Assembly (NCBI RefSeq): GCF_003575965.1 | Contig: NZ_QWJJ01000004.1 | Span: 62,001-126,000, forward strand | Direction of reading: 5' to 3' | Length of the DNA: 64,000 nt | DNA from: Pseudooceanicola sediminis | Lineage (GTDB): Bacteria > Pseudomonadota > Alphaproteobacteria > Rhodobacterales > Rhodobacteraceae | Part shown: positions 1 to 64,000 of the stretch, piece by piece | Position numbering within the stretch: the stretch's first letter is position 1 | How the letters are laid out: every line of letters begins with the position of its first letter | Position numbers and translations under genes: made by a program | Notes under the pieces: generated by a model | Told to the model about the DNA's origin: nothing | Database searches by the model: none | Seen by the model: the letters and a program-made list of their open reading frames with translations, nothing else

Positions 1-978
<978 letters not shown>

Positions 979-1007
979 CCTTGGCTGACAAGGTGTGACT
1001 GATGCGC

Positions 1008-1050
1008 ACCGCCCCGCGGCCCCTGATCGGGCTTCGGGGCGGTTTTCTTT
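1008..1050 (+). terminator. Rho-independent terminator of eno
   Basis: A perfect 9-bp GC-rich stem (ACCGCCCCG at 1008-1016 with CGGGGCGGT at 1035-1043) is followed immediately by TTTTCTTT. It lies 30 bases after the enolase stop. Confidence 0.9.
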
Positions 1051-1163
1051 GGTTAATCAGGCGATTGGCCCCGGATTTTCAACGTCGGTATCAGAACGGT
1101 ATCGAAGCGGTATCCGGGCGGTGCAACGGCGGCGGAAATGCCCTGGTTAACGCAGCGTGCGCT
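1051..1163 (-). repeat. Dispersed intergenic repeat, copy 1 (11-bp-spaced GATACCG element)
   Basis: Read on the minus strand this stretch carries GCGCACGCTGCGTTAA, then GTTGCACCG, then three GATACCG motifs spaced exactly 11 bases apart (plus-strand CGGTATC at 1086, 1097 and 1108, with a degenerate fourth CGGTGCA at 1119), then a TTAACC segment. The same order of blocks recurs at 43484-43593 and 63013-63129. It sits between the convergent genes eno and the DUF2798 gene. No protein can be recognised in it. Confidence 0.8.
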
Positions 1164-1192
1164 GCCCTCCTGGTTCAGAGGCACCGGAGGAG

Positions 1193-1273
1193 GCGACAGG
1201 CGGTGCGCAGCACCACAAAGCGACAGACGGCACGCAGCACCGCAAAGCGACAGGCGGTGCGCGGCACCACACG
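1193..1273. repeat. Tandem repeat, 3 x 27 bp
   Basis: Three imperfect 27-base units (1193-1219, 1220-1246, 1247-1273), each starting GCGACAG and carrying GCGCAGCACC-like cores. Because 27 is a multiple of three, all plus-strand frames stay open here, but the resulting arginine/threonine-rich peptides look like by-products. Confidence 0.85.
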
Positions 1274-1288
1274 GAGCGCAGCGGCACG

Positions 1289-1320
1289 TCGGGCGTACCG
1301 GGCGTCGGGCGTACCGGGCG
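1289..1320. repeat. Tandem repeat, 2 x 16 bp
   Basis: Two identical 16-base units TCGGGCGTACCGGGCG (1289-1304 and 1305-1320), directly 3' of the 27-bp repeats and just before the DUF2798 stop codon. The remaining bases between 1051 and 1341 show no gene. Confidence 0.85.
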
Positions 1321-1341
1321 TGGGGCGATGCGGGCGTCAGA

Positions 1342-1590
1342 TCAGATCGTTCGCTTGATCGGCAGCAGGCGCAACGTCAGCGACGCGAGCTTGAACGCGA
1401 CCGGGCAGACCATCAGCGACAGCACGAAGGCGATTGGCCAGGACGTCAGCCAGTTCTGCATCCATTGAAAAAGCCAGCCGTCGGCGAATCCGATGGGTAG
1501 GATCGACATTGCAAAGCTCATCAACAGCGCCATCAGGCCGGAGATGAAGAATTGCGAGACGATGATGGTGGTCTTGGTCGTGGGGGGCAT
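1342..1590 (-). CDS. DUF2798 family small membrane protein
   Basis: 82-residue protein with two predicted transmembrane helices: roughly residues 10-32 (FFISGLMALLMSFAMSI) and 50-72 (SWPIAFVLSLMVCPVAFKL). The pattern of a short polar N-terminus, a helix with the LMALLMSF motif, a WL..W loop and a second helix beginning WPIAF is typical of DUF2798 (two-helix inner-membrane proteins of unknown function). It is transcribed toward eno and stands alone; the gap to the cupin gene upstream (1591-1884) shows no gene. The family call is from memory of the motif pattern; no function is claimed. Confidence 0.75.
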   Translation of the reverse strand: MPPTTKTTIIVSQFFISGLMALLMSFAMSILPIGFADGWLFQWMQNWLTSWPIAFVLSLMVCPVAFKLASLTLRLLPIKRTI

Positions 1591-1884
1591 GTCAGTCTCC
1601 GGTAAAAGATGGCAGGGTGCCGACGCAGATACGCTGCGGCTAACGTGAGCAATGCGTTGGTTCGGACCGCGAAGACCTTGCCGTGCGGCGGCACGGCGAC
1701 CGGGATAACCACCCGGCCTTTGGCTTTTCGTCTGTGGCTGAATAGTCTGTGGTCATGATTCGCGTCAAACAACGATGCACAACACCGTTAACCGGCGCAC
1801 CGCGCCCCCCTCTCTCGCCCCGATCTGCTTCGCCGGCTGTGTCCTGAGTGCAGTCCGGTGGCGCAGGCCAGCAAGGAGCCCTGC

Positions 1885-2313
1885 ATGACCGCCGACGAGA
1901 TCATCGCCCTGCTGGACCTGACCCCCCACCCCGAGGGCGGCCATTTCCGCCAGACGTGGATTGCCGACGCCGGAGCGGAGCGCGCGGCAGGCACCTGCAT
2001 CTATTTCCTGTTGCGCGAGGGCGAGACGAGCCATTGGCACGCCGTCGACAGCACCGAGATCTGGCACCACTACGCGGGGGCCAGCGTCGAGCTGCGCCTG
2101 TCCGACACGACCAGCGGCCCCTATCAGGTGCACCGGCTGGGGCCGGATCTGGCCGATGGGCAACGCCCGCAGGTGATCGTGCCGGTCGGGCATTGGCAGG
2201 CCGCGCGCGCCATTGGCGGATGGGCGCTGGTTGGCTGCACGGTGTCACCTGCCTTCGATTTCGCCGGCTTTACCCTGGCACCGGAAGATTTCGACATTCC
2301 GGGCCCTGCCTGA
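1885..2313 (+). CDS. DUF985 (cupin_5) family protein
   Basis: 142-residue single-domain beta-barrel protein of the DUF985/cupin_5 family. Characteristic elements are HPEGGHFRQTW near the N-terminus, IYFLLREGETSHWH (residues ~41-54), the ExWHHYAG segment, and GHWQAARAIGGWALVGCTVSPAFDF followed by a C-terminal AxEDF. The histidines of SHWH and WHHY suggest metal binding as in other cupins. An upstream in-frame ATG at 1858 exists, but AAGGAG at 1873-1878 lies six bases before the ATG at 1885, so that start is preferred. The gene is monocistronic. Its biochemical role is not established. Confidence 0.85.
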   Translation: MTADEIIALLDLTPHPEGGHFRQTWIADAGAERAAGTCIYFLLREGETSHWHAVDSTEIWHHYAGASVELRLSDTTSGPYQVHRLGPDLADGQRPQVIVPVGHWQAARAIGGWALVGCTVSPAFDFAGFTLAPEDFDIPGPA

Positions 2314-2943
2314 CCCGTGCGGCGCGTCCGCCGGCCCCCTGTCAGACCCCGGTGAGCGGTTTTTGCCCGGTCGAGGTGGCGGCGGGCCTGTTTGCGCGTC
2401 TGTACAGGTTGGGCCCGCGCAGCACATCACGTCGCACCAGTGAGACCTGAGGCGCAGGGGTGATGCGCCCTTTCAAAAAAAATCTAAAAAAAACTTGTAC
2501 CACGTTGAAACTCTGCCGCTGCGCCATTCGTAGCTTTGGCGAAGACAGTGTTAAGGGCATTGTCAGGGAGGCCGGCGCAAGCCGTGCCCCGACATGACGA
2601 GGGCGGAGCCATTTCCATGAATGGTCCCCGACGCGACAGCGCAAGCCACCGGCATCCCCATTGCCGCAGCCAGCCTGATGACGTCGTCAGCAGCCCCGCG
2701 GCACCCCGCGATCGCCTTGGCGGTCCGGGGTGCCGCGGCCCACGTCGGGGCAATGTCCTGTCTTCGGTTCAAGTATGGACCTACGGAGCCGAGTGCGTTG
2801 GTTGTGTTGTTAAAGAGTGGCTCCGCGCCCACTTCCGGGCGTGTACCGGGGACTGCGTTCAGTGCTCTGGTCGCCGTGTCCAGCCGGAAGTGGGCATTCT
2901 GCCGCCGAGACGGGTTTCCCCACGTTACCGTGTCGGGGATCGG
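2314..2943. other. Long gene-free interval with phased A-tracts
   Basis: No convincing CDS. A short hairpin (GGCGCA 2451-2456 with TGCGCC 2464-2469) could end the cupin transcript. Two runs of eight A (2475-2482 and 2486-2493) are centred 11 bases apart, an arrangement expected to curve DNA and conspicuous in this GC-rich sequence. The minus-strand frame 2563-2832 reads RLAAAMGMPVACAVASG, faintly like a thiamine-diphosphate enzyme segment, but too short and isolated to call. Confidence 0.6.
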
Positions 2944-2975
2944 CAGAAAAAGAGGCGGGGCATTGCCCCGCCTCT
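2944..2975 (-). terminator. Rho-independent terminator of pgi
   Basis: On the minus strand an 11-bp perfect stem AGAGGCGGGGC / GCCCCGCCTCT (2951-2961 and 2965-2975) with a 3-base loop runs into TTTTCTG. It lies 34 bases beyond the pgi stop and ends the zwf-pgl-pgi operon. Confidence 0.9.
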
Positions 2976-3008
2976 TGTTCGTTCGGCCCTGCGTTTGTCC
3001 GGGTCCGG

Positions 3009-4613
3009 TCAGCGCGCCGCCTGAATCGCGGCGATCAGACCCGCGGTCGATCCGTCCTTGGCATCCGCAGGTTCATCGCCCGACAGGATCGGGGCGAGTT
3101 TCAGCGCCAGCTCCTTGCCCAGTTCGACGCCCCATTGGTCAAAGGAATTGATGCCGAGGATCACGCCCTCGACAAAGACGCGGTGTTCATAGAGCGCGAT
3201 GATCTGACCCAGCACGTAGGGCGTCAATTTGGGATAGAGCAGCGTGGTCGAGGGGCGGTTGCCGGGAAAGACCCGGTGCGCGGCCTGACGCATCAGTTCG
3301 TCGCCGGTAAAGCCCTTGTCGGCCATCAGGGCTGTCGCCTCCTCCAGCGAGCGGCCCAGCATCAGCGCCTCGGACTGGGCCAGGCAATTGGCCAGCAGCA
3401 GGTCGTGCTGATGCGTCAGATCGGCCTCGTGCCCCTGGATACCGGCCATGAATTCGCAGGGCACGACGCGGGTGCCCTGGTGGATCAGCTGGTAGAAGGC
3501 GTGCTGCCCGTTGGTGCCCGGTTCGCCCCAGACCACGGGGCCGGAGTTGACCGGCAGGTCGCTGCCATCCATCGAGACGCGCTTGCCATTACTCTCCATC
3601 TCGAGCTGTTGGAGGTAGGCGGGCAGACGCAGCAGGCGCTGTTCATAGGGCAGCACGGCCCGGGTGGCATAGCCGAGGCCCTGGTTGTGCCAGATGCCGG
3701 TGAGGGCCAGCAGGACCGGCAGGTTTTCGGGAAACGGCGCGTCGCGGAAGTGATGGTCCATCGCCTGTGCGCCGGACAGCAGGTCGCGGAAGGTCGCAGG
3801 GCCGGTGGCCAGCATCACCGACAGGCCGATCGGCCCCCAGAGAGAATAGCGCCCGCCGACCCAATCCTCGAACCCGAAAACGCGGGATGGGTCGATGCCC
3901 CAGGCGGTGGTCTTTTCCAGGTTGGAACTGAGGGCGGCGAATTGCGCGCCGGTGTCGCTGACGGTTTCGGCCATCCATGCGCGGGCCGTTTCCGCGTTGG
4001 TCATGGTTTCGATTGTGGTGAAGGTCTTTGATGCGACGATGACAAGAGTTGTCGTGGGATCAAGACCTTGCAAGGTGTCGTGAATGTGCGCCCCATCGAC
4101 GTTGGAGACATAGTGCACGCGCGGCCCGTCGCGATAGGGCCCAAGGGCAATGTCCAGCATGACCGGCCCGAGATCGGAGCCGCCGATGCCGATATTCACC
4201 ACGTCGGTGATCGCGCCGCCCTGTCCGGTAAAGCGACCCGCGCGCAGATCCTCGGCAAAGGCCTGCATCCGCGCGAGGGTATCGAGGACGCCGGGCATGA
4301 CATCCGTCCCATCGACCATCACGGGCGTCGCGTCGAGATTGCGCAGGGCGGTATGCAGCACCGCGCGCCCCTCGGTATCGTTGATCTTTTCGCCCTCGAA
4401 CATGGCGGCGCGTTTGTTCGTCAGATCGGCATTTTCACACAGCTCCAGCAGCGCGGCCATCACATCGGCGTCGATATTGGTCTTGGAATAGTCGAACAGC
4501 AAACCCTCTGCCCGGGCCGAGAAGCTGTCGAAGCGCGCGGGATCGTCGTTGAACAGGCTGAGGATCGGGCGATCGCGCAGGCTGTCAGCGAGACTGGTCA
4601 GCTTTTCCCACAT
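3009..4613 (-). CDS. pgi: Glucose-6-phosphate isomerase
   Basis: Interconverts glucose-6-phosphate and fructose-6-phosphate in the cytosol. The 534-residue protein has the phosphate-binding [11 protein letters not shown], the sugar-binding SKTFTT, the PROSITE signature 1 stretch [13 protein letters not shown] and signature 2 region [20 protein letters not shown] with the following [11 protein letters not shown] (catalytic Glu and His). Length matches the usual 530-550 residues. It is third in the minus-strand zwf-pgl-pgi unit, 40 bases after pgl. In Rhodobacterales this grouping feeds hexose into the Entner-Doudoroff and oxidative pentose routes. Identity is certain. Confidence 0.98.
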
Positions 4614-4653
4614 GAGGTTTTATCCTTTAGATCAAATACTTGGGATGCGAAGC

Positions 4654-5325
4654 TTATTCCGCCCAATGCACGGTGGCATCGCCCAGAACGGCCGCGATGG
4701 GGGCCTCTTCCGGGCTGAGGGAGCGGGCGCGTTCAAGCACCTCGCGCTTGCGTGTGCCGGTGATGATGACATGTGTCGCCAGCGCGCCACGCAGATACCG
4801 CGCGGTGATGGTGATGCGCGGCTCATCCGCGGCATCGGCGCGCATCGGCAGCAGGATCGGCGCGTCGGGGGCCAATGCCTCGGCCAGGCGATCCGCGCCG
4901 GGAAAGATCGAGGCGGTGTGCATGTCGGTGCCCATGCCCAGCACCAGCACGTTGATCGGCATATGCGGGGCCAGTGCCTCGGACAGACCATCCAGCGCGT
5001 CTTCGGGGCGGTCCGTCTCGGCGTAGAGCGGCAGCATCGTGGCCGCGGCGGCGTGGCCGGTCAGCAGACGGTTGCGCAGCAGGGCGGTGTTGGAACGCGG
5101 GCTGCTTTCGGGCACCCAGCGTTCATCGTTCAGCACCACGTCGACGCGATCCCAGTCCATCTTGACCGCCGTCAGGGCATCGAAGATCGGCCCCGGCGTG
5201 GTGCCGCCGGGCACGCAGAAGGTCACGCGGTCGTCATGGCGCAGGGCCGCGCCCAGGTCCGATGCGATCTTGTCCGCGACGCTCATCGCCAGCATTTCGC
5301 GGTCGGGGTATTCGACGAAATTCAT
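4654..5325 (-). CDS. pgl: 6-phosphogluconolactonase
   Basis: Hydrolyses 6-phosphogluconolactone to 6-phosphogluconate, the step after Zwf. The 223-residue protein of the NagB/DevB superfamily shows PGGTTPGPIFDAL (phosphate loop), DERWVPESSPRSN, and GMGTDMHTASIFPG (the GxGxDGHxAS-like active-site motif, with M in place of G). Its ATG overlaps the zwf stop by four bases (ATGA), implying translational coupling. The length is typical of DevB-type lactonases. The start MNFVEYPDRE is fixed by the overlap. Confidence 0.96.
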   Translation of the reverse strand: MNFVEYPDREMLAMSVADKIASDLGAALRHDDRVTFCVPGGTTPGPIFDALTAVKMDWDRVDVVLNDERWVPESSPRSNTALLRNRLLTGHAAAATMLPLYAETDRPEDALDGLSEALAPHMPINVLVLGMGTDMHTASIFPGADRLAEALAPDAPILLPMRADAADEPRITITARYLRGALATHVIITGTRKREVLERARSLSPEEAPIAAVLGDATVHWAE

Positions 5326-6779
5326 GTGCGGATCTCCCTCCAGCGGCGACCGTCACGGTGCATCAGCATCAGCGCCTCCTCCGGCCCGGTCGAGCCGCTC
5401 TCGTATGGTTTCGGCTTGTCGCCACGCTCTTCCCACCCCTCGATGATGGGATCGGCCCAGGCCCAGGCGGCCTCGACCTCGTCCCCGCGCATGAACAGGG
5501 TCTGGTTGCCACGGATCACGTCCATGATCAGCCGTTCATAGGCGTCGGGCACGTCTTCGGCATCCGGGCCGAGGGCATCGGCAAAGGTCATGTCCAGCGG
5601 CACATCGACCAGGCGCATCCCGCCGGGGCCGGGCTCCTTGATGGTGACGCCCAGTTCCATGCCTTCGTTCGGTTGCAGGCGGATGGTCAGGATATTGCGG
5701 TGGCTGCCGGATTCCGGGCCAAAGATCGAATGCGGGGTTTCCTTGAAAACCACCGCAATCTCGGAGGTGCGCGCCTTGAGACGTTTGCCGGTGCGCATGT
5801 AGAATGGTGTTCCGGCCCACCTCCAGTTCGAGATCTTGACCTTCATCGCGACATAGCTTTCGGTCAGGCTGCTGGTGTCGTCGACATCCTGCAAATAGCC
5901 GTCGTTGCCGGGGCCGTCCGCCATGTATTGCCCGCGCACCAGGTCGTCGGCCGGTACGGGGTCGAGCGCGCGGATCACCTTGAGCTTTTCATCACGCACC
6001 GCGCCGGGGTCGAATTTTGCGGGCGGTTCCATCGCGATCAGGCAAAGCAGCTGCATCAGGTGGTTCTGCACCATGTCGCGCATCGCCCCGGATTTGTCAT
6101 AGTATTCGCCCCTGCCCCCGACACCGACGGTTTCCGACACGGTGATCTGGATGTGGTCGATGTATTGCGAATTCCACAGCGGTTCGAACAGCATGTTGCC
6201 GAAACGGACCGCCATCAGGTTCTGGACGGTTTCCTTTCCGAGATAATGGTCGATCCGGTAGATCTGGGATTCGTCGAAGTGCTGGGCCAGCCCGTCGTTC
6301 AGCACCCGCGCCGAGGCAAGGTCGCGGCCAAAGGGTTTTTCCACGACGATCCGCGTGTCGTCGTCGGCCATGCCATGTTTGTGCAGCCGTTCGGCCAAGG
6401 CCCCGAACAGGCTGGGCGCGACCGAGAAATAGAAGGCGCGAATGCGCTTTTCCTCGACCTTTTCCGCCAGCTCTGCCCAGCCATCGGTGCCGAGCGCGTC
6501 GATCTGCACATAATCGATATGGGTCAGGAACGACTCCAGCGTGCCATCTTCGCAATGGGTGCCGCCGTTGAATTCGCGGATCGACTCGGTGACGAAATCG
6601 CGGAATTCCTCGGTGGAATGTTCGGAACGGGCGGCGCCGATGATGCGCGACCCGCCCTCCATCTGGCCGGCGCAGAAACGCCGGAACAGGGCTGGCAGGA
6701 TCTTGCGACGGGCAAGGTCGCCAGTGCCGCCGAAAATGACGAGGTCGAATTCATCGACGGGAATCACGCGAGAGACCAT
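5322..6779 (-). CDS. zwf: Glucose-6-phosphate 1-dehydrogenase
   Basis: NAD(P)-dependent oxidation of glucose-6-phosphate to 6-phosphogluconolactone. The protein opens with the Rossmann motif FDLVIFGGTGDLARRKILPAL (residues ~9-29), has the active-site signature RIDHYLGKETV with catalytic His, and the KPFG segment VVEKPFGRDL. An open frame continues 48 codons upstream, but ATG 6779 is preceded at five bases by AAAGGAG (complement of 6785-6791) and gives the usual 485-residue length, so it is taken as the start. First gene of the operon; a sigma70-like promoter is proposed at 6874-6901. Confidence 0.97.
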   Translation of the reverse strand: MVSRVIPVDEFDLVIFGGTGDLARRKILPALFRRFCAGQMEGGSRIIGAARSEHSTEEFRDFVTESIREFNGGTHCEDGTLESFLTHIDYVQIDALGTDGWAELAEKVEEKRIRAFYFSVAPSLFGALAERLHKHGMADDDTRIVVEKPFGRDLASARVLNDGLAQHFDESQIYRIDHYLGKETVQNLMAVRFGNMLFEPLWNSQYIDHIQITVSETVGVGGRGEYYDKSGAMRDMVQNHLMQLLCLIAMEPPAKFDPGAVRDEKLKVIRALDPVPADDLVRGQYMADGPGNDGYLQDVDDTSSLTESYVAMKVKISNWRWAGTPFYMRTGKRLKARTSEIAVVFKETPHSIFGPESGSHRNILTIRLQPNEGMELGVTIKEPGPGGMRLVDVPLDMTFADALGPDAEDVPDAYERLIMDVIRGNQTLFMRGDEVEAAWAWADPIIEGWEERGDKPKPYESGSTGPEEALMLMHRDGRRWREIRT

Positions 6780-6873
6780 CAAAGCTCCTTTCCGCATGGG
6801 CAACGGGCCAAAGCCCGTCTGGTTTGCCCAAATCTGGCGCCGGTCTGTTTGCGAAACCCGGCAATTCGCCCGC

Positions 6874-6901
6874 ACTTTAGCAGAAGTCAGCCGCGCCACA
6901 A
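6874..6901 (-). promoter_or_regulatory. Candidate sigma70 promoter for zwf-pgl-pgi
   Basis: Minus strand TTGTGG (-35, complement of 6896-6901), 16-base spacer, TAAAGT (-10, complement of 6874-6879), about 95 bases before the zwf start. Pattern match only. Confidence 0.4.
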
Positions 6902-7117
6902 TGCCGGGCGTTAGCGTTAACAAGACGCTGCCGGTGACTGCCGCGCCGAGGCCACGCTCCGCCCCCGGATGATCGGCATCCGGGGCGGCAACGCAAGGGC
7001 GATGGCCCGCTGGGCGCGGCCCGGCGGGCGCAATCGCGGGATGTCGCCGTTTCCTGCGCCGTCTTTTCTTGTGCCGCCGTTTCCTGCGCCGAAGCGGTCA
7101 GCCGGGGTCAGACGGGA
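6902..7117. other. anmK-zwf intergenic gap with hairpin and 3 x 15-bp tandem repeat
   Basis: The anmK-zwf gap holds a hairpin (GGATG/CATCC core in a GC stem, about 6959-6988) that may separate anmK from zwf; it lacks a U-tract. Three 15-base units (7046-7060, 7061-7075, 7076-7090) follow the pattern GCCGTTTCCTGCGCC, with the middle one degenerate. No gene seen. Confidence 0.55.
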
Positions 7118-8227
7118 TCAGCTGGGGGCGGAGCTGACGATCCCCCCCGAGACGGGCTGCGCCACGCCGGTCGTCGCGGCGCAGGAGGTCGGCAGGCCAC
7201 GCGCCACCCGCACGGCAAGATAGGCAAAGGCCTGCGCCTCGAGCATGTCGCCATCCAGGCCCTGCGCCTCCACCGGCTCCACCGGACAGGACAGCCCGGC
7301 GCGCAGCAGCGCCATCATCACCGGGTTTTGGCGCCCGCCCCCCGTCACCAACAGGCGCTGCGGCGGGGTCGGAAGCTGGGTCATGCCATGCAACACGGAC
7401 CGCGCGGCCATCGCCGTCAGCGTCGCCGCCGCATCGGCATCCGACAGGTGCGACACCTGCCCCACAAGATCACCAAAATCGTTTCGGTCCAAGGACTTGG
7501 GTGGCGTTCTTGAGAAATATCGATGGCCGAGAAAGCGCGCCAGAACATCGGCGTCCACCTGACCTGCGGCGGCAACCGCGCCATCGTGATCATGGGACAG
7601 GCCACGCCGCGCCTGCATCAGGTCGTTGATCGGCGCATTGGCGGGGCCGGTGTCAAAGGACATCAGCGCGCCGGGCGCGTCGGGCGCATCGACCCCGGGG
7701 TCGACCCAGGTCAGGTTGCCCACCCCCCCGAGGTTGAGAAAGGCCAGCGGTTGCTGCGCCCCCATCCAGCGCGCGCAGGCGTGGTGAAAGAACGGGGCAA
7801 GCGGCGCACCCTCGCCCCCCGCCGCCACATCGGCGCTGCGGAAATCCCAGACCACCGGCAGGCCCAGCACCTCGGACAGCGCGGCGCCGTCCCCCAGCTG
7901 GTGCGTACCCCGTCCGGCCGGCTCATGCGCCAGGGTCTGACCGTGAAACCCCACCAGCGCGACGTCGTCAAAGCCCGCAAGCACCTCCGCATGTGCCCGC
8001 ATGACCACCTGCGCCGCCGCTTCCAGCCCCGGCCCCGGCCACCGGCCCAATGCCTGCGCCAGCACGTCCCGCTCCTCAGTGGAATAGCCGCGATAGGCAC
8101 TTGGCCCGAAGGTGACGATATCCACGCCGTCCGTCTCGACCACCGCCGCGTCGACCCCATCCAGCGAGGTCCCCGACATCGCGCCAAGTGCGCGCACCGG
8201 ACCTGCCTGCCCGTCGCCATCCATCAT
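7118..8227 (-). CDS. anmK: Anhydro-N-acetylmuramic acid kinase
   Basis: Phosphorylates and opens 1,6-anhydro-MurNAc to MurNAc-6-phosphate during recycling of cell-wall muropeptides. The sequence shows the family start [20 protein letters not shown] (ATP-binding ASKHA fold), [25 protein letters not shown] and the C-terminal [19 protein letters not shown] at 8251 would extend it, but AAAGGA lies correctly before the tandem ATG codons at 8227/8224, so 8227 is preferred (369 aa, typical). It is divergent from tyrS with only 64 bases between starts, an arrangement common in Rhodobacterales. Confidence 0.95.
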
Positions 8228-8291
8228 GGTCTTTTCCTTTGTACCGCTCACGTCTATAGAGTGCCGCGCAACCTATTCAGGGACAAGAGCC

Positions 8292-9545
8292 ATGACCTAC
8301 ACCCCCAAGTCGGATTTCCTCGCGACCGTTCAGGCCCGCGGTTTCATCGCCGACTGCACGGATTATCAGGGCCTCGACGAGGCGATGGTGAAGGGGGTCT
8401 TGCCCGGCTATATCGGCTATGATGCCACCGCGGCCTCGCTGCATGTCGGCCACCTGATGAATGTCATGCTGCTGCGCTGGTTCCAGAAACTGGGCGGCAA
8501 GCCGATCACCCTGATGGGCGGCGGCACCACCAAGGTGGGCGACCCCAGCTTTCGCTCGGACGAACGCCCGCTGCTGAACGCCGCCCAGATCGACGCCAAT
8601 ATCGACGGCATGGGCCGTGTCTTCGCCCGCTACCTCGATTACGGCGACAGCGACACCGGGGCGTTGATGCTGAACAACGCCGAATGGCTGGACGGGCTGA
8701 ACTACCTCGATTTCCTGCGCGACATCGGGCGGCATTTCAGCGTCAACCGGATGCTCAGCTTCGAGAGCGTCAAGTCGCGGCTGGATCGCGAACAATCGCT
8801 CAGCTTCCTCGAATTCAACTACATGATCCTGCAAGCCTACGATTTCCTCGAGCTGAACCGCCGCTATGGCTGCCTCGTGCAGATGGGCGGCTCGGACCAA
8901 TGGGGCAATATCGTCAACGGCATCGACCTGACGCGCCGCGTCGTCGACAAGGAGATATATGGCCTGACCACCCCGCTTCTGACCACCAGCGACGGGCGCA
9001 AGATGGGCAAATCCGCCAATGGCGCGACCTGGCTGAACGACCAGATGCTGTCGCCCTACGAGTTCTGGCAATTCTGGCGCAACACGACGGATGCCGACGT
9101 CGGCCGCTTCCTCAAGCTCTACACCGAATTGCCGCTCGACGAATGCAACCGTCTCGGCGCCCTCGGCGGATCCGAGATCAACGCCGCCAAGATCATCCTG
9201 GCGAACGAGGTGACGGCCCTGCTGCACGGATCCGACGCGGCCCAAACGGCCGAGGCGACCGCCCGCGAGGTCTTTGAAAAAGGCGGCGTCGGGGACGATC
9301 TGCCGACGCTTGACCTCACGACCGAAGAGGTCGGCGGCGGCATCTCGATCGTCCAGCTCATGGTGCGTGCCGGCCTCGCCACTTCCGGCAAGGAGGCCAA
9401 GCGCCTGATCGCGGACAACGGGGCCCGCCTCGACGACGCCCCCCTGACCGACGCCAGCCTGGTACTGGATGCGACGGCCCTGGCCTCGCCCGTCAAGCTC
9501 TCGGCGGGCCGCAAGCGTCACGCATTGGTCCGCCTGGCAACCTGA
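8292..9545 (+). CDS. tyrS: Tyrosyl-tRNA synthetase
   Basis: Class Ic aminoacyl-tRNA synthetase that charges tRNA-Tyr. It shows the HIGH-type motif as HVGH in [14 protein letters not shown], the substrate loop [11 protein letters not shown], a [11 protein letters not shown] segment, and the KMSKS-type motif as [11 protein letters not shown]. The last ~65 residues form an S4 RNA-binding domain ([18 protein letters not shown]). Length 417 aa is normal. The open frame reaches back to 8112 inside anmK antisense, but the ATG at 8292 starts the recognisable N-terminus [18 protein letters not shown]. Confidence 0.97.
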
Positions 9546-9836
9546 TCGCGGATGCGGGCAGGCCGCTTCAGCGGCGGCCTCCCTGTCATCTGGCCGGAAA
9601 TACCCCAGGGGGTGAGGGGGCCGTCAGGCCAACGAGGGGGACAGCGTCCCCCTTTCCTCTCCCCCGGTCGCCATATCGCCCCGATACTCTGCGCCTCCTC
9701 CCGCCCCCACTCTTTGGCCCCACTCTTTGGCCCCACTCTTTGGCCCCACCCTCTGACCCCCACTCCTTGGCCCTTTGCCGCGCCAGCCTGTCGGCGATGT
9801 GTCGCAATCGGCGTGCGAAATCTCCAATTACCCCCT
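9546..9836. other. Intergenic region with 13-bp tandem repeat, upstream of tmRNA
   Basis: No gene seen. Three identical 13-base units ACTCTTTGGCCCC occur at 9709-9721, 9722-9734 and 9735-9747, followed by two degenerate copies to about 9773. The tmRNA promoter follows. Confidence 0.7.
9709..9747. repeat. Tandem repeat, 3 x 13 bp
   Basis: Exact units ACTCTTTGGCCCC with decaying copies on the 3' side. It lies about 90 bases upstream of the tmRNA promoter. Confidence 0.9.
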
Positions 9837-9864
9837 TTGAATCCGCCCCGTCCCGTCCTATATC
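9837..9864 (+). promoter_or_regulatory. Likely sigma70 promoter of ssrA
   Basis: TTGAAT (9837-9842), 16-base spacer, TATATC (9859-9864), placing transcription start near 9871, just before the acceptor piece of the tmRNA. Confidence 0.6.
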
Positions 9865-9870
9865 AGCCTT

Positions 9871-10190
9871 GTCCCTTCGGGGACTATGGACATAAACGCG
9901 CTCGTAATAAGCGGCTCGGACCCGGGGGCGGTACCCGGCGGCTCCACCAAACATCCTTCATTTGGGGATCATGGGGCCGAAATAGGATCGACGAACGTCT
10001 AAAGGGGTTTTGCTTTGTCTCGGCTGTCTGCCACCGTTACCGGCGAAAAAAGTACAATTGCAAATGACAATCGTGCTCCGATGGCTCTGGCCGCGTAAGC
10101 GGTTCGAGTGATCGAAACCTAAGTCCTTGCGTTTAGCGACGTAAGGCGGGGTCCGCAGGTACCTGGCAACAGAAACCTGCACCTACCCCC
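9871..10190 (+). ncRNA. ssrA: Two-piece (permuted) tmRNA
   Basis: Rescues stalled ribosomes by adding a degradation tag. The gene is circularly permuted: the acceptor piece comes first and ends at 9949 with a T-arm-like GGCTCGGACCCGGGGG and CGGCTCCACCA. A short spacer (9950-9972) follows, then the coding piece starts at 9973 with GGGGCCGAAATAGGATCGACG. GGGGCCG pairs with CGGCTCC to rebuild the acceptor stem. The tag frame runs from GCA at 10060 to TAA at 10096-10098 and reads ANDNRAPMALAA. A final stem GCAGGT...ACCTGC closes the coding piece. Outer ends are estimates; the two conserved termini and the tag are directly visible. Confidence 0.93.
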
Positions 10191-10337
10191 CCGCTCTGCT
10201 GCTTGCGCCCACAGTTGGTTCGTGCCGAATTGTCTTCTGCGCCCAGCGGTCTGCACCCAGCCCTCCCGCATCCGACGACCCGACTCCCTTCGCATTCCCC
10301 TCTCGCGCGGGCGGCGCAATCACGCTATCAGCACGCC

Positions 10338-11456
10338 ATGACAGCCCCATTCGAAATCTTTCTCTCCGCCCCGCCGGGACTGGAAGAGACCCTCTGCGCC
10401 GAGGCCGTCGACAACGGCTTTGCCCATGCTCGCGTCGTGCCCGGTGGCGTGACCTTCAAGGGGCATTGGACCACGGTCTGGCGCGCCAACCTGGTGATGC
10501 GCGGCGCGGGCCGCGTTCTGGCCCGGATCGGAGGCTTTCCGGCCTATCACCTGGCCGAGCTGGACAAGAAGGCACGGGCCTTTCCCTGGGGCGATACGCT
10601 GCGCCCGGACGTCGCGCTGCGGGTCGAGGTGACGGCCTCGAAACGCTCTCGGATCTATCACGCCGGTGCGGCGCAGCAGCGCATCGAGACGGCCCTGAGG
10701 GAGAGTTTCGGCGCCACCATCGACCGCACCGCGCCCCTGGTGCTGAAAACGCGCATCGAAAACGATCACGTCACCTTCAGCATCGACACGTCCGGCGACA
10801 GCCTGCACAAGCGCGGCCACAAGCCCGCCGTCGGCAAGGCCCCCATGCGCGAGACACTGGCCGCGCTGTTCCTGCGCCAATGCGGCTATGACGGCACGCA
10901 AAGCGTCGTCGATCCGATGTGCGGGTCCGGCACCTTCGTGCTGGAGGCGGCCGAGATCGCGGCGGGTCTGATGCCCGGGCGGTCGCGTCACTTTGCCTTT
11001 CAGGACCTGGCCAGTTTCAACGCCGATCGCTGGGCCGACATGAAAGCCGCCTGCCCGCCGCCACGCCCCGATCTGCCGCGCTTTCAGGGCAGCGACCGCG
11101 ACCCAGGCGCGATCCGCATGAGCCGTGGCAATGCCGATGCCGCGGGCATTGGCGCCGCCATCGACTTTCAGAACGTGTCCGTGGCCGATGTGCATCCACC
11201 TGAGGGCGCGCGCCCCGGTCTGGTCATCGTCAACCCGCCCTACGGGGAACGGATCGGCAATCGCAAGCTGCTCTTTTCGGTGCACGCCAGCCTCGGGTCC
11301 GTCCTGAAACAGCGGTTTTCCGGTTGGCGGGTCGGGATCATCACCAGCGACGCGCAGCTGGCGCAGGCCACGGGCCTGCCGTTTCTGCCCCTTGGCGCGC
11401 CGGTGCCCCATGGCGGATTGCGCGTCAGGTTGTACCAGACCGCACCGCTGCCCTAG
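10338..11456 (+). CDS. THUMP-domain class I SAM-dependent RNA methyltransferase (RlmL N-domain-like)
   Basis: Probably methylates an RNA base, most likely N2 of a 23S rRNA guanine as in RlmL/YcbY. Residues ~1-60 form the N-terminal ferredoxin-like part (FEIFLSAPPGLEETLCAE), ~60-160 the THUMP domain, and ~160-372 the UPF0020 methyltransferase with a divergent SAM loop VVDPMCGSGTFVLEAAEIA and the N6/N2-type catalytic motif IVNPPYGERIG. At 372 aa it lacks the second RlmK half of E. coli RlmL. ATG 10338 opens the domain; upstream in-frame codons are low-complexity intergenic sequence. The exact target base cannot be told from sequence. Confidence 0.88.
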   Translation: MTAPFEIFLSAPPGLEETLCAEAVDNGFAHARVVPGGVTFKGHWTTVWRANLVMRGAGRVLARIGGFPAYHLAELDKKARAFPWGDTLRPDVALRVEVTASKRSRIYHAGAAQQRIETALRESFGATIDRTAPLVLKTRIENDHVTFSIDTSGDSLHKRGHKPAVGKAPMRETLAALFLRQCGYDGTQSVVDPMCGSGTFVLEAAEIAAGLMPGRSRHFAFQDLASFNADRWADMKAACPPPRPDLPRFQGSDRDPGAIRMSRGNADAAGIGAAIDFQNVSVADVHPPEGARPGLVIVNPPYGERIGNRKLLFSVHASLGSVLKQRFSGWRVGIITSDAQLAQATGLPFLPLGAPVPHGGLRVRLYQTAPLP

Positions 11457-11582
11457 GGGGGCATCGCCACCGGGTATTGCGGCGCTGCGCGAACGGGCTT
11501 GACCCCCGCCCGGCAGTCGCAAAGGATGCCCCGACCGAACGGGCCGCGCGGGATGCGGCCGAGGCCGTGCCGAGGAGCCGCC

Positions 11583-12935
11583 ATGCAAAATCCGACGCCG
11601 CGCGCCCCGGAGCCTACCGCCCCTAAGTCCACCGCCCCTGAGTCCACCGCGCCGACAGCGCCTGCATCCCCGGCACCGCCGCCCGATTGGCGCGCCATGT
11701 TCGCGGCGTTCGGGCGCATCGGCATCGTCAGCTTCGGCGGACCGGCGGCACAGATTTCCGTGATGCACGAAGAGCTTGTCACCCGGCGCGGCTGGATCGG
11801 CGAACAGGGCTTTCTCGGGGCGCTGAGTTTCTGCATGTTGCTGCCCGGTCCCGAGGCGATGCAACTGTCCACCTACTGTGGCTGGCTGCTCAGAGGTGTG
11901 GCGGGCGGCCTGCTGGCGGGGCTGCTGTTCGTGCTGCCCGGCGCCCTGGTGATCGGAGCACTGGCCATCCTGTACCTGGAATGGGGCGCGGTGCCGCTGG
12001 TGCAACAGGCCTTTCTGGGGATCAAGGCACTGGTTGTTGCCATCGTCGTGCAGGCGTTGATCCGTTTGTCCCGCAAGGCCCTGACGGGGCGTGATGCCAG
12101 GATACTGGCATTGCTGGCCTTTCTGGCGATTTTCGCCTTGGGGTTGCCGTTTCCGCTGATCGTGCTGGGGGCGGGCCTGTGGGGCTTTTTGCGCGGCACG
12201 ACGCCGACGGTTCCGCCCGCCCCGGCGGCCGCGCACAGGGCCCCGCCGCGCCTGGGGCAAACGCTGCGCATGGTGGCGCTGTGGCTGGTGCTGTGGGTCA
12301 CACCGACCCTGGCGCTGTGGGTGGCGGGGTCGGAGTTCCTGGCCGAGCTTGGCTTTTTCTTCTCGAAACTCGCCGTGGTCAGCTTTGGCGGGGCCTACGC
12401 GCTGCTGGCCTGGATGACACAGACGGTGGTGCAGGATCACGCCTGGCTGAGCGCCGAACAGATGATCGACGCCCTGGGACTGGCCGAAACCACCCCCGGC
12501 CCGCTGATCCTGGTGACGCAATTCGTGGGGATGCTGGCAGCGGCGTTGCGCCATGGGCCGATCTATGGCGCCGGGGCCGGTCTGCTGGTGCTGTGGGTCA
12601 CCTTTGTTCCGTGTTTCCTGTGGATTTTCGCCTTTGCGCCCCATGTCGAGCGCCTGCTGGCGCACCCCCGGCTGGCGTCTGGCCTGCGTGCCATCACCGC
12701 CGCCGTCGTCGGGATCATTGCCAGCCTGGCCGTGTGGTTCACGCTGCACCTGATCTTTGACGTCGTGCAGACCTATCACGCCCTGCCATGGCCGCGCCTG
12801 ACCTCGGTTCAGCCGGTCGCGGTGCTGCTGCTGGGCCTTGCGGGGTGGTTGATCTTCGCTCTGCGCCTTGGCCTGTTGCCTGCCTTGGCGTGCATGGCGC
12901 TGGCGGGTTTGGCCTGTGGCCGCTGGATGGGGTAA
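11583..12935 (+). CDS. chrA: Chromate efflux transporter, two-domain ChrA
   Basis: Inner-membrane CHR-superfamily transporter, known in characterised members to export chromate. 450 aa with two homologous CHR halves: the first begins FGRIGIVSFGGPAAQISVMH (about residue 40), the second SKLAVVSFGGAYALLAWM (about residue 265), each followed by a PGP motif (LLPGPEAMQ and TTPGPLILV). Around ten hydrophobic segments are evident. The first ~35 residues are a Pro/Ala/Thr-rich cytosolic tail with an APxSTAPES repeat. ATG 11583 is used because GAGGAG precedes it; in-frame upstream codons are intergenic. Substrate is inferred from family only. Confidence 0.9.
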   Translation: MQNPTPRAPEPTAPKSTAPESTAPTAPASPAPPPDWRAMFAAFGRIGIVSFGGPAAQISVMHEELVTRRGWIGEQGFLGALSFCMLLPGPEAMQLSTYCGWLLRGVAGGLLAGLLFVLPGALVIGALAILYLEWGAVPLVQQAFLGIKALVVAIVVQALIRLSRKALTGRDARILALLAFLAIFALGLPFPLIVLGAGLWGFLRGTTPTVPPAPAAAHRAPPRLGQTLRMVALWLVLWVTPTLALWVAGSEFLAELGFFFSKLAVVSFGGAYALLAWMTQTVVQDHAWLSAEQMIDALGLAETTPGPLILVTQFVGMLAAALRHGPIYGAGAGLLVLWVTFVPCFLWIFAFAPHVERLLAHPRLASGLRAITAAVVGIIASLAVWFTLHLIFDVVQTYHALPWPRLTSVQPVAVLLLGLAGWLIFALRLGLLPALACMALAGLACGRWMG

Positions 12936-13037
12936 AGCCTGCGCCCGAAGTCCCGCCGATCCGACATAAATTTCCGGCAGCGACCTTTCGTTTTGGTTCG
13001 AATCCCCTATGCTCACCCGAAAGAAGCGGAAGACACC

Positions 13038-13568
13038 ATGCCTCGTACAATCGACTACGGCAATCTCATGCATCGCGCGATGCGCAGCCTCATCCAGGAG
13101 GTCCTGACGGATATTGCCGACAACGGCCTGCCGGGCGCGCATCATTTCTTCATCACCTTCGACACGACCCACCCGGAGGCCGAGCTGGCCGACTGGTTGA
13201 AGGAACGCTATCCCGACGAGATGACGGTGGTGATCCAGCACTGGTTCGACAACCTGGAAGTGACCGACCACGGGTTTGCCGTGACGTTGAATTTCGGGGA
13301 TGCGCCCGAGCGGATGACCGTGCCGTTCGACGCGATCCAGACGTTTGTCGATCCTTCGGTGGAATTCGGCCTGCGCTTTGAAACGCAGGGCGGCGCCGAC
13401 GAGGATGACGAAGACGACGAGGATATGCTGGACGGCGAGGACGACCCGACCCCGCCCGAGCCGCCGAGCCCGCTGCGCGACCGCACCAAGAAAGACGACG
13501 GCAAGAAAGGCGACAAGCGCCCCGGACAGGACGCCGAGGTTGTCAGCCTGGACAAGTTTCGCAAGTAG
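13038..13568 (+). CDS. sspB: SspB-family ClpXP adaptor
   Basis: Adaptor that delivers ssrA-tagged proteins to ClpXP. The globular SspB domain spans residues ~1-125 (YGNLMHRAMRSLIQEVL, HHFFITFDTTHP, MTVVIQHWFDNLEV, MTVPFDAIQTFVDPSVEFGL). A flexible tail rich in D/E then K follows, ending in VVSLDKFRK, which fits the short ClpX-binding element that ends alpha-SspB proteins. ATG 13038 has GGAAG upstream; a longer in-frame start at 12993 is intergenic-like. It lies 3 kb from ssrA, whose tag it would recognise. Length 176 aa is normal for the alphaproteobacterial form. Confidence 0.93.
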   Translation: MPRTIDYGNLMHRAMRSLIQEVLTDIADNGLPGAHHFFITFDTTHPEAELADWLKERYPDEMTVVIQHWFDNLEVTDHGFAVTLNFGDAPERMTVPFDAIQTFVDPSVEFGLRFETQGGADEDDEDDEDMLDGEDDPTPPEPPSPLRDRTKKDDGKKGDKRPGQDAEVVSLDKFRK

Positions 13569-13948
13569 GTCGCCACGCGGCCCGTCGTACAGCCGTTTCA
13601 TGTCGTACAGCCATTTCATGCAACGTCGCCCGGTGGGCGACGGAGGGTGCCTGCACCCGCCAAACCGGGATCCGGCAGATGGCCTGCGACGCGCCCTTTG
13701 GCCGTCCTGCCAGGGTCTGGGCATAGACCTCGCCCGACTCTGGGAGAGGTCTGAATTGACCCATTTTCAGGCAACGCGATTTCGGGGCCACGGGTCGGCA
13801 GAACAGATCCCGGCACACCGGAGGGCGCCCTCGACCCGGATCGGAACGCCCTGCTGCAAGTATAAAGTGCCACACCTAGCACGCTGATTTTCATGAATTT
13901 TTTGTAAAATCGAACGAAGCCTCTGTGCGGCGCGACCCTTTGCTGGAT
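13569..13948. other. Intergenic region, sspB to methyltransferase
   Basis: An 18-base direct repeat GTCGTACAGCC(G/A)TTTCAT occurs at 13584-13601 and 13602-13619. Near the downstream gene the sequence becomes AT-rich (13885-13911), with TAAAAT at 13905-13910 as a possible -10 box. No gene recognised. Confidence 0.5.
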
Positions 13949-14548
13949 ATGACATGGCCGAACGTGGCACGTGCAAGGGAGGCAACCCAGGTGGCCAGCG
14001 ATTTTACGGTTTTTCTCGGGCAGATGATGCGCAATCCGATGGAAGTCTCCGCGATTGCGCCATCCTCGGCTGCGGTGGCGCGCAAGATGACCGAGGGCGT
14101 TGAAAATGTCGTCGGGCCGATCCTGGAGATCGGGCCGGGCACCGGGTCTTTCACCCGCGCCATGCTGGCGCGCGGTGTCGCCCCGGAGCGCCTGATCCTG
14201 ATGGAGCTGAACCCGCGCTTTTGCGAGGAGCTGACGCGCAAGTTTCCCGGCGTCCGCGTGTTGAACCAGCCGGCGCAGGAGATCGAGCAGATCGGTGTCG
14301 CGAACCTGGGCTGCGTGATTTCGGGCGTGCCCGTTCTGGCGCGGCCCCAGATCCAGCGCGAGGTCGTGGGCCGGGCGTTCAACGTGATGGCGCCGGACGG
14401 CTTCTTTGCCCAGATCACCTATAGCCCGAATGCGCCGATCCCGCCGGATGTTCAGGCGGCCATGGGGATCACGGCCCGCAAGCGCGGTACGGTCTGGGGC
14501 AATCTGCCCCCCGCCCGCGTCTTCGAGTTTCGCCGCAGCGCCCACTGA
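13949..14548 (+). CDS. PmtA-like phospholipid N-methyltransferase / class I SAM methyltransferase
   Basis: Rossmann-fold methyltransferase related to alphaproteobacterial phosphatidylethanolamine N-methyltransferases (PmtA type), which make phosphatidylcholine. The N-terminal FTVFLGQMMRNPMEVSAIAPSS and the SAM loop PILEIGPGTGSFTRAML (about residues 55-71) match that group, followed by LILMELNPRFCEEL and the ISGVPVL region. 199 aa from ATG 13949; a GTG at 13925 could add eight residues and I cannot decide between them. It stands alone between sspB and fumC. The substrate could instead be another lipid or an rRNA adenine (KsgA-like fold), but the N-terminal motif favours PmtA. Confidence 0.75.
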   Translation: MTWPNVARAREATQVASDFTVFLGQMMRNPMEVSAIAPSSAAVARKMTEGVENVVGPILEIGPGTGSFTRAMLARGVAPERLILMELNPRFCEELTRKFPGVRVLNQPAQEIEQIGVANLGCVISGVPVLARPQIQREVVGRAFNVMAPDGFFAQITYSPNAPIPPDVQAAMGITARKRGTVWGNLPPARVFEFRRSAH

Positions 14549-14699
14549 GCGCGCCTTATTGCGCGCAACCCAGCCGGGAACGCCGTGCCAGCGTGGCAAT
14601 TGGCCCCGCCAAGGTGCATCGAAATGTTGGCGCGAACGGCATTGAAACCGGGGCGAGATGCGGTATGAACTCAGCAAGATCCATTGGGAGAGCTGATTA

Positions 14700-16094
14700 A
14701 TGACCGATACCCGCACCGAAACCGACAGCTTCGGCCCGCTAGAAGTTCCGTCCGACAAATACTGGGGCGCGCAGACGCAGCGCTCGATCATGAACTTTCC
14801 CATCGGCTGGGAAAAGCAGCCGGTGCCGATCATCCGTGCGCTTGGTGTGGTCAAGAAAGCCTGCGCGCAGGCCAACCTGGCGCAAGGGTCGATCGACAAG
14901 GAAATCGGGGACGCGATCATCGCGGCCGCAACCGAGGTGATCGACGGCAAGTTCGACGACAACTTTCCGCTGGTGGTATGGCAGACCGGGTCCGGTACAC
15001 AATCGAACATGAACGCCAACGAGGTGATCAGCAACCGCGCGATCGAGATGCTGGGCGGCGAGATGGGCAGCAAGAAGCCCGTGCACCCGAACGACCATTG
15101 CAACATGGGCCAGTCGTCCAACGACACCTTCCCGACCGCGATGCACGTCGGCATCGCCATGCAGGCGCGCGACGTCCTGCTGCCCGGTCTGCGCAAGCTC
15201 CAGTCCGCGCTGGCCGCCAAATCGGAAGAGTTCAAGGATATCATCAAGATCGGCCGCACCCACACGCAGGACGCCACCCCGCTGACGCTGGGCCAGGAAT
15301 TCGGCGGCTATGCGCATCAGGTCAAGAAAGCGATCGAGCGGGTCGAGAGCTGCCTGCCCGACATCTACGAGCTGGCACAGGGCGGCACCGCAGTGGGCAC
15401 CGGGCTGAACACGAAAAAGGGCTGGGGCGAGATGGTTGCGGCGAACATGGCCGAAATCACCGGCCTGCCCTTCGTCACCGCGCCGAACAAGTTCGAGGCG
15501 CTGGCCGCGCATGACGCGATGGTCATGTTCTCGGGCGCGTTGAAATCGGTCGCCGCGTCGCTGTTCAAGATCGCCAACGACATGCGCCTGCTGGGCTCCG
15601 GCCCGCGGTCGGGTCTGGGCGAGCTGATCCTGCCGGAGAACGAGCCGGGTTCGTCGATCATGCCGGGCAAGGTCAACCCGACCCAGGCCGAGGCACTGAC
15701 GATGGTCTGCGCCCATGTCATGGGCAACGACGCCGCCGTCGGTATCGCCGGCAGCCAGGGGCATTTCGAGCTTAACGTCTATAACCCGATGATGTCGTAC
15801 AACGTGCTGCAATCGATGCAGCTGCTGGGGGACAGCGCGTCTGCCTTCACCGACAACATGGTCGTCGGCACGCAGGCGAACGTGGAGCGCATCGACAAGC
15901 TGATGAAAGAGTCGCTGATGCTGGTGACTGCGCTGGCCCCGACCATCGGCTATGACAACGCCACCAAGGTCGCCAAGACCGCCCACAAGAACGGCACCAC
16001 CCTCAAGGAAGAGGCCATCGCGCTCGGCTTTGTCGACGAAGAAACCTTTGACCGCGTGGTACGGCCAGAGGACATGATCGGCCCCAAGGACTGA
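14700..16094 (+). CDS. fumC: Class II fumarate hydratase
   Basis: Iron-independent fumarase of the citrate cycle, converting fumarate to malate. The 464-residue protein is homotetrameric in known members. Visible motifs: [18 protein letters not shown]-type N-terminus (here [19 protein letters not shown]), [26 protein letters not shown], TALAPxIGY-type C-domain ([13 protein letters not shown]) and the superfamily signature [13 protein letters not shown] with the catalytic serine loop. GGGAG at about ten bases precedes the ATG. Monocistronic, followed by a long hairpin. Confidence 0.98.
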
Positions 16095-16113
16095 TACCTT
16101 CGACGTGACGAGT

Positions 16114-16150
16114 GAACGGGCGGCCCCGGTTTTCCGGCGGCCGCCCGTTC
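16114..16150 (+). terminator. Hairpin after fumC
   Basis: A perfect 12-bp stem GAACGGGCGGCC / GGCCGCCCGTTC (16114-16125, 16139-16150) with a 13-base loop. It is followed by TGTCT, a poor U-tract, so it may be an attenuated or Rho-assisted terminator. Confidence 0.7.
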
Positions 16151-16202
16151 TGTCTGGCGCGGCGTTCTTGCCCGAACGGTCGCGCAGTGGCAAGGTGGAC
16201 GG

Positions 16203-16391
16203 ATGAGCAAGGTCACCAACCTGAACCAGTTTCGCAAATCCCGCGCGCGCGATGAAAAACGCGCCAAGGGCGATGCCAACGCCGCCCGGTTCGGGCGCAG
16301 CAAGGCCGAGCGCACCTTGGAAGACGAGCGTGCGCGACTGGAGCAGGCACGACTGGAGGGGCACAGGCTGGACCGGTCGGAAGACGAATGA
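16203..16391 (+). CDS. DUF4169 family protein
   Basis: 62-residue, highly charged, helical protein starting MSKVTNLNQFRKSRARDEKR, the hallmark of DUF4169 (small alphaproteobacterial proteins of unknown function). The NLNQFRK start is also reminiscent of the SspB tail ending LDKFRK. Its stop overlaps the next gene by four bases (ATGA), and that gene overlaps a third, so all three are probably translated as a coupled unit. Small, with no membrane segment. Confidence 0.8.
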   Translation: MSKVTNLNQFRKSRARDEKRAKGDANAARFGRSKAERTLEDERARLEQARLEGHRLDRSEDE

Positions 16392-16618
16392 GCGGGGGTC
16401 CGAAAAAGCGGTCCCTGACCCTGCGCGGGCACCGCACCAGCGTTTCCCTGGAAGACGCCTTCTGGCGCGAATTTCGTCAGATTGCAGCAGATAAATCCGT
16501 GCCAATCAATGTATTGGCGGCCACGATTGATGCAGAACGCGAACTTGACGTCGGTCTTGCCTCGGCCATCCGGTTGTTTGTCCTTGCGGAGCTGCAAGCC
16601 CGGGCAGCGCGCCCGTGA
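16388..16618 (+). CDS. Ribbon-helix-helix domain protein
   Basis: 76-residue protein with the RHH_4-type fold: basic beta-strand start KKRSLTLRGHRTSVSLEDAFW, then a helix-turn-helix pair (FREFRQIAADKSVPINVLAATID-like, here WREFRQIAADKSVPINVL) and a hydrophobic C-terminal helix (SAIRLFVLAEL). Such proteins usually dimerise and bind DNA; this subgroup is sometimes labelled aryl-sulfate sulfotransferase in databases without good reason. Overlaps the DUF4169 gene (ATGA) and the following GTG start. Confidence 0.78.
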   Translation: MSGGPKKRSLTLRGHRTSVSLEDAFWREFRQIAADKSVPINVLAATIDAERELDVGLASAIRLFVLAELQARAARP

Positions 16619-17208
16619 TCGCAGTTCTGCTGCTGGCTGCCGGGGCATCGTCGCGGATGCGCGGACGCGACAAGCTGACCGAGAGGATTGACGGAGAGAG
16701 CCTGTTGCGCCGGATGTCCAACCGGGCGATCGCGTCGGATCTGGGGCCGGTGGTGGTGACCCTGCCCGACCCGGATCATCCCCGCGTCGCAGAGGTGGAT
16801 GGCCTGAAGCTGAGGCCGGTGTACGTACCGGATGCCGCCGAAGGGATGGCCGCGTCGATCCGTGCGGGGGTGGCGGCGCTGCCGCCCGAGACGCAGGCCG
16901 TGATCATTTTGCCGGCCGACATGCCGGACCTGACAGCACAGGATTTACAGACGCTGGCACATGCGCGTCGGCCCGGGGTAATCCTGCGCGGCGCGAGCGG
17001 CCAAAGGCCTGGCCACCCAGTGCTGTTTCCCGCCGAATTTTTTGGCGCGTTACGGCATCTTCGCGGGGATCAGGGCGCCCGGCCAGTGATTGCGGCACAT
17101 GCAGAGCGTTCGGAGCTGGTGCCGCTGCCGGGCGAACATGCTCTGACCGACCTGGACACGCCAGAGGCCTGGGACAGCTGGCGCGCCGCACGCACGCCGC
17201 GCGGCTGA
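16615..17208 (+). CDS. MobA-like NTP transferase
   Basis: Nucleotidyltransferase of the molybdopterin cytidylyl/guanylyl transferase group (MocA/MobA-like). It has the NTP-binding start VLLLAAGASSRMRGRDKL with signature loop LAAGxSxRM, the metal-site ILPADMPDL (equivalent to the GDMP motif), and a C-terminal GDQGARPVI (G-D-x-G-A-R motif of MocA proteins), plus LTDLDTPEAW. 197 aa. The start is GTG at 16615, overlapping the previous stop. No xdh or coxL-type partner gene is in view, so the cofactor target (CTP vs GTP) is not settled. Confidence 0.82.
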   Translation: MIAVLLLAAGASSRMRGRDKLTERIDGESLLRRMSNRAIASDLGPVVVTLPDPDHPRVAEVDGLKLRPVYVPDAAEGMAASIRAGVAALPPETQAVIILPADMPDLTAQDLQTLAHARRPGVILRGASGQRPGHPVLFPAEFFGALRHLRGDQGARPVIAAHAERSELVPLPGEHALTDLDTPEAWDSWRAARTPRG

Positions 17209-17246
17209 AACCTGCAAGACTGTGTCGTCCGGTGACCGTGCCGCGA

Positions 17247-18605
17247 TCAGCCGAACACCCCGTTTCCGGCCCGCAACACCTTGACCTCGTGCTGTTTCAG
17301 GCTGCGACGGGCGGCGGAATATTGCGCCAGATGCTCGGCCTCGGCCAATTCTGGGAACAGGTGGTAAACTTCGCTGCGTTGGTCATCCGCCAGGCCCTTC
17401 ATCGAATAATCGCCGGGCTGAAAGCTTTCGCTCCAGGCGCCATTGGCCAAGATGACCTCGTGCTGATCAAACAGCAGATGAAGATAGACGACCTGCCCCT
17501 GCACGACCCGTTCGACCCCCGGCATTCCGACCAGATGCTTTGCCGCAATCAGAACTTCGCTTTCTTCATAGAGCAACGAGGCGCGTTCGGAGCGGATCAG
17601 CATCCGATGATTGGGACTGACGGTCAGATCGCGGTCAGGCAATCCCCGGCCAAGCGCACCTGCCCGAATGCGGATCGGCCGAAGGTGCGGAGCAACGGCC
17701 AGTTCGGCCGCGGTCAGGGACCGTCGACCGATCCAGCGCAGTTGCTGCATACCGTTGTCACGGGTGATCACGCGCGCGCCCGGACGCAGCTCCTCGACCG
17801 GAACCTCGCCCTTGATCGTGGCGATCAACGTGCCGGGTGCAAAGCAGATAACGGCGGGTTCGGTGCGGATCACCTCGATATTGCTGTAGTTGATCCGGCC
17901 CAGTTCCTGACCCGACCCGGTCTTGAGCAGAATTTGCCCGGATTCGGTGGTCGGGCCGCCCTGTTCGTAGATGATCTGCAGGTCGGGATATCGCTCGGTG
18001 TACTGGCTGAGGTCGAGGACATCCTGATCGGTGTTATCCCAATCCTCTCCTCCGTCGATGGAGAGGTTGTTGAGGTTCGATCCGTCGGCGATCACCGTGA
18101 AGGTATCGCTGCCCTGTTCGCCATATAGCTGATCCTGGTTGCCGTTCGATGACAGCGTGTCGTCGCCATCCCCACCATAGAGGACATCGACACCCTTGTT
18201 CCACGCCGTATCGCCACCGCTGAGCACGTCGTTGCCCGCGCCGCCATAGAGCGTGTCCTGCCCCTGCCCGCCATCCAGCGTGTCATCGCCGTCATCGCCA
18301 TAGATCAGATCTTCGCCATCGCCGCCCGACACCTGATCATTGCCGGATCCGCCGCTGATCGTGTCACGCGACTGGCCGCCATCAATGAAATCGTCGCCGC
18401 TGTCGCCGAAGATCTTGTCCTCGCCGCCCTCGCCAAGCAGGGTATCGTTGCCGGCACCGCCATGCAGTACGTCGCGCCCGTTGCCCCCGGAAATATGATC
18501 CGCGCCGCGGCCGCCGCTCAGCGTGTCGTCACGATCCGTTCCCGAAATGGTATCGCCGGATTTGCGACCGCCCGAGGATCCGCCACCAGTCTTGCCACCC
18601 GCCAT
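17247..18605 (-). CDS. RTX-repeat protein with C-terminal Hint domain
   Basis: 452-residue putative secreted calcium-binding protein. Residues ~15-160 consist of glycine/aspartate nonapeptide repeats (GGxGxDxLx-type: GGAGNDTLLG, GGDGEDLIYG, GGAGNDVLSG) that form Ca-loaded beta-rolls and are typical of type I secretion substrates. Residues ~255-400 form a Hint_2 (hedgehog/intein) domain opening CFAPGTLIATIKGEVPVEEL with SPNHRMLI later, suggesting autoprocessing. No N-terminal signal peptide. ATG 18605 is preferred over the TTG at 18608. Function is unknown; Hint_2 proteins are numerous in Rhodobacterales. Convergent with the MobA-like gene, 38 bases apart. Confidence 0.88.
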   Translation of the reverse strand: MAGGKTGGGSSGGRKSGDTISGTDRDDTLSGGRGADHISGGNGRDVLHGGAGNDTLLGEGGEDKIFGDSGDDFIDGGQSRDTISGGSGNDQVSGGDGEDLIYGDDGDDTLDGGQGQDTLYGGAGNDVLSGGDTAWNKGVDVLYGGDGDDTLSSNGNQDQLYGEQGSDTFTVIADGSNLNNLSIDGGEDWDNTDQDVLDLSQYTERYPDLQIIYEQGGPTTESGQILLKTGSGQELGRINYSNIEVIRTEPAVICFAPGTLIATIKGEVPVEELRPGARVITRDNGMQQLRWIGRRSLTAAELAVAPHLRPIRIRAGALGRGLPDRDLTVSPNHRMLIRSERASLLYEESEVLIAAKHLVGMPGVERVVQGQVVYLHLLFDQHEVILANGAWSESFQPGDYSMKGLADDQRSEVYHLFPELAEAEHLAQYSAARRSLKQHEVKVLRAGNGVFG

Positions 18606-19244
18606 CAATCATCCCTCGGAACCGGTCTCTGCATTGCCATATCGTTGCAATATGCAGTCAGACCCCAAAATCAATACATCGTTTCCGCACGATCAAATTG
18701 GAATGCGGAATCGCACAAACATTCTGTTTCCGATTTACTCACACAAATTATTAAGATTCAATTATCTCTCGACAGTGATGGTTAAGACCCGCCGGAAAAT
18801 GGCGATGTGCAGGCGCAGCTTGCCTTGTCGGGCAAATGGTGCAGGCCAGTGAACATTTCTTAAGTCCCAGGTACATGTTTTACAGGGGTTTTCGTGCAGC
18901 AAGGCTGGCAAACAACCAAGTTTTAGCGGCCCCACACCGACCGGCCGAGGGGTCAAATTACCGCCAATCCAAATACCGGACGGCACCGCGCCTGCGAAAC
19001 CAAAATGAAAAAGCTTCCTTTTTCAGCCATGCTGAACAGCAAGTAAGGTTAACGGATCCTTCCACATCTTGGTTAATACGTAATTTGATTAATTCCCTCT
19101 TGGGCATAGGTAATTCAGGAAAATTTTAACGAAACTGCCTGAAATGGGGGCGCGCCACGTGCACCAGCGGTGGAGATTGGGGACAAGGTGCCGTCGACGG
19201 TGCCCCGGCCTGTCAAAGGTGGGCCGGGGGCACCCGCGCGGAGG
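18606..19244. other. AT-rich gene-free region upstream of the RTX-Hint gene
   Basis: About 640 bases between two minus-strand genes. GC is clearly lower than elsewhere from roughly 18640 to 19140, with TTAATT/AATTT tracts. No CDS is convincing. It presumably holds the RTX-Hint promoter and the end of the copper ATPase transcript, including a hairpin at 19199-19234. Confidence 0.6.
19199..19234 (-). terminator. Possible terminator of the copper ATPase gene
   Basis: GGTGCCCCGGCC (19199-19210) pairs with GGCCGGGGGCACC (19222-19234) with one bulge. No U-tract follows. Confidence 0.45.
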
Positions 19245-21692
19245 TCAGAGCCGCGTGCCGCGCAGGCGCAGGGCGTTGCCGATGACCGAAACCGACGACA
19301 GGCTCATCGCGGCGGCGGCGACGATGGGCGAGAGCAGAATACCCAGGAAGGGATACAGGATACCCGCGGCGATCGGAACACCCGCAGTGTTGTAGACAAA
19401 GGCGAAAAACAGGTTCTGGCGGATGTTGCGCATGGTGGCGACGGCCAGGTGACGCGCCCGAAGAATACCGCCGAGATCCCCTTTGACCAACGTGATCCCG
19501 GCGCTTTCAACGGCGACATCGGCGCCGGTCCCCATGGCAATACCCACATCCGCCGCCGCCAGCGCAGGGGCGTCGTTGACACCATCGCCCGCCATTGCGA
19601 CGGAGCGGCCTTCGGATTGAAGGCGCGTGACAAGATTGTTCTTGTCCTCGGGGCTGAGACCGGCGTGCACTTCGTCGATGCCCAGTGTCGCGGCGACAGA
19701 TTGCGCCGTGGCCTCGGCATCGCCGGTGGCCATGACGATGCGCAGGCCGGCGTCATGCAGACCGCGAATGGCCTCTGGCGTAGTGTCCTTGATCGCGTCC
19801 GCAACGGCCACCAGCCCGGCCAGCGCCCCGTCGATGGCAACGAACATGGCCGTCTTGCCGTCGGATTGAAGCCTGTCCAGACGATCCTGCATCGCCTCCG
19901 TCGCAATCGAGAGATCGCGCATCAGCGCCGCATTGCCAAGGGCGACGCGCGTGCCATCGACGGTACCGATCACCCCCTTGCCCGTCACGGCTTCGAAATC
20001 CTGCGCCTGCGCGCGCGGGGCGTCACGATCTTCGGCGCCGGTCACGATAGCCTCAGCCAGGGGATGTTCGGAGCCCCGCTCCAGCGCGGCGGCCAGGCTG
20101 AGCAGATGCGCGCCCTCGATGCCGTCGACCGGCTCCACGTCAGTCAGGCTTGGGCGACCCTCGGTCAGGGTGCCGGTCTTGTCGACGATCAGCACGTCGA
20201 CCTTCGAGAAGCGCTCCAGCGCCTCGGCGTCGCGGATCAGCACGCCGGCATGGGCGCCGCGCCCCGTGGCCACCATGATCGACATCGGCGTGGCCAGGCC
20301 CAGTGCACAGGGGCAGGCAATGATCAGCACGGATACAGCGGCAACAAACGCATAGGAAAGAACGGGTTGCGGCCCGAAGATCACCCAAAGGACGAAGGCG
20401 AGAATGGCCGATCCGACGACCGCGGGCACAAAGTAGTTGGCGACACGATCCGCCATCGCCTGAATCGGGGCCCGCGACCGCTGAGCCTTGGCGACCATGG
20501 CCACGATGCGCGACAGGGTCGTGTCCGCGCCGACCGCACCGGCCTGCATCACAAAGCTGCCGGTCTTGTTCAGTGTGCCGCCCGTCACGCTGTCACCTGA
20601 GGTTTTCTCGACCGGCACCGGTTCGCCCGTGATCATGCTTTCATCCACCGAGGAGCGCCCCTCGGTCAGCGTGCCATCGACGGGCACCGCCTCGCCCGGG
20701 CGGACGCGCAGGCTATCGCCTGTACGCAGCTGATCCAGCGGCACGTCTTCCTCGGTTCCGTCAGTGATGCGGCGGGCGGTCTTCGGCGCCAGATCCATCA
20801 GCGCGCGGATGGCATCGCCGGTCTTTTCACGCGCAGCCAGTTCCATCACCTGCCCGATCAGCACCAGCACCAGGATGACGGCGCTGGCTTCGAAATACAC
20901 CGGCGTCATGCCCATGCCATCGCGCATCGCCGGTGGAAAAAGGCCCGGCGCCAGCAGGGAAACGATGGAAAACAGGTAGGCCGCGCCGGTGCCGATCGCG
21001 ATCAACGTCCACATGTTGGGCGAACGGTTCACGATCGACGACCAGCCGCGCTTGAAGAACGGCCAGCAGATCAGCACGACCGGTGTGGCGAGGGCGAATT
21101 GCAGCCAGCCAAACAGCGTGTGCCCGATCCAATCGGCAAAGGGCACCCCGATATGCGCGCCCATTTCCAGCACGAACACGGCCAGCGCCAGCGGTGCGGT
21201 GATCCAGAGGCGGCGCTTGAAATCGACGTATTCCGGGTTGGGCCCCGCGTCGGCAGACGGCGTCATGGGTTCCAGCGCCATACCGCATTTGGGACAGTCG
21301 CCCGGGTGGTCCTGCACGATTTCCGGGTGCATCGGGCAGGTGTATTCCGTGCCTGCCGGTTGCGGGGCAGCCTGCGGCAGGGCGCCGCTGTAGGCGTCGG
21401 GGTCGGCGTCGAACTTGTGCTGGCACCCGGACGAACAGAAATAGACCCGCTGGCCCTCGTGCTTGCTCATGTACGGGGCGTCGGCGCGCTCGACGCTCAT
21501 GCCACAGACCGGATCGCGGGCCGTGCGGTAGGCCTCCGGGTCGGCCAGGAATTTCGTGCGGCAGCCGTCCGAGCAGAAGTGATAGTGGCGTCCGTCCAGC
21601 TCTGCCTCCGGCTTGCCCTTGGTGGGGTCCACCGTCATGCCGCAGACGGGGTCGCGCAGGATATTTTGCGGGGTTTCGGTGCTGTCGGGCAT
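19245..21692 (-). CDS. copA: Copper-translocating P1B-type ATPase with two YHS domains
   Basis: Exports Cu(I) across the inner membrane at the cost of ATP. 815 aa. Soluble N-terminus: two YHS-type metal domains (DPVCGMTV at ~14 with HFCSDGC, and DPVCGMSV at ~60 with YFCSSGC) and a heavy-metal-binding domain ([10 protein letters not shown]...CPKCGMAL, ~117-140); there is no ferredoxin-like HMA domain. The core has TGEP at ~355, the intramembrane CPC (ACPCALG, ~459), the phosphorylated Asp in DKTGTLT (~504), and [10 protein letters not shown]. It is divergent from cueR with a CueR-type operator between them, which makes copper the likely substrate. Confidence 0.93.
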
Positions 21693-21734
21693 CAGGGCCT
21701 CCTGCCGGGTCTTGGAGAATCATCTTTGGCATCA

Positions 21735-21765
21735 CACATAAGGGTTCCAGTCACTGGAAGGTCAA
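21735..21765 (-). promoter_or_regulatory. CueR-type operator/promoter of copA
   Basis: On the minus strand TTGACC (-35, complement of 21760-21765) and TATGTG (-10, complement of 21735-21740) are separated by 19 bases instead of 17. The spacer contains the dyad TTCCAG-TGA-CTGGAA (complement of 21744-21758). The over-long spacer around a CCTTCCAG-type dyad is the hallmark of MerR/CueR activation: metal-bound CueR bends the DNA to realign the boxes. It lies 43 bases upstream of the copA start. Confidence 0.9.
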
Positions 21766-21811
21766 GGGACTGCCCTTAACCAACATGCCCGCAACCAAAG
21801 AGGAGAAGACG

Positions 21812-22204
21812 ATGAACATCGGCGATGTGGCGTCGGCCACCGGCCTGCCTGCAAAGACAATCCGCTACTACGAAGATATCGGACTGGTCGCGCCCCGGCG
21901 CGGCGAAAACGGCTATCGCACCTTTGACGAGACTGACCTGCACAAGCTGAGCTTTGTCGCCCGATCCCGGTCGCTTGGGTTTTCGACCGAAGATTGCCGT
22001 GCCCTGCTGGAACTGTACAATGATCGCAGCCGGGCAAGCGCGGACGTGCGCGCGGTGGCCGAGGCGAACCTGGCGCGGGTGGCTGCCAAGATCACGGAAC
22101 TGGAGGCGATGCAGAAGACGCTGACGACGCTGGTGCATCGCTGTCACGGCGACGCGCGCCCCGATTGCCCGATTCTTGAGGATCTGGCCGCCCCGACTGC
22201 ATGA
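21812..22204 (+). CDS. cueR: Cu(I)-responsive MerR-family regulator CueR
   Basis: 130-residue activator. The N-terminal winged helix reads MNIGDVASATGLPAKTIRYYE, then a dimerisation coiled coil (residues ~80-110), then the metal loop with two cysteines spaced C-x7-C (CHGDARPDC), matching Cys112/Cys120 of E. coli CueR and the CPILxDLA ending of alphaproteobacterial CueRs. An in-frame ATG at 21785 is upstream, but AGGAG precedes 21812 and the N-terminus MNIG is the family norm. Divergent from copA, which it should activate. Confidence 0.94.
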   Translation: MNIGDVASATGLPAKTIRYYEDIGLVAPRRGENGYRTFDETDLHKLSFVARSRSLGFSTEDCRALLELYNDRSRASADVRAVAEANLARVAAKITELEAMQKTLTTLVHRCHGDARPDCPILEDLAAPTA

Positions 22205-22220
22205 AAGGACCCCGACCGCT

Positions 22221-22526
22221 ATGCCCAACGTGATTACCGACCGCAAACCGACCACCGCCACGCGGACCGAACGTCCGCGTCTGTACAAGGTGATCCTGCT
22301 GAACGACGACTTTACCCCCCGCGCCTTTGTCGTTCAGGTGCTGCGCCGGGTGTTCCGCATGACCGAGGCGGAATCCGACGTGGTGATGATGACGGCACAC
22401 CAGCGCGGCGCCTGTGTGGTCGCCGTCTTTACCCGCGAAGTGGCCGAGATGAAGGTGCAGCAGGCCAATGACCTTGGGCGCGAACATGGCTATCCGCTGG
22501 CCTTCACCGCCGAGAAAGAGGACTAG
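22221..22526 (+). CDS. clpS: ATP-dependent Clp protease adaptor ClpS
   Basis: Delivers N-degron proteins to ClpAP. 101 aa; core motif LYKVILLNDDFTPRAFVVQVL carries the NDD residues that bind the substrate alpha-amine, and TAHQRGACVVAVFTREVAE has the His of the hydrophobic pocket. The residue corresponding to the gatekeeper Met40 of E. coli ClpS (NDDYTPM) is Arg here (NDDFTPR), so N-degron preference may differ, as in the ClpS2 group of alphaproteobacteria. AAGGA precedes the ATG. Only 16 bases follow cueR; clpA is not adjacent. Confidence 0.93.
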   Translation: MPNVITDRKPTTATRTERPRLYKVILLNDDFTPRAFVVQVLRRVFRMTEAESDVVMMTAHQRGACVVAVFTREVAEMKVQQANDLGREHGYPLAFTAEKED

Positions 22527-22530
22527 GCCC

Positions 22531-22568
22531 GACGTTGGTGGATACGCCTGACGTTCGTGGATATCGCC
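22531..22568. repeat. Tandem repeat, 2 x 19 bp
   Basis: Units starting GACGTT(G/C)GTGGATA at 22531-22549 and 22550-22568, in the gap between the convergent genes clpS and mrpG. Confidence 0.75.
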
Positions 22569-22589
22569 CCGCCCCGACGGCGGATGCGA

Positions 22590-22952
22590 TCACTCCTCCG
22601 GCAGGGGCTTTTCCCTGGTGGCCCAGATGCTGTCTTCGGGCGGCGGCGGCAGGTCCTGCCCCAACTGCCCCCTGTGAATGTGCACCTTGGCGATGAAATA
22701 GGCCGACACGGGCGCTGTCACGAACAGGAATGCCGCGATCAGCAATTCATGCAATGACCCGGGGCCATCGGCAAAGCTGTAGAGCATCGAGGCCAGCAGG
22801 ATACCCCCCACCCCCAATGTCCCCGCCTTTGTCGGCGCATGAAGGCGCGACATCGGCAGGTTCAGCTTGAGCAGCCCGAACGAGCCGATCAGGGTGAAAA
22901 GCGCCCCGATGACGATCATCGCGGTCACGAGAATTTCGGCCAGCATGTTCAT
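22590..22952 (-). CDS. mnhG: Mrp/Pha-type cation:proton antiporter subunit G
   Basis: Small integral subunit of the multi-gene Na+(K+)/H+ antiporter. 120 aa with three hydrophobic helices (ILVTAMIVIGALFTLIGSFGLL; LGVGGILLASMLYS; LIAAFLFVTAPVSAYFI) and the family motif RLHAPTKAGTLG. A hydrophilic C-tail follows. The start at ATG 22952 overlaps the mnhF stop by four bases; the longer in-frame extension (to 23156) is antisense-like. Last gene of the minus-strand operon. Confidence 0.93.
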   Translation of the reverse strand: MNMLAEILVTAMIVIGALFTLIGSFGLLKLNLPMSRLHAPTKAGTLGVGGILLASMLYSFADGPGSLHELLIAAFLFVTAPVSAYFIAKVHIHRGQLGQDLPPPPEDSIWATREKPLPEE

Positions 22953-23218
22953 TCGATGATATCCGCCCTGAGAACAAAGCGCGCATAGGCGACGGTTGAG
23001 ACGAAACCGAGCATCGCGATGATCAGCGCGGCCTCGAAATAGATCTGTGTCTGCCCGCCCATGCCCAGCAGGATGATCAGCGCCACGGCATTGACCGACA
23101 TGGTATCGAGGGCCAGCACCCGGTCCCCGATACCGGGGCCCTTGATCAGCCGCCACATGGCCATGACCAACGACAGGCCAACGCAGGCAAAGGCGAAATA
23201 GAGCGCATAGAGGATCAT
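22949..23218 (-). CDS. mnhF: Mrp/Pha-type cation:proton antiporter subunit F
   Basis: 89-residue membrane subunit with three transmembrane helices; motif RLIKGPGIGDRVLALDTMSVNAVALIILLG is the MnhF/PhaF signature (GPxxxDRVxALD). Overlaps subunit E by four bases and subunit G by four bases, so all three are translationally coupled. Structural subunit; no catalytic role alone. Confidence 0.95.
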   Translation of the reverse strand: MILYALYFAFACVGLSLVMAMWRLIKGPGIGDRVLALDTMSVNAVALIILLGMGGQTQIYFEAALIIAMLGFVSTVAYARFVLRADIIE

Positions 23219-23718
23219 CCGAAAATCTCCTTCAGTCGACGTTCGTAGCGGTTCTTGATGTCGTCGCGCACCGCGTCCGGGTCAGGCGCGTCAAGCGCAT
23301 GGACCAGCAGCGCGTGGCCTTCGTCCGACAGATCGGCCGACACGGTGCCCGGCGTCAGCGTGATGGTGCCCGCCAGCATCGCGATCGCCTCGGGCGTGCG
23401 GATATCCAGCGGGATCGCGACCCAGTTCGGCGACATGCGCGCGTTGCTCTTGAACACCACGATCAGCGCCACCTGCACATTGGCCACCAGGATATCCCAG
23501 ATCACCAGCAACACGTAGAGCGCCAGCTTGACCGGGCGTTTCAACACCGGCCGACGGGGCCAGTAGGCGGCCGTGGCAATCGGGATGATGATCCCGAGGA
23601 TCAGCCCGAAAACGACGGTACCAAGGCTGAGGTGATTGCTCAGCAAGGACCAGACCACGATCAGCAGAAGCGTCAGCAGCGGGTGCGGAAAGACACGGTG
23701 AAACAGCTTTGCGGGCAT
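23215..23718 (-). CDS. mnhE: Mrp/Pha-type cation:proton antiporter subunit E
   Basis: 167 aa with an N-terminal hydrophobic hairpin (LLTLLLIVVWSLLSN, VVFGLILGIIIPI) and a cytosolic C-domain. The conserved segment AMLAGTITLTPGTVSADLS is diagnostic for MnhE/MrpE. ATG 23718 lies one base past the mnhD stop; an in-frame extension to 23805 overlaps mnhD and is rejected. Confidence 0.95.
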   Translation of the reverse strand: MPAKLFHRVFPHPLLTLLLIVVWSLLSNHLSLGTVVFGLILGIIIPIATAAYWPRRPVLKRPVKLALYVLLVIWDILVANVQVALIVVFKSNARMSPNWVAIPLDIRTPEAIAMLAGTITLTPGTVSADLSDEGHALLVHALDAPDPDAVRDDIKNRYERRLKEIFG

Positions 23719-23719
23719 C

Positions 23720-25387
23720 TCAGTGCTCCTCTTGTCCGACGGCCGCGGGTTCGGAATGCTCGTCCTCGGCTGCATCGTCTGCACCGTGGGCCGGTGCCTC
23801 GTCATGGTGACTTTCCTTTATCGCGCGCCCCGGCGTGTCGAGCACCAGCGAGATATAGGGCGCGGTATCGAACAGCTGGTCTGCCGTGGCCGACAGCTGG
23901 CGCTGGATCGGACCTGCAAACACGGTGATCGCGACCAGGCAGGCCAGCAACCCGCCAATCGCGACGACCGGCAGGACGGGGACGTCCTCGCTCGGATCGT
24001 GCCGCTCGTGTTCCGCCTGCGTGTCTTCGGGGTCGTCGGCGCAGTCGGGGTCGCCCTCGATCGCGTGGCTTTTCCAGAACAGCGTGCTGCCGGCCCGCGA
24101 AAACCCGACGACCGCAACCAGGCTGGAACCGAGGACGATGGCCCAGACCCACCAGACCAGCGAGGAGTCGAAGGTGGCTTGCAGGATCATCAACTTGCCG
24201 ACAAAGCCCGACAGCGGTGGCAGGCCGGTCATGGCGATGGCCGCGGCAAAGAACATGCCCGCGATCAATGCCCCGCCCGCAATCGGCGGCGCGGCGGTCA
24301 GGGCCACGTCCTTGGAGGCCCGCCGGTCACGCACGATATCCACGATCAGGAACAGCGCCGCGGTGGCAAAGGTCGAATTCAGCGCATAGTACAGCGCCGC
24401 CGTAATCCCCGCCTGGGTGAACACGGCAACCGCCGCCATCAGCATCCCCATCGAGCCGATGACGGAAAACGCCACCAGCCGGTCAAGTTGACGCGACGCC
24501 AGAACGCCGATCATCCCAAGCGCCAGCGTCAGCAGCGCGGCGGGCAGCAACCAGGTGTCGAAAAGGCCCTGCGTGATCGTCAGGTCGGGCGGAAAGACCA
24601 GCGTGAAAAAGCGGATGATGGCATAGGCACCCACCTTGGTCATGATGGCAAACAGCGCCGCCACCGGCGCGGGCGCCGTGGCGTAGGCGGACGGCAGCCA
24701 GAAATGCAGCGGCAGGATTGCGGCCTTGATGGCAAAGACCATCAACAGCAGCACCGCCCCGACGCGCAGCCCGGCCGTGTGATCGGTGGGAAGGGCTGCA
24801 ATCCTCTGGGCGAGGTCGGCCATGTTCAGCGTCCCCGTCTCGGCATAGATCGTGCCGAGCGCGAACAGGAACAGGGTCGAGCCGAGCAGGTTGAAAACCA
24901 CGTACTGCACACCGACGCGAAACCGTTCGGTTCCCCCGGAATGGATCATCAACCCGTAAGATGCGATCAGCAGCACTTCGAAAAAGACGAACAGGTTGAA
25001 GGCGTCGCCGGTCAGGAACGCCCCCATGATGCCCATGACCTGGAATTGGTAGAGGGCATGAAAATGCCGCCCCCGCCTGTCCCAGCCCGATCCGATGGCA
25101 TAAAGCAGCACCAGCACCGCCAGCACCGCCGTCAGCAGCACGAACAGGGTCGACAGGCGATCCGCCACCAGCACGATCCCAAAGGGCGCGGCCCAGTCGC
25201 CAAGCTGGTACAGCGTCATCGTGCCGTCCGATGCCCCCAGGTACAGCCCTGCCGCAATCCCCATCAGCGCGATCATCGAACCCAGCGAAAACACCTGTTT
25301 CAGCACGGGATGATGGCGCAGAACCAGCACGTTGAACGCCGCCATCATGGCCGGCAGGACGATTGGGGTAATGATCCAGTGGGTCAT
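23720..25387 (-). CDS. mnhD: Mrp/Pha-type cation:proton antiporter subunit D
   Basis: 555-residue polytopic subunit homologous to the proton-pumping NuoM/NuoN subunits of complex I. It has about 14 transmembrane helices, a conserved Glu in the fifth helix region (FNLFVFFEVLLIASYGLM), Lys in TM7 (AIKAAILPLHFWLPSAYATAPAPVAALFAIMTK-like; here KAAILPLHFWLPSAYA) and the HxxLPxAY motif. A hydrophilic His/Glu-rich C-tail (about the last 40 residues) is unusual. Overlaps mnhC by four bases. Confidence 0.96.
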   Translation of the reverse strand: MTHWIITPIVLPAMMAAFNVLVLRHHPVLKQVFSLGSMIALMGIAAGLYLGASDGTMTLYQLGDWAAPFGIVLVADRLSTLFVLLTAVLAVLVLLYAIGSGWDRRGRHFHALYQFQVMGIMGAFLTGDAFNLFVFFEVLLIASYGLMIHSGGTERFRVGVQYVVFNLLGSTLFLFALGTIYAETGTLNMADLAQRIAALPTDHTAGLRVGAVLLLMVFAIKAAILPLHFWLPSAYATAPAPVAALFAIMTKVGAYAIIRFFTLVFPPDLTITQGLFDTWLLPAALLTLALGMIGVLASRQLDRLVAFSVIGSMGMLMAAVAVFTQAGITAALYYALNSTFATAALFLIVDIVRDRRASKDVALTAAPPIAGGALIAGMFFAAAIAMTGLPPLSGFVGKLMILQATFDSSLVWWVWAIVLGSSLVAVVGFSRAGSTLFWKSHAIEGDPDCADDPEDTQAEHERHDPSEDVPVLPVVAIGGLLACLVAITVFAGPIQRQLSATADQLFDTAPYISLVLDTPGRAIKESHHDEAPAHGADDAAEDEHSEPAAVGQEEH

Positions 25388-25746
25388 GCGCCACCCTCGC
25401 CTTTGTCATGCGCGGCCAGGCCTTCGGGCTGGTCGTCGACATGGTCATCATCAGAACTCAGATACGCGCCGAGGGCGATCATCACCACCACAGCCGTCAT
25501 CCCGAAGGAGATCACGATCGCCGTCAGCACCAGCGCCTGCGGCAGCGGATCGGTGTAGGACAGCGCATCGTCGGACAGGATCGGCGGTCGGTTGACCACC
25601 AGACGCCCCGTCGCGAACAGGAACACGTTCACCGCATAGCTCAGCAGCGACGTCCCGATGATCACCGGAAAGGTGCGCAGACGCAGCACCAGGTAGACCC
25701 CGGCAACCGTCAGCACCCCGATCGAGCTTGCAACCAGAAACTCCAT
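25384..25746 (-). CDS. mnhC: Mrp/Pha-type cation:proton antiporter subunit C
   Basis: 120 aa, homologous to NuoK: three helices, with SSIGVLTVAGVYLVL, IIGTSLLSYAVNVFLF and DPLPQALVLTAIVISFGMTA. The last is the highly conserved DPxPQALVLTAIVIxxA motif of MnhC/MrpC. A polar acidic C-tail follows. ATG 25746 starts one base past the mnhA stop; the extension to 25914 overlaps mnhA out of frame and is rejected. Confidence 0.95.
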   Translation of the reverse strand: MEFLVASSIGVLTVAGVYLVLRLRTFPVIIGTSLLSYAVNVFLFATGRLVVNRPPILSDDALSYTDPLPQALVLTAIVISFGMTAVVVMIALGAYLSSDDDHVDDQPEGLAAHDKGEGGA

Positions 25747-25747
25747 C

Positions 25748-28639
25748 TCAGGCCTCCTTGCCGTTGGTGTGGCCATCAATCGTGCCGCTGGTGTCGTCGC
25801 CCTCGTCGCGCGACGGGTCGATGTCCATCGCATGATCGCTGACCTTCGCACGCGCCGGACGGGCCAGCCGAGAGAAGCTTTCAAGCGACAGCATGACAGC
25901 GCCGACAACGGCAAGAAAGACGCCCAGGTCGAACCCCATCGCAGTCGCCAGCTCGAACTCCTCCATCGGGGGAATACGGAAATACCCGTAGGCCGAGGTC
26001 AGGAACGGCGCCCCCGCGAACCACGCCCCGATGCCGGTCAATCCGGCCACCAGAACGCCCGATCCGATGATGGTATGATACGGGTACCGCTGACGTTCAT
26101 CCGCCCAGGCAAAACCCGACGCCATGTATTGCACGACAACGGCGATGGCCACGATCAGGCCGGCGATGAAACCGCCGCCGGGTTCGTTGTGGCCGCGCAG
26201 CAGGATATAGATCCCCACCATCAGTACCACCGGCAGCATGACGCGCGTTATCACGACCATGATCAGCGGGTGCGCATCACCGGCCAGCGGGAACTCGGCC
26301 TCGCGCTTGGCCAGGCGGCGCCGCACCGGGCCGGACAGCAGCGCCTCGGTGATCGCATAGATGATCAGCGCGGCGATCCCCAGCACGATGATTTCGCCAA
26401 AGGTGTCAAAGCCGCGGAAGTCGACCAGGATCACGTTGACGACATTGTTCCCGCCGCCGCCCTTGTAGGAATTGGCCAGATGGAATTCCGAGATCGAGGA
26501 GAACGGGAAGTCGCGGATCAGGATGCCGTAAACCAGGAGCGAGGTCGCAGCCCCGGCAGCCAGTGCGATGGCGCCATCCCGGATGCGGCGCGGCCAGCTG
26601 CTTTCGGCCGGCGTGTAGTCGGGCAGAAAGTTCAGTGCCAGCAGCATCAGGATGATCGTCACCACCTCGACCGACAATTGCGTCAGCGCCAGGTCAGGCG
26701 CGCTGAGGTAGTTGAAGCCGACCGAAACGACAAGGCCGATCACCCCCATCAGCACCAGCGCCAGCAGGCGGTTGCGATGGCAATAGACCAGGAACCCCGC
26801 CGCCGTGATCAGCAGCAGCCAACCGGCCACCGGCATCGGGCTCAGCGGGATCAGCTCATGCGTCGGGGCCGAGGTGCCCCCGCTGAACCAGGCGTGGCCG
26901 CCGACGATCACCGCCGTAATGGTCAGGATCGCCGCATAGCGGGTCAGCGCCCCGTCATGCAGGGTGTCCGTCATGGCACGGGCACCGCGCACGAGGCGCG
27001 CGATCAGCCCATCGAACATCACCTTCGCCTCGGGGCGCGGCGTGGCCTCCCACCCGCGGGCCAGGGGTCGCTGGAGCGCCAGCAGGATCAGGCCCCCGAT
27101 CACGGCGATGGCCGACATGATCAGCGCCGGCGTCACCCCGTGCCACAGCTTGAGATGCGCATCCGGCAGCGCGGCGCTGCCCCCGAGGACCGCGGCCGTG
27201 ACCAGGCGCACCAGGGGTTCGGCAAGGAAGGGCGCCACACCCACCGCAACGACAAGCACGGTCAGCAAGGCGGGTGGTCCCCACATGCCGACGCCCGGAT
27301 CATGCGGGTGTTCGGGATAATCGTGGCGCTCGGGGCCGAGAAAGACGTGCGAGATGTAGCGAAAGGCGTAGGCCGCCGAAAACACTGCGGCAAAGGTGGC
27401 CAGCACCGGCATCACCCAGGGGCTGCCCCACAGCGTGGTATGCGCGGCCTGTTCCAGCATCATCTCTTTCGACAGAAAGCCGTTGAACAGCGGGATACCG
27501 GCCATCGACAAGGATGCGATAGTCGCAATGACAAAGGTCACCGGCATCAGTTTCCGCAACCCGCCAAGGCTGGGAATATCGCGGGTATGCGCACCGTGGT
27601 CGATGATGCCCGCGCTCATGAACAGGGCCGCCTTGAACGTCGCATGGTTGAAGATGTGGAACACTGCCGCCATCGCGGCATAGGGCGTCCCGATCCCCAG
27701 CAGCATGGTGATCAAGCCCAGGTGCGACACGGTCGAAAACGCCAGCAACGCCTTGAGGTCATTCTTGAACAGCGCGATCACGGCCCCCAGCACCATTGTG
27801 ATCAGACCGGCCGACGTGACGATCCAGAACCATTCGGTGGTACCCGACAGCACCGGCCACATCCGCGCCATCAGAAAGATCCCGGCCTTTACCATGGTGG
27901 CCGAGTGCAGGTAGGCCGACACCGGCGTCGGCGCGGCCATCGCGTGCGGCAGCCAGAAATGGAACGGGAACTGTGCCGACTTGGTAAAGCAGCCCAGCAG
28001 GATCAGGATCAGCGCGGGCAGAGACAGCGGCGACGCCTGGATCGCTTCGCGGTTCTGCAAGATGGTGCTGAGGTCGTAGCTGCCGACGATATTGCCCAGC
28101 AGCAACATGCCCCCGATCATCGCCAGCCCGCCCATTCCGGTCACGGTCAGCGCCATGCGCGCGCCTTGGCGCCCCTCGGGCAGATGTTTCCAGAACCCGA
28201 TCAGCAGAAAGGACGACAGCGAGGTCAGTTCCCAGAACACCAGCAACATCAGGATGTTGTCGCAAAGGACGATGCCGACCATCGCCCCCTGGAACATCAG
28301 CAGATAGCTGAAGAATTCACCCATGTTGTCATCGCGCGACAGGTAGGACCCGGCGTAGGTGATGATCAACAGACCGATGCCGAGGATCAGGCAGGCAAAG
28401 AACATGCCCAACCCGTCCAGGAACAGGTTCACGTTCAGCCCCAGCGACGGCAACCAGCCGACCCGGGCCGAGACGATCTCTCCGTTCAGCACCGCAGGCA
28501 GATGCGTCAGCAGACCGATCAGCGCGGTCGCCGTGACAAGAAAGGTGATCAACGTGCAGGTGCGGCGGCCCGCCTGAACCATCAGGCCGGGCAGCAACGC
28601 CCCGAGAAACGGTAAAGCGACGATCAGAAATAGGGACAT
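25748..28639 (-). CDS. phaAB: Mrp/Pha-type cation:proton antiporter, fused subunits A and B
   Basis: 963-residue catalytic/proton-channel subunit. Residues ~1-500 are the NuoL-like part (DNILMLLVFWELTSLSSFLLIGFW, SAQFPFHFWLPHAMAAPTPVSAYLHSATMVKAG), ~560-790 the MrpA C-terminal domains (DLALTQLSVEVVTIILMLLALN), and ~800-940 an MnhB domain (RVMLPVVLMVGIYILLRGHNEPGGGFIAGL-type; here GHNEPGGGFIAGL). Fusion of A and B is the arrangement of the PhaAB subunit in alpha-proteobacteria (Group 2 Mrp). First gene of the operon, which should export Na+ or K+ for pH and salt tolerance. Confidence 0.95.
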   Translation of the reverse strand: MSLFLIVALPFLGALLPGLMVQAGRRTCTLITFLVTATALIGLLTHLPAVLNGEIVSARVGWLPSLGLNVNLFLDGLGMFFACLILGIGLLIITYAGSYLSRDDNMGEFFSYLLMFQGAMVGIVLCDNILMLLVFWELTSLSSFLLIGFWKHLPEGRQGARMALTVTGMGGLAMIGGMLLLGNIVGSYDLSTILQNREAIQASPLSLPALILILLGCFTKSAQFPFHFWLPHAMAAPTPVSAYLHSATMVKAGIFLMARMWPVLSGTTEWFWIVTSAGLITMVLGAVIALFKNDLKALLAFSTVSHLGLITMLLGIGTPYAAMAAVFHIFNHATFKAALFMSAGIIDHGAHTRDIPSLGGLRKLMPVTFVIATIASLSMAGIPLFNGFLSKEMMLEQAAHTTLWGSPWVMPVLATFAAVFSAAYAFRYISHVFLGPERHDYPEHPHDPGVGMWGPPALLTVLVVAVGVAPFLAEPLVRLVTAAVLGGSAALPDAHLKLWHGVTPALIMSAIAVIGGLILLALQRPLARGWEATPRPEAKVMFDGLIARLVRGARAMTDTLHDGALTRYAAILTITAVIVGGHAWFSGGTSAPTHELIPLSPMPVAGWLLLITAAGFLVYCHRNRLLALVLMGVIGLVVSVGFNYLSAPDLALTQLSVEVVTIILMLLALNFLPDYTPAESSWPRRIRDGAIALAAGAATSLLVYGILIRDFPFSSISEFHLANSYKGGGGNNVVNVILVDFRGFDTFGEIIVLGIAALIIYAITEALLSGPVRRRLAKREAEFPLAGDAHPLIMVVITRVMLPVVLMVGIYILLRGHNEPGGGFIAGLIVAIAVVVQYMASGFAWADERQRYPYHTIIGSGVLVAGLTGIGAWFAGAPFLTSAYGYFRIPPMEEFELATAMGFDLGVFLAVVGAVMLSLESFSRLARPARAKVSDHAMDIDPSRDEGDDTSGTIDGHTNGKEA

Positions 28640-29250
28640 CAGTCTCTGGCCATTATCCTCTCTCTCGACGCCGCCGGTGCTGCCTTCGAGACATGCGCCG
28701 CACCCCGGTTCCGGGGACGACGCTCGGTTTACACTATGTTAGGGCTCTTGGATAAAGCCCCGTGCCGCAGTGGCAAGTCGAGAATGTCATGCGGGGTGTC
28801 TTGATCGCGTCGCGCGGCCCTCACGCAACTGTGCGGAATGTTGTGCGGTTGCGGCGGCGACCAGCCCCTGAATCCGCCCCTTTGTCACCTTGAAAACAAG
28901 CCTCTACCCTGCCCCGCAGCAGGTCCTGTTCGGGCCGCGCCTGCCGGAATATCCGCGGTTGGGAATTGCCCTTCCCATCGTTCAAATTCTTGTCAGAACG
29001 AATTGGCCAGGGCGCTCTTGCGAATTGCATGGGCGATCCCCATGGCACGGCCACCCTGACACCGCGCCACCCGCAACCCCGACTGCGACGCCAACAGCGG
29101 ACAGGCCCGTTCCATGATGCCATTCGCCGGGCGCAATATCGGCTCCTCCTCACTATCTAGATGAATGGAATGATGGTCCGGTTTGATTGACAGGCGCCAT
29201 GACCTCTCTCATTATCTGTCCGGTCAAGGTGCCGCAGCATCGTCCCGACT
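28640..29250. other. Gene-free divergent region, mrp operon to riboswitch
   Basis: About 610 bases between the mrp start (minus) and the B12 leader (plus). It should hold the mrp promoter and the promoter of the B12-regulated gene. No CDS or clear repeat. The minus-strand frame at 28821-29153 is not recognisable and overlaps regulatory space. Confidence 0.5.
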
Positions 29251-29420
29251 GGGCAGAGGTTGCGGATAATAGGGAATTCGGTGCGCGGCCTGTTGCATGG
29301 TCCAAATCCGATGCTGCCCCCGCAACTGTAGGCGAACTGCCGGCCCGATATGCCACTGGTACGATGCACCGGGAAGGCCGGGACCGGCGCATGTTGGCAA
29401 GCCAGGAAACCTGCCTCGAC
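29251..29420 (+). promoter_or_regulatory. Cobalamin riboswitch
   Basis: Aptamer with all main conserved blocks in order: GCGGATAATAGGGAATTCGGTG (5' core, about 29261-29282), AATCCGATGCTGCCCCCGCAACTGTA (29305-29330, shown here only as landmarks), CCACTGG (29353-29359), GGGAAGG (29371-29377) and the B12 box AAGCCAGGAAACCTGCC (29399-29415). It lies about 140 bases before a MetE-like methyltransferase. In known cases, adenosyl- or methylcobalamin binding lowers expression. Outer ends are estimated. Confidence 0.93.
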
Positions 29421-29435
29421 CAATCACCTGTTCCG

Positions 29436-29465
29436 GCCGCGGGGAGCGCGCCGGGGGCGGCTTTT
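29436..29465 (+). terminator. Possible riboswitch expression-platform terminator
   Basis: GCCGC (29436-29440) pairs with GCGGC (29457-29461), followed by TTTT, directly after the B12 box. It could form when cobalamin is bound; the stem is short and other folds are possible. Confidence 0.45.
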
Positions 29466-29560
29466 CCGCAGAGGTGACATTGCAGCCCCGCAGGCGCGTT
29501 GCGTGCGGCGCATTCACGTTGTCCGGTGCGGCCCCGAGCCGCCCAGAAAGGCATGTCACG

Positions 29561-30691
29561 ATGACACAGACCACCACCACATCCGCCCGCCGTCGCGCGC
29601 CGCATCGCGCAGATCACGTCGGCTCGCTCCTGCGGCCCGCGATCGTGCAGAAGGCACGCGCTGACGGCATCACCGGCGAAGAACTCGCGCGGATCGAGGA
29701 CATGGCCGTGCGCGATGTCGTCGCCCTGCAACGCGACGCCGGCATCAAGGTGCTGACCGACGGCGAGGTCCGCCGCGCTTTCTGGCACTATGACTTCATG
29801 GGAATGCTGGACGGCCTCGAGATGAAGGCCTCGACCCGCAGCCTGCCGTTCAAGACCGAACACAAGACAACGCCGATCGAATCGCATCTGACCGGCCCGC
29901 TGGACTTTTCGGCAGATCACCCGATGCTGGGGCACTTCACCTTCCTGCGCGATCTCGCAAGCCATGGCGAGATACCCAAGATCTCGATCCCCGGGCCCTC
30001 GGCGGTGCATTTCCGTACCGAACCCGAAAACATCGAATACGCCCCCTACAAGGACCCCGAGCGTCTGTTCGACGACATCGCGCGCACCTACAAGAAGGCG
30101 GTGCAGGCGTTCTACGACGCGGGCTGCCGCTATCTGCAACTTGACGACATCTTCTTTGCCTACCTTGGCGATCCCAAACAGCGCGAAGCGCGCCGCGCCA
30201 TGGGTCAGGACCCTGACGAGCTGGTGCGCAAATACGCCTGGATGCTGGAAGAGGCGATCAAGGATCGCCCCGATGATCTGGTGATCGGGATGCACATGTG
30301 CCGCGGCAACTTCCGCTCGGCCCACGTCGCCGAAGGCGGGTATGATTTTGCGGCCGACGCGATCTTCAACCAGACGTCGGTCGATGTCTATTTCATGGAA
30401 TATGATACCGAGCGCGCAGGCGGGCTTGAACCGCTGCGACTGCTGCCCAAGGGCGACAAGCGCATCATGGCGGGGTTCATCACCACAAAGACGGGCGAAT
30501 TGGAAAGCCCCGACACCCTGAAGGCCCAGTTCGACGCCGCCAGCAAATATGTCGACCTCGATCAGCTGGGCATCGCGCCGCAATGCGGCTTTGCCTCGAC
30601 CGAACATGGCAACGCGATCACCGAAGACGATGAAAAGCGCAAGCTGGAGCTGGTTGTCGCCACCGCCGAGGCGATCTGGGGCGAAAGCTGA
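29561..30691 (+). CDS. MetE C-terminal-domain-like (YxjG-type) methionine synthase family protein
   Basis: 376-residue TIM-barrel protein resembling the catalytic C-terminal half of cobalamin-independent methionine synthase. It starts with the family segment HRADHVGSLLRP, and carries DGEVRRAFWHYDF, YLQLDDIFFAYL (metal/substrate region), GMHMCRGNFR (H-x-C zinc ligands, as MetE HxC) and CGFASTEHGN (the second zinc Cys, C-G-F/L). It lacks the MetE N-domain. In known relatives the methyl donor differs (YxjG/YxjH, or folate-independent Mes enzymes). The cobalamin riboswitch upstream implies it substitutes for, or works around, B12-dependent MetH when B12 is scarce. Monocistronic, ended by a 14-bp hairpin. 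Confidence 0.87.
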   Translation: MTQTTTTSARRRAPHRADHVGSLLRPAIVQKARADGITGEELARIEDMAVRDVVALQRDAGIKVLTDGEVRRAFWHYDFMGMLDGLEMKASTRSLPFKTEHKTTPIESHLTGPLDFSADHPMLGHFTFLRDLASHGEIPKISIPGPSAVHFRTEPENIEYAPYKDPERLFDDIARTYKKAVQAFYDAGCRYLQLDDIFFAYLGDPKQREARRAMGQDPDELVRKYAWMLEEAIKDRPDDLVIGMHMCRGNFRSAHVAEGGYDFAADAIFNQTSVDVYFMEYDTERAGGLEPLRLLPKGDKRIMAGFITTKTGELESPDTLKAQFDAASKYVDLDQLGIAPQCGFASTEHGNAITEDDEKRKLELVVATAEAIWGES

Positions 30692-30723
30692 TCGCGCAAT
30701 GCTGACACAGGCCTGACGCGGGC

Positions 30724-30758
30724 CTGTCGCGGGCCCCTGCAAACGGGGCCCGCGACAG
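30724..30758 (+). terminator. Strong hairpin after the MetE-like gene
   Basis: Perfect 14-bp stem CTGTCGCGGGCCCC / GGGGCCCGCGACAG (30724-30737, 30745-30758) with a 7-base loop TGCAAAC. No U-tract on either strand. Confidence 0.7.
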
Positions 30759-30881
30759 TTGCCGCCCCGGCGACCGGTTGCCCTGATGGCAAGGCAGGAC
30801 GTTGGCCGATTTTCGCGCTTCGCGGCAACCTTCTGCGACCCGGCCAATTCCCCCCTGCAAACTTCTCGGCTATTCAGGCGC

Positions 30882-33395
30882 ATGGACATTATTCTGATCA
30901 CCGCGGTTATCGCGTCTCTCTTCCTTGTCATCGGGACGGCCGAGCCGCTGGCGGCGCGCCTGCGCCTGCCCTACAGCGTTATCCTTGCTGTTCTTGGCAT
31001 CCTGATCGGCGCCGGCGCGATCTTTCTGCTGCGCACCGACCTGACGGATGCGCTCAACCCCGTGGCCGAGGCGATCATCGGGTTGCCGATCCGCTCGAAC
31101 GTGTTCCTCTACGTTTTCCTGCCGACCCTGCTGTTCCAGGCGACACTTGGCATGAACCTGCGCCGGATGCTCGACGACTGGGTGCCGATCCTGGTGTTGG
31201 CTGTGGTGGCGGTCGTCGTGGCCACGCTGACGGTGGGCTATGCGCTGGCCTTTGCATCGAGCCTGCCTCTCGCCGCCTGCCTGCTGATCGGCGCCATCGT
31301 CTCGACCACCGACCCCTCTGCCGTGGTCTCCATCTTCCGCTCCATCTCGGCGCCGCGCCGCCTCGCGCGGATCATCGAAGGCGAAAGCCTGCTGAACGAC
31401 GCCGCCGCCATCGCGCTGTTCGGCCTGTTCATGGGCTTTGTCATGCTGGGCGTGCCCGACCCGCGCCTGTCGGACGCCCTCGGCAAATTTCCGATGCTGA
31501 TCGCGGGCGGTGCCGCTGCCGGCTGGATCACCGCCCGCCTGGCGCTGCGCCTCATGGGCATGTTCGCCCATCACGAACGCGCCCAGATCTCGATCTCGGT
31601 CGCGCTGCCGTACCTTGCCTATATCGGCGCGGAACAGACCATCGGCGCCTCGGGTGTGATCGCCGTCGTCACCGCGGGCCTGACGATGAACCTTGTCGGC
31701 CCGGGTCGTCTGCTGCCGCAGGCCTGGACGAACCTCAGCGAAGTCTGGGATCTGCTGGCGCATTGGGCGGGGGCGCTGATCTTTATCCTCGCCGCGCTGC
31801 TGATCCCGCGCCTGCTGGAAGAGGTCCGCCTGTCGGATATCGCGCTGGTCGGCGTGGTGATCGTGGCCGCCGTCGCCTCTCGGGCCGTGATCCTGTTCGT
31901 GCTGATGCCGTTGCTGACGCTGCTCCGGGCTTCGCCCGATATCCAACGCCCCTATCGCGTTGCGATCCTGTGGGGCGGGCTGCGCGGCGCCGTCACGCTG
32001 GCGCTTGCGCTGGCCGTCACCGAAAGCTTTCGCGTCCCGGTCGAGGTCAAGCGCGTGGTGGGTATCCTTGCGACCGGCTTCACGCTGTTCACGCTGATGG
32101 TACAGGGGACCACGCTGCGCGCGGTGATCGGTCGCCTCGGGCTCGACCGGCTGTCACCGCTGGACGAGGCTCTGTCGCGCCAGGTCGTCGCCGTCGCGCT
32201 GCAAACGGTGCGCGAGGACGTTGCGCGCACCTCCGAAAATTATGAACTGACCCGCGACATCGTGCGCTCGGAGGCAAAGATGTTCGGCGAACGCCTGGAC
32301 CAGGCCGTCGAAACGGCCGAGTCGCGGGCCGATATCCTGGATCGCGACCGGATCACCCTCGGGCTGATCGCATTGGCCGGGCACGAACGCGATACGATCC
32401 TGGCGCGGATGCGCGAACGCACCATCGCCGCGCGCATGGCCGAACGGGTGCTGTCGGATGCGGATCAGCTGATCGAGGGCACGCGTTCCGGCGGGCGCAG
32501 CGGCTATCAGCGGGCCGCCCGGCGCAGCGTCGCCTATGGCCGCGCCTTTCAGGCCGGAGTGGCCCTGCAACGCCGTCTCAACCTGTCTGGCCCCCTGGCA
32601 CGCATGACCGCCGACCGGTTCGAACTGCTGTTGTCGCAAAAGCTGATCCTGCGGGATCTCGGGGCCTTTATCGACGGCCGCATCCGCCGCATTCACGGGC
32701 GCCGCGTCGCGGACCTTCTGCACGAACTGCTGTCACGGCGCGTCGAAACCGTCGAAACCGCGCTGGACGGTCTGCGCCTGCAATATCCCGGCTACGCCGA
32801 GGAACTGGAACGCCGCTTTATCCGCCGCACGGCCCTGCGGCTGGAAGAACGCGAATACATCGCCATGCGCGGCGACGGCCTGATCGGGGCCGAGGTCTAT
32901 ACCTCGCTGATGCAGGATCTCGGCCTGCGCCGCGCAGCAGCCGAGGACCGCCCCGCCCTGGATATCGCGCTGCAACGTGCCGAACTGGTCCGCCAGTTCC
33001 CCCTGTTCGTCGATTTCGAGGAACCCGCATTGAAGCGGCTGGGCCGCGCGCTGCAAACCCAGTACATCAATCCCGGCAAGACGATCGTGCACAAGGACGC
33101 CACGACGCAAAGTGTCCATTTCATCGCCTCCGGCGCGGTCGAAGTGCTGAGCGCCGGTCAAAGCTGGCGCCTGGGCCGGGGCGAGATGTTCGGCCAGATG
33201 GCCATCCTGACACGCAAGACCCGCCGCACCGAAGTGCGGGCCATCGCCCCCACAACCCTGCTGGTGCTGGACGAGGTACGGTTCCGCCGCCTGCTTGCGC
33301 GCAGCCCTGCGCTACAGGCCGCCGTGCGCGCCAGCGCGGAAAAGCGCGGGATAGAGCCCGATCTTCTGCTCGCCCCCCCGCCAAAGGGGGACTGA
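30882..33395 (+). CDS. NhaP-type Na+/H+ antiporter with C-terminal cyclic-nucleotide-binding domain
   Basis: CPA1-type sodium:proton exchanger of the inner membrane, 837 aa. Residues ~1-400 are the transport core with about 12 helices, PTLLFQATL, STTDPSAVVSIFRS and EGESLLNDAAAIALF (the ND ion-binding motif), and LWGGLRGAVTLALAL. Residues ~410-690 form a long cytosolic, mostly helical region. Residues ~700-830 are a cNMP-type beta-roll (FVDFEEPALKRLGRALQ, VHFIASGAVEVL, LGRGEMFGQMAILTRKTRRTEVRA), with FGQMA replacing the usual FGE(I/L)A. ATG 30882 begins the first helix; the upstream frame is intergenic. Likely for pH or salt homeostasis under nucleotide control. Confidence 0.9.
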   Translation: MDIILITAVIASLFLVIGTAEPLAARLRLPYSVILAVLGILIGAGAIFLLRTDLTDALNPVAEAIIGLPIRSNVFLYVFLPTLLFQATLGMNLRRMLDDWVPILVLAVVAVVVATLTVGYALAFASSLPLAACLLIGAIVSTTDPSAVVSIFRSISAPRRLARIIEGESLLNDAAAIALFGLFMGFVMLGVPDPRLSDALGKFPMLIAGGAAAGWITARLALRLMGMFAHHERAQISISVALPYLAYIGAEQTIGASGVIAVVTAGLTMNLVGPGRLLPQAWTNLSEVWDLLAHWAGALIFILAALLIPRLLEEVRLSDIALVGVVIVAAVASRAVILFVLMPLLTLLRASPDIQRPYRVAILWGGLRGAVTLALALAVTESFRVPVEVKRVVGILATGFTLFTLMVQGTTLRAVIGRLGLDRLSPLDEALSRQVVAVALQTVREDVARTSENYELTRDIVRSEAKMFGERLDQAVETAESRADILDRDRITLGLIALAGHERDTILARMRERTIAARMAERVLSDADQLIEGTRSGGRSGYQRAARRSVAYGRAFQAGVALQRRLNLSGPLARMTADRFELLLSQKLILRDLGAFIDGRIRRIHGRRVADLLHELLSRRVETVETALDGLRLQYPGYAEELERRFIRRTALRLEEREYIAMRGDGLIGAEVYTSLMQDLGLRRAAAEDRPALDIALQRAELVRQFPLFVDFEEPALKRLGRALQTQYINPGKTIVHKDATTQSVHFIASGAVEVLSAGQSWRLGRGEMFGQMAILTRKTRRTEVRAIAPTTLLVLDEVRFRRLLARSPALQAAVRASAEKRGIEPDLLLAPPPKGD

Positions 33396-33719
33396 CAGGT
33401 CGGTCGGATCGTCCCCTTGTGCCGCGTCCGCCCACCTCGGCGGCCGCAGGGGGAAACGACCTAGCCCGACGCATCCTGCGCCGGGAAATCGCGCGGGCCG
33501 ATCAGGTGCATGTGTGGGCGGGCGACAAAGCCTTCGGCCTGCCCGCCGCCCGTGCGTCACCGAACCCCGTGCGTCACAGAACGGCGGCGGCGCGGCCAGG
33601 CCGCTCTCGCCCCCGCTCCGCCGGGATTGCCCCTATCCTGTCGCCGCAGATAGATAGCGGCGCGCCCTTGCCCCCGCCGCTATCTGCGGCGCGCGCTTGC
33701 CCCGTCGCGGCGCGACCTG
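33396..33719. other. Convergent intergenic region with direct repeat and large hairpin
   Basis: Contains a 17-base direct repeat CCGTGCGTCAC(C/A)GAAC at 33550-33566 and 33567-33583, and a strong inverted repeat at 33642-33691. No gene seen. Confidence 0.6.
33642..33691. terminator. Long inverted repeat between convergent genes, probable bidirectional terminator
   Basis: CGCCGCAGATAGATAGCGGCG (33642-33662) faces CGCCGCTATCTGCGGCG (33675-33691). The arms pair over 17 bp with only a 4-base GATA duplication bulged in the left arm; loop of 12 bases. No U-tract. It ends the antiporter and decarboxylase transcripts. Confidence 0.65.
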
Positions 33720-36014
33720 TCAGATCGCGACGCAATCGGCAAAGTACTGCATGTCGCCATCCGGTCCGACCTCATGCACCAACCCGTGGATATCGGTCTC
33801 GAAACCGGGGCATTCCTGCGCAAATTCGCGGTTGAACCGCAGGTATTCGACGATCCGCGCATTGAACACCTCGCCCGGGATCAACAGCGGGATTCCCGGC
33901 GGATACGGCGTGACAAGGCTGGTCGTGATCCGTCCTTCCAACGCGTCGATCGGCACCCGCTGGGTCTTGCGCCGCGCGATATGGGCAAAGGCGTCCGACG
34001 GCGTCATCGCCGGGTGGTGGTCCGTCAGGTAGATTTCCGTCGACAGCCGCGCCACGTCGTATTTCGCATACAGCGCATGAACGTGCTGGCTCAGGTCCTT
34101 CAGGCCCATCCCCTCATAGCGTGGATGCTTGGCACAGAACTCCGGCATCACCCGCCACAGCGGCTGGTTGCGGTCATAATCGTCCTTGAACTGCTGCATC
34201 GCGGCCAGCAGCGTGTTCCAGCGGCCCTTGGTGATGCCGATGGTGAACAGGATGAAGAAACTGTAAAGCCCGGTCTTTTCAACGACCACGCCATGTTCCG
34301 TCAGGTATTTCGACACGATCGAGGCCGGGATGCCGGTGTCGTCGAACCGCCCCTCCAGATCCAGACCGGGCGTGATGATCGTCGCCTTGATGGGGTCCAG
34401 CATGTTGAACCCCGGCGCCATATCGCCAAAGCCGTGCCAGCTTTCCCCGCCACCCGAGATCACGCCATCGGCGTTGGTCTTTTGCAGAACCCAGTCGCTG
34501 GCCTCGCCCATGCCGTCCTCGGTATGGTCGAAATCCTCGGGGCCCCAGACCCGGAACCACCAGTCGTCGGCGCCGTATTCCTCGTCGACCTTGCCCATGG
34601 CGCGGCGGAAATCCAGCGCCTCGACAATGCTTTCCTCGACCAGGGCGGTGCCGCCCGGCGGCTCCATCATCGCGGCGGCGACATCGCAGCTGGCGATGAT
34701 CGAATACTGCGGGCTGGTCGAGGTGTGCATCAGATAGCTCTCGTTGAACAGCGCGCGGTCCAGCTGCACCTCCTCGCTGTCCTGCACCAGCACGTGACTG
34801 GCCTGGCTGATGCCCGCCAGCAGCTTGTGCACCGATTGCGTCGCGTAGGTGACAGAGGTCCGGGTGCGGCCACGTTTCAGGCCCATGGCATGGAACTGGC
34901 CATAGAACGGGTGAAACGCGGCATGGGGCAGCCAGGCTTCGTCGAAATGCAGGTTGTCGATCCAGCCGTCCAGCATCCCCTTGATGACTTCGGTGTTGTA
35001 CAGCACCCCGTCGTAGGTCGATTGCGTCAGCGTCATGATGCGCGGGCGCACCTCGTCCGCGTCGTAATCCTTCAGCAGCGGGTTGGCGCGGATCTTGGCG
35101 CGGATCGCCTCCGGCTCGAACTCCGATCGCTGGATCGGCCCGATGATGCCCCACTGGTTGCGCGTCGGGCGCAGGAACACCGGGATCGCGCCGGTCATGA
35201 TGATCGCGTGCAGGATCGACTTGTGGCAATTGCGGTCCACCACCACGACATCGCCGGGGGCGACGGTGTGATGCCAGACCATCTTGTTGCTGGTGCTGGT
35301 GCCGTTGGTGACAAAGAAACAGTGATCCGCGTTGAAGATACGCGCGGCATTGCGCTCCGACGCGCCGATCGCGCCGTTATGGTCCAGCAGCTGCCCCAGT
35401 TCCTCGACCGCGTTGCAGACGTCGGCGCGCAGCATGTTTTCGCCGTAGAACTGGTGATACATCTGCCCGATGGGCGATTTCAGAAAGGCCACGCCCCCCG
35501 AATGCCCCGGGCAATGCCATGAATAGGACCCGTCCTCGGCATATTCCAGCAGTTGCTTGAAGAACGGCGGCTTGATCCCCTCAAGGTACACCTTCGCCTC
35601 GCGGATGATGTGCTTGGCGACGAATTCGGGCGTATCCTCGAACATGTGGATAAAGCCGTGCAGCTCGCGCAGGATACCGTTGGGCAGGTGGCGCGATGTC
35701 TTGGTCTCGCCATGCAGAAAGATCGGCACATCGGCGTTTTTCCAGCGCACTTCCTCGATGAAGGTGCGCAGCTTTTCGACCGCCGGGTCCAGCTCCGGTC
35801 CGGGCGTGAATTCCTCGTCGTCGATGGACAGAACAAAGGCCGACGCCCGGCTCTGCTGCTGCGCGAATTGCGACAGGTCGCCATAGCTGGTGACGCCAAG
35901 CACTTCCAGGCCCTCGGCCTCGATCGCGTCGGCCAGCGCCCGGATACCAAGCCCCGAGGTGTTCTCGGAGCGGAAGTCTTCGTCGATGATGACGATGGGG
36001 AAACGGAATTTCAT
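33720..36014 (-). CDS. Orn/Lys/Arg decarboxylase (fold type I, PLP)
   Basis: Decarboxylates a basic amino acid to its diamine or agmatine; acts in polyamine synthesis or acid resistance. 764 aa in three parts: an N-terminal wing/response-regulator-like domain (~1-130, FPIVIIDEDFRSEN), the PLP core (~140-600) with HCPGHSGG, FVTNGTSTSNK, DRNCHKS, and the PLP-lysine segment TQSVHKLLAGISQAS, and a C-terminal domain. Length and the wing resemble inducible AdiA/CadA/SpeC enzymes. Which amino acid is used cannot be decided by eye; alphaproteobacterial annotations often say lysine/ornithine or arginine. Monocistronic. Confidence 0.9.
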   Translation of the reverse strand: MKFRFPIVIIDEDFRSENTSGLGIRALADAIEAEGLEVLGVTSYGDLSQFAQQQSRASAFVLSIDDEEFTPGPELDPAVEKLRTFIEEVRWKNADVPIFLHGETKTSRHLPNGILRELHGFIHMFEDTPEFVAKHIIREAKVYLEGIKPPFFKQLLEYAEDGSYSWHCPGHSGGVAFLKSPIGQMYHQFYGENMLRADVCNAVEELGQLLDHNGAIGASERNAARIFNADHCFFVTNGTSTSNKMVWHHTVAPGDVVVVDRNCHKSILHAIIMTGAIPVFLRPTRNQWGIIGPIQRSEFEPEAIRAKIRANPLLKDYDADEVRPRIMTLTQSTYDGVLYNTEVIKGMLDGWIDNLHFDEAWLPHAAFHPFYGQFHAMGLKRGRTRTSVTYATQSVHKLLAGISQASHVLVQDSEEVQLDRALFNESYLMHTSTSPQYSIIASCDVAAAMMEPPGGTALVEESIVEALDFRRAMGKVDEEYGADDWWFRVWGPEDFDHTEDGMGEASDWVLQKTNADGVISGGGESWHGFGDMAPGFNMLDPIKATIITPGLDLEGRFDDTGIPASIVSKYLTEHGVVVEKTGLYSFFILFTIGITKGRWNTLLAAMQQFKDDYDRNQPLWRVMPEFCAKHPRYEGMGLKDLSQHVHALYAKYDVARLSTEIYLTDHHPAMTPSDAFAHIARRKTQRVPIDALEGRITTSLVTPYPPGIPLLIPGEVFNARIVEYLRFNREFAQECPGFETDIHGLVHEVGPDGDMQYFADCVAI

Positions 36015-36256
36015 CGAGCGTCCTTTGCGAGCCGCGTCATGGTTGCCCGTTCTGTCAGCCCAATGCCCGCCCCGTCAAGCGCATCCCGCGTTTGCCCCCC
36101 TGATCGGCGGGGCTTGTCGTCGCGCCACACCACCCGACCGTGGGGAACGCGCGGCGGGCGCACGTTTCAGGCGCCTCTGCCCCCTCACGCGTCCCCGTCA
36201 CACCGCGCGCCCGGCCCCCATTGCGCCATCAGCAGCAACGCGCGTCCGGCGCCCCC

Positions 36257-37552
36257 TCAGCCCATCGTGCGCGGCAGCCACAACACCAGCGCCGGCAGCG
36301 CCACGATGATTCCCAGCCGCAGGATATCCACCACCACAAAGGGCATCACCCCACGGAAAATCGTCATCAGCGAGGTATCCCGCGCGATGGCGTTGATGAC
36401 AAAGACGTTCATCCCGATGGGGGGCGTGATCAGCCCCAGCTCCACCGTCATGACCACGACGATCCCGAACCAGATCGGGTCGAACCCCAGTTGCACGATC
36501 ACCGGATAGACGATGGGCACCAGCAGGATGATCATCGCCATCGCATCCAGGATGCAGCCCATGATCAGAAAGAACAGCAGGATCAGCGCCAGCGTCGGAT
36601 AGGCGCCGATGTCCAGCCCCGCCAGCCATGCGGTGATCTTCTGCGGCGTCTGCGTGATCGCCAGGAAATACCCGAACAGCATCGCCCCCATCAGGATCGT
36701 GTAGATCGAAACAGAGGTGCGCAGCGCCTCGATCAGGCAGGCGCGCATGTCGCGAAAATTCAGCCGCCCCCGCAAGATGCCGATCAACGCGGTCAGGACG
36801 GCCCCCGCAGACGCGGCCTCGGTCGGGGTGACGATGCCGCCGTAGATGCCGCCGATGATCGCCACGAACAGCAACACGACCGCCCAGATGCCCCGCAGGC
36901 TGCGCAGCCGATCGCCCAGCGACACCCGCACCCCGCGCGGCAATTCGCGCCCAAAGGCCACCTGTACGGTGCCCATGTACATCAGCACCGCCAGCAGCCC
37001 CGGAATGATCCCGGCGATGAACAGCGCGCCCACGTTCTGCTCGGTGATAAAGGCATAGACCGCCAGAACGACCGACGGCGGGATCAGGATGCCCAGCGTC
37101 CCGCCCCCCGCCACGACGCCGGTGGCCAGCCGGTCGGAATAGCCCGCGCGCCGCATCTCCGGCAGGGCGACCTTGCTCATCGTGGCCGCCGTCGCCACGG
37201 ACGACCCCGAAATCGCCGCGAACCCCGCGCAGGCCGAAATCGTCGCCAGCGCCAGCCCGCCCCGTCGGTGCCCCAGCCACGCCTGCCCGGCGCGGAACAG
37301 TTCCGATGATATCCCGGTGCGCGTCGCGAACACCCCCATCAGCACGAACATCGGGATCAGCGAGGTATTGTAATCGGTGATCGTGCGCAGCGGCGCGATG
37401 GCCAGCTGGTTCAGCGCCGGTTTCCACCCGGTGATCGCGGCGAACCCGCCAAGGCCCACCACCCCCATGGCCACGCCCACCGGCACCCGCAGGGCCATCA
37501 GGCCGAACAGCGCCAGAAATCCGGCGATGGCAACGATATCCGCTTCACTCAT
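36257..37552 (-). CDS. TRAP transporter large permease (DctM family), system 1
   Basis: Ion-motive-force-driven importer subunit, 431 aa with 12-13 helices. Diagnostic stretches: FGLMALRVPVGVAMGVVGL at the start, SACAGFAAISGSSVATAATM (G-S-S-V-A-T), GTLGILIPPSVVLAVYA, GIVTPTEAASAGA, and ELGLITPPIGMNVFVI near the end. ATG 37552 gives MSEADIVAIAG; the upstream in-frame codons overlap dctQ. Overlaps dctQ by eight bases. It belongs with the DctP/DctQ genes just upstream and the CoA-ligase operon. Confidence 0.94.
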   Translation of the reverse strand: MSEADIVAIAGFLALFGLMALRVPVGVAMGVVGLGGFAAITGWKPALNQLAIAPLRTITDYNTSLIPMFVLMGVFATRTGISSELFRAGQAWLGHRRGGLALATISACAGFAAISGSSVATAATMSKVALPEMRRAGYSDRLATGVVAGGGTLGILIPPSVVLAVYAFITEQNVGALFIAGIIPGLLAVLMYMGTVQVAFGRELPRGVRVSLGDRLRSLRGIWAVVLLFVAIIGGIYGGIVTPTEAASAGAVLTALIGILRGRLNFRDMRACLIEALRTSVSIYTILMGAMLFGYFLAITQTPQKITAWLAGLDIGAYPTLALILLFFLIMGCILDAMAMIILLVPIVYPVIVQLGFDPIWFGIVVVMTVELGLITPPIGMNVFVINAIARDTSLMTIFRGVMPFVVVDILRLGIIVALPALVLWLPRTMG

Positions 37553-38093
37553 GGGGAAAGGCTCCGCTCTCCAGGGGGTCGTCAAGGCGCTCGAACGGGT
37601 CCAGCCGCTGGCCAAGGCACAGCAGGATCAGCCCCGCGAACGTGGTCAGCACAGAGGCGGCAAAGCCCAGCCAGATGGCAAAGATGAACGGCCAGACCGC
37701 CAGCCGCAGATCGAACGTCGCCTCGCCCGATTGCAAGGCGCTGTCGAAACGCGAATGGATCTTCCAGGCCAGCAGCACCGAAAACCCCAGCAACACCAGC
37801 TGCGCCACGATCTCGATGACCTGGCGCGGGCGCGCAGGCAGCGCCTCGGCCAGAATGTCGACGCAGATGTGCCCGCCGCGCAGCCCCAGCACGGCAAAGC
37901 CCCAGGCAATCGCCAACCCCAGCAACAGCCGCGACACGTCAAAGGCATCGGGGATCGGCGTGGCAAAAAAGTATCGCCCCAGGGCCGAGACAAAGACCGT
38001 CACCGTGACCACGGCAAGGCACAGGGCGGCCAGCGTCTCGACAAGGCTGGCGGCGCGATCAAAGGAACGGCGAAATCCGGTCATGGCGGTCAT
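37545..38093 (-). CDS. TRAP transporter small permease (DctQ family), system 1
   Basis: Four-helix small permease, 182 aa: helices begin LVETLAALCLAVVTVTVFVSALGRY, FDVSRLLLGLAIAWGFAVLGLRGGHI, PRQVIEIVAQLVLLGFSVLLAWK and FIFAIWLGFAASVLTTFAGL (landmarks only). The GRYFF and RGGHICVDIL motifs are family hallmarks. Two starts nine bases apart (38093 and 38084) are possible. Lies between DctP and DctM. Confidence 0.92.
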   Translation of the reverse strand: MTAMTGFRRSFDRAASLVETLAALCLAVVTVTVFVSALGRYFFATPIPDAFDVSRLLLGLAIAWGFAVLGLRGGHICVDILAEALPARPRQVIEIVAQLVLLGFSVLLAWKIHSRFDSALQSGEATFDLRLAVWPFIFAIWLGFAASVLTTFAGLILLCLGQRLDPFERLDDPLESGAFPHE

Positions 38094-38155
38094 TCAGGGG
38101 GCGGCGCATTCGTGCAAACACGGCCGCGCGCGCCCCCTCCTTTCTGCTGACTTGC

Positions 38156-39190
38156 TTATTGCCCGAGGGCGTTGGCGGCGGACATTTCCGTCTCAAAGCG
38201 GTCATAGATCGCCTGATCGTCGTATCCGGCCTGTTTCGCCTCGGCGTGCCATTCCTCCAGCAGCGGCGCGGTGGCCTCTTTCCAGGCGGTCATCTCGGCC
38301 TCGCTCGGCACATGCACATGATGATCCTGCGATGCGATGGCCCGGTCGCGCCCCGAGGCTTCCTTCTCGGCCCATCCGGCGGCGATCTTCCCCGCCCACT
38401 CGCTTGTGCAATGCGCGTCCATCACCGCCTTTTCCTCGGCGGACATCCCGTCATAGCTGTCCTTGTTCATCGCCATGACGAAGGTCGTGGAATACAGCGG
38501 CATGTCGAGGTGATAGGTCGTCTCCTCGTCGATCCCGAACAGAAAGATGCTGTCCCAGGGAAAGGTGATCCCCTCGGCCGCGCCGCGCGCAATCACCTCG
38601 CGCGCCTCCGGGGCGGGCACCTGGACGCTGGCCGCGCCCAGCAGGTTCAGCATCCGCCCCATCGTGGCATTGCCCGGGCGGATGGTCTTGCCCGCCAGGT
38701 CGCCCGGCACCAGGATTTCGCTGACCGTATGCAGCGTTCCCGGATCTTGCAGGAAGGCCATGCAATAATGGATATCGGGCATCTCGGTCGCCGCGTATTC
38801 GCGATACCAGCGATCAAAGGCAACCGACCCCTCGACGGCGTTGGACACATGGAACGGCTGCTCGCCCAGCGAAATCACCGGAAAGCGCCCCGGCTGATAG
38901 CCCGGATTGACAAAGCTCAGGTCGGCAATGCCGTCGCGTGCGATGTCATAGTGATCCAGCGCCGACCCCAGCTGCTGCGCCGGAAAGATCGTGCTGGTGA
39001 TGCTGCCGCCCGACGCCTCGGTGATCGCGGCCAGCCATGGCTCGAAACCCGTGGTCTGCAAGGAATGCTGCGCGGGCAGCCAGGTCGACAGCCGCAGGGT
39101 CGTGTCGGCCTGCGCCGTGCTTGCCAAAAGGCCGATCGCGGATGCGACGCCCATCATGCAGGTGCCCATCATGCAGGTAATCGTCTTCAT
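38156..39190 (-). CDS. TRAP transporter substrate-binding protein (DctP family), system 1
   Basis: Periplasmic solute receptor, 344 aa, with a signal peptide ending near STAQA. Typical DctP features: DTTLRLSTWLPAQHSLQT, IFPAQQLGSALDHYDIARDGIADLS, the carboxylate-binding arginine region GKTIRPGNATMGRMLNLLGAASVQVPAPE. It should bind an organic acid that the adjacent CoA ligase activates. ATG 39190 has GGAGG upstream. The signal-peptide coding region holds a 15-bp tandem duplication (39151-39180) that repeats the residues around CMMGT. Confidence 0.93.
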   Translation of the reverse strand: MKTITCMMGTCMMGVASAIGLLASTAQADTTLRLSTWLPAQHSLQTTGFEPWLAAITEASGGSITSTIFPAQQLGSALDHYDIARDGIADLSFVNPGYQPGRFPVISLGEQPFHVSNAVEGSVAFDRWYREYAATEMPDIHYCMAFLQDPGTLHTVSEILVPGDLAGKTIRPGNATMGRMLNLLGAASVQVPAPEAREVIARGAAEGITFPWDSIFLFGIDEETTYHLDMPLYSTTFVMAMNKDSYDGMSAEEKAVMDAHCTSEWAGKIAAGWAEKEASGRDRAIASQDHHVHVPSEAEMTAWKEATAPLLEEWHAEAKQAGYDDQAIYDRFETEMSAANALGQ

Positions 39191-39251
39191 GTCGTTTTCC
39201 TCCCTGAAAGTCCGCCGCCTCCCGCGTCGGAACAAGTGTGATCGCCGGGCC

Positions 39252-40154
39252 CTACTCGGGCATCTGAACTCCGACGCTTTGCAGATGATCGCGGGCCAGG
39301 TCGTCCCAGCCCCGCGCGATGTCGTCCGCGCTCCAGCCGCCCGTGTTCAGGGCGACCGAAACTTCCTGCGGATGCGCCCAGATCGACAGGCGGTCGCCGC
39401 CGATCCCGATGCACTGGCCGCTGATCCCCGCCGCCGCGTCCGACGCCAGATAGCTGAACAGCCCCGCCACGTCCCCGGCCAGCCCCAGCCCCGCATCGGC
39501 GCGCAAGGCGTCGGGCAGCGCCTCGCCCCGCTCGGCGGCCGCGACGTGCTCGGCCATGCCGGGGATGGTGGCGACCATGCGCGTCAACGCCACCGGCACC
39601 ACCGCGTTGACGGTCACGCCCGCCCGCGCCAGCTCCATCGACCACGTGCGCGCCATGGCGGCAACGCCCGCCTTGGCGGCGGCATAGGCGGTCTGGCCGA
39701 AATTGCCCCGCTGCCCGGCGGGCGAGGCGACAAGGATGATGCGCCCGCCCTGCCCGGCGTCGCGAAAATGCCGTGCCGCCGCGCGCCCGCAGGTAAAGGC
39801 GCCCCGCAGATGGGTCGCGACGACCAGGTCGAAATCCGCGTCGCTCGCCTTCCACAGCACAGCGTCGCGCAACACGCCCGCATTGGCGCACAGGATGTCG
39901 AACCGCCCGAACGCGCTCAGCGCGCGGGCGATACAGGCCTCCGCCGCCTCGGCGCTGCCGATCGCGGCCACCTCGGCCACGGCGCGGCCCCCGGCGGCGC
40001 GGATCTCATCCACCACGGCCTCGGCCACGTCTCCCTCGATGTCGTTCACCACCACCGCGGCCCCGCGCCGCGCCATGTCCAGCGCAATCGCCCGCCCGAT
40101 ACCGCGCCCCGCACCGGTGACCACCGCCCCCTTGTCCTGCAACGTCACGGCCAT
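39252..40154 (-). CDS. SDR-family NAD(P)-dependent oxidoreductase
   Basis: Classical short-chain dehydrogenase, 300 aa. Motifs: nucleotide loop VVTGAGRGIGRAIAL, NAG (CANAGVLRD), catalytic Y-x3-K in QTAYAAAKAGVAA. The catalytic serine position reads ILVASPAG. It carries about 60 extra C-terminal residues beyond the usual GQ(x)I(x)xxGG end (from WAHPQEVSVALN), as in some 3-hydroxyacyl-CoA dehydrogenases of the family. Between enoyl-CoA hydratase (3 bases upstream) and DctP, so probably the 3-hydroxyacyl-CoA oxidation step of the local pathway. Exact substrate unknown. Confidence 0.87.
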   Translation of the reverse strand: MAVTLQDKGAVVTGAGRGIGRAIALDMARRGAAVVVNDIEGDVAEAVVDEIRAAGGRAVAEVAAIGSAEAAEACIARALSAFGRFDILCANAGVLRDAVLWKASDADFDLVVATHLRGAFTCGRAAARHFRDAGQGGRIILVASPAGQRGNFGQTAYAAAKAGVAAMARTWSMELARAGVTVNAVVPVALTRMVATIPGMAEHVAAAERGEALPDALRADAGLGLAGDVAGLFSYLASDAAAGISGQCIGIGGDRLSIWAHPQEVSVALNTGGWSADDIARGWDDLARDHLQSVGVQMPE

Positions 40155-40157
40155 GCC

Positions 40158-40967
40158 TCAGTGCCCCCGAAACCGCGCCGGGCGCTTTTCCATGAAGGCG
40201 CGCGGCCCCTCGCGGGCATCCTCGGTCGCCATCACCGCCTCTTTCGCGGCATCCTCCAGCGCATAGCCCTCGACCAGCGTGCGCCCCGACGACGCCAGCA
40301 CCGTCTGCTTCACCTGTTGCACCGCGAACGGCCCGTTGGCGGCAATCTTGCGCGCCAGCGTCCAGGCCGTCTCCATCAGCGCCTCGGCAGGCACCACGCG
40401 GTTGACCAATCCAGCCTCGCGCGCCGTCTCGGCGTCCATCGCGTCGCCCACCAGCAGCATCTCCATCGCCATGCAATAGGTGATCTGGCGCGGCAGCCGC
40501 ACGATGGACCCGGCAAAGGGGATCAACCCGCGCTTGACCTCTGGCAAGGCGAATGTCGCCTGTTCGGCGGCAATGCGAATGTCGGTCGCCAGCACCGTCT
40601 CCAGCCCGCCAGCCATGCAGGCGCCGTTGATCGCGGCGATGATCGGCTTGTTCAGCTCCCAGTCGCGCAGGGCAGACCGCGACATCACCTCGGGTTCGCG
40701 CAGCAGGCGATGGTCCCACTCGGTTTCCGGCGCGCGCGCCCCCGTCATCAGCGGCAGCGTCAGCGCCAGGTCCCCGCCGGAACAGAACGCCCGGTCTCCC
40801 GCCCCGGTCAGGATCGCCACGCGCAGGCCGGGATCACCGGCAAAATCGGTAAAGGCATCGGCCAACCGGCACGCGACCTCCGGTGAAATCGCATTGCGCG
40901 CCTCGGGGCGGTTGATCGTGATCACGGCGATCTCGCCATGTTTTTCGTACAGCAGCGGCAAGGTCAT
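40158..40967 (-). CDS. Enoyl-CoA hydratase/isomerase family protein
   Basis: Crotonase-fold enzyme, 269 aa. Oxyanion-hole segments AFCSGGDLAL and NGACMAGGLETVLATD; both catalytic-type glutamates of classical hydratases are at the expected places (GGLE, and ALPEVKRGLIP). Thus hydration of an enoyl-CoA is plausible; ring-opening (BadI-like) hydrolysis is an alternative. It overlaps the CoA ligase by four bases and is followed after three bases by the SDR. Confidence 0.88.
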   Translation of the reverse strand: MTLPLLYEKHGEIAVITINRPEARNAISPEVACRLADAFTDFAGDPGLRVAILTGAGDRAFCSGGDLALTLPLMTGARAPETEWDHRLLREPEVMSRSALRDWELNKPIIAAINGACMAGGLETVLATDIRIAAEQATFALPEVKRGLIPFAGSIVRLPRQITYCMAMEMLLVGDAMDAETAREAGLVNRVVPAEALMETAWTLARKIAANGPFAVQQVKQTVLASSGRTLVEGYALEDAAKEAVMATEDAREGPRAFMEKRPARFRGH

Positions 40968-42673
40968 GCGCGGCTCCCCTCCCTCATTTCAGCCACCCGT
41001 GCGGCAGCGGCGTCGCGCAGCGCGACCTTGCGGATCTTGCCATTCGCGGTCATCGGAAAGCTGTCGACGACCTCGACATGGCGGGGCAGCTTGTGACGCG
41101 CCAGACGGGTCCGTACGTAATCGCGCACCGCTTCGGGCTGCAACGCGGCCCCCTCTCGCAGCAGCACGAAGGCATAGATTTCCTCGCCCAGATCGGCGTC
41201 GGGCACACCGACAACCTGCGCCTGCGCGATATCGGGATGGCCCAGCAGACAATCCTCTATTTCAACGGGATAGACGTTTTCGCCCCCCCGGATCAGCATG
41301 TCCTTCAACCGCCCGACAATGCGCAGATGGCCCGTCTCCTCCAGCACCGCCAGATCGCCCGACAGCAACCACCCATCCGCGTCCAGCGCCTCCGCCGTCT
41401 TGTCGGGCATGTCGAAATACCCCACCGTCACCAGGTAGCCGCGAATGCACAGCTCTCCCGCCTCGCCAAAGGCACAGAGCGCCCGGCTCTCCGGGTCGAC
41501 GATGCGGATTTCGGTATGCGGCAGCGCCCGCCCCGCCGTGGTGATCCGCGTCTCGAAATCATCCGCCGGATCGGTCTGGGTGATCACGGGGCTGCACTCG
41601 GTCATCCCCATGACGATCATCGGCTCGGCCCCGGTCAGATCGCGCAACCGCCGCATCAGGCTGGGCGGGATCGAGGTGCCCCCGGTATTGGCCAGCCGCA
41701 GCGAACCTGTCTCGAAGTCGCCAAAGCGCGGATGATCCAACATGCGCGCATACATCGTCGGCACGCCGTTGATCACCGTCGCCGCATGGGCCTGCCACAG
41801 CGCCAGCATCCGCTCCGGCTCGAACGCATCCATGGTGACAAGACAGCCCCCCACCACCAGCATCCCCATCAGGTTGCAAACACACCCCGCCGTATGGAAC
41901 AGCGGCATGGCCGACAGCATCACGTCATCGGCGCGAAACCCGGCGCGCCGGCCCATCAGCCAGGCGTTGTTCAGGGTCGAGCGGTGCGTCAGCATCGCCC
42001 CCTTGGGCCGCCCCGTCGTCCCCGAGGTATACTGGATCTGCACCACGTCGCCGGGGCGCACCCCGGCCCGCCGCGCCGCCAGATCCTGTCCCGCCCCCAA
42101 TGCCACGACGTCATCGAATGACGCCGCGAACCGGGCATCCCCCGCCCCGATCAGCGCCAGATGCGTCAACGCGGGCAGGACCTCGCCAGACCGCACGCCG
42201 CCCCGAACATCCGCAAGGTCCGGCATCAGCCGCACCAGCGCGGCGGCAATATCATACCGGCGATAACCGGCGGCAAACATCAGGTGGCTGATCTTGCCCT
42301 GGCCCAGGATATAGCCGATCTCGTCTTCCTGCAGGCTGGGGTTCACCGTGACCAGCACCGCCCCGATGCTGGCCAGCGCATATTCCAGCAGCACCCACTC
42401 GACACAGTTCGGCGCCATCACCGCGACATGGCTGCCCGGCCGCACGCCCCAACCCATCAGGCCGCGTGCCAGCGCATCCGACGCCGCCTTCAGCTCGCCA
42501 TAGCTCAGCCGGTCGACCCGGCCGCGCGCCGCGTCCTCCACCACGATCGCCGGACGCGCCCCGTGCTCGGCGGCCTGGCGCTCCAGCATCTCGGCGATCG
42601 TCAGCTCCAGCAGCGGCACGTCGCCCGCGCCCGCAATCCAGTAAGCACCCCGTGCCTCTGCCACCTGTGTCAC
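40964..42673 (-). CDS. Acyl-CoA synthetase (class I adenylate-forming enzyme)
   Basis: ATP-dependent ligase activating a carboxylic acid to its CoA thioester, 569 aa. Has the P-loop QYTSGTTGRPKGAMLTH, the adenine-site MTECSPV, the core GWLLSGDLAVLEETGHL and the hinge GRLKDMLIRGGENVYPVEIE, plus the catalytic lysine near the end (ANGKIRKVAL). The start is taken as GTG 42673; a purine-rich GGAGGGG lies upstream though somewhat far (about 12 bases). The frame continues antisense into marR and that part is rejected. First gene of the operon, divergent from the MarR gene. Substrate class (medium-chain or aromatic acid) is not decided. Confidence 0.88.
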   Translation of the reverse strand: MTQVAEARGAYWIAGAGDVPLLELTIAEMLERQAAEHGARPAIVVEDAARGRVDRLSYGELKAASDALARGLMGWGVRPGSHVAVMAPNCVEWVLLEYALASIGAVLVTVNPSLQEDEIGYILGQGKISHLMFAAGYRRYDIAAALVRLMPDLADVRGGVRSGEVLPALTHLALIGAGDARFAASFDDVVALGAGQDLAARRAGVRPGDVVQIQYTSGTTGRPKGAMLTHRSTLNNAWLMGRRAGFRADDVMLSAMPLFHTAGCVCNLMGMLVVGGCLVTMDAFEPERMLALWQAHAATVINGVPTMYARMLDHPRFGDFETGSLRLANTGGTSIPPSLMRRLRDLTGAEPMIVMGMTECSPVITQTDPADDFETRITTAGRALPHTEIRIVDPESRALCAFGEAGELCIRGYLVTVGYFDMPDKTAEALDADGWLLSGDLAVLEETGHLRIVGRLKDMLIRGGENVYPVEIEDCLLGHPDIAQAQVVGVPDADLGEEIYAFVLLREGAALQPEAVRDYVRTRLARHKLPRHVEVVDSFPMTANGKIRKVALRDAAAARVAEMREGSRA

Positions 42674-42786
42674 CGTGGAATTCCCCCCTCCTGTGGTCCG
42701 AATGATCGCCTTCGTGCAGCCGCGCTCTTGTGCAAAGCGTCTCCCTCGGCCACATTGAACGAAAGCGAATAGGTTCCATCCGAACT

Positions 42787-42800
42787 GTTCGATGCCGAAC
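42787..42800. promoter_or_regulatory. Candidate MarR operator
   Basis: Dyad GTTCG-ATGC-CGAAC in the 162-base divergent gap between the CoA-ligase operon and marR. Typical placement for an autoregulating MarR protein; inferred only. Confidence 0.35.
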
Positions 42801-42835
42801 ATGTTTGGAGCGGGCGAGTCTGTCAAGAGGAATAC

Positions 42836-43309
42836 ATGAGCGATCGCCAGAAGAGTGCAGCCGGGGCCAACCCCGACGGGTTGATTCCGGACAGCCTGCG
42901 TGACGATATCGGGTTCAAGTTGCGCCTGGCCCAGATCCTGGCCTATCGCGCGTTCGAAGAGCGCGTGACAGGCTATGGTGCCGCGCCGCGCTATCTTGGT
43001 CTGCTGGCCATCATTCGCGCCACGCCGGGCCAGCCGCAAAGCCGCCTGGCCGAGGCCGTGGCCCTGCAACGCTCCAGCCTCGTGGCCATACTGGACCGTC
43101 TGGAAACCGATGGCCTGCTGGAACGGCGCGCCTCTGCCTCGGACCGCCGCGCAAAGGGGGTCTGGCTGACCGCGCAGGGAGAGGCCGTGACCGAGGAATT
43201 GCGCCTGCTGGCCCAGCAAAGCGAAGACCGCGCCACCGCCGGTCTGGATGCAGACAGCCGGGCGGCGCTGCTCAAATCACTCGATTGCATCATCGACAAC
43301 CTGCGCTGA
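42836..43309 (+). CDS. MarR-family transcriptional regulator
   Basis: 157-residue winged-helix regulator. Helices ~20-60 (FKLRLAQILAYRAFEERVT), recognition region QSRLAEAVALQRSSLVAILDRLETDGLLERR and wing ASDRRAKGVWLT are the MarR signature (DRR). Likely a repressor released by an acid or its CoA ester, given the divergent CoA-ligase operon; compare BadR of cyclohexanecarboxylate degradation. Monocistronic. Confidence 0.9.
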   Translation: MSDRQKSAAGANPDGLIPDSLRDDIGFKLRLAQILAYRAFEERVTGYGAAPRYLGLLAIIRATPGQPQSRLAEAVALQRSSLVAILDRLETDGLLERRASASDRRAKGVWLTAQGEAVTEELRLLAQQSEDRATAGLDADSRAALLKSLDCIIDNLR

Positions 43310-43350
43310 CACGCCGCGCCGATTTCGAGACCCGGATGCGAGTGCGGGTT

Positions 43351-43402
43351 GCGAGGACCAAGTGCGAGGGCCAAATGCGAGGGCCAAATGCGAGGACCGG
43401 TT
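43351..43402. repeat. Tandem repeat, 4 x 13 bp
   Basis: Units starting GCGAGG(A/G)CC at 43351, 43364, 43377 and 43390; the middle two are identical GCGAGGGCCAAAT. Just after marR, adjacent to copy 2 of the dispersed repeat, as the 27-bp repeats are next to copy 1. The rest of 43310-43695 holds no gene. Confidence 0.85.
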
Positions 43403-43483
43403 GCGCGATCACACAAGGACGCGCCGACTGCGCGCCCAAGACTCGCGCGCCTGAAACCCCGTGCCGATCGTGCGCCCAAAGCG

Positions 43484-43593
43484 GCGCACGCTGCGTTAAT
43501 CCGGGCGCAGCCCGCGCAGTTGCACCGTTCAGATACCGCCCGGATACCGACGCAGGCACCGACGTGCCAAATCGCGCCTTTTCTCAATTAATC
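43484..43593 (+). repeat. Dispersed intergenic repeat, copy 2
   Basis: Contains GCGCACGCTGCGTTAA, GTTGCACCG, two GATACCG motifs spaced 11 bases (43532, 43543), CCAAATCGCG and a TTAAT segment. Bases 43523-43576 are identical over 54 bases to 63059-63112. It sits between the convergent genes marR and the HpcH/HpaI aldolase gene. Confidence 0.9.
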
Positions 43594-43695
43594 TCGGAAA
43601 ACAGCGCGTAAACCATGCAGGCTCACCGACGCACCCACCGACGCGCCCACTGACGGCCTCACTTCCTGTTAACCTCTTTGCCGGCGCGGGGCGCA

Positions 43696-44463
43696 TCAGG
43701 CCGCGCCCCGCATCTCGGCCAGCGCCCGTTTCGCGCCCTGCAGCACATAGCCCTGATCGGTGCCCAGCACGAACAACGTCGCGCCCTGCGCCGCCCATTC
43801 GGCACCGCGTCCCGGCTGGCCCAGAAACAGCCCCGCCGCCTTTTGCGCGCCCTGTGCCGCCGTCATGACATCGCGCGACAGCCGCTCTACCTCGGGGGCA
43901 TCCGGGGTCGTCAGCCCCAGCGACACCGCCAGGTCGACCGGCCCCACCAGCAGGCCATCGACACCCGGCACAGAGGCAATCTCGGCAGCGCGTGCAGCGG
44001 CCCCCTCGTCCTCGATCTGGCAAATCAGAACCGTCTCCTCTCCCGCGCGCGACAGGTGCCCGGCGATCCCCCGGCTGCCATAGTCCGCCCCGGCGGCCGA
44101 GGGGGTGAATCCCCGCCCACCCGGTCCGTAACGCATTCTCTTCGCTAGGTTTTCCGCCGCTTCTGCATCGGGCACCTGGGGTGCCACGATGCCCGCCGCA
44201 CCCGCGTCCAGCGCCGTCGCGATCCAGTGGCCCGCCAGCTCCGGCACCCGTACCAGCAGCGGCAATTGCGCGGCCCGCGCGGCGATCATCATCGCCGCAA
44301 TCGTGCCCCGGTCAAAGGCCCCGTGCTCGGCATCCAGGATGGCGAAATCCAACCCCGAATGCCCCAGCACTTCGATCATTGCCGGATCGGCAGACTTGAC
44401 GAACGTCCCCGCCAGACCCTGCCGCCCCCGCAACCGCGCCGCAAAGGTCGCGCGATAGGCCAT
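43696..44463 (-). CDS. HpcH/HpaI aldolase family protein
   Basis: Class II pyruvate-type aldolase or related lyase with a TIM barrel, 255 aa. Motifs: FVKSADPAMIEVLGHSGLDFAILDAEHG (metal/pyruvate site; landmark), LLVRVPE, GAAGIVAPQVPDAEAAE, CQIEDEGAA and GLLVGPVDLAVSLG. Typical members cleave 2-keto-3-deoxy or 4-hydroxy-2-oxo acids. The ATG at 44463 shares one base with the hyuB stop, so translation is coupled to the hydantoinase genes. Last gene of its operon. Confidence 0.9.
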   Translation of the reverse strand: MAYRATFAARLRGRQGLAGTFVKSADPAMIEVLGHSGLDFAILDAEHGAFDRGTIAAMMIAARAAQLPLLVRVPELAGHWIATALDAGAAGIVAPQVPDAEAAENLAKRMRYGPGGRGFTPSAAGADYGSRGIAGHLSRAGEETVLICQIEDEGAAARAAEIASVPGVDGLLVGPVDLAVSLGLTTPDAPEVERLSRDVMTAAQGAQKAAGLFLGQPGRGAEWAAQGATLFVLGTDQGYVLQGAKRALAEMRGAA

Positions 44464-46010
44464 CACACCGCCCCGTAGCCGCCGCCGCCCGGCGTGATCA
44501 TGAAAACCTCGTCGTCCGGCTGCATCTCGCGCTTGCGGGTGTCCGCGATGGCTTCGCCGTTGATCTGGAACACGCCCGCAGCGCCATCACCGCCCCCCAG
44601 CAGACCCTCGGGCCCCGACACCAGCCGCGACGGAATGGTGTTCAGCAACCACGTCCGCCCGGTGCGCATGTGATATCCGATGCGCTGCCCGTCCCCGCCC
44701 GGATACTTGCCCGCGCCGCCCGTGCCATGCTCCAACTCCTTGCAAGTAAAGGCAATTGGATAGGTCGCCTCCAGCACTTCGACCGGCACCGCAGACACGC
44801 CAGTGGGATAGCACACCGCCGAAATGCCCGGCTTGGTCGCCCGCGCGCCCATCCCGCCCGAGTAGTTGAACATGGACGAGGTGAAAGGCACCCCGGCCCG
44901 GTCCTTGCCCGAAATCTGGATGGTCCAGACCGCGCCCGACCCTTCGGCCACGACACGGTCGGGAATGACCTGCGCCAGTGCCTTCAGGATCGGGAACGGC
45001 ACGTACATGCCCACCACGTGACGCGCATTCACCGGTGACGGATACTTGGCATTGACCACGCATTCGTCCGGCAGCTTCAGCCGGATCGGCGCGAGCGAGC
45101 CTGCGTTGTTCGGCAGATCCGGGTTCAGAGACGAGCGCACGGCGAAGGTCGCATAGGCATGGGTATAGGCCGGAACCACGTTGATCCCCATGGACGACGG
45201 CGGCGAGGAGCCTTCGAAATCAATCACGATCTCGCCCTTTTCGGCGTCGACAGTGACGGCGGTTTTCAGGTCGATCACCTGCCCGCCGGGCACGTCAAAG
45301 CGCGACGCGCCGTGATAGGTGCCGCCCGGCAGCTTGCGAATGGCATCGCGCGTCGCGGTCTCGGATCGGGTGATAATCTCTTGTGAAAGCTCGGAAATAT
45401 CGTCCAGCCCATAGCGGTCGCACAGCGCGTTCAGGCGGTCCGACGCGATGATGCCCGATGACACCTGCGCCCCCAGATCGCCCATCAGCGCGTCCGGCGT
45501 GCGCACGTTGCGGCGGATGATCTGGAACAGCGTCTCGTTCGGCTTGCCCGCCTCGTACAGCTTCATCGTCGGGATCCACAGACCCTCCTCGTGGATGTCG
45601 CGCGCGCCCGACCCGATGCCGTAGCCCCCGATGTCGGAGTGGTGAATGGTCGATCCGGCATAGCCGATGATCCGCTCACCGCGAAAGATCGGGGACAGGA
45701 TGGTGATGTCGAAAAAGTGCCCCGCCGACATCCAGGGATCGTTGGTGATCAGCACGTCGCCCGGTTGCAGGCTGTCGGCATCGCAATTGTCCAGCAGGTT
45801 GCGCGCCGCCGCGGCAAGCGAGTTGATGTGACCCGGCGTGCCCGTCACCGCCTGCGCCACCATGCGCGCCTGTTCATCGAACAGACCGTTGGCCAGGTCG
45901 CCCGCCTCGCGCACGATGGGGCTGAAGGCGATGCGTTGCAGGGCGCGCGCCTGTTCGCTGACGATCCCGATCAGGTTGCTCCAGAGGATTTGCAGTTCGA
46001 CGCCGTCCAT
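44463..46010 (-). CDS. hyuB: Hydantoinase B / oxoprolinase family protein
   Basis: B subunit of an ATP-dependent hydantoinase/5-oxoprolinase-type enzyme, 515 aa. Typical: LQILWSNLIGIVSEQARALQR, NDPWMSAGHFFDITILSPIF, GNSPYA-type core, NVVPAYTHAYATFAVRSSL, and a glycine-rich end MITPGGGGYGA. Partner of HyuA, whose stop overlaps its start by one base (TAATG). Works cytosolically with HyuA to open a cyclic amide ring with ATP. Confidence 0.93.
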   Translation of the reverse strand: MDGVELQILWSNLIGIVSEQARALQRIAFSPIVREAGDLANGLFDEQARMVAQAVTGTPGHINSLAAAARNLLDNCDADSLQPGDVLITNDPWMSAGHFFDITILSPIFRGERIIGYAGSTIHHSDIGGYGIGSGARDIHEEGLWIPTMKLYEAGKPNETLFQIIRRNVRTPDALMGDLGAQVSSGIIASDRLNALCDRYGLDDISELSQEIITRSETATRDAIRKLPGGTYHGASRFDVPGGQVIDLKTAVTVDAEKGEIVIDFEGSSPPSSMGINVVPAYTHAYATFAVRSSLNPDLPNNAGSLAPIRLKLPDECVVNAKYPSPVNARHVVGMYVPFPILKALAQVIPDRVVAEGSGAVWTIQISGKDRAGVPFTSSMFNYSGGMGARATKPGISAVCYPTGVSAVPVEVLEATYPIAFTCKELEHGTGGAGKYPGGDGQRIGYHMRTGRTWLLNTIPSRLVSGPEGLLGGGDGAAGVFQINGEAIADTRKREMQPDDEVFMITPGGGGYGAV

Positions 46011-48106
46011 TAGTTTGCTTCCTTTTCAGCTGCGACTTTTCCCGCGAATTTTTCGGCAACCAGGCTGCCGCTTTCGTGGCGGCTAACCTCCCAGCCTGAC
46101 AGGACAAAAATCGTGGTTTCGCGTTCTTCGATGATCACCGGGCCCGCGATGCGGTCGGTGTCGGTGATGCTGGCGCGCTGCCAGACCGGCACATCCTGCG
46201 CCGTGCCACGGATCTGCACGGGCCGGGTTTCGGACCTGCGCGCGGAACCGTCGGGCGCCCGGACCGCCGCCCGCTCGGGCTGGCGCCCCGCAGCCGTCAC
46301 CAGCCAGTTGACGATCTCCACCTTCATGCCGTCCAGCTTGAGACCATACTGGCGGTGATATTCTTCCTCGAACAGCGCCAGGATGTCGCCTGTGCTGCGC
46401 GTCTTGCGCGGGTCGAAATCCAGCTCGATCCGCACCTCGGATTGCTGCCCGAGATAGCGCATTTCCGCCGCGAAGGAGAAGGTGAACTCCGCCTCGCGAA
46501 TGCCGGCCTCGCCCAGGGCCGTGGCCCCTTCGCTCACCATCGCCCCCAGCACCTCGTCGACCGCGCACCACTCCAGCGCGTCCAGCGTGGTGACATGGCT
46601 GCGCACCAGGTCGATCTGCACCGGCGTCACCAGCGTGCCAAAGGCCGACAGGACAGACGCCAGCGGCGGATAGATCACCTTGGTGCTCTCCGTCAGCTCC
46701 GCGACCATGCACGCGTGCACCGGCCCGGCACCACCAAAGGCCAGCAGGGGCAAGCCGCGATAATCGATACCGCGCTCTGTCGCATGGGTGCGCGTCGCGG
46801 CCGCCATCTGTTCGCAGACCACCTCAAAAACGCCCCAGGCTGCCTGATTCCGTGGCAAATTCAACGCCTTGCCCAGGGTATCAAAGGCCGACTGCGCGCC
46901 CGTCAGATCCAGATCCATATCGCCGCCCAGGAACCGGTCGGCATCCAGAATGCCCAGCACCAGGTCGGCGTCGGTGACACAAGGGTCGGTGCCGCCGCGC
47001 CCGTAACACACCGGCCCCGGCATGGAGCCCGCGGATTCCGGCCCGATCTTCAGCAGCCCCAGATCGTCGACCGACGCGATCGAACCACCGCCGGCGCCGA
47101 TCTCGATCATGTCGATCGACGGCACGGTGATCGGCATCCCCGACCCCGGCTTGAAGCGATACCGGCGGTCGACCTCGAAGGTGCCCGTCACCAGCGGTTC
47201 ATGGTTCTGCACCATGCAGGCCTTGGCGGTGGTGCCGCCCATATCGAAAGAAATCAGATCGGGAATGTCGAAAATCCGGCTGAAATAACACGCCACCAGC
47301 GCGCCCGCCGCCGGGCCGCTCTCGATCATGCGCACGGGCATGGTGCTGGCGCGCTCGGCCCCGATGACACCGCCGTTCGACAGCATGATCAGGGGTTGCT
47401 GGCGAAATCCGCGCGCCTTCAGTTCGGCAATCAGCGCCGTCAGGTAGGGCCGCGTGATCGGCACGGTATAGGCGTTGATCGCCACGGTCGAGGCGCGCAG
47501 GTATTCCCGCATCTGCGGCGCGATGACGCTTGAGAGTGAGACATAGATCTCCGGCGCTTCCTCGGCAAAGATGCGGGCGACCTCCTGTTCATTCGCGCCG
47601 TTGCGATAGGAATTCAGAAAACACACCGCGACCGAGACGATCCCCTTTTCACGGCACTGCGCGATCACCGCGCGCACCTCGTCGCCCGACACAGGCAGAC
47701 CGACGCTGCCATCTGCGTAGGTGCGTTCCTTCAGGGTAAAGGTCCGCTCGGCCGGGATCAGCGGTTCGGCGAATTCGATCTGCGGGTCGTACATGTCATA
47801 GCGGTGCTCTTCGCGGATATACAGGATATCGCGGAACCCCTCGGTCAGCAGCAACGCGACGGGCGGGCCCTTCCGCTCGATCAGGGCGTTGGTCACGACC
47901 GTCGTCGCATGCACGACCACGTCGTCGATGTCCTGTGCGCGGATACCGGCGCGTGCGCTGACCAGATCGACGCCGCGAAAGAACCCCTCCAGCAGATCGT
48001 TGTGCGTTGTCAGCGTCTTGTCGACATAGCTGGTGCCATCCGAGGCCAGCAGGACAGCGTCGGTAAAGGTGCCGCCAATGTCGATGGCAAGTGAATATCG
48101 GGTCAT
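46010..48106 (-). CDS. hyuA: Hydantoinase A / oxoprolinase family protein
   Basis: A subunit, 698 aa, of the ASKHA ATPase superfamily. N-terminus SLAIDIGGTFTDAVLLA is the phosphate-1 loop; VVHATTVVTNALIERKG, FDMGGTTAKACM and AFGGAGPVHACMVAELT follow in order. Related enzymes include N-methylhydantoinase, 5-oxoprolinase and acetone carboxylase subunits; the exact substrate is not evident. Overlaps the upstream iclR stop by four bases. In a cluster with a TRAP transporter, so its substrate is likely an imported cyclic amide or acid. Confidence 0.93.
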   Translation of the reverse strand: MTRYSLAIDIGGTFTDAVLLASDGTSYVDKTLTTHNDLLEGFFRGVDLVSARAGIRAQDIDDVVVHATTVVTNALIERKGPPVALLLTEGFRDILYIREEHRYDMYDPQIEFAEPLIPAERTFTLKERTYADGSVGLPVSGDEVRAVIAQCREKGIVSVAVCFLNSYRNGANEQEVARIFAEEAPEIYVSLSSVIAPQMREYLRASTVAINAYTVPITRPYLTALIAELKARGFRQQPLIMLSNGGVIGAERASTMPVRMIESGPAAGALVACYFSRIFDIPDLISFDMGGTTAKACMVQNHEPLVTGTFEVDRRYRFKPGSGMPITVPSIDMIEIGAGGGSIASVDDLGLLKIGPESAGSMPGPVCYGRGGTDPCVTDADLVLGILDADRFLGGDMDLDLTGAQSAFDTLGKALNLPRNQAAWGVFEVVCEQMAAATRTHATERGIDYRGLPLLAFGGAGPVHACMVAELTESTKVIYPPLASVLSAFGTLVTPVQIDLVRSHVTTLDALEWCAVDEVLGAMVSEGATALGEAGIREAEFTFSFAAEMRYLGQQSEVRIELDFDPRKTRSTGDILALFEEEYHRQYGLKLDGMKVEIVNWLVTAAGRQPERAAVRAPDGSARRSETRPVQIRGTAQDVPVWQRASITDTDRIAGPVIIEERETTIFVLSGWEVSRHESGSLVAEKFAGKVAAEKEAN

Positions 48107-48873
48107 ATCGGGTACTCCATGCAGCCAAGCTCGGCCGAGATTTCGCGGGCCGCGCCAGTGGCGGCGACCACAAAGGCCTCCGCCGGTTCGGGTTTGATGT
48201 CCTGGACCGATCCGACGATGGTGATCGTCGCGATGAACCGGCCCTCGATGTCGAAGATCGGCGCGGCGACGGCATTCACCCCGCGCAGCGTTTCCTCGGG
48301 CGCCACCGCCCAGCCGAGACGGCGGGCCGCGGCGATTTCCTCGGCCAGGCGCGCCGGGTCATAGCGCTTGCCCGACGCATCCTCGCCCGGGTCCGCCTGC
48401 GCGCCGTAGCTGCCCCAGGCCAGCGCCACCTTGCCCTGCGCGGATGTCTGCAAGGGCAACAGCGCACCGGGCCGCGTCACGATCTGCACCGGCGTTTCGA
48501 CCCGCACGATGTCGATCACCCGCATCCCCGCCTCCTCGGGCAGCGACAGCGTCACGGTCTGGCTGATCCGGTCGCGCAGCGCCGCCATCACGGGCCGCGC
48601 GACCGAGGTCAGCTGCGTGCCGTCCGCGATCGCCTGACCGATGTGAAACAGCTTCAGCGTCAGCCGATAGCGTTCGGTCACCGGGTCCTGGCGCACGTAT
48701 CCAAGGCTGACCAGCGTCTGAAGATAGCGATAGACCCGCGCCCGCGGCATCCCCAGCGTCACCGCCAGATCCGTCACCCGGCTGGGCTGGGAATGGGCCG
48801 CCATCTCCTCCAGTATCGAAAACGCCGCGACCGTCGATTGGTTGGTGGTGTTGGAGTTGGTCATGTCAGTCAT
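48103..48873 (-). CDS. IclR-family transcriptional regulator
   Basis: 256-residue regulator: N-terminal HTH (STVAAFSILEEMAAHSQPSRV, TDLAVTLGMPRARVYRYLQTL) and C-terminal ligand-binding domain (LPLQTSAQGKVALAW, GVNAVAAPIFDIEGRFIATITIVG). GGAGG precedes ATG 48873; the longer frame upstream is antisense to dctM. Co-transcribed with the TRAP and hydantoinase genes it presumably controls. Confidence 0.92.
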   Translation of the reverse strand: MTDMTNSNTTNQSTVAAFSILEEMAAHSQPSRVTDLAVTLGMPRARVYRYLQTLVSLGYVRQDPVTERYRLTLKLFHIGQAIADGTQLTSVARPVMAALRDRISQTVTLSLPEEAGMRVIDIVRVETPVQIVTRPGALLPLQTSAQGKVALAWGSYGAQADPGEDASGKRYDPARLAEEIAAARRLGWAVAPEETLRGVNAVAAPIFDIEGRFIATITIVGSVQDIKPEPAEAFVVAATGAAREISAELGCMEYPI

Positions 48874-48875
48874 GG

Positions 48876-50153
48876 TTAACCTCCGAAAAATGCAGGCAGG
48901 GACAGGGTCAGAAACGGCACGAAGGCGATCAGACCCAGCACGATCAGGCAGATGCCGATCATCGGCAGAATGGCACGGGCGACCTTTTCCAGCGGCTGCT
49001 TGCCGATGGCCGCGACGATGAACAGGCACAGCCCCACCGGCGGCGTGATCATCCCGATCATCAGGTTAAGCACGACCATCACGCCGAACTGCACCGCGTT
49101 GATCTCCAGCAGCGGAAACACCTCGTTCAGGATCGGCATCGCCAGCACCAGCGCCGCCAGCGGCTCCAGGAACAGCCCCAGAACCAGCAGAACCATGTTC
49201 AGCAGCAGGATCAGGATCCAGGGTTGTTCGCTGATGCTGCGCATCCCCAACGCGATGGCCCGCGGGATATTCTCGATCCCCAGAATGAATGCGGTCATCG
49301 AGGCCATGGCGACGATCAGCATCACGCCTGCCGTCATCGTCGCCGTGTCATAAAAGGCCTGCGCGATCTTCGACCCCGACAGCGTGCGATACAGCACCCC
49401 CCCGATCAGCAGCGCATACAGTGCCGCCACCGCCGCCGCCTCGGTCGGGGTGAACACGCCCGACCGGATGCCGCCGACGATGATCACCGGCAGGAACAAG
49501 GCAGGCAGCGCCTTGACCGCCAGCCCGACCCGCTCATTCTTCGGAATCGGTGCTGGGATCGGGTGGTCCTCGACCCGCGCGCGCCACAGCGCATACAGGA
49601 TCAGCAGACCACACAGCAGAAAGGCCGGTACGATCCCCGCAAGGAACAGATCGGAAATCGAGGTGCCGGTCAGCACGCCATACAGGATCAGCGACAGCGA
49701 CGGCGGCACCAGCGGCCCCAGGATCGACCCCGTGGCGGTCAGGGCGGCGGCGTACTCGGGACGGTATCCATCCTTGGCCATCGCCGGGATCATCACCGAC
49801 CCGATGGCCGAGGCTTCGGCCGTGGCCGCGCCCGACACCCCGGAAAACATCATGGACGAGACGACATTGACCACCGCCAGCCCGCCCTTGACCCGGCCCA
49901 CCAGCATCTGCGCGAACCGCACGATCTGGCGCGTCAGGTTGGCCGAATTCATCAGGTTGCCCGCCAGGATGAAGAACGGGATGGTCAGCAATACGAAACT
50001 GTCGATCCCGGCGATCATCTTTTGCGGAAAGCCGATCATCAGCTGCCACTGATCGTTGATCAGCAGATAGGCGACCGAGGCCAGCCCGAGGGAAAAGGCA
50101 ATCGGCACACCGACGATCATGAAGACCACGAAGGCCACGAGATAGAGGGTCAT
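48876..50153 (-). CDS. TRAP transporter large permease (DctM family), system 2
   Basis: 425 aa, 12-13 helices. DctM features: VGVPIAFSLGLASVAYL, NSANLTRQIVRFAQMLVGRVKGG, SGVSGAATAEASAIGSVMIPAM, GSILGPLVPPSLSLILYG, VFTPTEAAAVAALYAL, LMIGMITPPVGLCLFI. Upstream DctQ overlaps by four bases. Distinct in sequence from system 1. The imported acid is probably metabolised by the hydantoinase/aldolase genes downstream. Confidence 0.95.
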   Translation of the reverse strand: MTLYLVAFVVFMIVGVPIAFSLGLASVAYLLINDQWQLMIGFPQKMIAGIDSFVLLTIPFFILAGNLMNSANLTRQIVRFAQMLVGRVKGGLAVVNVVSSMMFSGVSGAATAEASAIGSVMIPAMAKDGYRPEYAAALTATGSILGPLVPPSLSLILYGVLTGTSISDLFLAGIVPAFLLCGLLILYALWRARVEDHPIPAPIPKNERVGLAVKALPALFLPVIIVGGIRSGVFTPTEAAAVAALYALLIGGVLYRTLSGSKIAQAFYDTATMTAGVMLIVAMASMTAFILGIENIPRAIALGMRSISEQPWILILLLNMVLLVLGLFLEPLAALVLAMPILNEVFPLLEINAVQFGVMVVLNLMIGMITPPVGLCLFIVAAIGKQPLEKVARAILPMIGICLIVLGLIAFVPFLTLSLPAFFGG

Positions 50154-50728
50154 TCCGCCAGCTCCGTTTCAGTGCGCATCAGGATGTCGCCCAGCGTGTC
50201 GCCGCTGGAAATCGCACGCAGGCACAGCACCAGATCCCCGATCAGGCGCAGCGCCAGCAGGCCCATTCCGACCGGCAGCGCCACGTAGACCCAGAAGGTG
50301 CCCGGCGCCTCGGGCGCATTGGCGCCGAAAAGATCCTCGAGGATGAACCGGATCGCCGGGATCGTCGCGCGCCCCGCCATGTCGGCAAACCGCCATCCAT
50401 AATAGACCAGCAGCAGGCACAGGATCAGCGACAGCAGCGCCGTCACACTCGCCAGAACCAGCGCGGGCACCCGCGCCATGCGCACCGACAGAAACGTCAG
50501 CGACGCCACCTCGCCCCGCTCAAACGCCAGCGGAACGGCCAGAAAGGCCAGCCAGATCAGCAGGTAACGGCAGACTTCCTCGGCCCAGAGCAGGGATGCG
50601 CTGAACCCGTAGCGCAACACGATCTGCACGATCATGATCACCAGCAAGGCCCCGACGATGGTGACCAGCAGACCCCGCAGCGCCCTGCGAAATGGCCGTT
50701 GGAGAGAGGAAAATGTCATCGCACTCAT
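50150..50728 (-). CDS. TRAP transporter small permease (DctQ family), system 2
   Basis: 192 aa with four hydrophobic helices; LLVTIVGALLVIMIVQIVLRYGF and EEVCRYLLIWLAFLAVPLAFERGEVA are typical of DctQ (R-Y-x-L-x-W-L motif). Overlaps dctM by four bases. The 152-base gap upstream to the cupin gene shows no gene. Confidence 0.9.
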   Translation of the reverse strand: MSAMTFSSLQRPFRRALRGLLVTIVGALLVIMIVQIVLRYGFSASLLWAEEVCRYLLIWLAFLAVPLAFERGEVASLTFLSVRMARVPALVLASVTALLSLILCLLLVYYGWRFADMAGRATIPAIRFILEDLFGANAPEAPGTFWVYVALPVGMGLLALRLIGDLVLCLRAISSGDTLGDILMRTETELAE

Positions 50729-50880
50729 TCGATGTCTCCTGTCGCGCCCACGCCCCGGTGCGGGCTGCGGGCAACAGTGTTTGCGGCGACCGGCCCAAGG
50801 GGCGCGGTCACTGGATCACTGACGTGGTATTTCGGGGGGGGACCGGCGACAGCGTCGCGCCGCCGGTCGCTCAGCCTGCC

Positions 50881-51255
50881 TCAGCCGTTCTGAAAGTCGG
50901 GCTCCTGGTAGGCGGTCAGGTGCAGATAGTCGTCGCGCGTTGGCGCAAAGACATCCAGATTGATCGCGGTCTCATCGCCCACGACCTCACCGCAATGCAC
51001 CACGTCGGGGGGAATGCGCACCACCTCGCCCGCGCCGACCTCGACGACATCGTCACCGATTTCGAAACGGACCCGACCCGACAGGATATAGGCCAGCTGC
51101 TCGAACGGGTGCGAATGGGGTTTCTTCTCCATTCCCGGCTGCAACCAGTTCATCACCATCAGCGCCCCCTCGCCGCGAAACGCGGTGCGCGACACGCCCT
51201 CGCGGACCTCCTCGCGCGGCAGGCTTTCCCAGCGGTAGACGTTCGGCGTGCCCAT
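50881..51255 (-). CDS. Cupin-domain protein
   Basis: 124-residue single cupin: motif 1 HSHPFEQLAYILSGRVRFEIG (G-x5-H-x-H-x3,4-E-x6-G) and motif 2 PPDVVHCGEV provide likely metal ligands H, H, E and H. Sits between DctP (three bases upstream) and DctQ, in the hydantoinase/TRAP operon. Similar stand-alone cupins in uptake operons are thought to be isomerases or sugar-acid/ligand-binding proteins. Function not determined. Confidence 0.85.
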   Translation of the reverse strand: MGTPNVYRWESLPREEVREGVSRTAFRGEGALMVMNWLQPGMEKKPHSHPFEQLAYILSGRVRFEIGDDVVEVGAGEVVRIPPDVVHCGEVVGDETAINLDVFAPTRDDYLHLTAYQEPDFQNG

Positions 51256-51258
51256 CCC

Positions 51259-52251
51259 TCAGTTCCCCGCCCGAAAGGCATCGACAAAGCGCGCGACCAT
51301 CGGGTCCTTCTCCACCCAGTCGTCAACGACCGAGGCCGTCCTGGCCTGCATCACATCCAGGTCAGACAGTTCGTTGATGGTGACGCCCTGATCCTTGAGA
51401 AAGGCTATCGTGTCGGCCTCCTGCTCGGCGGCCAGCGCATAGGCTTCGGTCGTTGTCTCGCGCCCCGCTTCGGCCACGGCGGCCTTGTCGGCATCGCTCA
51501 GACTGTCCCAGGTCGCCCCGGACAACATGATCACGCCCGGCCAGAAATACTGGCCCGTCAGCGTCACCTGATCGGCGGCGTCATACAGGCTTTCGGACTG
51601 GATCGAGGACAGGTTGATCTCGACCGCGTCGATCGTGCCGGTTTCCAGCGCCGAATAGACCTCGCCATAGGCCATACCGACAGGGTTGACGCCAATCGCC
51701 TCCCAGATCGCCTTGTGCAGCGGGATCGGCACGATGCGGGTCTTCAGCCCGGCGAACTTGGCGGTTTCCGTCACCGGATCGCCGGCGGACAGGAAATGCC
51801 GCTGACCGGCCTCTACGAACCCGACACCCTTGATCGACTTGTCGTCCAGTGTCGCCAGCAGTTCATCCCCCAGATCCGAGGTCAGAACCTCGGACAACTG
51901 ACCATAGCTCGACACGACAAAGGGCATCTGCAACGCATCGAACCCCGACGCCCCCAACACCAGTGGCAAGGTCGGGGCCGACACCAGCGCCCCATTGATC
52001 AGCCCGATCTGAAGACCTTCCAGCAGTTGCTTGTCGTCGCCCAGCTGCCGGTCGCCGTAAACTTCGACCGCGACATTGCCGTTGGTCTTTTCCGCCACCT
52101 TGGCCGCGAACATCTCAAGCCCGGTCTGAAAGATGTGCTTGGACGAGGCCGCGTGCCCCATCTTGATCGTCACCTCCTGCGCCGTCGCCGCCAGTGGCAG
52201 CGCAAAGGCAATTGCCGTCGTCAAAGCCGTACTCAGGAAAAAATGTTTCAT
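51259..52251 (-). CDS. TRAP transporter substrate-binding protein (DctP family), system 2
   Basis: 330 aa with a signal peptide (MKHFFLSTALTTAIAFALP, cut near ATAQE). DctP motifs: VTIKMGHAASSKHIFQTGLEMFA, YGDRQLGDDKQLLEGLQIG, and FAGLKTRIVPIPLHKAIWEAIGVNPVGMAYGEVYSALETG with the carboxylate arginine. ATG 52251. It is the first gene of the operon DctP-cupin-DctQ-DctM-IclR-HyuA-HyuB-aldolase. Confidence 0.93.
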   Translation of the reverse strand: MKHFFLSTALTTAIAFALPLAATAQEVTIKMGHAASSKHIFQTGLEMFAAKVAEKTNGNVAVEVYGDRQLGDDKQLLEGLQIGLINGALVSAPTLPLVLGASGFDALQMPFVVSSYGQLSEVLTSDLGDELLATLDDKSIKGVGFVEAGQRHFLSAGDPVTETAKFAGLKTRIVPIPLHKAIWEAIGVNPVGMAYGEVYSALETGTIDAVEINLSSIQSESLYDAADQVTLTGQYFWPGVIMLSGATWDSLSDADKAAVAEAGRETTTEAYALAAEQEADTIAFLKDQGVTINELSDLDVMQARTASVVDDWVEKDPMVARFVDAFRAGN

Positions 52252-52601
52252 CTCAGGGCCTCCCCTCCCTTGGTCAGATGGCCGTGTTTCACTCCTCAAA
52301 ACACGCTATACGATAATGAAACAGCGCGTGGCGCCGTGTCAATTGACCTGATGTCGTGGTGGAGAATTTTTGCTGAAAGGGAACCTCAACAAATTGATTT
52401 AACTATGGAAAAATGAAATCAGGAACGACAACGCCGGAGTGTTATGCCGATCGCGCATGCGCATGAACACCCGCATGACGTGCGTTCTGTTTCGCTCCTC
52501 GAACGCCGCCGCGCAGCGTACGCAGAGCGAAACCAACGCTACCGCGAAAACCGATCCTGATTCGTCAAAGGCCTGGCGCAGCGAAACCGCCGCGACGCCC
52601 C
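52252..52601. other. AT-rich regulatory region upstream of TRAP system 2
   Basis: 350 bases with no gene. An imperfect dyad CACGCT...AGCGCGTG flanks ATACGATAATGAAAC at about 52301-52329 and could be the IclR operator. The sequence is unusually AT-rich up to 52430, then returns to coding-like composition towards the end of the nucleoside hydrolase. Confidence 0.45.
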
Positions 52602-53552
52602 TCAGTGCGGCGCGCGCAGGCGCAGCAGCGCGGTCTCGATCCGGCGGTACAGCTCGGCCGGATCGGTGCAGCCGTTCAGCCACAGGCAGTTGTCCGGCTT
52701 GCCCGTCTGGCGCAGCCAGTCCACCACCGTCATGCCCGTGGTCAACTCGCCCGCGCATTCCACATCGACCGGGCACAGCCGCCCCTCGAACAGCTCGGGC
52801 CAGATCAGCGCGGCCACGGCCACCGCATCATGCAGTGGGCGCGACGCTGTGCCGTACTTGGCATTTCCGTAGCGTTCAAAGAATTCCATCATCCCCGCAC
52901 AGGCCAGCATCACCTCGCCGCCATGCGCCGCAAGGGTCGCGGACCAGTTCACCGGCGCACATGCCGCATGGGTGCAATCCAGCGGCACCGCCGTCACCGG
53001 CACCCCTGCCCCCAGCACGATCCGCGCCGCCTCGGGATCGACCAATATATTGTACTCGGCGGCGGGGGTCATGTTGCCGCCCTCGAAATAGCCCCCGCCC
53101 ATAAAGACGATCCGCGCGATATTATCGACCATCTCCGGGGCCCGCCGCAGCGCCATCGCGATGTTTGTCTGCGGGCCAAGCACGATCAGCGTCACAGGCT
53201 CGGGGTGGCCCATGACGGTCCGCACCAGGAAATCCACCGCATGACCCTCGGCAGGCCCCTGTCGCGCCGGGGCCCAATCCCAGCCATCAATGCCGGTGTC
53301 GCCGTGGATCTCGGGCACCGGGCGCGGCGCGCGCAGCAGCGGCCGCGGCGCACCGGCGTGCACGGCCAGATCGCCATGCCCGGCCAGCTCGACGATACGG
53401 CGCGCGTTGTCGGTGGTCTGCGCCAGCCCCATGTTGCCCGCAACCGTGGTCAGACCCAGCACCTCCAGCTCGGGCGCGCCCAGTGCCAGCAGAATCGCGA
53501 ATGCGTCATCCTGGCCAGGGTCTGTATCTATGATGACTGGGGTTCGCGGCAT
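52602..53552 (-). CDS. Nucleoside hydrolase (IunH family)
   Basis: Cleaves the N-glycosidic bond of nucleosides to base and ribose. 316 aa, starting MPRTPVIIDTDPGQDDAFAI with the Ca-binding DxDxxxDD cluster; TVAGNMGLAQTTDNA, LVLGPQTNIA-type segment (LIVLGPQTNIAMAL), FMGGGYFEGGNMTPAAEYNI and LHDAVAVAAL match the family. AGGAAG precedes ATG 53552. The very long in-frame extension to 54326 is antisense to the oxygenase gene. Divergent from the oxygenase/ABC operon. Confidence 0.93.
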   Translation of the reverse strand: MPRTPVIIDTDPGQDDAFAILLALGAPELEVLGLTTVAGNMGLAQTTDNARRIVELAGHGDLAVHAGAPRPLLRAPRPVPEIHGDTGIDGWDWAPARQGPAEGHAVDFLVRTVMGHPEPVTLIVLGPQTNIAMALRRAPEMVDNIARIVFMGGGYFEGGNMTPAAEYNILVDPEAARIVLGAGVPVTAVPLDCTHAACAPVNWSATLAAHGGEVMLACAGMMEFFERYGNAKYGTASRPLHDAVAVAALIWPELFEGRLCPVDVECAGELTTGMTVVDWLRQTGKPDNCLWLNGCTDPAELYRRIETALLRLRAPH

Positions 53553-53687
53553 TCGATGCTTCCTTTTCCTGTGGTGCAGCCCCGAATGATGAGTCTGCGC
53601 TTCAATTTTGTGCGTCACGCTGTGGGGAACAGATTTTTTTCCGGCCAGGCGGAAAACAACACTTCCCTCACGGCACTTGATCGGTTC

Positions 53688-53695
53688 TGTATACA
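53688..53695. promoter_or_regulatory. Candidate GntR operator
   Basis: TGTATACA, a perfect 8-bp palindrome, in the divergent gap between the nucleoside hydrolase and oxygenase genes, 23 bases before the oxygenase start. FCD-type GntR proteins often bind TNGTNNNACNA or TTGTATACAA-like sites, and a GntR gene lies in this operon. Confidence 0.4.
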
Positions 53696-53717
53696 ATATG
53701 CAAACAAGAGGTGCAGT

Positions 53718-54692
53718 GTGAAAGGTGAATTCGACAACATTCCGATCGTGGACCTTTCCGGGCTCGCAAATGAGGCATCGGACACGGCAAGAGCGGCTTC
53801 CGTCGCCGCATTGAAGGCGGCGCTTGAGACTTCGGGCTTTGCCTACCTGTCCAATCATGGCGTCCCCGAGGATCTGGTGGAACGCATGCGGCAGATGAAC
53901 ATGGCCGTTCATGCCCTGCCCGACGTTGAAAAGGAAAAGCTCAAGATCAACGACTTCCACCGTGGCTACATGCCGATGTCGACGTCGACGATCGTCACGT
54001 CGTCGGTGGCCAAGGTGACCAAGCCGAACCAGTCCGAAAGCCTGATGGTCATGCACGAGGTCCCCGAGGGGGCCCCCCATGCCGGCGAACCGCTGCAAGG
54101 CCCGAACCAGTTTCCAGAAAGCCTGCCGCAGGTCCGCGAAACCGCACTGGCCTACATGGCGGAAATGACCAAGCTGGGTGAACGCATCGCCGGCGGCCTG
54201 GCCGAGGCGCTTGGCCTGCCCCGCGACTGGTTCGAACAGCATTTCCAGGACCCGACCCTGTTCCTGCGCCTGCTGCACTATCCCGAACAGAAGGACGAGG
54301 AAGAGCTGTTCGGCTCTGCCCCCCATACCGACTATGGTTTCGTGACCCTGCTCAAGCAGGACAACGTCGGCGGGCTAGAGGTGCGCAACAAGCGGGGAGA
54401 ATGGATTCCCGCGCCGCCGATCGAAAACACCTTCGTGATGAACGTCGGTGACATTCTGGCGAAATGGTCGAACGGGCGCTTTGTCTCCACGCCCCACCGG
54501 GTCAAGAACCTCAGCCGACGCGACCGCTATTCGCAGCCCTTCTTCTATGATCCCTCGATGCGCGCGCTGGTGGAATGCCCGCCTGCCATGCTCGATGCGG
54601 GCGAAAAACCGCAGATGAAACCGGTTCTTTACGGTGACTATCTGCTGGAACGGCTCAACAAGAACTACGACTACCGCAAAAAAACGTCCTGA
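53718..54692 (+). CDS. Isopenicillin N synthase-family 2-oxoglutarate/Fe(II) oxygenase
   Basis: 324-residue double-stranded beta-helix oxygenase. Iron ligands H-T-D in APHTDYGFVTLL and H in STPHRVKN; the co-substrate-binding R-x-S is RYSQPFF. The N-terminal part (IPIVDLSGL, SGFAYLSNHGV) is the DIOX_N domain. Substrate unknown: hydroxylation or desaturation of a small molecule imported by the following ABC transporter is the simplest idea. GTG 53718 is taken as start (GAGG upstream); no better ATG follows the conserved N-terminus. Confidence 0.9.
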   Translation: MKGEFDNIPIVDLSGLANEASDTARAASVAALKAALETSGFAYLSNHGVPEDLVERMRQMNMAVHALPDVEKEKLKINDFHRGYMPMSTSTIVTSSVAKVTKPNQSESLMVMHEVPEGAPHAGEPLQGPNQFPESLPQVRETALAYMAEMTKLGERIAGGLAEALGLPRDWFEQHFQDPTLFLRLLHYPEQKDEEELFGSAPHTDYGFVTLLKQDNVGGLEVRNKRGEWIPAPPIENTFVMNVGDILAKWSNGRFVSTPHRVKNLSRRDRYSQPFFYDPSMRALVECPPAMLDAGEKPQMKPVLYGDYLLERLNKNYDYRKKTS

Positions 54693-54741
54693 GGGCCTGT
54701 CAGGCACCAACACGGCACCAAACAGCAGGGAAACCAGATAC

Positions 54742-55788
54742 ATGAACGACCTCAACCGTCGCCACATGCTCAAGGCGCTTGTCGCCCTGGGCGGCGCGTC
54801 CATCCTCAACGTGCCTGCCGTCTATGCGCAGGCCGAAAACCTCGTCATCACGACCTATGGCGGCAGTTGGGAAAAATTCTGGCGCGACACGCTGATTCCC
54901 GGCTTTACCGCCGACACCGGCATCGACCCGACGCTCGATATCGGGTTGGGGCGCACCTACATGACCAACCTGCGCGCCGCCGGTGTCGACAACCCGCCCT
55001 ACAGCTGCCTGATGACGAACGAGATCTACGCCACCGTCCTGCGCTCCGAGGGGTATTTCGAGGAACTCGATCTCTCCAAGCTGCCGAACTATGCCGATCT
55101 CTACCCGGTCGCGACCACTGCGTCGGATGGCTGGGCGGCTGTTGGCCTGATCTCTCCCATCGGGCTGGGCTATCGCACCGACATGGTCTCGACCCCGCCG
55201 ACCTCCTGGAAGGATCTCTGGGAAAACCCCGAGTTCAAGGGCCGCATCGGTCTCTACAACATCAAGAACTCCGCCGGTAAGATGTTCCTGATGCTGACCT
55301 CGATGATGTACGGCAAGGGCATGGACGATCTCGACACCGGGTTCGAAATGCTCAAGGAACTCGGCCCCGTCTACCAGACCGACTTCAACATGAGCACGGC
55401 GATGGCCACCGGCGAAATCGCCATCGCGCCCTTCGACTTCGGTGAAATCGCCCGGCTGCGCAACCAGGGCCTGCCCGTCGATTGCACCATCCCCGCCGAG
55501 GGGCTGATGATGTGGGACCAGACCTTCAACATCTGCAAGAACACCCCGGCGCGCGATGCCGCCTACCAATACCTCAACTTCGTCCTCGGACCGGTCGGTC
55601 AGGATCTGCTGATGCGCGAATTCTTCGTCTCGCCCGTCAACAAGACCGTGACCGTCCCCGAGGAACTGGCGCGTGACGTTCCCGTCTCCGGTGCCGCGAT
55701 GGATCAGTTCATCGCATGGGACTGGGACCTGATGAACGACAACGCCGAAGAAATCGCACGTCGCTGGAACGAGATCTTCGGCGCGTAA
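54742..55788 (+). CDS. ABC transporter substrate-binding protein (polyamine/PotD type)
   Basis: Periplasmic family 1 solute-binding protein, 348 aa, with a twin-arginine-like signal NRRHMLKALVALGGASI ending near VYAQA. Typical core: LVITTYGGSWEKFWRDTLIPGF, SWKDLWENPEFKGRIGL, DFNMSTAMATGEIAIAP. Transports a charged amine or similar solute in known relatives. Last gene before a strong terminator, but the ABC ATPase and permeases continue 114 bases on, so the terminator may raise the receptor:permease ratio. Confidence 0.92.
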   Translation: MNDLNRRHMLKALVALGGASILNVPAVYAQAENLVITTYGGSWEKFWRDTLIPGFTADTGIDPTLDIGLGRTYMTNLRAAGVDNPPYSCLMTNEIYATVLRSEGYFEELDLSKLPNYADLYPVATTASDGWAAVGLISPIGLGYRTDMVSTPPTSWKDLWENPEFKGRIGLYNIKNSAGKMFLMLTSMMYGKGMDDLDTGFEMLKELGPVYQTDFNMSTAMATGEIAIAPFDFGEIARLRNQGLPVDCTIPAEGLMMWDQTFNICKNTPARDAAYQYLNFVLGPVGQDLLMREFFVSPVNKTVTVPEELARDVPVSGAAMDQFIAWDWDLMNDNAEEIARRWNEIFGA

Positions 55789-55809
55789 CCCCCGTTACCT
55801 CCCCGACTT

Positions 55810-55842
55810 CCCGTCCTGCCGCGCGCAGGACGGGATTTTTTT
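55810..55842 (+). terminator. Intrinsic terminator after the solute-binding protein gene
   Basis: Perfect 10-bp stem CCCGTCCTGC / GCAGGACGGG (55810-55819, 55825-55834), 5-base loop, then ATTTTTTT. It lies inside the transport operon. Confidence 0.92.
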
Positions 55843-55901
55843 CCAGGTTCGGCCTGCCTTTCACTGGGGCGGGCTTTTCATCCAAGAACGGCCCCCACCC
55901 C

Positions 55902-56984
55902 ATGACCGAAGTCTCCCTCCGCTCTCTCCAGAAACTCTACGGCAAGACCGCGGCCCTCAAGGCGATCTCGCTCGACGTCACGCACGGAGAATTCGTGTCG
56001 CTGCTCGGCCCCTCCGGCTGCGGCAAGTCCACCACCCTGAAATGTATCGCCGGGTTCGAAGATATCACCGACGGCCGCATATGCTTCGACAACAAGGATA
56101 TCTCGCGCAAACTGCCCGAGGATCGCGACATCGGCATGGTGTTTCAATCCTACGCGCTGTTTCCCCACATGACCGTGACGCAGAACCTCGCCTTCGGGCT
56201 CGAGATGCGCCGTGTCCCCAAGGCCGACATCGCCCGCCGCGTCGCCAGCGCGATGGAGATGGTCCAGCTCACCCCCTATGCCGACCGCTATCCAAAGGCG
56301 CTGTCGGGCGGACAGCAGCAACGCGTCGCCCTGGCCCGCGCCCTTGTCATCGAACCCGCGATCCTGTTGCTTGATGAACCCCTCGCCAACCTCGACGCAA
56401 AGCTGCGCGACGAAATGCGCGGCTTTATCCGCGACCTGCAAAAACGCGTCGGCATCACGACGATCTACGTCACCCACGACCAGAACGAGGCGATGACCAT
56501 GTCCGACCGCGTCGTCGTCATGTTCGACGGTGAAATCGCGCAGGCCGCCGCCCCCGAAGACGTCTACAACCGCCCCGCCTCCGAACGTGTCGCGCGCTTT
56601 GTCGGCAATGCCAATATCCTCGACCTGCCCGTCGCCGGGGCAGATGCGCAGGGCACCACCGTCACCCTGCCGGGCGGCACCCCCCTGCACATCGCGCCCT
56701 GCGCGGCACCGGCACGCGCCGGGGCACCGGATCGTCTGCGCGTGATGGCCCGCCCGGAACAGATCACCCTGACCGGCCCCGGCCTCGGCCAGCTGCCCGG
56801 CCGCATCGAAAAGCGCTATTTCAGCGGCGGTCACGTCGAATACACCGTCGCCACCGAGTGCGGCGCCCTCTTCGTCACCGGCCCCACCACGCAGCACGTC
56901 TCCGAAGGCGACACCGTCGGGCTGTCCTTCGACCCGGCCCGCCTCTGGCCCCTGCCCGATCCCGCACCGGAGCGCGCCCAATGA
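55902..56984 (+). CDS. ABC transporter ATP-binding protein (PotA type)
   Basis: ATPase of the importer, 360 aa. Walker A GPSGCGKSTT (~38), Q-loop FQSYALFPHMTV, signature LSGGQQQRVALARAL, Walker B ILLLDEPLANLDA, H-loop THDQNEAM; C-terminal TOBE regulatory domain (~240-360). Overlaps permease 1 by four bases. Classic PotABC gene order. ATG 55902. Confidence 0.94.
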   Translation: MTEVSLRSLQKLYGKTAALKAISLDVTHGEFVSLLGPSGCGKSTTLKCIAGFEDITDGRICFDNKDISRKLPEDRDIGMVFQSYALFPHMTVTQNLAFGLEMRRVPKADIARRVASAMEMVQLTPYADRYPKALSGGQQQRVALARALVIEPAILLLDEPLANLDAKLRDEMRGFIRDLQKRVGITTIYVTHDQNEAMTMSDRVVVMFDGEIAQAAAPEDVYNRPASERVARFVGNANILDLPVAGADAQGTTVTLPGGTPLHIAPCAAPARAGAPDRLRVMARPEQITLTGPGLGQLPGRIEKRYFSGGHVEYTVATECGALFVTGPTTQHVSEGDTVGLSFDPARLWPLPDPAPERAQ

Positions 56985-57820
56985 AACGGTTCCGCGCCTC
57001 TCTTCTCATCGCCCCCGTTGCGGCGCTGATCTTCGTCTTCGTGATCCTGCCCTACGTCACCGTCCTGATCATGAGCTTTCGGGCCACCGCCGACGGTCAG
57101 CCCTATGGCCAGGGCTTCAGCGTTGAGGGCTACCAACAGTTCTTCAGCCAGCCCTACTACGCGCTGTCGCTGCCCTCGTCCCTTGCGCTCGGGATGGCGA
57201 CGACACTGGTCTGCCTGATCCTGGGCTATCCCATCGCCCTGCACATCGCGACCGCGTCGCGAAAATGGCGTGGCCTGCTCTATGGCATCGTGCTTTCGCC
57301 GCTTCTGGTCGGCATCGTGGTGCGCAGCTACGGCTGGACCATCCTGCTGGGCAACTCCGGCGTCATCAATGCCACCCTGCGCAACCTCGGCCTGATCGAC
57401 CGGCCACTGCCACTCATGTACAACAACTTCGGCGTTGTCCTCGCCCTGGCGCATGTGTTCCTGCCGTTCATGGTGCTGCCGCTGCTGTCCTCGCTCCAGT
57501 CCATCGACCCCGCCATTGCACAGGCCGCGCGGTCCCTGGGCGCGCGCCGCTTCACCATCTTCCGCCGCGTGACCTTTCCGGTTTCCATGCCGGGCGTGCA
57601 GGCGGGCTGCATCCTTGTCTTCGTGCTGGCGATCTCCTCCTATGTCACGCCGTCGCTTGTCGGCGGGATGCGCGTCAAGACCACGACCCTGCTGGTCATC
57701 GACGCCCTGATCGACCAGTACCAATGGCCGTTCGGCTCGGCCATGGCGCTGATCCTGGCCGTCAGCGCCGGACTCGTCGTGCTGATCTTCGCCCGCCTGA
57801 CCCGCATGAAGTGGACCTGA
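56981..57820 (+). CDS. ABC transporter permease 1 (PotB type)
   Basis: 279 aa, six helices. Contains the EAA loop for coupling to the ATPase: QAARSLGARRFTIFRRVTFP. N-terminal region (APVAALIFVFVILPYVTVLIMSF) and the SSYVTPSLVGG segment are typical of PotB/PotH. Followed three bases later by permease 2. Confidence 0.93.
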   Translation: MKRFRASLLIAPVAALIFVFVILPYVTVLIMSFRATADGQPYGQGFSVEGYQQFFSQPYYALSLPSSLALGMATTLVCLILGYPIALHIATASRKWRGLLYGIVLSPLLVGIVVRSYGWTILLGNSGVINATLRNLGLIDRPLPLMYNNFGVVLALAHVFLPFMVLPLLSSLQSIDPAIAQAARSLGARRFTIFRRVTFPVSMPGVQAGCILVFVLAISSYVTPSLVGGMRVKTTTLLVIDALIDQYQWPFGSAMALILAVSAGLVVLIFARLTRMKWT

Positions 57821-57823
57821 GAG

Positions 57824-58603
57824 ATGCGTATCGCCACCCCCCTGCTCGCCGTCTTCCGCACGCTGGTCTACGTCTTCCTGCTGGCGCCCATCCTCGTCGT
57901 GGTCCTCGCCTCGCTCAACGCGGGCAACTTCCTGACGTTTCCGCCACAGGGCCTCAGCCTGCGCTGGTTCTGGACCTTCCTGAACAACGACATCTTCCTC
58001 AACGCCATCGCCTATTCCGCAACCCTCGCCGCCTGCGCCACCGCCGTTTCGCTGGTGCTGGGCACCATGGCCTCGCTCTACTTCACCCGCCACGCCGGCA
58101 AGCACGCCGAGGCCGTGCGCATCGGCGTCCTGCTGCCGCTGATCCTGCCGGAAATCCTGACCGCCATCGCCCTGCTGTTCTTCTTTTACGAAATCGGCGT
58201 CGGCACCGAACACAAGATCGCCCTGTTCACCGGTCACGTCCTGATGACCCTGCCGTTCATCTTCCTCAACGTGAACACCTCGCTTCAGGGGCGCGACGAC
58301 TCCATCGAGCTGGCCGCGCGGACCCTCGGCGCCTCGCGCTATACCGCCTTCCGCCGCGTGACCCTGCCGCTGATCGCGCCGGGGCTTTCGACGGGGGCGG
58401 TCTTCGCGTTCATCATCAGCTTTGACACTTTCGGAATTTCCTTCATTCTCAAGGGCACCGGATCAGCCCCCCTGCCAATCCAGCTGTTCGACTACCTGCG
58501 TTTCAATTTCACCCCCGAGGCCGCCGCCGTGTCCACCGTCTCCATCCTGATGACCCTTGTTCTGGTGGTTGCCGCCGATCTGCTGTTCGGGCGGCGTGAC
58601 TGA
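57824..58603 (+). CDS. ABC transporter permease 2 (PotC type)
   Basis: 259 aa, six helices; EAA loop ELAARTLGASRYTAFRRVTLPLIAPG, opening FLLAPILVVVLASLNAGNFLTFPPQGLSLRWF and a FIISFDTFGIS segment characteristic of PotC/PotI. Starts three bases after permease 1, ends four bases before the GntR gene. Confidence 0.93.
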   Translation: MRIATPLLAVFRTLVYVFLLAPILVVVLASLNAGNFLTFPPQGLSLRWFWTFLNNDIFLNAIAYSATLAACATAVSLVLGTMASLYFTRHAGKHAEAVRIGVLLPLILPEILTAIALLFFFYEIGVGTEHKIALFTGHVLMTLPFIFLNVNTSLQGRDDSIELAARTLGASRYTAFRRVTLPLIAPGLSTGAVFAFIISFDTFGISFILKGTGSAPLPIQLFDYLRFNFTPEAAAVSTVSILMTLVLVVAADLLFGRRD

Positions 58604-58607
58604 CGCC

Positions 58608-59303
58608 ATGGCCCAGCTTGATTCCCAGTTGAACCTGCGCCCCATCGGGCTCGAAGTGGCCGACCGTATGCAGGCCGCCATCGTGCGCGAAGCCTATCGC
58701 CCCGGCGAAAAGCTGGGCGAGGTCGAAATCTGCGCACAGTTCGGCGTGTCCCGCTCGCCCCTGCGCGAAGCGTTCCAGATCCTCGAAAACCGAGGCCTGG
58801 TCGAACGCCGCCCCCGCATCGGCACCCGCGTGACGGAAATGTCGGTCCAGACCCTGGACGAGATCACCCTCTGCCGCGCCCCGCTCGAAGCGGCCTGCTC
58901 GGGCCTTCTCGCGGCCCTGCCCGACCACGCCCGCGTCGCCACAGCGCTCGAGGTCGAGCTGGACGCGATGCGCGCCGCCCATGATCGCGGCGACCCCCTC
59001 GCCGGGTTCGAGGCGAACGTGCGCATGACCATGCTGTCGCACGACATGTGCGGCAATTCCGTGCTGGTGCGCCTGCTGCGCCAGCTCGATGTCTCGGCGC
59101 TGCGCTATCGCTATCGCGCCTATCGCCAGATGCCCGAAATGCTGTCCTCGATGATCGCCAGCAACGCCGGGATGGTGGCCGAAATCCGCGCCGGTCGCCC
59201 CGACGCCGCCCGCGACATCACCGAACAACTGGTCTGGCGCGCCTGGGAAACCACCCGTCAGCTTTTCATCGATTCCGAAAAGACCCGCCCTGAAAATGAC
59301 TGA
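58608..59303 (+). CDS. GntR-family transcriptional regulator (FCD type)
   Basis: 231 aa. N-terminal winged helix (RMQAAIVREAYRPGEKLGEVEIC, QFGVSRSPLREAFQILENRGLVERR) and all-helical C-terminal FCD-like ligand domain (residues ~90-220) with Asp/His metal-site candidates. Start ATG 58608; overlaps the next gene by eight bases. Probably senses the imported compound or its product and acts on the divergent control region at 53.6 kb. Confidence 0.92.
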   Translation: MAQLDSQLNLRPIGLEVADRMQAAIVREAYRPGEKLGEVEICAQFGVSRSPLREAFQILENRGLVERRPRIGTRVTEMSVQTLDEITLCRAPLEAACSGLLAALPDHARVATALEVELDAMRAAHDRGDPLAGFEANVRMTMLSHDMCGNSVLVRLLRQLDVSALRYRYRAYRQMPEMLSSMIASNAGMVAEIRAGRPDAARDITEQLVWRAWETTRQLFIDSEKTRPEND

Positions 59304-60315
59304 TCAAACCGCCCTCCGTGCCGCTGCTGCAACCGCGTCCTCGCCCCATGATCCCGATCAGGCCGCCGGCCTTCACCACGACGGCGACCCCGGCCCGGAC
59401 CGCGCCGTCGCGCCCCGTCCCGACATTCCCCTGCTTGGCTACATGATGGCATCGGTTCATGACCAGCTGCGCCCGCTGGGCACGCCGATCCCGCACGACC
59501 GGCTCGCCAGCTTGTCCCCCGACCGCCGCGCCGCCGTCACCTGTGCCGTAACCTCGGCCGTCAACGGGGCAGCGGCGGACCTGCTCGACCTGCTGCCCAA
59601 CCTGCGGCGCATCGTGTCGGCCGGGGCGGGACGCGACCGTTTCGACCATGCCGGCCTGGCACGCCGCGGGATCGAGCTGTGCGATACCGGCGCGCTCGTC
59701 TCCTCCGACACCGCCGACATGGCCATCGCGCTGCTCTATGCGCTGGCCCGCGACATCCCGCGCGCCGACGCCCATGTCCGGTCGGGGCAATGGACCAACG
59801 CGCATTTTGGCCACCGCACCCGCGTGGCAGGCAAGACCGTCGGCGTCGTCGGGCTGGGGCGCATCGGCTGGCTGATCGCTCAGCGCCTCTCCGGGGCCGG
59901 GCTCAGCGTGCTCTATCATACCCGAGCCGCCCGCCCCGATGCCCCCTGGGCACATGAACCCGACCTTGCCGCGCTGGCCCGACGCGCCGATTTCCTGGTC
60001 CTGGCCGTGCCGGGCGGGGCGGCGACCACTGGCCTGATCGACGCTGCCATCCTGCGCGCCCTCGGGCCACGCGGATTTGTCGTCAATATCTCGCGCGGAT
60101 CGGTGATCGACGAAGACGCGCTGATCAGCGCCCTTTCCGATGGCACGATCGCCGGGGCGGCGTTGGACGTGTTTCAATCAGAACCGACCCCCGATGCACG
60201 TTTTGCCACGCTGCCAAACGCCATCCTCACCCCGCATATTGCCGCCATCACCGAAGATTTCGCCGCCGAACTGGCCGCCGAAATCGCCCGCCTCGTGCGC
60301 CAGGCCCTGCCCTAA
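59296..60315 (+). CDS. D-2-hydroxyacid dehydrogenase (NAD-binding)
   Basis: Reversible oxidation of a 2-hydroxy acid to the 2-oxo acid. 339 aa. Rossmann motif GKTVGVVGLGRIG (~175), catalytic Arg in NISRGSVIDEDAL, Asp/Glu segment ALDVFQSEPTPD and His in TPHIAAITED. The first ~45 residues are low-complexity (Ala/Asp/His/Pro-rich) and precede the expected catalytic domain, so the true start could be later, but the overlap with gntR (ATG ACT GA) favours 59296. Last gene of the ABC operon, suggesting a hydroxy-acid step in the catabolism of the imported compound. Confidence 0.9.
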   Translation: MTDQTALRAAAATASSPHDPDQAAGLHHDGDPGPDRAVAPRPDIPLLGYMMASVHDQLRPLGTPIPHDRLASLSPDRRAAVTCAVTSAVNGAAADLLDLLPNLRRIVSAGAGRDRFDHAGLARRGIELCDTGALVSSDTADMAIALLYALARDIPRADAHVRSGQWTNAHFGHRTRVAGKTVGVVGLGRIGWLIAQRLSGAGLSVLYHTRAARPDAPWAHEPDLAALARRADFLVLAVPGGAATTGLIDAAILRALGPRGFVVNISRGSVIDEDALISALSDGTIAGAALDVFQSEPTPDARFATLPNAILTPHIAAITEDFAAELAAEIARLVRQALP

Positions 60316-60367
60316 TCCCTACTCTGCCCTGAACCCAGCCCTGCCCTGATCTGCGCCCTGAGCTGCC

Positions 60368-60418
60368 CCCGGCCCCAATCTGATCCCGGCCCCAATCTGA
60401 TCCCGGCCCCAATCCGCT
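60368..60418. repeat. Tandem repeat, 3 x 17 bp
   Basis: CCCGGCCCCAATCTGAT (60368-60384 and 60385-60401) and a variant ending CCGCT (60402-60418), just after the dehydrogenase gene. Confidence 0.9.
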
Positions 60419-60740
60419 CCCGGCCCAACACCAAAGCCGTCCATGACCCGCCCCGCCTGACCTAAAGGCCCGGGGCTGGGCCGGGGCCTGTCCCCTCACC
60501 AGGTCCGGCCCCACACTGGCCGCTCGCCCGCCCCCTGGCCTGTCCCCCAAATGCCTCGGGCGCCCCGTCTGGCGCCCGCCCCAACCCTGTCGCACCGCGG
60601 CCAGGTTCGGCGCATCCGCCGCCGCCCCCTTGCGCTCGCTCATACATGTTCTATCTTTGTTCCAGCCGCGTTACTCGTCGCTTTGCAAATGGCCCTTGCA
60701 GGCTTTGCAAAGGCGCCGGGATGCACACGGGCGCACCGGC

Positions 60741-60804
60741 ACCAGTGAAAACTGGCACCAGTGAAAACCGGCACCAGTGAAAACCGGGACCAGTGAAAAC
60801 CGGG
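60741..60804. repeat. Tandem repeat, 4 x 16 bp, upstream of the radical SAM gene
   Basis: Four units of ACCAGTGAAAAC(C/T)GG(C/G) at 60741, 60757, 60773 and 60789, ending 26 bases before the GTG start. Each contains CAGTGAAAACCGG. Could be an array of regulator sites or a leader element. Confidence 0.9.
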
Positions 60805-60830
60805 ACCGGGCTAAAGAGAGGGATCATCGC

Positions 60831-62081
60831 GTGGCACAGCTCGACATCAGCCAGAAACTCACCATCCTCGCGGATGCGGCGAAATACGATGCGTCCTGCG
60901 CCTCCTCGGGGGCGAAAAAGCGCGACTCGCGCGATGGCACCGGCATCGGGTCGATCACCGGCGGCGGTGGGATCTGTCACGCCTATGCCCCCGACGGGCG
61001 CTGCATCAGCCTGCTCAAGATCCTGCTGACCAACAGCTGCATCTTCGATTGCCACTACTGCATCAACCGCCGCAGCTCCAACGTGCGCCGCGCCCGCTTT
61101 ACCGCGCCCGAGGTCGTCGACCTCACCCTCAACTTCTATCGCCGCAACTACATCGAAGGGCTGTTCCTGTCCTCCGGCATCATCGCCAGCGCCAACTACA
61201 CCATGGAACAGATCGTCGAGGTCGCGCGGTCCCTGCGCGAAGACCACGACTTTCGCGGCTACATCCACCTCAAGACCATTCCCAATGCCGACGCCGAACT
61301 GATCGCGCAGGCCGGGCGCTACGCCGACCGCGTCTCGATCAATGTCGAACTGCCCACCCGGCAGGGCCTCGAACGCCTTGCCCCGGAAAAATCCGAAACC
61401 CAGATCGAAGGCGCGATGGCCGACATGGCCACCGTGATCGAAGACGGCGCGGATGCCCGCAAACGCTACAAATCCGCGCCCCGTTATGCCCCCGCCGGCC
61501 AGTCGACGCAGATGATCATCGGGGCCGACGCTGCCAATGACCGCGACATCGTGCGTCGCGCCTCGGGCCTCTACACGCGGTTCAAGCTCAAGCGCGTCTA
61601 TTACTCGGCCTTCAGCCCGATCCCCGATGCCTCCGCCGTGCTGCCACTGCAACGCCCGCCGATGCAGCGCGAACACCGGCTCTATCAATCCGACTGGCTG
61701 ATCCGCTGCTACGATTTCTCTCTGGCCGAGGTCACATCGGTCGCCGATACCGCCACCGGAATGCTGCCGCTGGACATCGACCCGAAGCTGGCATGGGCGC
61801 TGAAATTCCGTGGACAGTTTCCCGTCGACGTGAACCGCGCCCCGCGCGAGATGCTGTTGCGTATCCCCGGCCTGGGGCCGACGGCCGTGAATCGCCTGCT
61901 CAAGGCGCGCCGCTATCGCAGCCTGCGCCTGGCCGACGTGGCCCGCGCCACGACCTCGGTCAAGAAACTGCGCCCCTTCATTATCTGCGAAGACTGGCGG
62001 CCCCTGGCGCTGACCGACAGCGCCGACCTCAAGGCGCTGATCACCCCGAAACCAAAGCAGATGGAGCTGTTTGCGGTATGA
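60831..62081 (+). CDS. Putative DNA modification/repair radical SAM protein
   Basis: 416 aa; radical SAM core with the CX3CX2C cluster CIFDCHYC (~75-82) for a [4Fe-4S]-SAM, GLFLSSGI and IHLKTIPN barrel segments, and a helix-hairpin-helix DNA-binding end LLRIPGLGPTAVNRLLKARR (landmark). This is the family named putative DNA modification/repair radical SAM protein, distantly related to spore photoproduct lyase. GAGAGGG precedes GTG 60831; an ATG-led extension to 60777 would enter the tandem repeats. Overlaps the next gene by four bases. Substrate lesion unknown. Confidence 0.9.
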   Translation: MAQLDISQKLTILADAAKYDASCASSGAKKRDSRDGTGIGSITGGGGICHAYAPDGRCISLLKILLTNSCIFDCHYCINRRSSNVRRARFTAPEVVDLTLNFYRRNYIEGLFLSSGIIASANYTMEQIVEVARSLREDHDFRGYIHLKTIPNADAELIAQAGRYADRVSINVELPTRQGLERLAPEKSETQIEGAMADMATVIEDGADARKRYKSAPRYAPAGQSTQMIIGADAANDRDIVRRASGLYTRFKLKRVYYSAFSPIPDASAVLPLQRPPMQREHRLYQSDWLIRCYDFSLAEVTSVADTATGMLPLDIDPKLAWALKFRGQFPVDVNRAPREMLLRIPGLGPTAVNRLLKARRYRSLRLADVARATTSVKKLRPFIICEDWRPLALTDSADLKALITPKPKQMELFAV

Positions 62082-62935
62082 CCCACCATGTCATCCGGCT
62101 CGACGCCCCGGACGATTTCGATGGCTGGCGCGACGCGGCACGCGCCCTGGCAGGCTCCGGCGTGCCCGCCGACCGTGTGCTCTGGCAGGTCGGGGATCAG
62201 CCCGCCGACCTGTTCGCCACGCCGCACCGCGCCCCGGTCGCTCCGATCTCGCCTTCCGCCGCCCGCCTGAACGTGCCGCGCGATTTCATCCAACTGGCGC
62301 GCAGCGTGGTGCTGCACCGCGACCCTGAGCGATTCTCGCTGCTTTACGCGCTGCTGCTGCGGGTGCTGCACCGGCCCGCGCTGATGCAGGACGCCACCGA
62401 CCCGCTGCGTCGCCGGGTCGAGGGGCTGTCGCAGGCCGTCCGCCGCGACATGCACAAGATGCGGGCCTTTGTGCGCTTTCGCGAAATCACGATGCCGGGC
62501 CAGGACGGGGATGCGGCAGAGGGCCAGTCGCGCTTCGTCGCCTGGTTCGAACCCGACCACCACATCACCCGCACCAATGCCGCGTTTTTCGTCGGTCGCT
62601 TTGCGACGATGCACTGGTCGATCCTGACACCGGATGCCGCTATTCACTGGGACGGGACGACCCTGCGCCAAGGCCCGGGCGCCAGCGCCGCCGACGCCGC
62701 CCCCGGTGATCCGCTGGAAGAGGTCTGGAAGGCGTATTACAGCGCCATCTTCAACCCTGCCCGCCTGAACCCGCGCGCCATGCTCAGCGAGATGCCGATG
62801 AAATACTGGAAGAACTTGCCGGAGGCCGCCCTGATCCCCGACCTGATGGCGACGGCCCGCGCCCGCGAACTCGACATGATCGAGCGGTCACGCGCCGCAC
62901 AGGGTCGCCACGGCACCGCCAAGGTGGGTCGCTAG
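62078..62935 (+). CDS. DUF4130 (TIGR03915-type) putative DNA repair protein
   Basis: 285 aa, the regular partner of the radical SAM gene. Features: VLWQVGD near ~35, VPRDFIQLARSVVLHRDPERFSLLYALLLRVL, RRDMHKMRAFVRFREI, WFEPDHHITRTNAAFFVGRFA and a MPMKYWKNLPEA end. In many bacteria this domain is fused to a uracil-DNA-glycosylase-like (UdgX) domain; here the protein ends after the DUF4130 part, so no glycosylase is present. Overlaps the radical SAM gene (ATGA). Thought to assist DNA repair; mechanism unproven. Confidence 0.88.
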   Translation: MTHHVIRLDAPDDFDGWRDAARALAGSGVPADRVLWQVGDQPADLFATPHRAPVAPISPSAARLNVPRDFIQLARSVVLHRDPERFSLLYALLLRVLHRPALMQDATDPLRRRVEGLSQAVRRDMHKMRAFVRFREITMPGQDGDAAEGQSRFVAWFEPDHHITRTNAAFFVGRFATMHWSILTPDAAIHWDGTTLRQGPGASAADAAPGDPLEEVWKAYYSAIFNPARLNPRAMLSEMPMKYWKNLPEAALIPDLMATARARELDMIERSRAAQGRHGTAKVGR

Positions 62936-63256
62936 CGGCTGCGCAGCCCAGACCAATTGCCGAGACAGGAGGGGCAGACCACACCTGCAAATGCCGTGCC
63001 GGACCGATCCCGCGGCGCGGCGTACGTTGCATTAACCCTGTCGCGCGGCGCAAACGCCCACCGTTCAGATACCGCCCGGATACCGACGCAGGCACCGACG
63101 TGCCAAATCGCGGTTTTCCTGAATTAACCTGTGAAAAGACCCCTGTTCGCGCCAACGCGCCGTGCGGCAATACCGACGTCGCAAAAACGCGTATTAACCA
63201 AGGTCTATCCTCGCCCCGGTGGGGCGTGTCACAGCTCGGATACCTTGGGGGGAAAG
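62936..63256. other. Gene-free interval containing repeat copy 3
   Basis: Apart from the dispersed repeat it holds GAATTAACC and GTATTAACCAAG segments and a GC hairpin CGCCCC-GGTG-GGGCG-like near 63210-63228 (before the tRNA 3' end). No gene. Confidence 0.55.
63013..63129 (+). repeat. Dispersed intergenic repeat, copy 3
   Basis: GCGGCGCGGCGTACGTTGCATTAA, then CACCGTTCAGATACCGCCCGG with GATACCG motifs 11 bases apart, CCAAATCGCG and GAATTAACC. Bases 63059-63112 are identical to 43523-43576. Between the convergent DUF4130 gene (plus) and tRNA-Asp (minus). Confidence 0.9.
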
Positions 63257-63333
63257 TGGCGCGGTTGACGGGGCTCGAACCCGCGACCCCCGGCGTGACA
63301 GGCCGGTACTCTAACCAACTGAGCTACAACCGC
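63257..63333 (-). tRNA. tRNA-Asp (GTC), copy 1
   Basis: 77 nt with an encoded CCA. Acceptor stem GCGGTTG / CAACCGC, D-arm GCTCAGTTGGTTAGAGT, anticodon loop CTGTCAC (anticodon GTC, decodes Asp), T-arm GGGTTCGAGCCC. Identical to the second copy. Confidence 0.97.
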
Positions 63334-63466
63334 GCGTGAGGGGCGGAATAGACCGGGGCGGCGGGGGCGTCAATGCAAAAATGCCCCCCGAGGCGGGATC
63401 TTTTTGCGATCTTACGACGGGGCTTGCCGCTGCGCATCGGCGTGCCGCAACCGGCTGTCGAACATG

Positions 63467-63492
63467 AAAAAAGCGCCCCCGAAGGGGCGCTT
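63467..63492 (-). terminator. Terminator after the upstream tRNA-Asp
   Basis: On the minus strand AAGCGCCCC-TTCG-GGGGCGCTT with a 9-bp stem and TTCG loop, then TTTT (63467-63470). Ends the transcript of the 63506-63582 tRNA, so the two tRNA genes are separate units. Confidence 0.88.
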
Positions 63493-63505
63493 CATATCAC
63501 GGCAA

Positions 63506-63582
63506 TGGCGCGGTTGACGGGGCTCGAACCCGCGACCCCCGGCGTGACAGGCCGGTACTCTAACCAACTGAGCTACAACCGC
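63506..63582 (-). tRNA. tRNA-Asp (GTC), copy 2
   Basis: Sequence identical to copy 1 over all 77 bases, 249 bases away. Same anticodon GTC and encoded CCA. Confidence 0.97.
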
Positions 63583-63717
63583 GCAGTTGCCGTGGAGCGC
63601 GTTCTATGGCGAGGGGTCGCAGCCGTCAAGCGGGAATTTCCCCCGTTGTGAAACTTCCTGCATCGGGGGCGCCCCCTTGCCCGCCAACCCATTGGAACGT
63701 GGCAGCTTTTTACCGTC

Positions 63718-64000
63718 TCAGACCAGCGGCGCAATGGTCATGGCATCAACACAGACCAGCCCATGCGCGGCGGCAAAGGCCCGCGCCTCGGTGTCGCTCG
63801 GCGTGGCGCCCTCGGCCCCGATCATCGAACATAGCGCCGCAACCGGGGGCAGCCCTGCGGCCCTCAGCAAGGCCAGCGCGCAGTCGGCCTGCCCCCTCGT
63901 GTCGCCTTCGCTGATCTGGGGAAAGATATGTCCCGGCGTAACAATCATGTCGCCGGTTTCACACTCGGTCGCCGCCCGGATCGTGCGTGCCCGGTCCGCC
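63718..64000 (-). CDS. ribB: 3,4-dihydroxy-2-butanone-4-phosphate synthase, 5'-truncated
   Basis: Riboflavin-pathway enzyme making the four-carbon precursor from ribulose-5-phosphate. The visible C-terminal 93 residues, open to the window edge, read ADRARTIRAATECETGDMI then TPGHIFP, then G(D)TRGQADCALALLRAAGLPP and ATPSDTEARAFAAAHGLVCV, matching RibB segments RPGHVFPL, GHTEA and the MARxPxLxxFAxxH end, though several are divergent (GQAD for GHTE, GAEGATPS for NDDGTMAR). The end lies just before the tRNA-Asp gene. Whether a GTP cyclohydrolase II domain is fused N-terminally cannot be seen. The changed GHTE/DDGT motifs suggest a divergent, perhaps inactive, paralogue. Confidence 0.7.
   Translation of the reverse strand, partial: ADRARTIRAATECETGDMIVTPGHIFPQISEGDTRGQADCALALLRAAGLPPVAALCSMIGAEGATPSDTEARAFAAAHGLVCVDAMTIAPLV

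What the first reader, a model, noticed from the sequence alone, without database searches (positions are those of the whole stretch)
43484..43593. Dispersed ~115-bp repeat found only between convergent genes
Three copies (1051-1163 minus, 43484-43593 plus, 63013-63129 plus) share the block order GCGCACGCTGCGTTAA, GTTGCACCG, GATACCG motifs at 11-base spacing, CCAAATCGCG, TTAAYC. Copies 2 and 3 are identical over 54 bases. All three lie between convergent 3' ends (eno/DUF2798, marR/aldolase, DUF4130/tRNA-Asp), and copies 1 and 2 are flanked by short tandem repeats. The helical-turn spacing suggests a protein-binding array, a REP/BIME-like element or an unusual terminator.
Basis: partly seen in the sequence, partly recalled or inferred. 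Interest (0 to 1): 0.72.

Follow-up and report, generated by a model that had tools for sequence, protein, structure and literature searches.

The report
Polar 11-base repeat arrays, Roseobacter-type genomes
The short repeat is one of about a hundred direction-carrying DNA sites scattered between genes in some marine bacteria; the genes beside these sites have an unusual letter make-up, mostly on one side, as if an unknown one-way DNA process, perhaps recombination, starts there.

Summary
The three window copies are real and belong to a large family: 89 strict matches in this Pseudooceanicola genome, reversed control 0. The core is usually four units one helical turn apart, (C)ACCG then RATACCG at 11-bp steps, without conserved fold. 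Arrays are mostly intergenic, enriched in but not confined to convergent gaps, often at orthologous gaps in the same orientation in a sister species, and mostly replichore-aligned away from the presumed origin. They are patchy in Rhodobacteraceae; 13 of 23 congeners have none.

Main result: at 4-fold degenerate sites, corrected for gene direction, arrays carry a one-sided footprint. C exceeds G on the array strand, fading over about 20 kb on the 5' side but about 4 kb on the 3' side, and GC is higher on the 5' side. It holds in two species, most of 27 further organisms, and around a second 11-bp array type (GCCATACGCNN). The GC step is missing, and the skew weaker, at 17 orthologous array-less gaps of a congener.

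Best explanation: polar, protein-bound sites starting strand-specific DNA processing, probably recombination, running 5'-ward (inferred, about 0.4). REP/BIME and terminator readings fail. The binding protein is unknown.

The parts
1086..1125 (-). Copy 1: four-unit array (ACCG, then GATACCG x3 at 11-bp steps), class B (TTAACC on both sides), in the eno/DUF2798 convergent gap
   Evidence: gene names; the gap after eno in P. spongiae has no array
1051..1163 (-). Copy 1: whole conserved block with GCGCACGCTGCGTTAACC at the 5' side and GATTAACC at the 3' side
43521..43561 (+). Copy 2: array ACCG / GATACCG / GATACCG / (12 bp) ACCG
   Evidence: possible counterpart in P. spongiae at L249 (one flank of 141 bp only; alignment)
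43484..43593 (+). Copy 2: whole conserved block, TTAATC boxes at both ends, between a marR-like ORF (42836-43309 +) and an HpcH/HpaI aldolase gene (43696-44463 -)
63060..63097 (+). Copy 3: array ACCG / GATACCG / GATACCG / (12 bp) ACCG
   Evidence: conserved with both flanks and the same orientation in P. spongiae (L247)
63013..63129 (+). Copy 3: whole conserved block, between a DUF4130 gene (62078-62935 +) and a tRNA (63260-63333 -)

Best explanation
The repeat is a polar, protein-binding chromosomal site. Usually four half-sites, one per helical turn and all facing the same way, are bound by an oligomeric DNA-binding protein whose preferred letters differ between lineages (ATACCG-type and CCATACG-type arrays). 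From each occupied site a DNA process runs mainly in the 5' direction of the GATACCG strand for about 10-20 kb, and only about 2-4 kb the other way. It treats the two strands differently. The best candidate is homologous recombination (strand-specific resection or uptake, invasion and GC-biased repair), so the array would work like a Chi site or a fixed recombination hotspot. Shown: array anatomy, copy number, positional conservation, mostly replichore-aligned orientation, the polar footprint, its weakness or absence where the array is missing, and a second array type with the same near footprint. Inferred: the binding protein, that the array causes the footprint, that the process is recombination, and its direction of travel.
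For: Footprint: pooled over 222 arrays at 4-fold sites, averaged over gene orientations, GC skew on the array strand is -0.16 to -0.22 from 0 to 9 kb on the 5' side, -0.10 at 14-20 kb and -0.02 at 20-30 kb; on the 3' side it is -0.28 at 0-250 bp, -0.12 at 1.5-2 kb and -0.035 at 4-6 kb. A+T at these sites is 0.11-0.14 on the 5' side and 0.15-0.17 on the 3' side (beyond about 7 kb nearly all data are the 800 kb of P. spongiae and the window). Paired A+T difference (3' minus 5', within 6 kb) is positive in 32 of 37 P. spongiae arrays (p 1e-6), 64 of 79 in the window's genome (p 3e-10) and 46 of 65 in the named-genome loci (p 3e-4; these include P. spongiae loci, L125, L134, L156, L172, L181 and L210); 166 and 14 control gaps average 0.006 and 0.003. 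By organism, without P. spongiae, 22 of 27 for A+T (p 0.002) and 24 of 27 for negative 5' skew. Not due to gene direction: flank skew is negative in 35 of 41, 19 of 20 and 25 of 28 copies in the three gene-direction bins. Array-dependent: at 17 orthologous array-less gaps of congener G199 the A+T difference is -0.004 (9 of 17 positive) against +0.028 (11 of 16) at the same loci in bearers, and skew is -0.05 on both sides against -0.12 and -0.16. Another dispersed repeat and all other P. spongiae gaps show no polar step of this kind. Against G199 orthologs (100 genes), bearers have gained C on the array strand within 3 kb 5' of the array (G to C ratio 1.51, T to C 1.60, A to C 1.40; A to G 0.93, T to G 0.99); on the 3' side G to C is 1.37 but T to C 0.71 and T to G 0.54. 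Right of the presumed origin in P. spongiae 5' skew is negative in 8 of 8 '+' and 9 of 9 '-' arrays, so it follows the array rather than the replichore. Second array type GCCATA-N5, 1.5-kb flanks only: raw skew negative in 28 of 30 (5') and 29 of 30 (3'), A+T 3' over 5' in 26 of 29. Position and orientation conserved: 8 of 11 syntenic gaps, all 8 same orientation, about 9% expected per gap.
Against: No recombination was measured; there is one genome per species, so no population data. Footprint strength does not rise with the number of units, and in named genomes the A+T difference falls with it (rho -0.44, p 1e-4). At 4 loci flipped against the replichore, bearers show almost no net skew (-0.007 against +0.025 in G199). 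Orthologous array-less gaps are not free of skew (-0.05). At the loci compared with G199 the bearers' own A+T step is modest (11 of 16). Raised GC with C over G is not a textbook mutation or conversion signature. AddA is present in 23 of 23 congeners with or without arrays, so a simple AddAB/Chi link does not explain the patchiness. Known Chi sites are single short words, not arrays (recalled). Some organisms lack the footprint (for example CSSed, HKST89 and Shimia marina have no negative 5' skew). The array could mark, rather than cause, the tract. The gene caller is crude and missed the marR-like ORF.
Confidence: 0.4

Rival explanations
1. Replication or segregation signal: polar sites read by a translocase or the replisome (KOPS/AIMS-like logic), oriented with fork movement, the footprint being replication-coupled.
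For: Replichore-like orientation: 19 of 23 '-' at 77-918 kb and 37 of 41 '+' at 1.03-2.98 Mb of P. spongiae (the listing ended at 2.98 Mb, before all 196 hits were shown, and I clustered them by hand). mnmG, recalled as origin-linked in this class, lies at 3.217 Mb. 79 of 89 copies of the window's genome lie on the C-rich strand of their flanks. Spacing more even than random gaps (CV 0.64, p 0.0135).
Against: In the 800 kb around the presumed origin orientations are mixed (14 '+', 11 '-') and the 5' footprint follows the array in both orientations. G199 without arrays has a smooth replichore skew. An essential segregation signal would hardly be absent from 13 of 23 congeners. Longer, rarer and more intergenic than known octamer signals.
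Confidence: 0.22
2. Packaging start (pac-like) sites for the gene transfer agent of these bacteria: headful packaging runs one way from each array, so the 5' flanks are transferred and recombined more often and always with the same strand orientation.
For: 22 of 23 congeners have a terminase large-subunit match (Terminase_6N; none in G211), taken to be the GTA gene from the small ORF upstream, by inference. A review passage says D. [quoted passage not shown] A tract of several 4-kb headfuls would fit.
Against: Candidate TerS ORFs found at 19 of 21 loci read (110-163 aa, start codons uncertain) are alike in array bearers and non-bearers and show no obvious added DNA-binding domain (by eye). RcGTA TerS is reported to bind DNA weakly and non-specifically (PMC6854486, passages), and the review itself favours chromosome architecture or protein occupancy as the cause of packaging bias. 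Does not explain replichore-aligned orientation. Presence of arrays in D. shibae was not tested.
Confidence: 0.15
3. Binding sites of a global DNA-binding regulator or nucleoid protein (for example a winged-helix OmpR/PhoB-type protein, whose 7+4 direct-repeat boxes have the same geometry, recalled); the composition tract is a by-product or a placement preference.
For: 7 conserved + 4 variable bases per 11-bp unit, usually four units head to tail, spacers free to drift. Some copies lie just before start codons (L019, L028). Class C copies run with transcription in 13 of 15 codirectional cases.
Against: Most copies are not at promoters by the home-made caller; divergent gaps are under-used in P. 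spongiae (4 of 23 against 92 of 281, p 0.11, not significant). Does not explain a strand-specific tract over many kilobases whose A+T step is missing at array-less orthologous gaps.
Confidence: 0.15
4. Short mobile or selfish repeat (MITE/REP-like) inserted preferentially into one replication strand.
For: High, patchy copy number (0 to 196 hits among 23 congeners); strand bias; conserved outer blocks; absence of copy 1 from the sister species; an 80-bp tandem array with copies at a contig end.
Against: Orthologous positions conserved within the genus and at some loci across genera; no fold, no inverted ends in copies 1 and 3; spacers vary while the core is kept; does not predict a polar compositional tract.
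Confidence: 0.05
5. Intrinsic terminator or RNA element between convergent genes.
For: All three window copies lie between 3' ends.
Against: No fold signal, no terminator-like site inside the copies, no Rfam match at the copies, occurs in both orientations relative to genes.
Confidence: 0.03

Closest known systems
Chi sites of RecBCD/AddAB (recalled)
   Same: Polar; recombination stimulated on one side over about 10 kb; favoured orientation along replichores
   Different: Chi is a single 5-8 bp word, very frequent; here usually four phased units, about 1 per 32 kb in P. spongiae, mostly intergenic. AddA is present with or without arrays
AIMS / KOPS (AIMS: PMC5993296, abstract read; KOPS recalled)
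   Same: Strand-biased along replichores, chromosome-wide
   Different: AIMS are 8-bp words enriched toward the terminus; these are about 40-bp arrays with a local compositional tract that follows array orientation
REP/BIME (recalled)
   Same: Dispersed, intergenic, often at 3' ends or convergent gaps
   Different: No conserved palindrome or fold; many orthologous positions conserved
OmpR/PhoB-type direct-repeat boxes (recalled)
   Same: 7 conserved + 4 variable bases, 11-bp head-to-tail units
   Different: About a hundred or more mostly non-promoter sites, replichore-aligned, with a tract of many kilobases
Discrete packaging peaks of Dinoroseobacter shibae GTA (Tomasch 2018, seen only as cited in PMC11841831)
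   Same: Related bacteria; discrete start sites without a known sequence signal
   Different: No link between arrays and packaging has been shown

Membership tests
REP/BIME | Imperfect palindrome able to fold | tested here: not met
   8 copies, z -1.58 to +1.87; no inverted repeat in copies 1 and 3, three pairs in copy 2
REP/BIME | Extragenic, multicopy | tested here: met
   89 strict matches; 8 of 89 called inside genes by the home-made caller
Chi site | Short single word read by AddAB/RecBCD | tested here: not met
   Phased units, usually four; AddA in 23 of 23 congeners regardless of arrays; reading by AddAB itself not testable
Chi site | Polar effect on recombination on one side | tested here: inconclusive
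   Polar composition footprint; recombination itself not measured
KOPS/AIMS | Orientation bias along replichores | tested here: met
   56 of 64 hand-clustered P. spongiae elements up to 2.98 Mb in the expected sense; mixed in the next 800 kb around the presumed origin
KOPS/AIMS | Single octamer word | tested here: not met
   About 40-bp array
KOPS/AIMS | Density and bias rising to the terminus | not tested
   The listing of P. spongiae hits was incomplete
OmpR/PhoB-type box | 11-bp direct repeats of 7 conserved + 4 variable bases | tested here: met
   Consensus; lag-11 excess
OmpR/PhoB-type box | Bound by such a regulator | not testable with these tools
   No binding data
GTA pac site | Start of packaged DNA | not testable with these tools
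   No packaging data held; Tomasch 2018 not held
Intrinsic terminator | GC-rich hairpin followed by T run | tested here: not met
MITE | Terminal inverted repeats | tested here: not met
   Three window copies only: none in copies 1 and 3, no terminal pair in copy 2
MITE | Target-site duplications at empty sites | not tested
   Array-less orthologous gaps exist but duplications were not looked for

The most novel reading that the evidence does not exclude
A whole bacterial family carries programmed, polar recombination-start sites made of helically phased repeat arrays whose letters switch between lineages together with an unknown reader protein: a bacterial counterpart of evolving meiotic hotspots, possibly the missing start sites of gene-transfer-agent packaging.
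Probability: 0.33. Interest if true: 0.95.

Novelty: categorically new. Interest (0 to 1): 0.8.

Why it matters
Local strand composition of bacterial chromosomes is usually credited to replication and transcription. Here a local, array-centred, one-sided tract of many kilobases appears that neither explains well, and congeners with and without arrays allow a direct comparison. If the cause is recombination, these would be fixed, polar hotspots with evolvable recognition in abundant marine bacteria, and they would offer candidate start sites for the unexplained packaging peaks of gene transfer agents. It gives a concrete sequence to use as bait for the unknown protein.

Tried and rejected
Rejected: REP/BIME, terminator, Rfam RNA, mobile repeat (evidence above). 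GTA small terminase as a discriminating reader: alike in bearers and non-bearers where a candidate ORF was found (19 of 21 loci). AddA presence as discriminator: 23 of 23. Flanking genes as a clue: housekeeping genes of several kinds (named by eye, no profiles run). Number of units against footprint strength: no positive correlation. G199 gaps at first seemed to hold a replacement element (TTTCCCTGTnnnAAATATCCC), but it is also in P. spongiae, shows skew only within 1 kb and no polar A+T step in the expected sense (in G199 the step is slightly reversed, 3 of 12 positive, p 0.02). Papers: seven searches found no description of this element (listings only); that it is undescribed rests on these searches of open-licence papers alone. 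Viral contig matches (14): 11 of 14 called inside genes, so taken as chance. Plasmids and phages: no match to a 43-nt consensus at E 0.01, a weak test because real copies differ from the consensus.

Limits: gene positions come from my own codon-based caller; it extended a ligase ORF over the marR-like gene, so context counts are approximate. In one search, 6 of 89 copies at edges were left out of the classification. In some searches arrays or organisms with too few 4-fold sites were dropped (kept: 37, 79 and 65 arrays; 29 of 30 in the A+T test; 27 of 32 organisms). In one search the mean A+T difference printed as nan for both orientations because of arrays without sites on one side; the counts positive were 6 of 8 and 7 of 9. 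A first pass on 7 G199 gaps gave a reversed step (-0.03, 1 of 7 positive), which the 17-gap set did not keep. One one-flank match between P. spongiae and the window's genome had the opposite orientation (L051).

Full report
Observation. GATACCG-spacer-GATACCG is far above chance in the window (4 against 0.01). All three lie in convergent gaps.

Genome-wide. The strict pattern GATACCGN{2,6}GATACCGAC has 89 matches in the 4.44-Mb genome, reversed control 0; 88 have a 4-base spacer. I printed the surroundings of all 89. The core is an array of usually four units one helical turn apart: (C)ACCG, then RATACCG, RATACCG, RATACCGACGT, with 4-5 free bases between. Three loose classes differ outside the core (sorted by simple motif rules). 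A has ...GTTCGAATTnnGCGATATCAAnGRCTTG after the array. B is framed by GTTAACC boxes and often followed by a GANTC-containing CCGAGTCGC. C is short. A position weight matrix built from 104 copies finds 25 elements above score 10 in 800 kb of P. spongiae (24 above 18) and none above 4 in reversed decoys. A letter-free test agrees: 27 of 391 gaps of P. spongiae have strong self-match at lag 11, against 1-6 at any other lag from 6 to 16.

Distribution. Of 23 genomes of the genus, 10 have at least one ATACCGN5ATACCG, but only five more than two: the window's genome 187, G218 196, G202 95, G215 73, G201 23. Of 394 family genomes, 99 have at least one match and 20, this genome included, have six or more. 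Of 289 genomes of the class, 46 have a match; the 285 outside the family have at most 4, like the control. Named carriers include Roseovarius, Shimia, Boseongicola, Silicimonas, Salinihabitans and Pseudooceanicola (a capped list).

A second array type. The reversed control pattern is common in some other genera of the family: GCCATAN5GCCATA has 76 matches in G145, 36 in G067, 22 in G074 and 20 in G306, with 0 for the first type there. These are arrays with an 11-bp unit, GCCATACGCNN; of 30 read, 5 were called inside genes and 1 at an edge.

Position and orientation. Of 24 P. spongiae elements examined, 12 lie at the orthologous gap of an element in the window's genome, both flanks matching and same orientation; window copy 3 is among them, copy 2 matches on one short flank only. 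In the contiguous 800 kb, 11 elements of the window's genome have both flanks in synteny and 8 of these gaps hold an array, all in the same orientation (about 9% expected per gap); one further gap, that of L028, holds what looks like a decayed array (by eye). The gap after eno (copy 1) has no array in P. spongiae. Some positions are shared between genera: a gap in a liv-type operon (named by eye) in L082 (G176, which has a contig of HIMB11's length), G201 and this genome; the L042 gap in four Pseudooceanicola genomes, Shimia marina and L205. At such sites core letters are mostly kept while spacers differ, as expected for a protein-binding site, though detection by the core letters favours this.

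Gene context. Convergent gaps are enriched but not exclusive. Class B is the most convergent, 7 of 11. Some class C copies lie before start codons, and L018 lies in a reading frame.

Replichore polarity. In P. spongiae, 19 of 23 elements at 77-918 kb are '-', and 37 of 41 at 1.03-2.98 Mb are '+' (the listing ended there). mnmG lies at 3.217 Mb. In the 800 kb around that point orientations are mixed, 14 '+' and 11 '-'. In the window's genome 79 of 89 copies lie on the C-richer strand of their flanks, whatever the local gene direction; in the titled named-genome loci 67 of 80.

Polar compositional footprint. Using only 4-fold degenerate sites and averaging the two gene orientations, the array strand has more C than G and fewer A+T on the 5' side over many kilobases; on the 3' side the skew fades within about 4 kb and A+T is higher. 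The pooled profile of 222 arrays with bootstrap errors is; distances beyond about 7 kb rest almost wholly on P. spongiae. Paired tests are positive in three data sets and across organisms (22 of 27). Controls: ordinary gaps of all three kinds show nothing, and another dispersed repeat shows no such step. At 17 orthologous gaps of congener G199, where no array was found in 1.2 Mb, there is no A+T step and the skew is weaker (-0.05 on both sides against -0.12 and -0.16 in bearers), and G199 has a smooth replichore skew. Compared with G199 orthologs, bearers have gained C on the array strand 5' of the array. The 5' footprint follows the array in both orientations right of the presumed origin (8 of 8 and 9 of 9; the 3' skew there is negative in 2 of 8 and 5 of 9). 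At four loci flipped against the replichore the net skew is near zero, as if array and replichore effects cancel; n = 4 is weak. The second array type shows the same near footprint: 28 of 30 and 29 of 30 for skew, 26 of 29 for A+T, with 1.5-kb flanks. Strength does not grow with the number of units.

Interpretation. A one-sided, strand-specific tract centred on a directional array, and weak or absent without it, asks for a directional DNA process that starts or ends there. Cytosine deamination would lower GC, but GC is raised, which points to biased repair during recombination rather than damage. I therefore prefer polar recombination start sites, with replication/segregation signals and GTA packaging starts as rivals. 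The reader protein is unknown. GTA small terminase and AddA do not track with arrays. The 7+4 unit resembles OmpR/PhoB-type boxes (recalled), which suggests, without proof, a winged-helix reader.

Known families. REP/BIME and terminators fail the fold tests. Chi, KOPS and AIMS share polarity but differ in form. I found no description in print in seven searches of the held library (listings only), apart from which I saw passages of PMC11841831 and PMC6854486 and the abstract of PMC5993296.

Noticed in passing
L321-L340 and L277-L316 (G199 and G218 stretches): Another dispersed repeat, GTTTCCCTGTnnnAAATATCCC, in many copies followed by a GC-rich block such as CGGGGGCAGCGCCCCC: 12 copies in 400 kb of G199 and 12 in 800 kb of G218, none in the window; no polar step like that of the arrays.
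   Followed up: partly
L049:2926-3178: An 80-bp tandem repeat, each unit with an array copy, runs into a contig end; four other contigs of the genome start or end within 500 bp of an array (L011, L017, L029, L092).
   Followed up: partly
L029 and G218:C1:3728867: An array lies upstream of what looks like an rRNA operon start in P. spongiae, and the matching array of the window's genome sits just before a contig end, same orientation (16S start recognised by eye in P. spongiae only).
   Followed up: no
window 29210-29432 and 9832-10183: Cobalamin riboswitch and alpha-type tmRNA, both strong Rfam matches.
   Followed up: no
window 63260-63333 and 63509-63582: Two tRNA genes on the minus strand with equal Rfam scores, about 175 bp apart, next to copy 3.
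   Followed up: no
   Followed up: no
class B copies, e.g. L003, L026, L067, L101: After the 3' GTTAACC box a CCGAGTCGC/GATTCGC motif recurs, which contains GANTC, the CcrM methylation site (recalled).
   Followed up: no
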